From NCBI GenBank assembly GCA_018716065.1, contig DVKJ01000045.1:1-44906 (forward strand): a stretch of DNA of 44,906 bases, in the 5' to 3' direction. Made by a program: the position numbers and the translations under genes. Source of the stretch: Candidatus Pelethosoma merdigallinarum. Lineage in GTDB: Bacteria > Bacillota_I > Bacilli_A > RF39 > UBA660. Each line of letters starts with the position of its first letter. Within the stretch, counting starts at the first letter, position 1. Under the pieces are notes generated by a model. That model was not told where the DNA came from and searched no databases. It saw only the letters and a list, made by a program, of their open reading frames with translations. This document shows positions 1-44,906 of this stretch, piece after piece.

Positions 1-2
1 AA

Positions 3-329
3 ATTAAAACCAATAATGAAGAAATAAATTATTCAGTGGCATTAGAAAATATTGTATATAATGATTTAATAGGAAAAGATTATAAAGTGTTTATAGGTAA
101 AACAAAAAAAGGTGAAATTGATTTTATTGCATTAAAAAATAATAAGTTTAAATATATCCAAGTATGTTTTGATTTATCAGATGAAAACACAAGAATTAGA
201 GAATTTAGTGCTTTTGATGACATAGATGATAATAATAAATATATAATAACTTTAACTAAAAAGGATTATTCTACTAAGGATGTAAAACAAATAAATATTT
301 TTGATTTTTTAATGAATGATGAATTTTAA
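3..329 (+). CDS. C-terminal part of a DUF4143-type AAA ATPase (5' end outside window)
   Basis: Frame is open to the left edge (..IKTNNEEINYSVALENIVYNDLIGKDYKVFIGKTKKGEIDFIA..), matching the C-terminal nuclease-like region of DUF4143 ATPases. Confidence 0.7.
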   Translation: MKTNNEEINYSVALENIVYNDLIGKDYKVFIGKTKKGEIDFIALKNNKFKYIQVCFDLSDENTRIREFSAFDDIDDNNKYIITLTKKDYSTKDVKQINIFDFLMNDEF

Positions 330-331
330 AA

Positions 332-547
332 GTGAAAAAGTATCTTTTCTTTAAGAAGTTATATCCTAATTTTATCATCATAGTAGATGGTTGTTCTTTT
401 GAAGAATGTTTCATTTCTTCTGTTAATTATATGGTAATTGAAAAGTTTAAAGTGATTGATTATCAAATCTATTTTAATAATCAATATGAGAAGAATAAGC
501 GATTAATATTACTTAAAAAACATATGAAATATATGAAAGAGGAATAG
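332..547 (+). CDS. small hypothetical protein
   Basis: 71-aa ORF with GTG start directly after the previous CDS; ends in a terminator hairpin. Confidence 0.45.
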   Translation: MKKYLFFKKLYPNFIIIVDGCSFEECFISSVNYMVIEKFKVIDYQIYFNNQYEKNKRLILLKKHMKYMKEE

Positions 548-563
548 ATTACTATTCCTCTTT
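539..563. terminator. bidirectional intrinsic terminator between convergent genes
   Basis: GAGGAATAG-atta-CTATTCCTC followed by T-rich sequence; overlaps the 3' end of the rightward gene. Confidence 0.7.
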
Positions 564-2049
564 ATGGTTGATATTTTAGCTCAATTAAATATGGGGCATT
601 TTGATTATCTGTGTTGTGGTAAGTGATGTATTGGTTAGGGTAGTGTTCTTTTAAATGTTTTAATAAGGCTTGTTCTTCTTCTTTCCCGGTCGTATTTTTT
701 TGGTTGGTATCGGGATATACGGTGATGAGGATGATCCCTTTTTTGTTTAATAGTTGATATCCTTGATCAATCGCTTGGATGGTAGTATTTGGTTTAGTTC
801 TGATATTTTTATTTCCTTTTGGTAAATATCCTAAATTAAAGATAATCAGACTAATTTTATGTTTATAGTTAGGTAGTGTGTCTAGTAGGTGTTCATGGCC
901 TTGTTGAAAGAGTTGATAATTTTCTTTATGGTGTTGCTTTAATAAGGTATTTGTATTTTGGATGGCCTCATCTTGAATATCAAAACCAAATAATTTTCCT
1001 TCGGTTACGATATCTAATAGGTAAAGAGAATCAAATCCATTACCAACGGTCGCATCAATCACTAAGTCATTCTTTTTTACTTGATGATCGATGATTTGGT
1101 GAGTTTTATTTAAAATGCTTTTTTGAAATCCTTGATAGGTATCTCTATGTTTTAATTCTTTATCAATTTCATTTAATACACCAAATTTTTTAACAAGCCA
1201 TTTTGGTTCGATGAGATCATCTTCTTTTGGATCTCCGGTAATACGATGAATGACAATTTCAGGTCTTAGTATTTCTAATTGATCACAAACAATATTGACA
1301 TATTCTTCACGAGTTAAAATGTGAAAAGGTTGTTTTTGATATAATTCATAGAGTTTAGTATCTTTTAACATGTGTAACATATGAATTTTTATTCCTTGAA
1401 TATCTAATTGGTTTAGGTATTTTACGGTTTCTATCATCATTTCTTTTGTTTCATAAGGTAGACCATTAATAATATGGACAACAACGTTGATGTTTCTTTT
1501 TCTTAAACTTTGAACCATGTTGGTAAAGCATTCTAAGGAATGACAACGATTAATGAGGTCTGAAGTTTTTTCATGAATGGTTTGAAGTCCTAGTTCGATC
1601 GTAAGATACGTTCTAGTGTTTAATTCTTCTAAATAATCTAAACATTCTTTACTAATCGCATCAGGTCTAGTCGCAATCGATAAACCAATGACGTGAGGTA
1701 ATTTGAGGGCAGTCTCATATTTTTCTTTTAATACCTCTAAAGGTGCGTATGTATTCGTTCTTGCTTGGAAGTAGGCAATGTATTTTTGACTATCCCATTT
1801 TTGTTTCATTACTTTTAATACCGTTTCAAATTGTTTAGATAAGGGATCACACACGTTTCCCGCATAATCCCCACTTCCATCTTTCGAACAGTAGATACAA
1901 CCACCATATCCTTTGGTTCCATCGAGATTGGGACAAGAGAATCCGGCATTTAAACTGACTTTAAATACTTTAGAACCAAATTTATGTTTATAAAAATAAT
2001 CGAGTGTGTGGTAGCGCTTATTGCCATCGGTATAAGTAAAATGTTTCAT
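562..2049 (-). CDS. fused TIGR01212-family radical SAM protein (YtqA/MnmL-like) and YtqB/MnmM-like class I methyltransferase
   Basis: N-terminal CPNLDGTKGYGGCIYCS radical-SAM motif and YtqA-like sequence; C-terminal LVIDATVGNGFDSLYLL...IIFNLGYLPKGNK as in YtqB-type methyltransferases. Confidence 0.88.
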   Translation of the reverse strand: MKHFTYTDGNKRYHTLDYFYKHKFGSKVFKVSLNAGFSCPNLDGTKGYGGCIYCSKDGSGDYAGNVCDPLSKQFETVLKVMKQKWDSQKYIAYFQARTNTYAPLEVLKEKYETALKLPHVIGLSIATRPDAISKECLDYLEELNTRTYLTIELGLQTIHEKTSDLINRCHSLECFTNMVQSLRKRNINVVVHIINGLPYETKEMMIETVKYLNQLDIQGIKIHMLHMLKDTKLYELYQKQPFHILTREEYVNIVCDQLEILRPEIVIHRITGDPKEDDLIEPKWLVKKFGVLNEIDKELKHRDTYQGFQKSILNKTHQIIDHQVKKNDLVIDATVGNGFDSLYLLDIVTEGKLFGFDIQDEAIQNTNTLLKQHHKENYQLFQQGHEHLLDTLPNYKHKISLIIFNLGYLPKGNKNIRTKPNTTIQAIDQGYQLLNKKGIILITVYPDTNQKNTTGKEEEQALLKHLKEHYPNQYITYHNTDNQNAPYLIELKYQP

Positions 2050-2186
2050 AAAAATCCTTCTTTCTTGACTATTATAGCTAAAAATAAGGGAAAATCCTAT
2101 GTTTTTTATGAAAAAAATATGAAAATAATGGGAAAAATATTCTAAACATTTACTTTACGTGTTATAATGTAAACGGAGGTAATGAT

Positions 2187-3761
2187 ATGAAAAAGAATAA
2201 TTTATTGAAAGTGTTGACAATAAGTTTTCTAATTTTTGTTGTACTAAGTTGGATTATCCCAGCTGGAATGTACTCGAACGGAACTTTTTCAAGTAGTGAT
2301 CCTGCACCACTTGGAATACTAGACTTAGTATCTATGCCAATAGCTACATTTACAAATTTCTGTGGATATGGAATACTAGTTCTAATTATTGGAGGATTCT
2401 ACGGAGTTCTTGAAGCAACAGGAGTGTTTAAAAGTGTTGTTGAAAAAATGAGTCACTCTGTTGAAAAGAAGAAAAAAGCATTTATGATTACAACGATTAT
2501 CTTATTTGCAGTTCTTTCTTCTTTAACAGGATCAAGTTATGTTTTATTGATCTTAGTGCCATTATTTGCGGCAGTATTACTAGAATTAGGATATGATAAA
2601 ATTTCTAGTTTAACTGCGACTATTGGTTCTATTTTAGTAGGTAGTATGGCTTGTACTTATGGATTTAATGTCAATGGGTACATCAACTACTATATGGGAA
2701 TTAATGATTTAAATAACCAAATGATTACTAAAGTAATTTTACTTGTTTTATTAACATTATTATTAATTCTATTTGTTTTAAAACATGCGAAAAAAGTAGA
2801 AGCTAAAGCAAAATCAATGGATAAAAAAGAAGCTGTAAAAGTAGTAGAAACAAAAGTAGAAAAGAAAAAAGAAACAGCTAAAAAAGCTACTACTACAAAG
2901 AAGAAAACAACTTCTAAAAAGCCAGCAAAGAAAACAACGAAGAAAGCAAATAATAAGAGAAGAACTGCTGCGTTTGCAAAAGCAGACGATGTAAAAGTAA
3001 TCAAAAATAAGAAAGAAAAGAGTGTATGGCCTTTTGTTATTATTTTTGTACTAGCATTCATCTTCTTATTAGTTGCTTGCTATAACTGGCGTTATTCATT
3101 TAATGTTGGTATTTTTGAAGAAATGTATGAATCAATTACATCATTTACGATTAAAGATTATCCAATCTTCAGTAATCTTATTGGAGCATTTAGTCCACTA
3201 GGATACTGGGCAGTAAATGAAGTATGTATGGTTTTAGTTTTCGTTACATTCTTAATTGGATGGATCTATAGTGTAAAACTAGACGATATGATTGATGCCT
3301 TTGGTAAAGGTGCAAAAAAAGCTTTAAAACCAGCATTCTATATTGTAATTGCTAACTTAATGATGTCAGTTCTACTTTCTAACCAAGATACAGGAAGTAT
3401 GTACTTTACGATTTCTAATTACTTATTAGAAATGACCGAAGACTTTAATGTCTTTACAACAGGATTAGTGTCATTCATTGGTGGATTCTTCTTCAATGAT
3501 ATGCCATATTTAATTAGTTCACTTTCAAGTGCGTTTACAACAAAAATTACCGATTCCACTTTATATCCATTAGTTGGTTTAGTAATGCAATCACTACATG
3601 GACTTGCTATGTTAATATTACCAACTAGTGCTATTCTTTTAGCTGGACTTTCATATTTTGAAGTTTCATACAAAGAATGGTTCAAATATATTTGGAAATA
3701 TTTAGTACAAATCTTAGTAGTCGCACTTCTAGTTTGCGTAATCGTTGCTTTATTTATTTAA
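2187..3761 (+). CDS. YfcC/AbgT-like multi-pass permease with a long Lys/Ala/Thr-rich internal loop
   Basis: Multiple hydrophobic helices; N-terminal region resembles the YfcC family; residues about 200-280 are polybasic. Confidence 0.7.
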   Translation: MKKNNLLKVLTISFLIFVVLSWIIPAGMYSNGTFSSSDPAPLGILDLVSMPIATFTNFCGYGILVLIIGGFYGVLEATGVFKSVVEKMSHSVEKKKKAFMITTIILFAVLSSLTGSSYVLLILVPLFAAVLLELGYDKISSLTATIGSILVGSMACTYGFNVNGYINYYMGINDLNNQMITKVILLVLLTLLLILFVLKHAKKVEAKAKSMDKKEAVKVVETKVEKKKETAKKATTTKKKTTSKKPAKKTTKKANNKRRTAAFAKADDVKVIKNKKEKSVWPFVIIFVLAFIFLLVACYNWRYSFNVGIFEEMYESITSFTIKDYPIFSNLIGAFSPLGYWAVNEVCMVLVFVTFLIGWIYSVKLDDMIDAFGKGAKKALKPAFYIVIANLMMSVLLSNQDTGSMYFTISNYLLEMTEDFNVFTTGLVSFIGGFFFNDMPYLISSLSSAFTTKITDSTLYPLVGLVMQSLHGLAMLILPTSAILLAGLSYFEVSYKEWFKYIWKYLVQILVVALLVCVIVALFI

Positions 3762-3769
3762 AGTAACTA

Positions 3770-3804
3770 GAAGGAATAGAAATGGTTCTATTCTTTCTTT
3801 TTTT
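3770..3804 (+). terminator. intrinsic terminator
   Basis: GAATAGAA-atgg-TTCTATTC followed by TTTCTTTTTTT. Confidence 0.75.
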
Positions 3805-3835
3805 GTGTTAAAATAAGAAATAAGGTTGTGATAAT

Positions 3836-4471
3836 ATGAAGTATGAAATCAATGGTGTTTTATACGATGTAGTCGTTCAAAAAAAGAATAATAAGAATAC
3901 TTATCTTCGTGTAAAAGATGATCTGACGATTCTAATTACAACGAATTTTTTTACGAGTCGAAGAAGTATTTTAAAACTATTAAAAGATCATGAAAAAGAT
4001 TTAATTCGTATGATGGATAAAAAGTGTAAACAAAAAGAAAAAGAAGAGAACTTCTATTATTTAGGTAAAAAATATGATATAATTATAGTGTCTAGCATAG
4101 ATCAAATCACCTTTGATGAAGAATTTATTTTTACACCATCGAAAGAAAAATTAGAACGATGGTTAAAGCAACAAGTACAACAATTATTTCAGGAACACTT
4201 AGATACATGGTATCCTAAATTTCAAGAAAAGATTCCTTATCCTAAACTAAAGATTAGGAAAATGAAAACACGATGGGGTGTGTGTAATCGACGAGATTTA
4301 TCGGTTACTTTGAATTTCAATTTAATTAAATATGATTTATCTGCCTTAGATTATGTCATTGTGCATGAATTATCTCATTTTGTTCATTTCGATCATTCAA
4401 AGGAATTTTGGAATACTGTCGGAAAATATTATCCTGAATATAAAAAAATAACGAAAATGTTAAAAGAATAG
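3836..4471 (+). CDS. YgjP-like/DUF45 metal-dependent hydrolase
   Basis: TRWGVCNRR...LDYVIVHELSHFVHFDHSKEFW (HExxH motif). Confidence 0.88.
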   Translation: MKYEINGVLYDVVVQKKNNKNTYLRVKDDLTILITTNFFTSRRSILKLLKDHEKDLIRMMDKKCKQKEKEENFYYLGKKYDIIIVSSIDQITFDEEFIFTPSKEKLERWLKQQVQQLFQEHLDTWYPKFQEKIPYPKLKIRKMKTRWGVCNRRDLSVTLNFNLIKYDLSALDYVIVHELSHFVHFDHSKEFWNTVGKYYPEYKKITKMLKE

Positions 4472-4482
4472 GAGGATGTGTA

Positions 4483-5712
4483 ATGAGAAAAATTAAAAGA
4501 CAATGTAGTCTTCTTTCAAAAATCTTATTGATATTTGTTCTTTTGATTCCTACGTTATTTGTACCAAGTGAAGAAGCTAAAGCGGAAACTTTACGTGAAT
4601 TAAAACAACAATTAGAAGAATATGAAGCGAATTATAAAGCGAATCAATCACAACAGGCACTAACAAAAGAACAAATGAATCAAGTTCAAGCGAATATTAA
4701 TCAAATCAAAAAAGATATGGAACAAATTAATGTCGATGTGGCCAATTTAACAGAAGAAGTGGCTGAGTTAGAGGTCAATATTAAGAAAAAAGATAAAGAA
4801 ATTAAAGAACTTGTCAATTTTGTTCAAGTGTCGAATGGTGAATCTGCGTATTTAGAATATGCCTTTGGTGCCCAAGATTTTACCGATTTTATCTATCGTA
4901 TGGCAGTTTCTGAACAAATGGCAGATTATAACGAAGAATTAATTGACTCTTTTAATAAGATGATTAAACAAAATGAACAAAAAAAAGTAGAATTAAAAGA
5001 AAAGAAAGAACAAATGACTGTAAAACAATCGGAATTAGATGCGGAACTTGCTAAACTTGGAAATGAACTAGAATCGCTTGCGGATACAAGTGTTACGATT
5101 GAAGATCAAATTGAAGCACAAAAAGAGACGATTGCGTTATATGAAAACTTAGGTTGTGACTTAGATCAAGATGTTACGACTTGTGGTCGTGGATTACTTC
5201 CATCGAATACCGCTTTATATCGTCCATTGGTACAAGGACATGTAACGAGTGAATGGGGAAATCGTGATTTATTCAGTGGCTTCCATGAAGGAATTGATAT
5301 GACGGTTCGTCCTGATACATATAATATTCCAGTTTATTCCGCAGGTAGTGGGATTGTTAGTACCATTATGTACAGAAATTCTTGTGGTGGTAATATGGTT
5401 CTTGTTCACCATACCATCAATGGACAACAATATACGTTATTATATGCTCATTTACGTTCGGTTAATGTTTCTCAAGGACAATACGTAACCAATGGAACCC
5501 AAATTGGTGTTATGGGTGGTCAAGCCGATACCGAAAGTTATGATAAATGTACGATGGGATCTCACTTACACTTTACGATTTCTACGGGATTATATGGACT
5601 TGATTATGGTAGTTGGTCTACGCTTATTTCAAGAAGTTTGGACCCAAGAAGTATGGTTAATTTCCCTGCAGGAACTTATAACGAATGGTATGATCGTACA
5701 ACTGCTTATTAA
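4483..5712 (+). CDS. M23-family peptidoglycan peptidase with N-terminal coiled coil (EnvC/CwlO-like architecture)
   Basis: Signal peptide, long coiled coil, C-terminal HEGIDM...GSHLHFTIS motifs. Confidence 0.9.
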   Translation: MRKIKRQCSLLSKILLIFVLLIPTLFVPSEEAKAETLRELKQQLEEYEANYKANQSQQALTKEQMNQVQANINQIKKDMEQINVDVANLTEEVAELEVNIKKKDKEIKELVNFVQVSNGESAYLEYAFGAQDFTDFIYRMAVSEQMADYNEELIDSFNKMIKQNEQKKVELKEKKEQMTVKQSELDAELAKLGNELESLADTSVTIEDQIEAQKETIALYENLGCDLDQDVTTCGRGLLPSNTALYRPLVQGHVTSEWGNRDLFSGFHEGIDMTVRPDTYNIPVYSAGSGIVSTIMYRNSCGGNMVLVHHTINGQQYTLLYAHLRSVNVSQGQYVTNGTQIGVMGGQADTESYDKCTMGSHLHFTISTGLYGLDYGSWSTLISRSLDPRSMVNFPAGTYNEWYDRTTAY

Positions 5713-5818
5713 GAGTAATAGATGAAAGGATTGATTGATGATAATCAATTCTTTTTGCTAGGTACTAGTTGACAAAAAGTAAGAATCTTTTGTATAATTT
5801 TATCAATAGGAGGTTCTA

Positions 5819-6232
5819 ATGGTAAAGACAAGTAAGATTATTATCATTATATTTATTATAGTTGTCGTTGTACTTGGTGGTTATTTTATTGTACGAAATG
5901 TATCTTCCCATAAGGAAGATAAAGTTCAAACGAATACCAATGAGAATGTGATCAAAGATCAAGAAGTAGGTGGTTTTCACTTTTCCAATACAGCTTTAAT
6001 TTATGAGGACGGGAAGTCTAAACTAACTACTAGTATCAAAAATATTACAGAGAACGATGCGATGTTACAAAGTTTTGATATCATTGTACAAGATAAGAAT
6101 GGGGAAGAAATTACGACTTTACTAGGCTATGTTGGTAATACGATTAAACCAGGGGAGACGATTGCAATTTCTAGTGAGGTCAATATGAATTTAATGGATG
6201 CTTATTCCATTCAATATGTGGTTCATAATTAG
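5819..6232 (+). CDS. membrane-anchored hypothetical protein
   Basis: N-terminal TM segment, beta-rich extracytoplasmic domain, RBS aggaggt. Confidence 0.55.
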   Translation: MVKTSKIIIIIFIIVVVVLGGYFIVRNVSSHKEDKVQTNTNENVIKDQEVGGFHFSNTALIYEDGKSKLTTSIKNITENDAMLQSFDIIVQDKNGEEITTLLGYVGNTIKPGETIAISSEVNMNLMDAYSIQYVVHN

Positions 6233-6300
6233 AAAACAAATGTTTTCTTTTTCTTTCTTTAAAAAAATGATATACTGTTTATAACAAGTGAGGTGAGTGT

Positions 6301-7851
6301 GTGCAACAATCTAGAACGAGAAATTCAGTAATCAATTCTTTAACTTCTGTAACGACACAAATTTTAACCGTCGTTATGAATTTTGTGGTAAAAATTGTTT
6401 TTACCCGTACGATTAGTATGGAATATTTAGGTGTTAATGGGTTGTTTGCTAATATTATTACAATGCTCTCTTTAGCGGATTTAGGTATTGGTACAGCAAT
6501 TCCTTATAGTTTATATAAACCTCTAGCTGAAGGGGATCATCACAAAGTAAAAGTATTGATGAAGTTTTATTCCAAGGTATACAATGTCATTGGTGTTGTT
6601 GTATTACTGATTGGTTTAGGATTAATTCCTTTTCTTCCATATCTTATTAAAGGTGGAGAGGGAGTACCGGATCTAAACTTGATTTATGCTTTATTCGTGA
6701 TTCATTCTGCTTCTAGTTATTTCTTTGTGTATAAACGTTTCTTAATCGATTCGGATCAAAAAGGTTATATTACTGCTCGTATTACTTTTATTTTCTCTTT
6801 TGTATTATCTTTAGTGCAAATTGGAATTCTTTATTTGTGGCACAATTTTATTCTTTATTTAGTATCTAGTATTGTGTTTGTTATACTACAAAATATTTAT
6901 ATTTCACATAAAGCTACTAAACTATATCCTTATATAAAGGAAAAAACAGATGAAAAACTAGAAAAAGAAGATGTCAAAGAAATTACCAAGAATGTAGGTT
7001 CCTTATTTATTTATAAAGTAGGTAGTGTTGTAACGAATGGTACCGATAATATGATTATTTCGAAATTTTTAGGACTAATTCCAGTAGGTATTTATTCGAA
7101 CTATGTATTAGTGACAAAATCATTAAATAATGTTGTCTCACAACTTTTTACGGCGATTACTTCTAGTATTGGTAATTTAGTTGTTACAACGAATAAAAAA
7201 CATAGTCAAAATGTATTTGAACGTTTATTATTTTTAAACTTTTGGTTTTATGCATTCTTTTCCATTGCTTTAATGATTTTAATCAATCCTTTTATTGATT
7301 TATTCTTTGGAAGTAAATTTGTATTATCTGAAACGATTGTAATTGTATTAGTTGTTGATTTTTATTTAAATGGAATGCAGTCGGTATCCACATCTTTCTT
7401 AAATGCTTATGGATTATTTTATGAAGGAAGATTTCGACCAATTTTTATGATTATCGTTAATATCATTGTTTCACTTCTTTTAGTTCATCCATTTGGTATT
7501 GCCGGAGTATTGTTAGGAACGATTATTAGTCGTATTACAACTATTTGTTGGATGGATCCTCGTATTGTTTATAAATATGGATTTAAAGATGAAAAGGCAG
7601 TATGGAAATACTATTTACAATATATTGGTTATTTCTGTTTATTCTTATTCTTAGGATTATTTTTATATTGGATCTTAGGTAGAATTGTAATTGATAATAT
7701 TCTTATGTGGATTATCATGGGAATTTTTGTTTCAATATTAATTAATGTGATTTTCTTTGTATTGTTCTTTAGAACCGATAATTTCTGTTATTTTTATCAA
7801 AAAATTAAAACGGTACTTTTATCTAAATTTAGACAAAAAAAGCAAGCTTAG
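6301..7851 (+). CDS. polysaccharide flippase (Wzx/MATE-like, MOP superfamily)
   Basis: GTG start; about 12-14 TM helices; flippase-like N-terminus (TRTISMEYLGVNGLFANIITMLSLADLGIGTAI). Confidence 0.85.
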   Translation: MQQSRTRNSVINSLTSVTTQILTVVMNFVVKIVFTRTISMEYLGVNGLFANIITMLSLADLGIGTAIPYSLYKPLAEGDHHKVKVLMKFYSKVYNVIGVVVLLIGLGLIPFLPYLIKGGEGVPDLNLIYALFVIHSASSYFFVYKRFLIDSDQKGYITARITFIFSFVLSLVQIGILYLWHNFILYLVSSIVFVILQNIYISHKATKLYPYIKEKTDEKLEKEDVKEITKNVGSLFIYKVGSVVTNGTDNMIISKFLGLIPVGIYSNYVLVTKSLNNVVSQLFTAITSSIGNLVVTTNKKHSQNVFERLLFLNFWFYAFFSIALMILINPFIDLFFGSKFVLSETIVIVLVVDFYLNGMQSVSTSFLNAYGLFYEGRFRPIFMIIVNIIVSLLLVHPFGIAGVLLGTIISRITTICWMDPRIVYKYGFKDEKAVWKYYLQYIGYFCLFLFLGLFLYWILGRIVIDNILMWIIMGIFVSILINVIFFVLFFRTDNFCYFYQKIKTVLLSKFRQKKQA

Positions 7852-7877
7852 TTTGATATATTAAGTTTGGTGATGTT

Positions 7878-8054
7878 ATGAAGGTTAAAGTATTTGATGA
7901 AGGTCATGAGAGTGATTTGGAAGCTTCTGTCAATAAATTCTTAGATGAATGTGATGGAGAAATTATTGACATTAAGTATCAAGTCGCTATTTCGGTTTTT
8001 TCTGAGGAACAAATATATTGTTTTTCAGCGATGATTATTTACAATCAAAATTAG
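7878..8054 (+). CDS. Cse60-like small sporulation protein
   Basis: 58-aa ORF absent from the supplied track: MKVKVFDEGHESDLEASVNKFLDECDGEIIDIKYQVAISVFSEEQIYCFSAMIIYNQN; resembles the Cse60 family as I know it. Confidence 0.75.
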   Translation: MKVKVFDEGHESDLEASVNKFLDECDGEIIDIKYQVAISVFSEEQIYCFSAMIIYNQN

Positions 8055-8094
8055 AAGATGAATTATGTTATTTCTAAATCGTAAGTGAAGATGT

Positions 8095-8124
8095 AAGGTA
8101 CAAAGAAATTTGTATCTTTTTTTT
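8095..8124 (+). terminator. intrinsic terminator
   Basis: GGTACAAA-gaaa-TTTGTATC + T8. Confidence 0.7.
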
Positions 8125-8200
8125 GACTTATTCTTGTCGGAATAAAAGATTATATGATATACTATTTATAGTAAAATAAGCACGTATGGGGTGAGTTAGA

Positions 8201-10462
8201 GTGAAGAAACATGGTTTTACATTAGTGGAAATGTTGGGGATTTTAGTAGTCTTATCTATTATTGTGGTGATTTCTGTCCCAGCTATTACTTCAAGTTTAA
8301 AAAAGGCAGACCAACAACGTTATAACGATTGGTTAGATAATTTATATATTGCTGCTGAAGAATATGTGGAGTCTCATCGAGAAGATTTTTATGAGGTTAA
8401 TGCTGGTGCGACTTCTTATTTGTCGATTAAATTATTACTGGATCAAGGATATTTAAAAGATAGTGTTAAAGATCCAGAAACAGGGAAGGATATTACTGAT
8501 GTTGCGATTGTTAAAATCACGGTAAATGAAGATCAAACTTTAAAATATGAATTAATTTATAAAAGTGATTTGGATGCGATTGTTATTAGTGTTGGAATGG
8601 ACCCAGATCCAAATTTAGTCGCATGGACAAGTAAAGATGTTACTGTTACGATTTATGCGGAAGCTAGTACTGGAATTCGTGTAGATGAATTTTCATTTGA
8701 TGGTGGAAAAACGTGGCAAAAAAGCAATAAAAAATCATTTAATAAGAATCAAAAATTAACGGTCGTTGCGCGTGATTCTCGTTTTGATAGTCAAAGTGAA
8801 AAAAAGAATGTTGAAATTAAACATATTGATAAGACCGCACCTACGGTTGCAAATACGATTGTTAATTTAGTTACAACGAAGTCGATTACGGTACGTGCTG
8901 AATGTGTGGATCAAGAATCTGGTATTAAAGGATATCAATTTAGTAAAGATGGCGGAAAAACATGGACCGATGAACGTAATACAAGTAGTTATAAATTTGA
9001 TAATTTAACAACTGGTACTTATAAAATAAAAACACGTTGTATTAATGGTGCGGGTCTTAAAAAAGATTCAGCGACGGTTAATAAGAATACCCAAAATTTA
9101 GTAACCCCAACATGTACAATTTCTCCAGCTAGTGGTTGGACAAAAAATAAAACGATAAAGTTTAGTTTCCCATCTGGAGATGCGAATAATAAATTTACCT
9201 ATAGCTATCAGTTAGTTACAGGTGTGGGTACAGCGAGTGGAAAGAATCTTTCCTTAAAAACATGGTATAATACAACGAATGTAAATCAAGAAGTTGTGGT
9301 TACTTCTAGAGATAATACTGCTCAAGCTTCTATGATTGCGAAAGTAAGTGATGGTGTTAATACGGTTGCGGGTAGTACTTGTACAGCTACTCAAGTAGAT
9401 AGTGTCGCTCCAACGAAACCTTCTGTTACACTTAAATTAAATAATAGTAGTGGTAGAGGATATAGTAGTGGATCATGGACGAATCAAAATGTTTATCACT
9501 ATGCATCTACATCAGAAGTTGGTAGTGGAGTATCAAGATATCAATATTCTCATGATCAAAGAACATGGGCTAATGTAAGTGGTTGGCCATCTCACTCTTT
9601 AAGTGGAAATAATGTATCTTATATTATCAATTGGGAGGGAAATTGGAATTTCTATTTACGTGCGATTGATAGAGCTGGAAATGTAAGTCCTGCTTCTAAT
9701 GTGTTTACGGTACGAATTGATAAAACGAGACCAAGTTGTTCTAGTAGTGGAGGAAGTAGTTCATGGACTTCTGGAAATCGTACGTTAATTGGTACTTGTA
9801 GTGATAGTGGAGGAAGTGGTTGTCGAGGAAATGCTTCCAAACCTTATACATATTCTGGATCATGGTATAGTCAATCGCCTGGAACGGTATATGATTATGC
9901 TGGAAATTCTACAGCTTGTCCAGCTAACCAAACTGTAAAAATTGATAAAACGGCGCCATATTGTACTCATAGTGGAGATTCTACAAGTTGGGCAACATCG
10001 AGAACCATTTATTGGGGATGTGGAGATGACCGTAGTGGATGTACAGGAAGTGGTTCTAAGAGGTTTACCGCGGGATCTACAGTTACAACAGCCACAATTG
10101 CGGGTTATACCATTAGAAATGGTGCAGGTACATCAGTTTGGTGTCCAGCTCGTACCGCAAATGTTTATGTAAGACAAAATAAACCGGTTATTAAAGCTTA
10201 TTGTGGAAGTAATCAAAAACATAATCCACACTTCCAAACGACCAATGGAGTTGCGAGTCAATGGTACCGATATTATGTAAAAGGATATGCGAATGCGTAT
10301 TACAATCAAACCAATACAGGAGCCGGACAATTGAAAATACATAATTCTACATCTACTAGATTAGATTGGTATGTACGTCGTTATTCAAGGATAACTTCAC
10401 AAGGATGGAGCCGAGGAACAGGTAGTGGTCTTGTTTCGGATAGTAAATCAGTTACTTGTTAA
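8201..10462 (+). CDS. giant prepilin-like protein with N-terminal methylation motif and repeated Cys-containing Ig-like modules
   Basis: KKHGFTLVEMLGILVVLSIIVVISVPAI prepilin motif; repeated VDxxAPxx / IDKTxPxC modules with paired Cys. Confidence 0.85.
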   Translation: MKKHGFTLVEMLGILVVLSIIVVISVPAITSSLKKADQQRYNDWLDNLYIAAEEYVESHREDFYEVNAGATSYLSIKLLLDQGYLKDSVKDPETGKDITDVAIVKITVNEDQTLKYELIYKSDLDAIVISVGMDPDPNLVAWTSKDVTVTIYAEASTGIRVDEFSFDGGKTWQKSNKKSFNKNQKLTVVARDSRFDSQSEKKNVEIKHIDKTAPTVANTIVNLVTTKSITVRAECVDQESGIKGYQFSKDGGKTWTDERNTSSYKFDNLTTGTYKIKTRCINGAGLKKDSATVNKNTQNLVTPTCTISPASGWTKNKTIKFSFPSGDANNKFTYSYQLVTGVGTASGKNLSLKTWYNTTNVNQEVVVTSRDNTAQASMIAKVSDGVNTVAGSTCTATQVDSVAPTKPSVTLKLNNSSGRGYSSGSWTNQNVYHYASTSEVGSGVSRYQYSHDQRTWANVSGWPSHSLSGNNVSYIINWEGNWNFYLRAIDRAGNVSPASNVFTVRIDKTRPSCSSSGGSSSWTSGNRTLIGTCSDSGGSGCRGNASKPYTYSGSWYSQSPGTVYDYAGNSTACPANQTVKIDKTAPYCTHSGDSTSWATSRTIYWGCGDDRSGCTGSGSKRFTAGSTVTTATIAGYTIRNGAGTSVWCPARTANVYVRQNKPVIKAYCGSNQKHNPHFQTTNGVASQWYRYYVKGYANAYYNQTNTGAGQLKIHNSTSTRLDWYVRRYSRITSQGWSRGTGSGLVSDSKSVTC

Positions 10463-10479
10463 AGGAAAGGAAGATAAGT

Positions 10480-11325
10480 ATGGATAAAAAAAGAATCATT
10501 ATTGCTATTGTTGTTTTTCTAGTATTACTTTGTGGTGTTGGACTTATCTTCTTTTTCACGCAAGATAAAAAAGAAGGAAAAAAAGAAAAATTAAATGTCA
10601 CCAAAGAAGAAATGGAAGAAAAAATTAATACCATTAATGACAATATGTTATCACGTGATGCGGATTTAGATGCGGTTAGTAAAGCTGTTGGATATGAAGT
10701 AGATGGAACTTGGTCTTTCTTAGGACCAGATTCCCTCTACGAATTTAAATTACCGGATAGTGTAAAAAATGGTGAAAATTATGATGATTATGAAAAATTA
10801 CAAGATGAATTTTTAAAAAAACTTGATGAATTGTTGAATAGTAATTTTCAATATGAAATTATTAATCACCAAACAACAGAGTATAGTGTCATTGATACAG
10901 TCCGAGTTAAAACCTTTTATGGCATTTTATATAGTATGGATCAAAATGCTTTAATGAATAGAATATTAATTATGGGTGGATATGATCCGGATAAAATGAT
11001 CACGAATAATGAATGGCAAATTGCGTATTATAAAGCAAAAATCAAATCGATGCAGATACTAGATCAACATATTGATTTTTATAGTAACGATGATGAATAT
11101 ATCACTTTTGATATTATTTATGATATGACCGATGATGGATTAGTATGTTATAACTGCAATGATTATTTTGAAATTTTAAAAGCTTATAATTCTTCTAAAG
11201 TGGATATGAGTAGTGAAGAAAGTATGAATCAATTTTATGCGGAACAGGCTACTCGTATTCAAGGGTATTTAGATCAAGCGATACAATCTGGAATGTTGGA
11301 TGAAAAAAATCCTTTTGATGTGTAA
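10480..11325 (+). CDS. membrane-anchored hypothetical protein
   Basis: ATG at 10480 preceded by aaaggaaaggaag; N-terminal TM segment; 18 bp after the giant prepilin. Confidence 0.65.
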   Translation: MDKKRIIIAIVVFLVLLCGVGLIFFFTQDKKEGKKEKLNVTKEEMEEKINTINDNMLSRDADLDAVSKAVGYEVDGTWSFLGPDSLYEFKLPDSVKNGENYDDYEKLQDEFLKKLDELLNSNFQYEIINHQTTEYSVIDTVRVKTFYGILYSMDQNALMNRILIMGGYDPDKMITNNEWQIAYYKAKIKSMQILDQHIDFYSNDDEYITFDIIYDMTDDGLVCYNCNDYFEILKAYNSSKVDMSSEESMNQFYAEQATRIQGYLDQAIQSGMLDEKNPFDV

Positions 11326-11427
11326 AGTAGGGAATATTCTCTACTTTTTGCATACTTTAGTACTATAATAAAATTAGTACTTGACAATACATAGTAGTTG
11401 GTATAAAATGATAGTGAGGTGGGAGGT

Positions 11428-11757
11428 ATGAATACACAATTTAAAAAAGGCGTATTAGAAATGATTGTTTTATTATCGGTTCATAAGAAGGATATGTATG
11501 GATATGAACTAGTCATGGAAGTATCAAAAATTGTTGATGTGAATGAAGGAACGATTTATCCTTTACTTAAGAGATTGACAAATGAACGTTATTTTGAAAC
11601 TTATTTAGAAGAGTCTACAGAAGGACCACCTAGAAAATATTATAAGCTTACTTTATTGGGGGAACAAAGGATGAAAGAGTTAACGGATAGTTGGTCTAGT
11701 TTTCAAAGTTCAGTAAATGCATTTATGAAGGAGTGTGAAAAGCATGAGTCAAGATAA
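11428..11757 (+). CDS. PadR-family transcriptional regulator
   Basis: FKKGVLEMIVLLSVHKKDMYGYELVMEVS...EGTIYPLLKRLTNERYFETYLEES...PPRKYYKLT is PadR-typical; start placed after gaggtgggaggt. Confidence 0.93.
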   Translation: MNTQFKKGVLEMIVLLSVHKKDMYGYELVMEVSKIVDVNEGTIYPLLKRLTNERYFETYLEESTEGPPRKYYKLTLLGEQRMKELTDSWSSFQSSVNAFMKECEKHESR

Positions 11758-13147
11758 ATTTTTTAAAGAATTAGAAAAACGTTTAGAAATTCTTTCGGAA
11801 GAAGAACGAAATGATATTATCAATGAATATAAAGATACGTTACATGAAAAAATGAAACATGGAGAAAGTGAGGAAAAAGCGATTGAAGATTTCGGACCGA
11901 TGGATGAACTTGTAACAGAAATTTTAAGTGCTTATAAAATTAATCCGAATTATACAAAAGAAGGAGATAAGTTAAAAAAAGCTTCCAGTGATTTAGGGAA
12001 TAGTTTAAATCGTTTTATCAAAACGTGTTCAGAATCTATTTCTCAGTTTCTTCGTCAAATGAATGAAGAAATGAAAGAAAATGGTCAAGAGATTACGGTT
12101 GAGCTTATTACAGAACTCGTGATTAAGGGTATTATTACTTTATTTATTCTTGCTTTGGCAACGATTCCATTTAATATGATTCGTTCTTTAGGAACGGGAA
12201 TTTTAGAAAGTTTATTTTATCCATTAAGTAGTGTTCTTAATATTATTTGGATTTTCCTCATTGGTATCTTATATTTCTGCGTAGCTGCGCTTATTGTTAT
12301 TGCCATGTTTAAAGAATATGTACCAAAACGTAATAATCAAGAAATAAAAAAAGAAAAGAAGGAAAATTCTAAAGAAAAAAATAAAAAGCAAACAAAACAG
12401 GAAAAAAAAGAAGAACAAGTCATTCCAGTAAAAAAAGAAAAGAAAAGTAGTCATGGAATCGCTAATGCGATTATGATACTGGTGCGAATCTGGATTGTTA
12501 TTTTTATTCTAATTCCTCTTTGGTGTGTGATTATTGGAACTAGTGTATGCCTTGCACTCGCACTTTATTACACATTCCAAGGTTTACCTATTATTGGAAT
12601 AGATATTTTAGGATTAGGATTCTTGATTTTATTCCTTTATTTAACTAAGATTATTACTGATCTAACTTTCAAACGTAAAAAAATTGTTTTCTATCCTTTT
12701 ATCATTAGTATCGTTTGTATGGCGGTTGGTGGAATTATGACTTTTGATTTATTTATGAATATTGATTATCATCAAACTTTACCTAAGGGTAAGTTCCATG
12801 CAACCACTGAAGAATATCGTGTTTCCGATATTCAGAGAGATACGAACTTCTATATCTATGGACAGGACTTTGAAGTGGTAGAAGATCAAAGTTTAAAAGA
12901 TGGAGAAGTTGTAGTTGTATTATCTTATTATGATGAATACGTAGAGCCATTTTATCATACGAGTGATGGAGATGAATATTCTTATATTACTTTTTCCACT
13001 AATACGAAAGAAGACTATATGAAAGATCTTTATCACGAAGTATTGGATGATTTCAAAAAGAAAGAAATCTACAGTTATGAATCTTTAGATCGTCCAACAA
13101 TTGTGGAAATTCGTGCGAATGCAAATACGAAAGGATATGTACATTAA
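11744..13147 (+). CDS. DUF1700/HAAS-domain membrane protein
   Basis: MSQDKFFKELEKRLEILSEEERNDIINEYKDTLHEKMKHGESEEKAIEDFG; TM helices; overlaps padR by 14 nt. Confidence 0.88.
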   Translation: MSQDKFFKELEKRLEILSEEERNDIINEYKDTLHEKMKHGESEEKAIEDFGPMDELVTEILSAYKINPNYTKEGDKLKKASSDLGNSLNRFIKTCSESISQFLRQMNEEMKENGQEITVELITELVIKGIITLFILALATIPFNMIRSLGTGILESLFYPLSSVLNIIWIFLIGILYFCVAALIVIAMFKEYVPKRNNQEIKKEKKENSKEKNKKQTKQEKKEEQVIPVKKEKKSSHGIANAIMILVRIWIVIFILIPLWCVIIGTSVCLALALYYTFQGLPIIGIDILGLGFLILFLYLTKIITDLTFKRKKIVFYPFIISIVCMAVGGIMTFDLFMNIDYHQTLPKGKFHATTEEYRVSDIQRDTNFYIYGQDFEVVEDQSLKDGEVVVVLSYYDEYVEPFYHTSDGDEYSYITFSTNTKEDYMKDLYHEVLDDFKKKEIYSYESLDRPTIVEIRANANTKGYVH

Positions 13148-13227
13148 AAAAGTTAAAATATGTCAGATTTAAGAAATTGGTAGGAAGTCAACAGGTCTAT
13201 CTATGGAGAAACTAGAAAAATTATAAG

Positions 13228-13251
13228 GACATGAATTTCATGTCTTTTTTT
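13228..13251 (+). terminator. intrinsic terminator
   Basis: GACATGA-att-TCATGTC + T7. Confidence 0.8.
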
Positions 13252-13274
13252 GACTATGAAAAAAGAAGTCTAGT

Positions 13275-13283
13275 TTTGTCGAA
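13275..13283 (+). promoter_or_regulatory. Spo0A-box-like site upstream of spoIIAA
   Basis: TTTGTCGAA, an exact match to the remembered 0A-box consensus TTTGTCRAA, 60 nt before the ATG. Confidence 0.6.
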
Positions 13284-13342
13284 ACAGTAGAACCCAATCC
13301 AAAAACGTGATAATCTTTTACTAGTTAAGGGGGAATATAGAA

Positions 13343-13684
13343 ATGCTAGAAGTGAATATGGAATACCGTAAAGGTGTTTTATTTATACGGTTTGTGGGTG
13401 AACTCGTAAAAGATAAAATTAATGGGAATGAAATTGAAAATGTAGATGATGTATTATCTACGGGAATGACTTGTGTTGTATTTAATTTGGAAGAATTAAC
13501 AATGATTGATAACAGTGGATTAGATTATTTATGGGAAAAGTATCAAATGGTTAAATCTAAGGGAGGTGTGGCTTTTTTATGTGGAATTCATCACTCTACG
13601 GTTAAAAGAAGATTAAAACGTAGTCGATTACTTACTTATATGAATGAAATACAAGATGAATTGATTTTGTTACATCAATGTTAA
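13343..13684 (+). CDS. spoIIAA: anti-sigma F factor antagonist SpoIIAA (STAS domain)
   Basis: VVFNLEELTMIDNSGLDYLWEKYQMVKSKGGVAFLCGI; DxSG phosphoacceptor motif kept; next to a sporulation sigma gene. Confidence 0.82.
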   Translation: MLEVNMEYRKGVLFIRFVGELVKDKINGNEIENVDDVLSTGMTCVVFNLEELTMIDNSGLDYLWEKYQMVKSKGGVAFLCGIHHSTVKRRLKRSRLLTYMNEIQDELILLHQC

Positions 13685-13696
13685 GGGGGGATCATT

Positions 13697-14350
13697 ATGG
13701 ATGAACTAATCAAAGAATACGAATCTTTAATATGGGCGGTTACAAAGAAATTTCCATATTATCAAAACAAAGAAGATTTATTTCAAGTTGGATGTATTGG
13801 ACTTATGGAAAGCTATAAAAACTATGATCCAAGTATGGGTACTAAGTTTAGTAGTTATGCCTATTTTTATATTTTAGGGGAAATGAGAAAGTTAGTACGT
13901 GAAGATAAAAGTATTAAAATTAGTAGAGAAATTACTAAATTAAGTTTAAAAATAGAAAAATTTAATGTGTTATTGACACAAAAATTAGGAAGATTTCCTA
14001 CTACACGTGAGATTGCCGAAGCGATTCCTTTACCAGAATCGTTAGTGATTGAAGCTCTTTGTTCTAGGCAAACTGTTCATAGTATGGAAGAACCAATTCA
14101 AACAGATGGAAAGGAAATGAGTTATCACGAAATCATTGGTGATAAGCAAGAAGATTTAGATTTATGGTTAGATTTAAAAAATGAACTTGAAAAATTACCA
14201 CCAGAAGAACAAGAATTTATTTATGAACGATATTTCAGAAATAAAACACAAAGTGAAATGGCAGAACGTCTTCACACGAGTCAAGTTCAAGTTTCTCGAA
14301 AAGAACAAAAAATACTTTGTAAATTAAAACGTCATTTAACACATTCCTAA
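13697..14350 (+). CDS. RNA polymerase sporulation sigma factor (SigF/SigG-like)
   Basis: KEDLFQVGCIGLMESYKNYDPSMGTKFSSYAYFYILGEMRKLVREDKSIKISRE and region 4 HTH; lies between spoIIAA and spoVAC. Confidence 0.88.
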   Translation: MDELIKEYESLIWAVTKKFPYYQNKEDLFQVGCIGLMESYKNYDPSMGTKFSSYAYFYILGEMRKLVREDKSIKISREITKLSLKIEKFNVLLTQKLGRFPTTREIAEAIPLPESLVIEALCSRQTVHSMEEPIQTDGKEMSYHEIIGDKQEDLDLWLDLKNELEKLPPEEQEFIYERYFRNKTQSEMAERLHTSQVQVSRKEQKILCKLKRHLTHS

Positions 14351-14406
14351 TGTGTTTTTTGTATAAAAGTAAATTTTTCTTCCATAATAACGGTAGGAGG
14401 AATATT

Positions 14407-14847
14407 ATGGAAAAGAATAAATATAAACATTTGGTGGAAAAACACACACCAAAAGAGAACAGTATTTATAATGGTTTAGTGGCGTTTACAATTGGTGGTT
14501 TAATGGGTGTATTAGGACAATTTTTATTGGAATTATATTCTTACCTTCTACACATACCAACCTCAGAAGCTTCTTCTTATATGATTATAACCTTAATATT
14601 TATAGGTTGTCTACTCACTTGTTTTGGTTTCTTCGATAAGTGGGTACACTTTGCAAAAGCTGGTCTTATTGTTCCGATTACCGGATTTGCTCATTCCATG
14701 ATGAGTGCGGCTTTAGAATATCGTAAAGAGGGAATGATCACAGGAATTGGTGCGAATATGTTAAAACTAAGTGGAAGTGTCATTATATTTGGAATTGTAA
14801 GTGCGTATTTATTTGGATTAATACGTTTGGTATTGATGGGAGGATAA
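14407..14847 (+). CDS. spoVAC: stage V sporulation protein AC
   Basis: SpoVAC-like sequence (FDKWVHFAKAGLIVPITGFAHSMMSAALEYRKEG); ATG after taggaggaa. Confidence 0.9.
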   Translation: MEKNKYKHLVEKHTPKENSIYNGLVAFTIGGLMGVLGQFLLELYSYLLHIPTSEASSYMIITLIFIGCLLTCFGFFDKWVHFAKAGLIVPITGFAHSMMSAALEYRKEGMITGIGANMLKLSGSVIIFGIVSAYLFGLIRLVLMGG

Positions 14848-14848
14848 C

Positions 14849-15838
14849 ATGACATTTAAATATAAGAATGTATATATTAATGAAACGGGAACGGTTGTTG
14901 GACCATTAGAAAAGAAAGGTCCACTGAATCATTACTTTGATAAGAGTCATGATGAATTTTATTTAGGAACTAAAACCTGGGAACAGGCAGAAACCAAATT
15001 GATTGAAGATGCGGTTGATATTACGTTAAGTAAGTTAGGAAAGAATCGTTTTGATATGGATTTATTTGTTTCTGGAGATTTATTAAATCAAATTGTGGCG
15101 TCTAATTATGCGGCAAGTACTTTAAATATTCCATATTTAGGAATTTATAATGCTTGTGCGACCAGTGTGGAAGGTTTAATTATTGCCTCTAATATGATTG
15201 AAGCCGGTCAAGTGAAACATTGTTTATGTGCGGCTTCTAGTCATAATAATGCGGCCGAAAAACAATTTCGTTATCCAGTAGAGTATGGAGGACCAAAACC
15301 TAAGACAACGACTTTTACTACAACAGGGGCCGCAGTTGCGTATTTAACTTATAATAAAAAAGGAATAAAGATTGAAAGTGCGACCATTGGTAAAGTCATT
15401 GATATGGGAATTAAAGATGCATATCAAATGGGTGCGGTGATGGCTCCAGCGGCTGCCGATACCATTTTTCGTCATTTACAAGATACCAAAAGAGAACCAG
15501 ATTATTACGATCTAATTGTTACAGGAGATTTGGGTAGTGTTGGTAAAGAAATCTTAGTGGATTACATGTATACCGAATACGGAATCGAATTAAATCACTA
15601 TGATGATACAGCGGCGATGATTTTTGATTTAAACTGTGAATCTGTTTATTCAGGGGGAAGTGGACCTGCTTGTGCACCACTCGTTACTTATGGCTATTTG
15701 TTTCACCAAATGCACAAAAAGAAATTAAAAAGAATCTTGCTCGTTGCGACCGGAGCTTTAATGAGTACAACGATGGTGAATCAAAAGTTAAGTATTCCTG
15801 CGATTGCGCACGCGATTAGTTTGGAGGTGGTAGAATGA
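14849..15838 (+). CDS. spoVAD: stage V sporulation protein AD
   Basis: Thiolase-like SpoVAD sequence (YNACATSVEGLIIASNMIEAG; GGSGPACAPLV). Confidence 0.93.
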   Translation: MTFKYKNVYINETGTVVGPLEKKGPLNHYFDKSHDEFYLGTKTWEQAETKLIEDAVDITLSKLGKNRFDMDLFVSGDLLNQIVASNYAASTLNIPYLGIYNACATSVEGLIIASNMIEAGQVKHCLCAASSHNNAAEKQFRYPVEYGGPKPKTTTFTTTGAAVAYLTYNKKGIKIESATIGKVIDMGIKDAYQMGAVMAPAAADTIFRHLQDTKREPDYYDLIVTGDLGSVGKEILVDYMYTEYGIELNHYDDTAAMIFDLNCESVYSGGSGPACAPLVTYGYLFHQMHKKKLKRILLVATGALMSTTMVNQKLSIPAIAHAISLEVVE

Positions 15839-16188
15839 TGATGTATGTGAATTCCTTTCTGTTTGCCGGATTTGTTTGTTTCATTGGTCAAATGATTTTG
15901 GATCACACGAAACTAACACCTGGACATGTTACAACCATTTTTGTTTGTTTAGGTTCCTTCTTAGATATCTTTGGAATTTACGATAAAATCATTCTTTGGG
16001 CTGGAGGAGGTGCTTTAGTTCCGATTACTAGTTTTGGACATTCATTGATTCATGGAGCCTTAGAAAGAGCGAATGACTTTGGAATTATGGGACTTGCGAT
16101 GGGAATGTTTGATATGACCAGTGTAGGAATCGTATCTGCGATTGTCTTCTCCTTCTTCCTATCACTTATTTTTGAACCAAAAGATTAA
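15835..16188 (+). CDS. spoVAE: stage V sporulation protein AE
   Basis: SpoVAE(b)-like membrane protein (LTPGHVTTIFVCLGSFLDIFGIYDKIILWAGGGALVPITSFGHSL), overlaps the end of spoVAD. Confidence 0.9.
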   Translation: MMMYVNSFLFAGFVCFIGQMILDHTKLTPGHVTTIFVCLGSFLDIFGIYDKIILWAGGGALVPITSFGHSLIHGALERANDFGIMGLAMGMFDMTSVGIVSAIVFSFFLSLIFEPKD

Positions 16189-16278
16189 AAAAATGTATAA
16201 AATCTAAAATTTTGTACATCATAAGAATGGATATAGAAATATATCCCAATAATAATTCTTTGTTTTTGTCTTGTTCGG

Positions 16279-16309
16279 CACTCCATATTTATGGAGTGTT
16301 CCTTTTTTG
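16279..16309 (+). terminator. intrinsic terminator
   Basis: CACTCCAT-attt-ATGGAGTG followed by a T-run. Confidence 0.75.
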
Positions 16310-16361
16310 TAAAAAAACATTTTAAATTGTGATATAATAGGCGTAGTCAAGAGGTGAGACT

Positions 16362-19172
16362 ATGGATGAAATTATCATTAAAGGTGCGCGAGAGAACAAC
16401 TTAAAAAATGTAAGTATTCGCCTACCTAAAAATAAATTAATTGTTATGACAGGAGTATCTGGAAGTGGGAAGAGTAGTTTAGCTTTTGATACGATCTATG
16501 CGGAAGGACAACGTCGTTACATTGAGAGTTTAAGTGCGTATGCAAGACAATTCTTAGGGGGAAGTGATAAACCGGATGTTGATAGTATTGAAGGGTTATC
16601 TCCTGCGATTAGTATTGATCAAAAGACGACAAATAAGAATCCTCGTAGTACCGTTGGAACCGTAACGGAAATCTACGACTATTTACGTTTGTTATATGCT
16701 CGTATTGGGATTCCTTATTGTCCTCATCATCACAGACCGATCAGTAGTCAAAGTATTGAAGAAATGACCAATCAAGTATTAAACTTGGAAGAAAGAACGC
16801 GTATTCGGGTATTAAGTCCGATTATCTATGGGGAAAAAGGAACGCATAAAGAGTTACTAGACAGTCTTCGTAAAGATGGATATGCACGTGTGCGTATTGA
16901 TTCGGAGGAAAGAGACTTATCAGAAGAAATCGAATTATCGAAAACGAAAAAACATAATATTGAAGTCGTTGTCGATCGTTTAGTGATCAAACCCGATATT
17001 CGTAGTCGTTTATTTGAAGCAATTGAAACGGCTTCTAAACTCGCGCATGGTAAAGTCGTAATTGATGTAGTCGGTGGTGAAGACTTTGTCATGAGTGAAT
17101 CATATGCTTGTCCAGACTGTGATTTCTCTTTACCAGAATTAGAGCCACGTATGTTTTCTTTTAATGCGCCTTATGGTGCTTGTCCAGATTGTAAGGGACT
17201 CGGAATTAAATTAAAAATTGATGAAGACTTAGTCGTTCCAGATCGTAGTAAATCTCTAAATGAAGGGGCAATTGTGACTTTAAACACTGGAGATGGAACG
17301 AATATTAATGGGGTTCAACTAGATACTGTTTGTGCTTATTATCACATTGATAAAGATGTTCCAGTCAAAGATTTAGATCCTAAATTATTCAATATTATTT
17401 TATATGGTTCTCCAGATAAATTAGAGTTTAACTATATTTCAAAAACCGGAAATATTCGAAGAACTATAGACTATTATGAAGGCGTTATTGTCAATCTAGA
17501 ACGTCGTTATATGGAAACCAAAAGTGGATGGGTTCGTGAATGGATCGAAAATTATATGACCGAACTTCCATGTCCAACGTGTCATGGTGCTCGATTAGAT
17601 TCATCTGTATTATCAGTATTAGTCGGTGGAAAAAATATTTATGAGGTGACACAACTAAGTATTAAAGATTTGTATCACTTCTTAAAAACTTTAAAACTAT
17701 CAAAAGAACAAAAAGAAATATCGAATCTTATTATTAAAGAGATTAATTCACGTTTAGAGTTCTTAATTAATGTCGGACTAGAATATTTAACCCTTGCTCG
17801 TACCGCCGCTACCTTATCTGGTGGAGAAGCTCAACGTATTCGTTTAGCCACACAAATTGGTTCTCGTTTAACGGGTGTTCTTTATGTATTAGATGAACCA
17901 AGTATTGGATTACATCAACGAGATAATAATCGTTTAATTCGTTCTTTATTAGATATGCGTGATTTAGGTAATACGTTAGTCGTTGTAGAACACGATACTG
18001 ATACGATGCTCGCAAGTGATTACTTAGTGGATATTGGTCCAGGGGCCGGACTTCATGGTGGAAATATTGTGGCCGAAGGTACCCCAGAAGAAGTCATGCG
18101 TAATCCTAACTCTTTAACGGGTAAATATTTAACCGGAGAAGAAAGAATAGAAGTTCCTAAGAAACGTCGAAAAGGAAATCGAAAATATTTGGAATTAAAA
18201 GGATGTAAAGAAAACAATTTAAAGAATCTGAATGTGAAATTTCCCCTTGGAACCTTTATTTGTGTAACCGGAGTCAGTGGTAGTGGAAAATCTACCTTAG
18301 TCAATGATATCTTATATCGTGTCGTATCTAACCATTTATACAAAGCCAAAGATAAACCTGGAAAATATCGTGAAGTAAAAGGATTAGAAAATATTGATAA
18401 AGTCATTGATATTTCACAAACGCCAATTGGACGTACCCCAAGATCTAATCCAGCTACTTATACTGGCGTATTTGACGATATTCGCGATGTATTTGCTAGT
18501 ACTAAAGAGGCAAAGATTCGAGGTTATGAAAAAGGGCGTTTCTCTTTTAATGTCAAAGGTGGACGTTGTGAGGCTTGTTGGGGAGATGGTGTGAAAAAGA
18601 TCGAGATGCATTTCTTACCAGACGTTTATGTCCCTTGTGAAGTATGTCATGGAACACGTTATAACCAAGAAACTTTAGAGATTAAATATAAAGGAAAAAG
18701 TATTTACGATGTCTTAGAAATGCGTGTCGAAGAAGCTTATGAATTCTTTGAAAACATTCCTAAAATTAAAACAAAATTACAAATGTTAATGGATGTTGGA
18801 CTTTCTTATGTCAAACTAGGACAACCCGCACCAACACTATCGGGTGGAGAAGCTGGTCGTATCAAGTTAGCTAAAGAATTACAAAAGAAACCAACAGGTA
18901 AAAGTTTATTTATCTTAGACGAACCAACTACTGGATTACACAGTGACGATATTAAAAAGTTATTAGTAATTTTACAAAGAATTGTCGATAATGGAGATAC
19001 CGTACTTGTCATTGAACACAATTTAGATGTGATTAAAGTTGCGGATTATATTATTGATTTAGGCCCTGAAGGAGGAGATGGTGGAGGAACCATTGTTGCC
19101 AAAGGAACTCCTGAAGAAGTCGCTCAAGTAGAAGCTAGTTATACCGGACAATTCTTAAAGAAAATGTTATAG
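16362..19172 (+). CDS. uvrA: excinuclease ABC subunit UvrA
   Basis: 936 aa; two ABC modules ([35 protein letters not shown]) and zinc-finger motifs. Confidence 0.98.
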
Positions 19173-19215
19173 AAAAGAAGTTCACTTTTATGTGAATTTT
19201 TTTGTCCGACTTTTC

Positions 19216-19244
19216 TTGACAAAAGACATTCTCAATTATATACT
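19216..19244 (+). promoter_or_regulatory. sigma-A-type promoter
   Basis: TTGACA-N17-TATACT upstream of 19267. Confidence 0.7.
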
Positions 19245-19266
19245 TATTATAGTAGGTGAATCGGAT

Positions 19267-19785
19267 ATGGATATGGAAAAAAGAAAAAAACAACACATGA
19301 TTATCATGGGATTAATTGGTGTTATATTTGGAATGACGATTGGTTATTCCGCTTTAAGCTCGCTTTTAAATATTAATGGCACGAGTAAAGTGACCGGAAA
19401 CTGGGATATTCATTTTGAATCAATTGAAGAAGGAACGATGGTAAATGCGACTACATTAGAAGCAACAACTGATCAAGGGACAACTGCCACATTTAATGTA
19501 GATTTAACGAAGCCAGGCTCTAGTGCGGAATATTTAGTAACGGTTAAAAATGGAGGAACCATTGATGCCGTAGTGGAAAGTATTGATGGAATTGATGAGA
19601 TTAATGCGGCCTCACCAACCGATATTGTTTATAGTGTGGAAGATATTACACCAGGTGATGAATTAGGTAGTGGAGCTTCCAAAGAATTTAAAGTGAAAGT
19701 CGTATGGAAATCTACTGCGACAACGATTATTAATAGTAGTAAAAAAGCTACGATTCATGTTAATTTTGTTCAAAAAACAAGCTAG
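19267..19785 (+). CDS. TasA/CalY-like (SipW-type signal peptide) surface protein
   Basis: GLIGVIFGMTIGYSALSSLLNINGTSKVTGNWDIHFESI; paralogous to the N-terminus of the 43318 gene. Confidence 0.75.
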   Translation: MDMEKRKKQHMIIMGLIGVIFGMTIGYSALSSLLNINGTSKVTGNWDIHFESIEEGTMVNATTLEATTDQGTTATFNVDLTKPGSSAEYLVTVKNGGTIDAVVESIDGIDEINAASPTDIVYSVEDITPGDELGSGASKEFKVKVVWKSTATTIINSSKKATIHVNFVQKTS

Positions 19786-19805
19786 AGAGAAATCTCTAGC
19801 TTATT

Positions 19806-20954
19806 TTATTTCATAATTGGTTTTTGTTTATATTCTGCTTCAATGAGTGCTTGTTTATCTTCTTCATCTAAAATAGACGCATAGGTACAAGTCGCACGAA
19901 GTTCCATTTCCAACATCGGATTCATCTTTTTAAACGTGGTTATAATTGGTAAATCTATTTTTTTCTTATAAGCATTTAAGTATTGTTGCCCTTTAGAAGA
20001 AAAACCAAGAACCCGAATGTATTTTAATTTTCTTAAGTCATCCGCATCATCTTTACTAAAGTTACACAAAATATGAGTAAGCATTCTACCAATTTTTTGA
20101 TACGTATAACGTTTGGTTTTAATGTTTTCAATCAGTTCATCATACGTTTTAGACATTACGATAAATTTTTTCATCCGAGCCCCTAATCCTTCATCTACTG
20201 ATTGATACATATCTAAGTCTTTCATTTCGGTCAGTATTTTGTATTTTAAGAAAGGGTAATAGTTTTCAATCGTGTGATAGGGTTTTAAATATTGTAATGT
20301 TTCTTTTGGTACGTAGGCACGAATATCTTGTTTTTTCTTTAAGGCTTCGCGAATACTAGAGGCACTCGTAATTGTTCCGGTTAATTTTTTAGAGTGGTAA
20401 TCATTGGTACGTTTAATACAAATCGGTTGAATGTTTGCCTTTGTTTCTATGATTTCCCTGACATAACTAAGTCCTAAAATATCATTTGGTGTATCAATGG
20501 TGATACCAGTTATATTGAAAAGTGCTTTGGATAAAGAAGTCGGATAATTAAGTCCTTGATCTAAATAGTTCTTCACTTGCTCATCATACTTTTCATCATA
20601 TAATTGTGTATTGGCAAGGGTAATAAATTTTTCGATATCTCCACATTCACTACCAAAGATTAGGGTATCAACGTGAAGTGCTTTTAAAAGCCCAATACTA
20701 CCTTTCGCAAAGTAATCCGCACTTTGGGTCGCAAAAGGAAAAGGAAGTTCAACGACTAAATCCACTCCATAAGCTAAGGCAATCTTTGTTTTATCCCATT
20801 TTTGTATCAAACTAGCTTCACCACGCTGTAAAAAGTTTCCACTCATAACTAGAATGATCGTGTGATCTGGGCATAGTTCTTTTACCTTTTCTAAATGATA
20901 GACATGTCCGTTGTGAAACGGATTATATTCACAAATAATTCCAACTGCTTTCAT
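19806..20954 (-). CDS. tmcAL: tRNA(Met) cytidine acetate ligase TmcAL (YlbM)
   Basis: MKAVGIICEYNPFHNGHVYHLEKVKELCPDHTIILVMSGNFLQRGEASLIQKWDKTKIAL. Confidence 0.94.
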   Translation of the reverse strand: MKAVGIICEYNPFHNGHVYHLEKVKELCPDHTIILVMSGNFLQRGEASLIQKWDKTKIALAYGVDLVVELPFPFATQSADYFAKGSIGLLKALHVDTLIFGSECGDIEKFITLANTQLYDEKYDEQVKNYLDQGLNYPTSLSKALFNITGITIDTPNDILGLSYVREIIETKANIQPICIKRTNDYHSKKLTGTITSASSIREALKKKQDIRAYVPKETLQYLKPYHTIENYYPFLKYKILTEMKDLDMYQSVDEGLGARMKKFIVMSKTYDELIENIKTKRYTYQKIGRMLTHILCNFSKDDADDLRKLKYIRVLGFSSKGQQYLNAYKKKIDLPIITTFKKMNPMLEMELRATCTYASILDEEDKQALIEAEYKQKPIMK

Positions 20955-21039
20955 AAAACCACCTATCTTATTTTATCACAAATTTTTTAAATAGAATAAC
21001 TTATTCAATTTCATTATTTCTTGAATTCGAGAGTCTCAT

Positions 21040-21555
21040 TCAAACTATGATTGAATCACTTTCTAATTCATCTATAAGATCGTTGATATGTATTTCTGGT
21101 ATTCTTGTAGTAGGGCATTGTTTTAACAATTTACAAGCATCTATTGCTTTCTTATAAGAAATGATGTTATTTTCTTTCATCAGTTTGATTATTTTTAAGG
21201 TTCTGAATACTTCAACATCATTATTTTCAGAATAATTTTTCAATCTATTATCACCAGTGGCTAGTATACAATTATGATCTCTTGCTATAACATAATTGAG
21301 TAAATCATATGTAGATAGTTTTTTTTCTTTATAAGTCAAATTACTCACTTCTATTAATTGTGTGGGTGTTGCAGAGATAACTTTAAATTTATTAATTAGT
21401 TTAACGTTACCAGTCTTCGAGTTTATTTCATCATTTTTAATCATATCGCTTATATATACATTATCCATATTAATAAATTCTTCTAATATATTAGCATTAT
21501 TTAAGTCTGTTATGATATTTGTATCAGTAATTATTATCTTCGTTGTTATATTCAT
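21040..21555 (-). CDS. PIN-like domain protein, putative toxin of the adjacent XRE-ImmA/IrrE gene
   Basis: ITDTNIITDL...LSTYDLLNYVIA...ILATGDNRLK acidic-residue pattern; start overlaps the upstream gene. Confidence 0.65.
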   Translation of the reverse strand: MNITTKIIITDTNIITDLNNANILEEFINMDNVYISDMIKNDEINSKTGNVKLINKFKVISATPTQLIEVSNLTYKEKKLSTYDLLNYVIARDHNCILATGDNRLKNYSENNDVEVFRTLKIIKLMKENNIISYKKAIDACKLLKQCPTTRIPEIHINDLIDELESDSIIV

Positions 21556-22567
21556 CTGCCGTAACTCCTAATAGTTCACAAGCTTTATTTAACGAGATGA
21601 TTTCATCGGCTTCTAACTTGTATACTAATTTTTTAAATTGATATGATATTTCAGGTTGAATAGGTTTTGGATCGTTTTTACCTATTCGTTGACTTAAAAA
21701 TATGCTTAACGTTTTATATAAGTGTTCTGATATAATATTTAAATCTTTCAATCTATATACAATTGCAGCATAACTAACTTTAAATTCATTTTTAAAAGCA
21801 GTTAATTCGAAAAAGTTTATATTTCTTCTTGATATTCCAAATTCATTGATGACTGCTTCTTTTGGCATTAATAATGCACTTGCAAATCTATTACATAATT
21901 TCTCTTGGTCTAATTCTTCATTATTAATATTTAGTACAAGATGTCCTAATTCGTGAGCAATAGTAAATCTTTGTCTAGCACCATCTTTTATGCCATCTAG
22001 TAAAACAATAACCGGTACATTATTTACTATTTCGCTTAAACCATCAAAGTCATCAAATCTATTATCTGGGTTCTTAATCTGAATGATAATGATACCTAGA
22101 TTTTCGAGTATATTAATTAAATCTGATAAAGGCTGTTTTTTTGATATTTTTATTTGATTCCTAAATTCATTTGCTGCTTTTTCAGCTTCTTCAAAACTAT
22201 TACAAGAATATTTCTTTAGTTTAATGTTATTGGTATTTATAGTGTTCATTTCTATAATTTCTAAGTATTTAGCAACTTCATCTTGAATTAATTCTTCTAA
22301 TAATTCTAGATTTCGCCCAGTTAATCTTTTTTTCTTCCTAAATGAAGTAAATTTCATTTTAGGTACATTATAGACTTTTAATAAATCAATAGACTTGACC
22401 TCGTATGCGTTAGCAAATTCGATTAGTTTTTGTGAATCTGGTAATATTTCTCCTTTTTCGTATTTAGAGACAGCAGTCGCGCTCATATTAAGGAGATTGC
22501 CTGCCTCTTTAAGTGATAGATTTTTTAACAATCTAATTCTTTTTAAATTCTTTCCAATTCCATTCAT
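21524..22567 (-). CDS. XRE-family HTH plus ImmA/IrrE metallopeptidase
   Basis: N-terminal HTH (LSLKEAGNLLNMSATAVSKYEKGEILPD); RQRFTIAHELGHLVLN HExxH motif. Confidence 0.92.
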   Translation of the reverse strand: MNGIGKNLKRIRLLKNLSLKEAGNLLNMSATAVSKYEKGEILPDSQKLIEFANAYEVKSIDLLKVYNVPKMKFTSFRKKKRLTGRNLELLEELIQDEVAKYLEIIEMNTINTNNIKLKKYSCNSFEEAEKAANEFRNQIKISKKQPLSDLINILENLGIIIIQIKNPDNRFDDFDGLSEIVNNVPVIVLLDGIKDGARQRFTIAHELGHLVLNINNEELDQEKLCNRFASALLMPKEAVINEFGISRRNINFFELTAFKNEFKVSYAAIVYRLKDLNIISEHLYKTLSIFLSQRIGKNDPKPIQPEISYQFKKLVYKLEADEIISLNKACELLGVTADEYNNEDNNY

Positions 22568-22754
22568 ATCCCCACATCTCCCTTGGTTTATATTTTATCA
22601 CAAAAAAGTAGAAATATAAACCAAAATACTTGATATTTACTTAATTGTACGATATTATGAAAATGTAATTAAATCCCAGCGATTCATTAATCATAATCTT
22701 TAATTTTTAAAATAGAGAAAAATGTGGTACAATACACGCCAAGGAGGAATGTTT

Positions 22755-22988
22755 ATGGTTGATTTAAAAGTATCTAGTAAAGAATATGATTCTTTATCCA
22801 ATCGTACCAAACGTAAAGTATTCGAAGAACTTGCCCATCGTATTTTAATTCTTCATCCTGAATATTTAGAAGAAGCGAAGCAGAGTTTGACGATTGATAT
22901 CATAGACTCTATTAAAGAGGAGACAGATAATAAACCATGTCTTTCTACAAAAGAAATGAAGAAAATAAAAAGACGATTAAGACGTTAA
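22755..22988 (+). CDS. small hypothetical protein
   Basis: ATG at 22755 after aaggaggaa; 77 aa. Confidence 0.6.
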   Translation: MVDLKVSSKEYDSLSNRTKRKVFEELAHRILILHPEYLEEAKQSLTIDIIDSIKEETDNKPCLSTKEMKKIKRRLRR

Positions 22989-23044
22989 GCACTAGAACTT
23001 GCAAAATCTCTAACTTTCCAGTATAATGGGGAAGTGGTGATTTT

Positions 23045-23527
23045 ATGAAATTTGATTTGATTCGTCTAAAAAGTGGAATGGATACCTATATTCCAATTGA
23101 TCTTACTTATTCTTTTTCTAAGGAAGAATTAAAAGATACGGAAATTATTTCTTTAGAAAATGTATCTATTGTGGGAGAAATTACGAAAAATAGTTTTGAT
23201 GAATATGAAGTCTCTGCTCATTTACAAGGAACGATGGTGTTACCATGTTCGGTGACATTGAAGCCTGTAAATGTTCCATTTGATGTGGAAATGGAACAAA
23301 ATGTATCAGATTTTATAGAAGAAACCGGAGAAAAATCCATTATTTGTGAAAATACTCTTGATATTTTTCCAATTATATGGGAAAATATATTAATGGAAAT
23401 TCCTATGAAAGTGGTTAGTGATGACATCTCAGATCGAACCCTATCAGGGAATGGATGGAAAGTAATTTCTGGAAATGAAGAACCGGAGAAAAATCCAGAA
23501 CTTGAAAAATTAAAAGATTTATTATAA
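23045..23527 (+). CDS. YceD/YlbN-like DUF177 protein
   Basis: DUF177-like length and sequence immediately upstream of rpmF (conserved ylbN-rpmF synteny). Confidence 0.85.
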   Translation: MKFDLIRLKSGMDTYIPIDLTYSFSKEELKDTEIISLENVSIVGEITKNSFDEYEVSAHLQGTMVLPCSVTLKPVNVPFDVEMEQNVSDFIEETGEKSIICENTLDIFPIIWENILMEIPMKVVSDDISDRTLSGNGWKVISGNEEPEKNPELEKLKDLL

Positions 23528-23542
23528 GAAAGAGGTGTGAAC

Positions 23543-23734
23543 ATGGCTGTACCATTTAGAAAAATTAGTAAAACAAGAAAAAGAAAACGTAGAACTCATT
23601 ACAAAATTACAGCTGCTGGAACAGTAAAATGTCCAAATTGTGGTGCGACAATTAAACCACATAGAGTTTGTAAAGAATGCGGTTATTACGATGGAAAAGA
23701 AGTTGTAAGTAAAACAGAAGAAGCTGCTGAATAG
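23543..23734 (+). CDS. rpmF: 50S ribosomal protein L32
   Basis: [49 protein letters not shown]. Confidence 0.97.
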
Positions 23735-23792
23735 TAGTTTTTTTCTTTACAAAAGTTTATTTGAAAGATATAATTAATAGTAGGGTGATAGG

Positions 23793-24194
23793 ATGAAAAA
23801 AGGATTTACACTAGTAGAATTGTTAGGAACGATTGTGATACTAGGAATTATTGCGGTGATTGCTTTTCCTGCGATTATTAATCAGATTACAGATGCAAGA
23901 GGAGATATTAATGATTCAGGGAATTTACTTATTTTTGATGCAGCTGAAAACTATTTTTTAGATTATGCAGATTTAACCAATGCCAGTGGACAAAAATATT
24001 ATTGTGTTACACTAGAACAATTGGTAGATGAAGGATTATTGAATGAACCGGTTAAGAATGCGGAAACAGGAAAAGATTATAATTTAACAAAAACATCTGT
24101 GCGTTTAAAATATGTAGGAAATAGTCAATTTGAAGATGGACAAATCGGACCTACAACTTCTTTCTCTTGTATTAAAATGGAGGTTCGAGATTAA
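23793..24194 (+). CDS. type IV prepilin-like protein
   Basis: MKKGFTLVELLGTIVILGIIAVIAFPAI. Confidence 0.9.
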   Translation: MKKGFTLVELLGTIVILGIIAVIAFPAIINQITDARGDINDSGNLLIFDAAENYFLDYADLTNASGQKYYCVTLEQLVDEGLLNEPVKNAETGKDYNLTKTSVRLKYVGNSQFEDGQIGPTTSFSCIKMEVRD

Positions 24195-24547
24195 TGAAAA
24201 AAGGATTTACATTAGTAGAGTTATTAGCGGTGATTGTTGTACTAGCTGGAATATCTTTAGTTGTGATTCCTGCTGTAAATGGTAATTTAAATCGATCACG
24301 AGAACAAGCTTATGATGTTCAGATTAAAAGTATCGAAGATGCGACGAAAAACTGGGCTGCGGACCACATTCGACTACTTCCTGATAAGGGTGGAAGTTAT
24401 ATTTTAACATTGAAAGATTTACAAGATGGAAATTATATTAGTAAAGATTTAGAAAACCCTAAGACGCAAAAACCTTTTGATCCTAATTTACAAATTATGA
24501 TTAAAAATACGAATGAAAACTATATTTACCGAGTAATTGAAGAATAA
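24194..24547 (+). CDS. type IV prepilin-like protein
   Basis: MKKGFTLVELLAVIVVLAGISLVVIPAV; TAATG overlap with the previous gene. Confidence 0.9.
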   Translation: MKKGFTLVELLAVIVVLAGISLVVIPAVNGNLNRSREQAYDVQIKSIEDATKNWAADHIRLLPDKGGSYILTLKDLQDGNYISKDLENPKTQKPFDPNLQIMIKNTNENYIYRVIEE

Positions 24548-24552
24548 AATGC

Positions 24553-24580
24553 TTGATATTTTTAAAATTCATGATATAAT
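24553..24580 (+). promoter_or_regulatory. sigma-A-type promoter of the T-box leader
   Basis: TTGATA-N16-TATAAT. Confidence 0.7.
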
Positions 24581-24595
24581 CTAATTATTAACTTA

Positions 24596-24798
24596 AAAGC
24601 GAGGAAGAGAAGTAGTACTTTGTGGAGAAGTTTATAGAGAGTCTATGGTTGGTGGAAATAGATAATGGATCCCTTAGGAATTCACCTTGGAGCTTACTAA
24701 TATAGTACGGTCACGCGTTATAGTGTCAAGATAATACAATGTATTATGAATTAAGGTGGTACCACGTAACTCACGTCCTTATTGGATGTGAGTTTTTT
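24596..24798 (+). promoter_or_regulatory. T-box riboswitch leader, probable Phe specifier (TTC), with terminator
   Basis: T-box AAGGTGGTACCACG; GGAATTCACCTTGGAGC segment with TTC as candidate specifier; terminator ACTCACGTCC-ttatt-GGATGTGAGTTTTTT; pheST downstream. Confidence 0.9.
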
Positions 24799-24864
24799 CC
24801 TTATTGGATGTGGTTTTTTTCCTTATTGGATGTGGTTTTTTCCCTTATTGGATGTGAGTTTTTT
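24777..24864 (+). repeat. four tandem copies of a ~22-bp terminator-arm unit
   Basis: CCTTATTGGATGTG(A)GTTTTTT at 24777, 24799, 24821 and 24843. Confidence 0.95.
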
Positions 24865-24881
24865 GTTTAGGAGGTTATAAA

Positions 24882-25364
24882 GTGAAACAACTATGGATAC
24901 AAAGAAATGGTAGAAATTACCTTTATGAGATACAAGAAACAAAAGAAGCTAAAAATTATTTAGATTTAATTATGAAAAATTATGAATTGTATGAGATTCA
25001 AAAAGAAGAGAATCCAAATGAAATTTTGGAAGGATTCATTCAACTTTTTAAAGAGGAAGAAGATTATACAGTACGTAAATTTGAAGAAGAAAATAAAAAG
25101 TTTATTTGCTATGTTCCATCCGCGTTAAATTCGATTATGGAGGAAGGTCTTATTCAACTAGATACCATTGTTGATACGCTTCTTCAAAAAGAAGATATGG
25201 AGACATTAAATTTTGTAGGTCATTATTTAGTATTATCTCATTGGAAAGAAAAAAACTTTGATTATTGTAATATGAATGTATCGATCAAAAATACGATTGG
25301 TTACTATAAGCTTTTTAAAGCAATCGAACAAGAAATGGATAAAAATAAAGTGCTTATCAAATAG
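24882..25364 (+). CDS. hypothetical protein between the T-box and pheS
   Basis: 160-aa ORF with RBS taggaggt; GTG start. Confidence 0.7.
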   Translation: MKQLWIQRNGRNYLYEIQETKEAKNYLDLIMKNYELYEIQKEENPNEILEGFIQLFKEEEDYTVRKFEEENKKFICYVPSALNSIMEEGLIQLDTIVDTLLQKEDMETLNFVGHYLVLSHWKEKNFDYCNMNVSIKNTIGYYKLFKAIEQEMDKNKVLIK

Positions 25365-25379
25365 ATGGAGGAAAATAAT

Positions 25380-26429
25380 ATGAATGAAAAAATAAATGGT
25401 TTAAAACAAGAAGTAGAACAAAAATTAAAAAATGTTTCTACGATGAAAGAGTTAAATGAAGTAAAAACATTCTATTTAGGAAAGAAAGGTCCTATTAGTG
25501 CCCTTTCTAGTATGATGAAAGATTTGAGTGTAGAGGAGAAAAGAGAATTTGGTTCGGCTTTAAATAAGTTAAAACAAGAAGTGAACTTGATGATGGAAGA
25601 AGTTCGTATTCGTTTAGAGGAAGAAGAATTAAATCGTCGTTTAGAGAAAGAAAAGATTGATGTGACACTTCCAAGTACGGGTGTTCATTTTGGTAGTGTT
25701 CATCCTCTTACGCAAATCATTGATGAGATTGAAGAATTATTTGTATCGATGGGATATGATGTAGTAGAAGGTCCAGAAGTAGAAACCGATTTATATAACT
25801 TTGAAAAGTTAAATTTACCAAAAGGACATCCGGCGCGTGATGCTCAAGATAGTTTCTATATTACAGAAGAACTATTACTTCGTACGCAAACCTCTCCGGT
25901 TCAAGCACGTACGATGGATGCAAATACAGAAAAAACACCAATTCGTGTGATTTGTCCTGGAAAAGTATATCGAAGAGATGACGATGATGCGACCCATTCT
26001 CATCAATTTACCCAAATTGAAGGTTTAGTGATTGATAAAGATATTTCTCTAGCCGATTTAAAAGGAACGTTAGAAGTATTCGCACGTAAGGTGTTTGGTG
26101 AAGATCGTGAGATTCGTTTGCGTCCTAGTTTCTTCCCATTTACGGAACCATCTTTAGAAGTGGATGTTAGTTGTATGAAGTGTGGAGGAAAAGGATGTTC
26201 GGTTTGTAAAGGTACAGGATGGATTGAAATCCTTGGTTCTGGTATGGTTCACCCGAATGTTTTACGTGCTTGTGGATATGATCCAGAAAAATATACAGGA
26301 TTTGCTTTTGGTATTGGGCCAGAACGTGTCGCTATGTTAAAATATGGAATTAGTGATATTCGTGCATTTTATACCAATGATAAACGTTTCTTAGAAGATT
26401 TTAATCGTGTGAAAGGGAGTGAAGAGTAA
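25380..26429 (+). CDS. pheS: phenylalanyl-tRNA synthetase alpha subunit
   Basis: [41 protein letters not shown] at 25380 follows ggagg. Confidence 0.97.
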
Positions 26430-28813
26430 TGCGTGTTAGTAAGAATTTCTTGAATGATTATGTAAAAGTAGATGACTTAGATTTTCACGAACTGGCAGAA
26501 AAAATGGTTTTCTGTGGAAATGAATACGAAAGTATAGAACGATTAAGTGACGCGACTGGATTAGTGATTGGTGAAGTAGTGGAGTGTGTTGATCATCCGG
26601 AAAGTGATCATCTGCACATTTGTCAAGTAAATACGGGAAACGAAACAAAACAAATTATTTGTGGCGCACCTAATGTTCGTGCCGGATTAAAAGTTATTGT
26701 TGCCGAAGTAGGGGCGGTATTGCCTGGAAACATTACGATTAAAAAAGCCAAACTTGCAGGATTAGAATCGAATGGGATGATTTGTTCTTTAGAAGAGTTA
26801 GGACTTGATTCGAAATATTTAAGACCAGAAGATAAAGAAGGAATTCATGAATTACCTTTAGACGCACCAGTCGGTGAGGATGCGATTCATTATTTAGGAT
26901 ACGATGATGAAGTGATTGATTTTGAACTAACTGCTGATCGTGCGGACTTAATGAGTATGTTAGGAATGGCTTATGAAGTAGGGGCGATTTATGATCGTAA
27001 AGTAAGCTATCCAGAAACGGAAGTAGAAACGATTTCCGAAGATGTTAGTGAGGTTCACACGTTAAATGTAGAAACGAAAGATTGTCCAATTTATTTAGGA
27101 CGTATGGTTCGTAATGTACAAATTAAAGAAAGTCCAATGTGGCTTAAGAATCGATTAATGGCGAGTGGAATTCGTTCGATTAATAACGTGGTAGATATTA
27201 GTAACTATGTGATGTTAGAGTATGGACAACCGCTTCACTTCTTTGATAGTGATGCTTTAGGACGTGATGTTATTGTTCGTAATGCCAAAGAAATGGAAGA
27301 AATGACGACATTAGATGGAAACAAACGTGTTCTAGGACCTGATGACTTAGTGATTGCGAATAAAAATGAACCTGTATGTTTAGCTGGTGTCATGGGTGGT
27401 TTAAATACAGAAGTAGAAGAGAATACGAAAAATATCTTTATTGAAGCTGCCATCTTTGATGCTTTAAAGATTCGTAATACTGCAAGACATATTTTACGTA
27501 GTGAAGCAAGTAGTCGATATGAAAAAGGAATTGATCCCAATCGTACCCGTATGGCGATTGATCGTGCTTGTTATTTGTTAAATAAGTATGCTGATGGAGA
27601 AGTCTTAAGTGGATGTTTAGTCCATGATACGACAAGTAAAGAAGATAAGAAGATTTCAATTACTTTAGAAAAAATTAATCAAGTACTTGGAATGTCTATT
27701 CCAAAAGATCAAGTCGAAGATAGTTTACGTCGTTTAGGATTTACCTTTGAAGGAAATGATCCTTATGTGGTATCCATTCCAACACGTCGATTAGATGTTA
27801 ATATTAAAGAAGATTTAATCTCTGAAATTGGTAAGATTTATGGTTATCACAAAGTGATTGGTAAATTACCAGTGGTAGAAGAAAAACCTGGTACTTATTT
27901 ACCAATGTCTAAAATGATTAAGAACACACGTAAATATATGAACGGTGTAGGTCTTAATCAAGTCATTACTTATTCTTTAACAAGTTTAGATTTAGTCGAT
28001 AAATATGTGATGAATAAGGGAGATAACATCGTCTTACTAGATCCTCTTAGTGAAGAAAGACGAGTACTTCGTAAATCGATGATTCAATCATTAATTGATG
28101 TTTATGATTATCATCATTCTCGTCATATGGATGATCTTCAAATCTTTGAATGTGGAAAAGCTTACTATCAAATTGAAGATGAGATGATTGAAGAAAATTT
28201 AGTTACGGGATTACTTAGCGGAACTTATCTTTCTACATCATGGAAACAAGACGCTATGGTCTCTGATTTCTATCTAGTAAAAGGAATTGTAGAAGGATTC
28301 TTAAATTATTTAGGATTAAATCGTCGTTATCAATTTAGAACCAACGATTTAAATAAAGATCTTCACCCTGGTAGAAGTTGTTCCGTGTATGTAGATCATG
28401 AGTGTGTAGGATATCTTGGACAAGTTCATCCTAAAAATCATAAGAAAGAACTTTATGTTTTTGAACTTAGTTTAGATAAATTATTAAGTAAAAAAGTTCG
28501 TATGGTTAAATATAAAGAAATTAGTAAATATCCAGTGGTACATAAAGATGTTGCATTTGTGGTTAATATTGATACACCATCCGAAGAATTAATGAATGTC
28601 ATTAAGAAAACAGGTGGAAGATTACTTACTGAGGTTACAGTCTTTGATGTATATAGGGGAGAAAATGTGGCAGATGATGAAAAATCAATTGCTTATGCCT
28701 TAACTTTCCAAGATCAAAATCGTACTCTTGAAGATAAAGAAGTAACAGAGATTTTCCATAAGATTATTGAAAATGTTGAGAAAAAGTGTAATGCAAAATT
28801 AAGAGATAAATAG
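26429..28813 (+). CDS. pheT: phenylalanyl-tRNA synthetase beta subunit
   Basis: 794 aa, tRNA-binding, B5 and FDX-ACB domain sequences. Confidence 0.97.
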   Translation: MRVSKNFLNDYVKVDDLDFHELAEKMVFCGNEYESIERLSDATGLVIGEVVECVDHPESDHLHICQVNTGNETKQIICGAPNVRAGLKVIVAEVGAVLPGNITIKKAKLAGLESNGMICSLEELGLDSKYLRPEDKEGIHELPLDAPVGEDAIHYLGYDDEVIDFELTADRADLMSMLGMAYEVGAIYDRKVSYPETEVETISEDVSEVHTLNVETKDCPIYLGRMVRNVQIKESPMWLKNRLMASGIRSINNVVDISNYVMLEYGQPLHFFDSDALGRDVIVRNAKEMEEMTTLDGNKRVLGPDDLVIANKNEPVCLAGVMGGLNTEVEENTKNIFIEAAIFDALKIRNTARHILRSEASSRYEKGIDPNRTRMAIDRACYLLNKYADGEVLSGCLVHDTTSKEDKKISITLEKINQVLGMSIPKDQVEDSLRRLGFTFEGNDPYVVSIPTRRLDVNIKEDLISEIGKIYGYHKVIGKLPVVEEKPGTYLPMSKMIKNTRKYMNGVGLNQVITYSLTSLDLVDKYVMNKGDNIVLLDPLSEERRVLRKSMIQSLIDVYDYHHSRHMDDLQIFECGKAYYQIEDEMIEENLVTGLLSGTYLSTSWKQDAMVSDFYLVKGIVEGFLNYLGLNRRYQFRTNDLNKDLHPGRSCSVYVDHECVGYLGQVHPKNHKKELYVFELSLDKLLSKKVRMVKYKEISKYPVVHKDVAFVVNIDTPSEELMNVIKKTGGRLLTEVTVFDVYRGENVADDEKSIAYALTFQDQNRTLEDKEVTEIFHKIIENVEKKCNAKLRDK

Positions 28814-28841
28814 GAAGATGTTTCTTCCTATTTTGTTGTAT
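28812..28841 (+). terminator. intrinsic terminator
   Basis: TAGGAAGA-tgt-TTCTTCCTA followed by TTTTG. Confidence 0.7.
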
Positions 28842-28863
28842 AATAAAAGTAGGAGGGGATGAT

Positions 28864-29421
28864 ATGAAAATTGTTGTTTTGCTTGCGAATGGCTTTGAAG
28901 AAGGAGAAGCTTTGTTTTTAACAGATGTATTAAGAAGAGCTTATTTTGATGTGGAGTTGGTAAGTACTACGGGAGATCTTATGGTAGAAGGAAGCCATCA
29001 CATAAGAGTTCAAGCCGATACTTTACTAGATGATCATATTTTAGAAAGTGATGCCTTATTATTACCTGGAGGACAACCTGGAAGTGATCATCTAAGGGAT
29101 CATCCAAAGGTGATAGAGTATGTAAAAGCTTTTAATGAACAAAAGAAGTTGATTGGTGCGATTTGTGCGGCGCCGATTGTTCTACACCAAGCAGGTATTA
29201 TAAACCATCGTTCTATCACCAGTTACCCAAGTGAAGAATATAAGAAATTATTTGTAGATGCAGGATCTCATTATGTAGAAGAAGATGTTGTCGTAGATGG
29301 AAATATCATTACGGGTAGAGGGCCAGCTTTAGTCTTACCATTTGCCTATAAGATTATAGAATTATTAGGCAAAGATAGTACACCAATCAAAAGAGGAATG
29401 TTATATAAAGAAAGTAAATGA
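28864..29421 (+). CDS. DJ-1/PfpI family protein
   Basis: DALLLPGGQPGSDHL and GAICAAPIVLHQAGI nucleophile elbow. Confidence 0.92.
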   Translation: MKIVVLLANGFEEGEALFLTDVLRRAYFDVELVSTTGDLMVEGSHHIRVQADTLLDDHILESDALLLPGGQPGSDHLRDHPKVIEYVKAFNEQKKLIGAICAAPIVLHQAGIINHRSITSYPSEEYKKLFVDAGSHYVEEDVVVDGNIITGRGPALVLPFAYKIIELLGKDSTPIKRGMLYKESK

Positions 29422-29437
29422 TAGCCATTTACTTTCT
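29411..29437 (+). terminator. intrinsic terminator overlapping the CDS end
   Basis: GAAAGTAAATG-atagc-CATTTACTTTC. Confidence 0.65.
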
Positions 29438-29513
29438 TCTGAATGATTTATTTGTATATTTTGTTTAGCTGTTTAATAGATAAAACTTGAAGTCAATAAG
29501 AAAGGATTAATGC

Positions 29514-29609
29514 AAAAGTGTGATAAAATAGGCAAAAACAGTTGTAAAAGTGTGATTTTTTTGGTAAAAATAGTTAAAAAAGTGTGATAAATTGATATAA
29601 TATAAATGT
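29514..29609 (+). repeat. three 32-bp-spaced direct repeats (AAAAGTGTGA) over a promoter
   Basis: AAAAGTGTGA at 29514, 29546 and 29578; TATAAT at 29596 inside the third unit. Confidence 0.85.
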
Positions 29610-29621
29610 GAGGTGATATCT

Positions 29622-30923
29622 ATGAAAAGGTTTATTACGGATTCTTTAATAGCGTGGAAAAATAGTAAAACAAGAAAACCTTTGATTTTAAAAGGTGCTA
29701 GACAAGTAGGAAAAACTTATATTTTAAAAGAGTTTGGAGAAAAATATTACCATGATATGGTATATTTTAACTTTGATCATGATGAAGGATTAAGTGATTT
29801 ATTTAAAAATACCAAAGATCCTAAAAGGATTATTGAACAACTTGCTTTAGCGAGTGGAAAAAAAATTGTACCAAATGACACTTTAATCTTCTTTGATGAA
29901 ATTCAAGAATGTCCCAATGCTTTAAATTCTTTAAAATATTTCTGTGAAGAAGTTCCTGAGTATCACATCGTATGTGCAGGTTCTTTATTAGGTATTCGTT
30001 TGTCAAGAACATCTTTTCCAGTAGGAAAAGTAGATTTTTTACAGTTATATCCCTTATCTTTTAGTGAATTTTTAATAGCTGACCATTGTGAAAATTTAGT
30101 TGAATATATGTCTCATCTGGATCAAATTGAACCCATCCCATCTCTTTTTGAATCACAATTAATTGAAAAATTGAAAACTTATTTTATCATTGGTGGTATG
30201 CCGGAAGCAGTATACAGTTGGGTAAACGAAAAAGATATTGAAAAAGTGAACTATATTCAAGATAACATTTTGCAAGCATATGAAAGTGATTTTTCAAAAC
30301 ATACTACAAATAGTGAAGCAAATAAAATATCTTTAATTTGGAACGGAATCCCATCACAATTGGCAAAAGAAAATAAAAAGTTCGTTTATCAAGCAATTAA
30401 ACCAGGGGCAAGAGCTCGTGAGTATGAGGATGCCCTAAATTGGTTAAACGATGCAAACTTAATCTATAAAACTTATAATGTAACAAAACCTGTTTTCCCA
30501 TTAACCGCCTATCACGATTTATCCTCTTTTAAAGTTTATTTGAATGATGTTGGATTACTTCGAAGAATGTCTCGTTTAGATAGTCGTATTATTTTGGAAG
30601 GTCATAAACTATTTGAAGAATTTAAAGGCTCTTTTACTGAAAACTATGTCTTTACGATGCTTAATAATTTTTATGATGGAATTCCAAATTATTATACTTT
30701 TGATCGTTATGAGATTGACTTTTTACTTCAATATCACAATCAAATCATTCCCGTAGAAGTTAAATCTGGAAAGAGTCATAATCATATTAGTTTGACAAAA
30801 TTTCATGAAAAATATAACAATGAAATTTCTATTTGTTTTTCTTTGGATAATTTAAAGAAAGATGGAAATATTGTTAACATACCACTTTATCTGGTAGAGT
30901 ATTTAGATCAAATTTTAAAATAA
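29622..30923 (+). CDS. AAA_14/DUF4143 ATPase
   Basis: Walker A KGARQVGKT; Walker B LIFFDEIQE; C-terminal EIDFLLQYHNQIIPVEVKSG. Confidence 0.93.
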   Translation: MKRFITDSLIAWKNSKTRKPLILKGARQVGKTYILKEFGEKYYHDMVYFNFDHDEGLSDLFKNTKDPKRIIEQLALASGKKIVPNDTLIFFDEIQECPNALNSLKYFCEEVPEYHIVCAGSLLGIRLSRTSFPVGKVDFLQLYPLSFSEFLIADHCENLVEYMSHLDQIEPIPSLFESQLIEKLKTYFIIGGMPEAVYSWVNEKDIEKVNYIQDNILQAYESDFSKHTTNSEANKISLIWNGIPSQLAKENKKFVYQAIKPGARAREYEDALNWLNDANLIYKTYNVTKPVFPLTAYHDLSSFKVYLNDVGLLRRMSRLDSRIILEGHKLFEEFKGSFTENYVFTMLNNFYDGIPNYYTFDRYEIDFLLQYHNQIIPVEVKSGKSHNHISLTKFHEKYNNEISICFSLDNLKKDGNIVNIPLYLVEYLDQILK

Positions 30924-30950
30924 AACGAATGATTCACCATCATTCGTTTT
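30922..30950. terminator. bidirectional terminator
   Basis: Perfect 12-bp stem AAAACGAATGAT-tcacc-ATCATTCGTTTT between convergent genes. Confidence 0.85.
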
Positions 30951-31680
30951 AACTTTTCATATAATCTTTATAATGTCTTTCCATGAAATCATTATAAGCA
31001 TTATTTTCTAAAATTAAATTAAATTTCTTTATTGGATATTTACGATTTTTTGAAGAAATAACTTTTCTTAAGAAATATCTTGTAAATTCTGGGTTACGAA
31101 TTAAGAAAGGACCTACTAAATAAGTTCCATAGAAATTCTTATCTTGAATTCCTTCACTCGAAGAATTAGGATAACTTCCAGTTCCTTTTATCACACGGAA
31201 TAGGGGATGATCATTTCCTAAAAGAACACTACGTTGATTTTGGAATCCTAAAATAGGTTTCTTAATGAATGAACATTCAAATAAAGCTTCATCCACGATT
31301 TTAAAATCTTCTTGTTTTGCTTCATAATGAAACAATCCAACACCACGATATTTCTTTCCATTTTTATCCACAATATTTTGACCAAATAACTCAATAGAGT
31401 TTCCCGTTATCAAAAAGAATTTATTGTTATTATAATATTCTTCAATATCTTTTTTATATTTACGTAAATGTTTTAAGCAGGTGAGTTGATTTTCTTCGGT
31501 TCCCATACCGATATATACGATATCATAATCATTAAATTTTAATTCATCATCAATCGTTAAAAATTTAACGGTTACTTTGATACCTTGATCTTCTAATTGT
31601 TGTTTTATGATTTTTACATTTCCATTTTCACCATATAGATTTAATAAATCATAATATAAGTGGGCAATTGTTATACTCAT
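30949..31680 (-). CDS. GatD-like class I glutamine amidotransferase domain protein lacking catalytic Cys and His
   Basis: GatD-like sequence (HLYYDLLNLYGENGN; GFQNQRS; GTYLVGPFLIRNPEF); expected nucleophile Cys is Thr, expected His is Val. Confidence 0.85.
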   Translation of the reverse strand: MSITIAHLYYDLLNLYGENGNVKIIKQQLEDQGIKVTVKFLTIDDELKFNDYDIVYIGMGTEENQLTCLKHLRKYKKDIEEYYNNNKFFLITGNSIELFGQNIVDKNGKKYRGVGLFHYEAKQEDFKIVDEALFECSFIKKPILGFQNQRSVLLGNDHPLFRVIKGTGSYPNSSSEGIQDKNFYGTYLVGPFLIRNPEFTRYFLRKVISSKNRKYPIKKFNLILENNAYNDFMERHYKDYMKS

Positions 31681-33026
31681 TTTTTCTCACCTTCATTCAA
31701 CATTTTATTAAAGTCATCCATATAATTAAAATTAATAATGGCGTAAATATCTCCTTTAGTTCTTCTGGTAATAGATCCTTCGGCTTTCTTTAAATCTTCA
31801 TAAACAAAGATTTTTTTAGGATCTACACCACTATATTTTAGTCTTGTTGCTAGGTCATAACGATTAATTCCTAAACAAATAATACGATCGATATCGTGTT
31901 TTTTTAATATTTCAAAGTCAATATCGTATAACCATGATAGATCGTTATATTTGTAACGCAAGCTAATGACGTTCCATCCAATCACAACGGTTTTAAGTCC
32001 TTTATTACGATTTAAAAACATTAAGGCATGATTGAAAGTTGAACTATTTTCATTCTTGGTATTTAAAACATAGACCTCTCTATTTTTATATTCGTAGTGA
32101 TTAAAGTTCTTCTTGTTATAACTACTTAGACTAATGGCCTCACTTGCCTTTTCTAAGTCTAGTCCCATATATCCTAACGTTGTAAAAGCTGCAAGGGTAT
32201 TATAAACGCAATATAGAGTATCAAATGGAAATACTACTTTATATTGATCATTTACGATCATTTCGCGTTTGTCATAATTCACTTTACTTGCGACATATTC
32301 ACTCTTTGGATTTTTAAAAGAACATTTTGTACAGTGATAGTGTCCAATCGCTTCAAAGTGATAGTAATCATATTCTAATTTTTTACCACACTTTGGACAA
32401 TGGGTAATATTTAAGTTTTCACATAAACTAGTTTTGGTAGATTGTTTCGTTTTATCTAAACTATAATAAGTCACTTTATATTCATTATTTAACACTAATT
32501 TTTGTAAGTATGGATCATCCGCATTTAGGATGAGGTGCATCTTAGGATTTAGTGCTTTTTTAATATCTTCTAAAACTAAATCAAAGTGTCCTTGACGAGG
32601 TGGTTGATCACGACTAATATTGGTAATTACAACTGTTTGTGGTTTTAAAATAGGGAATACCACTTTCGCATAACGTTCATCCACTTCTAATACTAAGACA
32701 TCCACATCCATAACTCCATTTAGATTACTGTATTCAATCAGTGCGGTAAGTACACCATATTGTAAATTTCCTTCACGATAATTATGTGCGACTTTATAAC
32801 CTAAAGATTTATAAACTTCCGCAATCATTTTAGAAGTAGATCCTTTTCCACAACTACCAGTTACCGCAATAATTTTTTTTGGTAACTTTATTTTTTCCAT
32901 AATATGAGAATCTAACTTTAACGCAACGGCACCAGGGAGACTACTACCACGATGCATTTTATCTCCTAACCATAAAACACTTTTACCAGCTAGAATACTT
33001 AATTTTTTCATTGTATCACGCTCCAT
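31677..33026 (-). CDS. MurT-like Mur ligase family protein
   Basis: Mur ligase P-loop VTGSCGKGSTS; four-Cys ribbon CPKC...CTKC; C-terminal DLSWLYDIDFE; overlaps the gatD-like start by 4 nt. Confidence 0.88.
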   Translation of the reverse strand: MERDTMKKLSILAGKSVLWLGDKMHRGSSLPGAVALKLDSHIMEKIKLPKKIIAVTGSCGKGSTSKMIAEVYKSLGYKVAHNYREGNLQYGVLTALIEYSNLNGVMDVDVLVLEVDERYAKVVFPILKPQTVVITNISRDQPPRQGHFDLVLEDIKKALNPKMHLILNADDPYLQKLVLNNEYKVTYYSLDKTKQSTKTSLCENLNITHCPKCGKKLEYDYYHFEAIGHYHCTKCSFKNPKSEYVASKVNYDKREMIVNDQYKVVFPFDTLYCVYNTLAAFTTLGYMGLDLEKASEAISLSSYNKKNFNHYEYKNREVYVLNTKNENSSTFNHALMFLNRNKGLKTVVIGWNVISLRYKYNDLSWLYDIDFEILKKHDIDRIICLGINRYDLATRLKYSGVDPKKIFVYEDLKKAEGSITRRTKGDIYAIINFNYMDDFNKMLNEGEKK

Positions 33027-33077
33027 TTATATCATTGTATCATGTATCACAAACCCCGTCCACAAATTTTTTCTAGT

Positions 33078-33086
33078 TTTGTCGAA
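33078..33086 (+). promoter_or_regulatory. Spo0A-box-like site upstream of the truncated STAS paralog
   Basis: TTTGTCGAA within TCTAGTTTTGTCGAA(N3)GTAGAA, the same context as at 13269-13292. Confidence 0.55.
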
Positions 33087-33139
33087 TTGGTAGAAATTAC
33101 AATTCTATTTTGGTACTATTGATCTTGTAAGATAGGGGG

Positions 33140-33388
33140 ATGGAAAAGATGTTTAAAACAGAAATTGAATATCGTAAAGATACATTATTTGTACAAGTAT
33201 TTGGTCCATTAACAAGGCGAAACATTTCTAAATTAAAAAGAAAACTTTATTATATTTTAACGGAGTATGGAATTGGTCATGTAGTGATGAATATCACCGA
33301 AGCCACACCATTTGATTCTGATGAATTTTATCGTTTTTTAGACGAATACGATATTGAGTTTGGTGGAGAACTAGAAATTGTAAAATAA
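33140..33388 (+). CDS. short STAS-like SpoIIAA paralog
   Basis: Ungapped alignment to the 13343 gene (EIEYRKDTLFVQVFGPL / NMEYRKGVLFIRFVGEL); alternative start at 33149. Confidence 0.6.
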   Translation: MEKMFKTEIEYRKDTLFVQVFGPLTRRNISKLKRKLYYILTEYGIGHVVMNITEATPFDSDEFYRFLDEYDIEFGGELEIVK

Positions 33389-33406
33389 AGATAGGGAACT
33401 ATCTTT
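33384..33406 (+). terminator. intrinsic terminator
   Basis: AAAGATAG-ggaa-CTATCTTTT. Confidence 0.7.
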
Positions 33407-33413
33407 TATTTGT

Positions 33414-33498
33414 GTGTGCCGTGCATGGCATATAGCTAGGTGGTGAAAGTCCACTATACACGTCGGTATCTGCGAAGTATTAGGGAAGCACAACGCAT
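33414..33498 (+). mobile_element. probable group II intron 5'-end fragment (domain I remnant)
   Basis: GTGTGCCGTGCATGGCATATAGCTAGGTGGTGAAAGTCCACTATACACGTCGG resembles bacterial group II intron 5' ends; no intron ORF or domain V follows. Confidence 0.55.
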
Positions 33499-34514
33499 CA
33501 ACCGATATTACTTTTAGTATTTCAGATATCGCAGTTAACGATAAGTTAAAAGCAAAAGAATCCAAAGTGTTTAAGGTAAAAGTAGATTGGAGTAGTGCGT
33601 CAACGAGTATTCCCGATACGAATAAAGACTTAACATTAAAAATTAACTTTGTGCAAGATACTGGAAATACACCATCTTATGAAGGACCAATGTCAGATTG
33701 GTTAATTGAAAATGTAGTAAGTGAAGATATTACAAGTAGTCCAACAGAAGGATTATTTGGAATTAATGATCAAGGAGAACTTACAACATCAGACAATCCT
33801 AGAGAATATCGATATATCGGAGCTGATCCAGACAATTATGTTCAATTCAATAATGAATTATGGAGAATTATTGGAATCTTTGATGGACAATTGAAGATTA
33901 TTAGTGATGAATTTTTATACTATGGGAAGTGGGATGATGAAGATGAACAAAACGAATATGGAGAAAATGATTGGAGTAAGGCAAGTTTACAAATATACTT
34001 AAATAATGATTATTATGAAACAATTGATCCAGAAGATCAAACAAAAATTGATAGTAATTATACATGGAAATTAGGAGGAAGTAGTAGTTGGGAGAATGCA
34101 CCTGCTCAAATGTTTTATGAGCAAGAACGAGGAACTGATGTATCTGAAGGAAGACCAACCGAATGGACTGGTTCAATTGCTTTAATGTATCCAAGTGATT
34201 ATGGTTTTGCAACAAGCGGAGGAAGTACAACAAATCGAAGTAGTTGTTTAGTAGCAGCATTATATAACTGGCCAGATGTAGAAGATTGTAATATCAATAG
34301 TTGGTTATATGATAGTTCAAGCGATCAATGGACACTGACCCCTGGTGCGTCGCCGAACAACGTGAGAGTGAACATTGTGTCTAGCATAGGGTTTGTGAAT
34401 GGTGTAAGCAACCCGAACTATTCGAATGGGGCTCGCCCAACCCTTTATCTCGTACCCAATGTAGAAATAGCTTCCGGTACAGGTATCAGTTCTGATCCAT
34501 ATATCTTGAAGTAA
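33492..34514 (+). pseudogene. 5'-truncated TasA-like surface protein with a DGR-like C-terminal variable region
   Basis: Homology to the 19267 and 43318 genes resumes at NASTDITFSISDI...FKVKVDW; no signal peptide; C-terminal WTLTPGASPNNVRVNIVSSIGFVNGVSNPNYSNGARPTLYLVPN. Confidence 0.7.
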
Positions 34515-34546
34515 GAGATAAAATCGTATTGATTTGTAAAATAAAT

Positions 34547-34577
34547 AAGAGAATCCTGTAAATTCTCTTTTTTTATT
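34547..34577 (+). terminator. intrinsic terminator
   Basis: AAGAGAAT...ATTCTCTT + T-run. Confidence 0.7.
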
Positions 34578-34614
34578 TTGAAAAAACATGTATAATAATA
34601 TAAGGTGAGATACT

Positions 34615-36030
34615 ATGAATAAGACAAAGATAATCGCAACGGTTGGTCCTTCTACGACAGCTAAAAAAGTACTCATGGACATCATTGCGAATGGGGTTGA
34701 CATTATTCGAATTAATATGAGTCATGCGACGCATGCTTATTGTAAAAAAATTATTAATGAATTAAATGAGATCAATCAAGAATTAAAGTTACATGTTCCC
34801 ATTATGTTAGATTTAGCCGGACCTGAGGTTCGGGTTCAAAAGATTGAACATGATGAGATTGAATTATTACCTGATACGATGATTGAAATCTATGCGGATG
34901 GACGTATTGGGAATGGAGAAAGTATTTCTGTTAATCATAAGGAACTCATTGAATATGTGAAGTTTAATTCCATTTTAAAATTAGATGATGGTAAAATTAC
35001 GTTACAAGTGATCGATAAGTTAGAAGATTATATTCGTTGTAAGGTATTAACAGGTGGTCTTTTAAAAACAGGAAAAAGTGTGAATGTCCCTGGTATTAAC
35101 TTACATTTACCATTCTTAAGTGAAAAAGATAAGTCAGATATTTTATTTGCTCATAAAAATCATGTTGATTTTTTGGCTTTATCTTTTGTTCATGATGGAG
35201 AAGATATTTTAGAGGTTACTGATTTATTGATTGATCAAAAAGATGATCATATGAGTGTCATTTCTAAAATTGAATGTGAAAGTGCGATTGAAGAAATTGA
35301 TGAGATTATTCGTTTGAGTGATGGTGTCATGGTTGCCCGTGGAGATTTAGGAGTAGAAATTCCTTTAGAGAGAGTTCCAGGCGTTACGAAAATGGTTATT
35401 AGTAAATGTCATAGTGCGGGTAAATTATCGATTATTGCGACGGATTTAATGTCATCGATGGAATATTCGATGGAACCAACCCGTGCCGAAGTTAGCGATG
35501 TTGCGAATGCGGTATTGGATGGTGTGGATGCGATTGTATTAACAGGGGAAACCACTATGGGATTATATCCAGTAGAAACGGTTAGTATGATGGAAAAGAT
35601 CATCGAAAGTACAGAAATTGATATTAATTATTATGAATTATTAGATAAAGCAATGCGAACAGAAAAGCAAGATATCACAGGTGCGCTTGCGTATAGTGTT
35701 GTAGAGTGCGCGGATCGTTTAAAAACACGTGCGATTGTGATTCCTACGATGACGGGAAAAACAGTCAAAAAAATTAGTCGTTTTCGACCAAGTTGTCCGA
35801 TTATTGCCTTATCTCCTCATGAGGATGTATTAAAAGAATTATCCATGTATTTTGGGGTTTATGCATATCCCATGAAAGAGGTAAAGAGTTTTGATAAGTT
35901 GATTGAAACGGCTCGAAAAGTGATGGTTAGTAAAGTCGCACTAAAACCATTTGATAAATTTATTGTAACGGGTGGTTATCCATTAGGGGAAACCAGCCAT
36001 ACGAATTTTATGAAGATAGAAGAATTATAG
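34615..36030 (+). CDS. pyk: pyruvate kinase
   Basis: MNKTKIIATVGPST; VMVARGDLGVEIP; VLTGETTMGLYP. Confidence 0.96.
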   Translation: MNKTKIIATVGPSTTAKKVLMDIIANGVDIIRINMSHATHAYCKKIINELNEINQELKLHVPIMLDLAGPEVRVQKIEHDEIELLPDTMIEIYADGRIGNGESISVNHKELIEYVKFNSILKLDDGKITLQVIDKLEDYIRCKVLTGGLLKTGKSVNVPGINLHLPFLSEKDKSDILFAHKNHVDFLALSFVHDGEDILEVTDLLIDQKDDHMSVISKIECESAIEEIDEIIRLSDGVMVARGDLGVEIPLERVPGVTKMVISKCHSAGKLSIIATDLMSSMEYSMEPTRAEVSDVANAVLDGVDAIVLTGETTMGLYPVETVSMMEKIIESTEIDINYYELLDKAMRTEKQDITGALAYSVVECADRLKTRAIVIPTMTGKTVKKISRFRPSCPIIALSPHEDVLKELSMYFGVYAYPMKEVKSFDKLIETARKVMVSKVALKPFDKFIVTGGYPLGETSHTNFMKIEEL

Positions 36031-36044
36031 AAAGGGTGTTAGTT

Positions 36045-38456
36045 ATGTATGATTTAGGGGAACAATTTAATATGGATTTAGAAAAAGCAAAAGCAAATCC
36101 TAAATGTGTCTTTCGTGGTGCGAAATATCGTATTACGGTATTGACCGATCGCTTAATTCGTTTGGAATATCAAAAAGATGGACAGTTTGTCGATCAACCA
36201 TCAGAGCTTGCTTGGTATCGTAATTTTGAGAAACCTTATTTCTTAGTGAAGGAAGATAGTCGTTATTTAGAAATTAAATCGAAATATTTTAAACTTAGTT
36301 ATGTGAAGAATCAACCATTCCAAGGTAGTAAGATTAATACGATGGCTAATCTAAAAGTAGAACTTTTGAATACGGATCGTATTTGGTATTATGGTCATCC
36401 TGAGGTGCGTAATTATGGATCTCCTGGATTTTCTTTGGATGATACGAAAGGAAAAGTTCCATTAAGCAAGGGATTATATTCTTCGGATGGATTTGCGACG
36501 ATTGATGATTCACAAAGTAGGATTTTTAATGCTTTAGGAAATTTAGAAGATCGTCCAGAGGGTAGTGTCGATATTTATTTATTCATGTATTTAAAAGATT
36601 TTGCGGCATGTTTAAAAGATTATTTTATGTTAACAGGATATCCAGCTTTAATTCCAAGATATGCACTAGGGAACTGGTGGAGTCGTAATGTTCCGTATCA
36701 CGATTTAGAATTAAAGAATTTGATTGATGAATTTGAAAGAGAAGAAATTCCTCTTTCTGTACTTGCTTTAAATGAAGATTGGCATCTTCGTACTTCTGGA
36801 AAAAAAGAAAATTTAAAAACAGGATATACTTGGAATAAAGAATTATTCAAGTCTCCGAAAGATATGATTCGTTATCTTCATTCCAAGGGAATTCGTTTAG
36901 GTCTTAATATTAATCCATTAGAAGGTATTTATCCAATGGAAGGGAATTACGAACAATTCATTAAGTATGTAACACCAAATTCTGATGGTGTGGTTCCTTT
37001 TAATACCGTTGATCCAAAATGGATGGATGCTTACTTAAAAATATTGGTTCACCCTTTAGATGCGATTGGTGTAGACTTCTTTTGGTTAGATATTGAAAAA
37101 GTAGAAGATCGATATAAATTGTGGTACTTAGATCACTATCACTACTTAGATATGAAACGTGATTATAGTCGTAGACCAATGGTACTAGCGCGTAATGCAG
37201 GAATTGCGCCTCATCGTTATCCAGTTCTTTATTCCGGAAAGACAATTGTTAGTTGGGATACCTTAAAAGAAATACCTTTCTTTAATACCAGTGCGTCTAA
37301 TATTGGTGTTACGTGGTGGGCACATGATATTGGTGGATATTATAAAGGAATTGAAGACGAAGAGTTATACATTCGTTTCTTAGAACTTGCGGTGTTCTCT
37401 CCAATTGTGAAGTTTGGTACTGAAAAAGGAAAATATTATAAACGTGAGCCATGGAAATGGAATGTAAAAACGTTAGAAATTGCCAAAGATTATCTACAAT
37501 TGCGTCATCGTATGATTCCGTATTTATACGCAGAAGCTTATAAATACTATAAATATGGTATGCCTTTAGTTCAACCCATTTATTATAAATTTCCAGAGTT
37601 ATATGATGATCCTAAATATCGTAATGAATATTACTTTGGAACGGAAATGTTTGTCGCACCGATTATTGCTAAAAATGAACCTTTAATGAATCGTGTGATT
37701 CACTATTTCTATTTACCAGATGGTATTTGGTATGACATTGTAACCGGTAAGAAATTCCCTGGTGGAAGAAAGTATGTATCCTTCTTTAGGGATCAAGATT
37801 ATCCGGTATTCGCAAAAGCTGGTTCGATTATTCCAATGGGAAGTCATGAAATTATCAATGACACAACACCACCACAAGATATGGAAATTCAAATATTCCC
37901 AGGTAAAAGTAATACTTATAAAATGTATGAAGATGATGGGGTAAGTGATCTTTATCGTAAAGGGTTCTATTTGTTAACTTCAATTGATTACAATTATTTA
38001 CCAAATAACTATACGGTCATTATTCGTGCGTTAGAAGGAAAGAGTGGAATTGTTCCAGATACACGTAATTATAAGATTCGTTTCCGTAATACCAAGAAAG
38101 CAAATGATGTGGTTGTTTATTTCAATGATGGAAAAATTGAAGGAAAGAGTTATGTCGATGGTCCAGACTTTATTGTCGAAGTTAATAATGTTCCAACAAT
38201 TGGTCAATTAACTATCAATTGTAAGGGAAAAGACATTGAAATTGACGCCGTTCGTTTGATTAATGAAGATATCGCATCGATCATTAATGACTTACAAATT
38301 GAAACAACATTAAAAGAAAAAATTGATGAAATTCTATTTGGAAACTTAGAAATTAAGAAGAAACGAATTGAAATCACAAAACTAGGTCGTAAGGGTCTAG
38401 AACGAAAATATGTAAGATTATTTAAAAAACTACTTGAATATGTGGAACAAGTATAA
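36045..38456 (+). CDS. GH31 family alpha-glucosidase
   Basis: GH31 sequence (GVDFFWLDIEKVEDRYKLW; WWAHDIGGYYKG). Confidence 0.9.
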   Translation: MYDLGEQFNMDLEKAKANPKCVFRGAKYRITVLTDRLIRLEYQKDGQFVDQPSELAWYRNFEKPYFLVKEDSRYLEIKSKYFKLSYVKNQPFQGSKINTMANLKVELLNTDRIWYYGHPEVRNYGSPGFSLDDTKGKVPLSKGLYSSDGFATIDDSQSRIFNALGNLEDRPEGSVDIYLFMYLKDFAACLKDYFMLTGYPALIPRYALGNWWSRNVPYHDLELKNLIDEFEREEIPLSVLALNEDWHLRTSGKKENLKTGYTWNKELFKSPKDMIRYLHSKGIRLGLNINPLEGIYPMEGNYEQFIKYVTPNSDGVVPFNTVDPKWMDAYLKILVHPLDAIGVDFFWLDIEKVEDRYKLWYLDHYHYLDMKRDYSRRPMVLARNAGIAPHRYPVLYSGKTIVSWDTLKEIPFFNTSASNIGVTWWAHDIGGYYKGIEDEELYIRFLELAVFSPIVKFGTEKGKYYKREPWKWNVKTLEIAKDYLQLRHRMIPYLYAEAYKYYKYGMPLVQPIYYKFPELYDDPKYRNEYYFGTEMFVAPIIAKNEPLMNRVIHYFYLPDGIWYDIVTGKKFPGGRKYVSFFRDQDYPVFAKAGSIIPMGSHEIINDTTPPQDMEIQIFPGKSNTYKMYEDDGVSDLYRKGFYLLTSIDYNYLPNNYTVIIRALEGKSGIVPDTRNYKIRFRNTKKANDVVVYFNDGKIEGKSYVDGPDFIVEVNNVPTIGQLTINCKGKDIEIDAVRLINEDIASIINDLQIETTLKEKIDEILFGNLEIKKKRIEITKLGRKGLERKYVRLFKKLLEYVEQV

Positions 38457-38484
38457 AGAAATAGGTCAAAACTATTTCTTTTTC
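38455..38484 (+). terminator. intrinsic terminator
   Basis: AAAGAAATAG-gtcaaaa-CTATTTCTTT. Confidence 0.75.
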
Positions 38485-38537
38485 TTGACTTTTAACCCCC
38501 ATACGAGTAATATAAAACTAAGGATTAAGGGATCATT

Positions 38538-39743
38538 ATGAATGAAGTACGTAAAAATGAAGATGTTAATATTAAGAATTTGTATCACCAATACTTTCCT
38601 ACATTAGAAGGGATGTATCGGCGTCAATTTAGCCAGTTATTGCCAAGAGAGTTGTATTTTCAACACTTATATACATGGTTTTATAAGATTATTTCGTCTT
38701 ATGAAAAGAAATCTAGTCAAACATTAACTATGTATCTTTCCGAGCAAATGCAAAAACAAGTATATTTCTTGTTATATACCATGATCTTTAAAGAAAAAAA
38801 TGAAGAAGTTTTCTTGTTCTATTTTGCAGATAAAGAGGAAAAGAAAATACCAAAAACAAAAACGGGCAAACATATTACGAAAGTAAATCAAATCTGTTCT
38901 TTGATCGAACGGATTAAGGAATGGTTAACGAAGGAAGATATTTATTCTTTTATTACTCAAAATGATTTGGTTTATCAATGTTTATTTTCGGATGATAACT
39001 ATACTTTTCCAAAGTCCTTTCGTTATCCTCTTACGTACTATCAATTAAAAGAAACTTATGAACAGATGAAGGAGAAAGAAGAAATGAAAAATAATTTAAA
39101 AATAATGAATTTAGTGGTTTATCTCGAGGGAACCGATTTAGAAACGGTAAAAGAAGAAATAAAAAATTGTACTACTCCAGCGATTTCTAAAGTTTTGGAT
39201 ACATTTTATGATGATCATTTACATCTTAACGTGAATAAATTGTCTGTTGAATCCAAACAGGCTCGTCAAAAATGTTCAACCTATTTATCTTTATTAAAAT
39301 CTAGAGTTTTTTCGTATCGCGAGCAACAGAAGAAAAATACAGAAAATGTGGCAAAAAGATCAATGGAAAATACTTCTGTAGAACAAGAAGATCCAATTTC
39401 TGTTCCAGTTCACACAGAAGAAGAGATTGTTGTAAAGCAAGATGAAGCTTCTAATAAAAAGACATTCTCGTCTGTATTACCTATATTATTTTGTAATCAA
39501 GAATTTGTTCGATATGTATCCACGTTGCCAATGAAAGAACAATGTATTGTTTCTCTTTATTGTGGATTTGTGAACGGCAAGCATTATTCCGTATCTGAAC
39601 TTTCTCTCTTTTTGGAAATTTCAAAAGAAGAAATTTCTCACATTCTCATCTATCATTTAGAACAAATGAAAAAGCAAATTGTTTTATCGATTGATGAAAT
39701 GTTAGGTGAATTACATGAAGAAGAATCAGTTAAACGAAAATAA
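38538..39743 (+). CDS. hypothetical protein with a C-terminal sigma-region-4-like HTH
   Basis: LPMKEQCIVSLYCGFVNGKHYSVSELSLFLEISKEEISHILIYHLEQMKKQI. Confidence 0.6.
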   Translation: MNEVRKNEDVNIKNLYHQYFPTLEGMYRRQFSQLLPRELYFQHLYTWFYKIISSYEKKSSQTLTMYLSEQMQKQVYFLLYTMIFKEKNEEVFLFYFADKEEKKIPKTKTGKHITKVNQICSLIERIKEWLTKEDIYSFITQNDLVYQCLFSDDNYTFPKSFRYPLTYYQLKETYEQMKEKEEMKNNLKIMNLVVYLEGTDLETVKEEIKNCTTPAISKVLDTFYDDHLHLNVNKLSVESKQARQKCSTYLSLLKSRVFSYREQQKKNTENVAKRSMENTSVEQEDPISVPVHTEEEIVVKQDEASNKKTFSSVLPILFCNQEFVRYVSTLPMKEQCIVSLYCGFVNGKHYSVSELSLFLEISKEEISHILIYHLEQMKKQIVLSIDEMLGELHEEESVKRK

Positions 39744-40485
39744 AGTCAATAAAAAATATATTTACAAATGGCTTTTGAATCATTATGAATCTGTATTCTC
39801 TTGGATTACCGAAGAAGAAGTGCAAGATCAAATGGAACAATTGACGCTTGGGTATTCCAAAAGTATGAATATCGATATTACTTGGTATGTTCTTTTTAAG
39901 TTAAAAAATTGGCTAGATCACTTTTTATGTCAGAAAATCCAAGAAGAAGATGTAGATGCACTTATTCTTTTATTAGAAAAGTATCGTTATCTAGGACAAT
40001 ATATTGTAAAAAAAGTGGGCTTTGAAAATCCGAGTGAAAAGTATGAAAGTATTTTTTTGCAAGCAGTGAATACCTATCAAGGGGATATGTTTTTCTCTCT
40101 TCATTTTGTTCATGTTGCCAAAAAAGCATTTCTATTAGAAACCCAACCACAAGCGGAAGTAACTGAGGTAAAGGAAAAGTTAAAAGAAACAGAAGCAATT
40201 CCAGTTTCTGATGAAACGATAAGTGATTCAACATTGGATCATCATGATTTATTATATCTTTTACCAGAGAATAGTTTGGATTTCTTTTCTAAAGCATTGG
40301 ATGTGAATCAAGAACAACTTTTATGTGTTTATGCTTATCAAAAGTATCAAAGTATAGAACAAACTGCTCAACGATTGTCCATATCTAAGAAAGAAGTTCT
40401 ATCTAATATCTTTAATTTCTTTACCCAATACCGAAAATATTATATAATAAATATGGATAAAGAAATACGTCAATTAAGAAAGTAA
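39715..40485 (+). CDS. second hypothetical protein with a C-terminal sigma-region-4-like HTH
   Basis: LDVNQEQLLCVYAYQKYQSIEQTAQRLSISKKEVLSNIFNFFTQYRKY; overlaps the previous gene. Confidence 0.6.
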   Translation: MKKNQLNENKVNKKYIYKWLLNHYESVFSWITEEEVQDQMEQLTLGYSKSMNIDITWYVLFKLKNWLDHFLCQKIQEEDVDALILLLEKYRYLGQYIVKKVGFENPSEKYESIFLQAVNTYQGDMFFSLHFVHVAKKAFLLETQPQAEVTEVKEKLKETEAIPVSDETISDSTLDHHDLLYLLPENSLDFFSKALDVNQEQLLCVYAYQKYQSIEQTAQRLSISKKEVLSNIFNFFTQYRKYYIINMDKEIRQLRK

Positions 40486-40495
40486 AGGAGGTATT

Positions 40496-40855
40496 ATGTT
40501 AGAATTTGTTATTTTTATTGTGTGCTTCTCACTCGTTTATTTACTTTATTATGCCGTCGTGATTTCTAGAAGAAAGAAGTTAGATAAACTAGTTAATAGT
40601 ACAGAATGTTTATATTTGAAAACTCGTTATCACATCGATGTGACCAAAATACCAATTAAGACACTTGCGAATCATTTAGCTTTAACCAATGCACTTATTA
40701 TGTCTTTAACGGTATTAATGATTAGTATTGTAGAAAATTGGATTTTAAAATTTATATGTGGCTTTTTTGTATTAATCGTATTAATCTTATTATTCTATCA
40801 CTTATTAGGTCGATATTATCAAAAACGACAAAAGGAGGAAAAACATGAATTATAA
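40496..40855 (+). CDS. small membrane protein
   Basis: About three hydrophobic segments; overlaps the leuS start. Confidence 0.65.
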
Positions 40856-43244
40856 TGCGAATGAAATTGAAAAGAAATGGCAAGAATATTGGAAAAAGAA
40901 CGAAACGTTTAAAACAGATGTATGGGATTTTTCAAAACCTAAATATTATGTATTAGATATGTTTCCTTATCCTAGTGGAGTAGGTCTTCATGCGGGGCAT
41001 GTAGAAGGATATACGGCAACGGATATTGTTTCTCGTATGAAGAGGATGCAAGGGTATAACGTGTTACACCCAATGGGTTATGATTCTTTTGGTTTACCTG
41101 CTGAACAATATGCAGTTCAAACTGGTAATCATCCAGCCGGATTTACAGAGAAAAATATTGCTTACTTTAGTGAACAATTAAATACCCTAGGGTTTGATTA
41201 TGATTGGTCGAAAATGATTGCGACGAGTGATCCTAAGTTTTATCATTGGACACAATGGATCTTTAAACAACTTTATAAAGATGGGTATGCCAAATATATT
41301 GATATGCCTGTAAATTGGTGTGAAGAGCTAGGAACGGTTCTTTCTAATGATGAAGTCATCGATGGAAAGAGTGAACGTGGTGGATATCCCGTTGTTCGTA
41401 AAAAGATGAAACAATTATGTATTGATCAACCGAAGTTTGCAGAAAAATTATTAGAAGGATTAAATGAAATTGATTGGCCAGAATCTACGAAAGAGATGCA
41501 ACGAAATTGGATTGGAAAATCAAAGGGTGCGCATGTTACATTTAAAGTGGATGGTCATGATGAAAGCTTCACTGTTTTTACTACACGTCCTGATACGTTA
41601 TTTGGTGCGACTTACTGTGTACTTGCGCCAGAACATGATTTAGTCGATCAAATTACGACATCCGATCACAAAGAAGAAGTGGATGCCTACAAAAAAGCGT
41701 GTGCTTCTAAAAGTGATTTAGAACGAACCGAATTAAATAAAGATAAAACGGGTGTCTTTATTGGCGCTTATGCGATCAACCCCGTTAATGATAAGAAAAT
41801 CCCAATTTATATTAGTGATTATGTTCTTGCTAGTTATGGAACAGGAGCGATTATGGCGGTTCCTGCTCATGATACAAGAGATTATGAATTTGCTAAGAAA
41901 TTTGGTATTGAAATTATCCCTGTATTAGAAGGTGGGGACATTACGAAAGAAGCGTACACCGAAGATGGACTTCACATCAATTCTGAATTCTTAAATGGAA
42001 TGAATAAAGAAGATGCGATTAAAACGATGATTGAATGGTTAGAAGAACACCATTGTGGAAAACAACAAGTCAATTATAAATTCCGTGAATGGATTTTTGC
42101 TCGTCAACGTTATTGGGGAGAACCGGTACCTGTTGTTCATATGGAAGATGGAACCGATCAATTATTAGAAGATGATGAATTACCATTAATCTTACCAGAA
42201 TTAGAAGACTATAAAGGGCATAATGGAAAAGCTCCTCTAGAAAATGCGGAAGAGTGGAAACACTATGTTGATAAGAATGGTAAAAAAGGAATTCGTGAAA
42301 CTTCTACGATGCCAGGAAGTGCAGGTAGTAGTTGGTATTACTTTAGATATATTGATCCTAATAATGGGGAGATGTTCTGCGATCCTAAGTTAGCGGAACA
42401 TTGGCTTCCAGTCGATCTTTATATGGGTGGACCAGAACACGCTGTTGGTCACTTAATGTATTCTAGAATTTGGAATCGTTATCTTTATGATAAAGGATTA
42501 TCTCCAGTCAAAGAACCATTTAAAAAATTAGTTCATCAAGGAATGATTTTAGGATCAAATGGAATTAAAATGGGAAAACGTTATCCAGAGTTTGCGATTG
42601 ATCCAAAAGATATTGCGGAAGAATATGGTGCGGATACCCTACGTCTTTATGAAATGTTTATGGGACCAATTGAAGCTTCTAAACCATGGAGTGATAGTGG
42701 AGTAGAAGGAGCGCGTCGTTTTATTGAACGTGTATGGCGTTTCTTTACAAGTCCAGAAAATATTACAACAGAAAATGATGGAAAACTAGATAAAGCTTAT
42801 CACGTTATGGCAAAAAAAGTAACCAATGACTTTGAAGAATTAGCTTTTAATACGGCTATTAGTGCGATGATGATCTTTGTCAATGAATGTTATAAAGTAG
42901 GATCTTGTCCAAAAGAATATGCGGAAGGATTTGTTAAAATGATCAGTTGTATTACACCTCATTTAGGAGAAGAATTATGGCAAATTTTCGGACATGATCA
43001 CACACTTGCTTATGAACCATGGCCAACTTATGATGAAGAAAAAACAAAAGATCAAGAATATGAAATGGTTGTTCAAGTAAATGGTAAAGTTCGTGGAAAA
43101 ATGATGGTTGCGACAGATACCTCAAAAGAAGAGATGGAAGAACTTGCCAAACAATTAGACAATGTTAAAAAGTTCACCGAAGGTAAAGAAATTGTCAAGA
43201 CGATTGTTGTTCCTAAAAAGTTAGTTAATATTGTTGTAAAATAA
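40845..43244 (+). CDS. leuS: leucyl-tRNA synthetase
   Basis: [34 protein letters not shown] editing domain; [15 protein letters not shown]. Confidence 0.97.
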
Positions 43245-43250
43245 ATACAT

Positions 43251-43259
43251 GGGGGGGGG
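43251..43259 (+). repeat. poly-G tract (G9)
   Basis: catgggggggggtat, 9 bp upstream of a -35 element in AT-rich DNA. Confidence 0.9.
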
Positions 43260-43268
43260 TATCCGATG

Positions 43269-43297
43269 TTGATATTTTCCCTCTTTTTTTGTACAAT
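43269..43297 (+). promoter_or_regulatory. sigma-A-type promoter
   Basis: TTGATA-N17-TACAAT upstream of 43318. Confidence 0.7.
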
Positions 43298-43317
43298 AAT
43301 ATAAGGAGGATAAAGAT

Positions 43318-44647
43318 ATGAGAACACGAAAGAAACAGAGAATTATTATAGGAACTTTATGTGCCGTGATTATCGGCTTAGCCGTAGGCTATGCGGTCTT
43401 AAGCCAACAACTAAACATTCAAGAAACGAGTGGAATTACAAGTGATTTTAAGATTATATTTACGAATATTGAAGAGATCAATCAAATACCAGAGAGTGGA
43501 GATTTTAATGACTTTGATAATAGTTTTTTAGCTATTACGCTAGGGGGCAGGTGGAATCGCTCATGATATTACTACTTTGAAAGCTCAAGTGGTTAATGAA
43601 CATCAAATTGATTTAGTTGTTGATATGAAAAAGCCAGGGGCAACAGGTGTGTATGAAATTAGTGTAGAAAATACTGGTAAATTAGATGGATATATTACTG
43701 ATATAACCGGATTAGAGGAAACAAATGCTTCTGAACCAACTGATATTCAATTTCAATTATTAAACTTTAAAGAGGATCAAAAAATTCGAGTAGGAGAAGT
43801 AAAGAAGTTTGTACTGATTGTAACTTGGGATGAAGAGGCAACAACGATTCCAAAAACGAGTAAGAATCTAACTCTAGATTTAACAGTTACTCAATACTCA
43901 GAACAACATCAAGATCGTCCAGATATACCAGAAGCTAGTGGTAAAATAGAATACGCGATTGGAGATGAAGTTTATTTTGATCCAGTCAAAGATCAAAGAT
44001 GTTATAGTGATGAAGCATGGACATTAGACGATAAATCAAGAACTTGTTATAAATGGAATGTCATAAAGATGAGCGATTCAAGTAGTGACACGGTAGAATT
44101 ACTGCTAGACCATGATTTACCTGGAACAACCGCATGGGTAAGTTTAGAAGATTATCAAGTAGCTGGAGGAACGGAAGAGGAATACGGAACTATGGGAAAT
44201 AATAAATATGGACCAATAACTGCTTTAAAACATTTAAAACAAGGAACGGATAGTTGGAATGGAGTAGTAACTTTAACTTCTGCCGATAACGTAACAAGAG
44301 AAAATGGTATTGGAGGAAACTACACCATCAACTATGAAGGATATAAAGCAAGATTAATTAGTGGACAAGAACTAGCCGATATCGCAGGAGAACTAGACTG
44401 GAATGGTAACACAATCGAAGGATTACCAACATGGACTTATAGTAATATGGCAATAAGTGCGGATGCGAGTGATATTTCAGATAATGATTTCTACGAACAC
44501 GTAAATTATTTGACTGATTCTGCTCAATCTTCGCATCCTGGCAGTATGTAGAATGTGAGCAATGGTGGTTACTTGTCTAGCGGTAATAACATAATGAATT
44601 CGTACGGTGTCCGCCCAGTCGTACGTATTCTCAAATCAAGTTTGTAA
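43318..44647 (+). pseudogene. TasA-like surface protein with DGR-like C-terminal region, disrupted by a frameshift and an in-frame stop
   Basis: Signal peptide RIIIGTLCAVIIGLAVGYAVLSQQLNI; frameshift at G5 (43543-43547); after the TAG at 44549-44551 the frame continues NVSNGGYLSSGNNIMNSYGVRPVVRILKSSL to TAA at 44645. Confidence 0.8.
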
Positions 44648-44660
44648 AATAGTGTAAAAT

Positions 44661-44707
44661 TTAAAAAAAGTTGAAATATGCTAGATTTAAGAAATTGGTA
44701 AAGATTC
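44661..44707. repeat. copy of a ~46-bp dispersed repeat (other copy 13144-13189)
   Basis: TTAAAAAA(A)GTTRAAATATGYYAGATTTAAGAAATTGGTA shared by both loci. Confidence 0.75.
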
Positions 44708-44723
44708 TTTTACCAATTTCTTA
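44688..44723 (+). terminator. long perfect hairpin, probable terminator
   Basis: TAAGAAATTGGTAAA-gattct-TTTACCAATTTCTTA (15-bp perfect stem) followed by TTTTG. Confidence 0.7.
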
Positions 44724-44837
44724 TTTTGTCTAAACAGATTTTAGATATCTGTAAGAAGATCTCTTTAGAAACCTTAAAAGTGCCGTTTGACCCTTGATTT
44801 TGAATGTGTTATAGTGTCTCCAGAAAGGAGATATGCT

Positions 44838-44906
44838 ATGGTTCAAACAAAGAAATTAAGTAAAAAATCTAAAGAAATGTTAGATCAAGGAATCGTTGTT
44901 TCACCC
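44838..44906 (+). CDS. start of an unidentified CDS, truncated by the window end
   Basis: ATG after agaaaggagatatgct; TTGACC-N17-TATAGT promoter upstream; MVQTKKLSKKSKEMLDQGIVVSP.. Confidence 0.6.
   Translation, partial: MVQTKKLSKKSKEMLDQGIVVSP

Follow-up and report, generated by a model that had tools for sequence, protein, structure and literature searches.

The closest described relatives of the locus analysed here are the lipid II isoglutaminyl synthases MurT/GatD of Staphylococcus aureus and Streptococcus pneumoniae, an antibacterial target which is assumed to be driven by glutamine. Neither MurT nor GatD of S. aureus is active alone (PMC3266927), and glutamine is captured by Arg128 of GatD, with the R128A variant being inactive (PMC5871853). 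On the ligase side, Lys59, Thr60 and Glu108 of S. aureus MurT contribute to nucleotide and Mg binding, with T60A and E108A being inactive (PMC6113224), and in S. pneumoniae the Asn of the GAN motif (counterpart of Asn85) and an acidic pair are required for activity (PMC6085368). The latter work also reports that Bacillaceae almost entirely lack murT-gatD. When the nucleophile was replaced in the laboratory, S. aureus MurT together with GatD C94G no longer used glutamine, but lipid II amidation by NH3 at pH 8.5 was unaffected (PMC3266927). A natural precedent from a different pathway is human CPS1, whose glutaminase domain is inactive by exchange of the catalytic Cys for Ser and which uses free ammonia (PMC4655335).

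A GatD devoid of its catalytic residues was not found described in the open-licence literature. A survey of uncultured Bacilli orders including RF39 predicted mostly walled and partly spore-forming organisms and did not mention MurT/GatD (PMC10868615). Here, we analysed such a GatD and its MurT partner, encoded on a stretch of 44,906 nucleotides from Candidatus Pelethosoma merdigallinarum (contig DVKJ01000045.1; hereafter the window), and compared both with relatives from the same family and beyond.

Results

The gatD-like gene spans positions 30949..31680 on the minus strand (243 aa) and is preceded on the same strand by a murT-like gene at 31677..33026 (449 aa), which is predicted to encode the ATP-dependent ligase partner. 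Both genes overlap by 4 nt (ATGA) in the order known from MurT/GatD systems, and the reading frame, strand, coordinates and overlap given by a first-pass annotation of this DNA were borne out. The same holds for its assignment of the protein to the GatD fold family: Pfam GATase_3 matched residues 4-196 with 57.8 bits (cut-off 27, E=1.5e-15), the best PDB match in phmmer was a GatD chain (E=8e-35), and a comparison with canonical GatDs by hhalign gave 100% probability over 243 columns. The partner, likewise rightly named as MurT, carries the Pfam domains Mur_ligase_M and MurT_C and has the S. aureus MurT chain as closest solved structure (E=1.2e-53). Scores against the curated NCBIfam models stayed below the cut-offs for GatD (NF045636, 127.9 bits, cut-off 400) and for MurT (NF052464 and NF045635, 201.6 and 179.8 bits, cut-off 800).

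Upstream of murT, a promoter-like site (33034..33062, minus strand; TGGACG-17-TACAAT with a TG before the -10 element) was assigned by consensus match only, and a terminator-like inverted repeat (30921..30951) separates gatD from the convergent gene at 29613-30923. Divergent from murT lies a short STAS/SpoIIAA-like gene (33140..33388, plus strand, 82 aa; NCBIfam spore_II_AA 21 bits, below cut-off), which recurred in this arrangement at 27 of the 80 MurT loci compared and in varied neighbourhoods; it may be functionally tied to the MurT-GatD pair. Some variant loci adjoin ftsA/ftsZ, murG/murB/ftsQ-like genes or yqfC/yqfD, with neighbours named by reading their sequences and YqfC and YqfD by Pfam/NCBIfam. 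These neighbours support a wall-related role and hint at a link to sporulation, although most of them are located on the opposite strand and the link may perhaps reflect ancestral gene order alone.

Elsewhere in the window, positions 13697-15838 hold a sigma factor followed by genes which read by eye like SpoVAC and SpoVAD, and the lineage probably sporulates. Several further open reading frames (8201-10462, 19192-19785, 33567-34514 and 43577-44551) appear secreted, repeat-like or pilin-like; some of them share stretches, e.g., SKNLTL, and one begins with the prepilin-type sequence KKHGFTLVEMLG.

The first-pass annotation had named Cys94 and His189 as the catalytic residues of S. aureus GatD, which proved correct, and had reported Thr and Val at the equivalent positions. 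Both catalytic residues are indeed absent and Val189 (codon GTA, 31114..31116, minus strand, within GTYLVGPFLIRNP) does occupy the position of His189, but the equivalent of Cys94 is Gly93 (codon GGA, 31402..31404, minus strand) and not Thr92, which lies opposite Ile93. Three alignments (phmmer, MAFFT and hhalign, the latter comparing the profiles of 30 variant and 11 canonical GatDs) agree on this placement and are free of gaps in this stretch, setting F-L-I-T92-G93-N94-S95-I-E-L-F-G of the window against L-T-I93-C94-G95-G96-Y-Q-F-L-G of S. aureus. Gly93 is flanked on the minus strand by the codons of Thr92 (31405-31407), confirmed as ACG, and of Asn94 (31399-31401). Asn94 stands at the oxyanion-hole position Gly95, Ser95 at Gly96, and Met59 at the oxyanion residue Gly60.

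We therefore regard continued glutamine hydrolysis, by way of a nucleophile that has moved or is provided by Thr, as very improbable. Thr92 is invariant in the 30 variant GatDs (alignment A1), but it sits beside a nucleophile position which is itself Gly, leaving no basis for this idea. Moreover, the base is replaced by Val, Ile or Leu, the oxyanion glycines are gone, and the exchange C94S inactivates S. aureus GatD (PMC6113224). An intact Cys/His pair elsewhere in the pocket was not found either: no other conserved Cys or His is suitably placed, and Cys68 and Cys136 of the window GatD, present in 4/61 and 16/61 variants, are no plausible substitutes.

The genome of the window (1.32 Mb, 66 contigs, 91% complete) is MAG-like, as are probably most of the genomes compared, and errors of sequencing or assembly, as well as pseudogene decay, had to be considered as sources of the missing residues. 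MurT_C was present in 160 of 386 genomes of the family, and among 80 sampled MurT loci, mostly one per genus, GatD adjoined MurT in 78; in G200, a variant MurT (L086:5522-6832) stands without adjoining GatD. Canonical GatDs, featuring the motifs ICGG and GTYLHGP (ICGA in G206, VCGG in G044), were restricted to G027, G070, G206 and G316 within the family and to the class outgroups G041 and G044. The remaining 72 of the 78 GatDs were non-canonical, one being truncated by a contig end. Both catalytic residues were lost in 72/72 readable non-canonical GatDs (72/73 readable with G438 included) from about 63 genera, as tallied from genome handles, with Gly at position 94 in 71 cases and Ser in one, and Ile, Leu, Val, Thr or Phe at position 189. 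Such joint loss is far beyond chance.

In a tree of GatD and MurT, built without the catalytic motif columns, all 72 non-canonical family rows formed one clade (SH-aLRT 100), so that the loss of the catalytic residues maps to one change and a single origin. The clade splits into a var group of 60 rows (support 86) and an rds group of 12 rows (support 100; L078, L093, L098, L108, L109, L115, L120, L123, L127, L130, L131 and L135). The rds paralogs share with the var type the glutaminase loss and its origin; they differ by RDS in place of RDQ, a KGQNP/KNQNP-like loop, and the loss of Asp349 in 7/12 and of Arg128 in 12/12 sequences. Outside the family of the window, G438 of family f19 (locus L163) encodes a related glutaminase-dead pair with FTGCA (FTGCAMELLG) and GTHIIGP, in which a Cys lies one position past the nucleophile site, whereas ten other aligned f19 GatDs are canonical at both positions. 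When 392 genomes spread across the phylum were scanned, the best hits included no further variants.

Relatives of the same genus all lack both residues, and their dN/dS values against the window amount to 0.07-0.20 for gatD and 0.11-0.13 for murT. The motif TGN[SA] is conserved among variant GatDs and the reading frames are intact. Given the single origin, the spread over about 60 genera and the low dN/dS, error or decay in the MAG-like source is scarcely credible, and the glutaminase loss, as judged from sequence comparison, is an old, selected state. The proposal of the first-pass annotation that glutaminase chemistry has been lost while fold and operon were kept is thus strongly supported and applies lineage-wide. 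Its further suggestion, a structural subunit within a ligase fed by free ammonia, finds a direct precedent in the biochemistry of S. aureus GatD C94G (PMC3266927).

GatDs of the var group keep the residues at the pocket entrance, namely Tyr17 (58/60), an acidic residue at position 19 (58/60), Asn148, Gly190-Pro191, and Arg or Lys at position 128 (57/60, of which Arg in 52 and Lys in 5). The window itself features Lys127 at this position (31300..31302, minus strand). In contrast, Gly60, Gly95, Gly96 and His149 are all replaced. The catalytic chemistry of the var type is thus gone while ligand binding is perhaps retained, which is the main argument for a GatD that binds an amine as well as for one that acts as sensor. 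An AlphaFold2 model of GatD from four sequences reached a mean pLDDT of 42.7 and was set aside.

As sensor, GatD could bind glutamine (or glutamate) without cleaving it and thereby switch MurT on or off. The combination of kept capture and gate residues with lost catalytic ones would suit such a role, as would a lineage apparently devoid of glutamine synthesis via glutamine synthetase. We nevertheless consider it improbable, since it leaves the amine donor unnamed and since glutamine may not fit a pocket in which Gly60, Gly95 and His149 are replaced.

MurT was compared between 60 variant and 21 canonical sequences. The residues conserved in both sets (S. aureus numbering) include Lys59, Asn85, Glu108, Asp110, Glu111, Asn130, Arg133, Asp134, Gln135, Arg138, Asp166, three zinc-ribbon Cys, Lys315, Asp349, Trp352 and Asp355. 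On the minus strand of the window, all four cysteines of the zinc-ribbon insertion are present (Cys210, Cys213, Cys232 and Cys235; 32322..32399), and Asp362 (31941..31943) takes the position of Asp349, whose role was described in S. aureus (PMC6113224); this position is Asp in 58/60 variants and Glu in the other two.

Several other elements are rebuilt. The P-loop TGTNGKTTT reads TGSSGKGST in the variants and TGSCGKGST in the window (32835..32861, minus strand), with Thr60 replaced by Gly in 45/60 variants, followed by Ser. The GKGS spelling resembles FolC-type P-loops. Two insertions of the window MurT, both on the minus strand, are Asn325-Glu326 (32049..32054; KNEN for KNP), with Glu in 58/60 variants and in 0/21 canonical MurTs, and Arg357-Tyr358 (31953..31958; SLRY/SRRY), present in 59/60 variants and absent from canonical MurTs, where DGRD stands in place of SRRYxxND. 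Furthermore, the loop RDQLDRxGE became RDQPPRQGH, exchanging Asp137 for Pro or Ala and Glu141 for His, and Arg375 became Phe or His. By published structures and alignment, the differences fall mainly in loops directed towards GatD and the nucleophile, while residues for ATP and acceptor stay.

This pattern bears on the possibility that a different amine, e.g., an amino acid, is joined to the activated carboxyl, with the GatD pocket holding the amine or its carboxylate without hydrolysis. The clustering of the MurT changes at the nucleophile and GatD side (the Asn-Glu and Arg-Tyr insertions, Arg375, Asp137 and Glu141), together with a pocket entrance retained despite lost chemistry, is consistent with such an exchange of substrate. 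In addition, var and rds types coexist in G031, G221, G245 and G170, as would be expected if they add different groups. However, the sequences directly indicate no particular amine, Arg128 is perhaps structural and missing from the rds type, and no dedicated amino-acid gene was consistently linked to the variant loci when their neighbourhoods were compared. We therefore treat another amine as a possible but doubtful donor.

No other MurT_C or GATase_3 match, and hence no second canonical murT-gatD pair, was found in the genome of the window, of which about 9% is missing; apart from this missing part, the pair is thus the only candidate for MurT-GatD function. Its MurT is one of seven Mur-ligase domains, alongside MurC, MurD, two MurE and two MurF-like proteins, and the genome thus encodes the ligases that build the stem peptide. 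The MurE paralogs lie in tandem (L030/L031; contig C13, 1157-3911), both score above the NCBIfam MurE cut-off, and their amino-acid-binding motifs read DNPR in one and DDPH in the other; this pairing may point to an unusual third stem-peptide residue. Two MurEs are common in the family, and counts, judged by eye, revealed no obvious link between MurE duplication and MurT. Besides a normal MurF (L033), a MurF-like ligase (L032:946-2538, contig C38) features an N-terminal hydrophobic, membrane-like region and adjoins a D-Ala-D-Ala ligase-like gene. A FemAB-family protein (L034:1-1012; Pfam 133 bits) adjoins MurD and points to an interpeptide bridge in the wall or to the transfer of amino acids to it.

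Concerning nitrogen, glutamine synthetase matches were found in 1 of 67 family genomes and in 10 of 13 class outgroups. Its lack was rejected as driver of the GatD loss, since it was also absent from all six family members with canonical GatD (0/6) and thus forms a background rather than a correlate of glutaminase loss. GATase domains of the GuaA, PyrG or CarA type were not found in the genome of the window and are few across its family; the only two GATase matches in this genome, both small and standalone, resemble gamma-glutamyl hydrolases.

Discussion

The nucleophile, base and oxyanion residues of GatD were lost with a single origin, both genes are under purifying selection, and the ligase residues of MurT were kept while its loops were rebuilt in the same lineage. 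From these sequence features, the amine of the variant pair does not look to be derived from glutamine hydrolysis in GatD. As the best explanation, MurT would bind ATP and activate a carboxylate, which is most likely the D-Glu alpha-carboxyl of lipid II (or lipid I), as acyl phosphate. GatD would be indispensable to it without performing hydrolysis, giving the active site its shape and acting as its gate, and the amine donor would most likely be free ammonia instead of glutamine. Taken as a whole, this ammonia-using MurT-GatD is put forward tentatively. That the complex is glutaminase-dead and yet an active ligase appears likely, with the exchange of Walker Thr60 for Gly in 45/60 variants standing against it, as S. 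aureus T60A is inactive. Given such a complex, NH3 is a somewhat more plausible donor than any other, and the D-Glu alpha-carboxyl of lipid II (or lipid I) would most likely be the acceptor.

Compared to the MurT/GatD enzymes of S. aureus and S. pneumoniae, the pair in the window shares the two-subunit organization, gene order, zinc-ribbon Mur core, GATase_3 domain and Asp349. It differs by the missing Cys94, His189 and oxyanion glycines of GatD and by the altered P-loop, two insertions and altered RDQxxR loop of MurT, in line with the sub-cut-off NCBIfam scores. The engineered S. aureus GatD C94G with MurT (PMC3266927) resembles it in featuring Gly at the nucleophile position next to a retained GatD, and the natural Gly at this position together with the retention of GatD fits an ammonia-using complex with a structural GatD. 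The engineered variant is, however, a laboratory mutant with His189 and a canonical MurT, whereas the natural loss is old and accompanied by changes in MurT. Human CPS1 likewise kept a class I glutaminase domain without its catalytic Cys, but its synthase and pathway are unrelated, and ammonia use is proven there while it is inferred for the variant pair.

The nitrogen economy of a family without glutamine synthetase and of a genome without GATases of the GuaA, PyrG or CarA type agrees in part with ammonia as donor. Against it stands that S. aureus MurT-GatD used NH3 only at pH 8.5 and not at 7.5 (PMC3266927). Furthermore, the mere loss of glutaminase activity does not explain the rebuilt nucleophile-side loops of MurT and the retained Arg/Lys128 of GatD. 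We favour ammonia as donor and rank another amine second. In its most specific form, namely that the dead pair adds an amino acid or organic amine to the D-Glu alpha-carboxyl of lipid II with GatD as amine-binding subunit, the latter option is rather unlikely. If true, it would provide a type of ligase for walls bearing an amino acid on the D-Glu carboxyl, e.g., those with group B cross-links or the glycine of Micrococcus. To our knowledge, no ligase has been assigned to amino acids on the D-Glu alpha-carboxyl of group B and Micrococcus walls, and the open-licence papers searched yielded no ligase for alpha-substituents of D-Glu.

In a lineage featuring a dead glutaminase, but selection on both subunits, the structural role of GatD is set apart from the chemistry it performs elsewhere. 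The variant pairs thereby offer naturally occurring material on which the ammonia route of MurT-GatD, so far unsolved, can be studied. For the organisms themselves, the pair predicts a modification of the cell wall from free ammonia or another amine.
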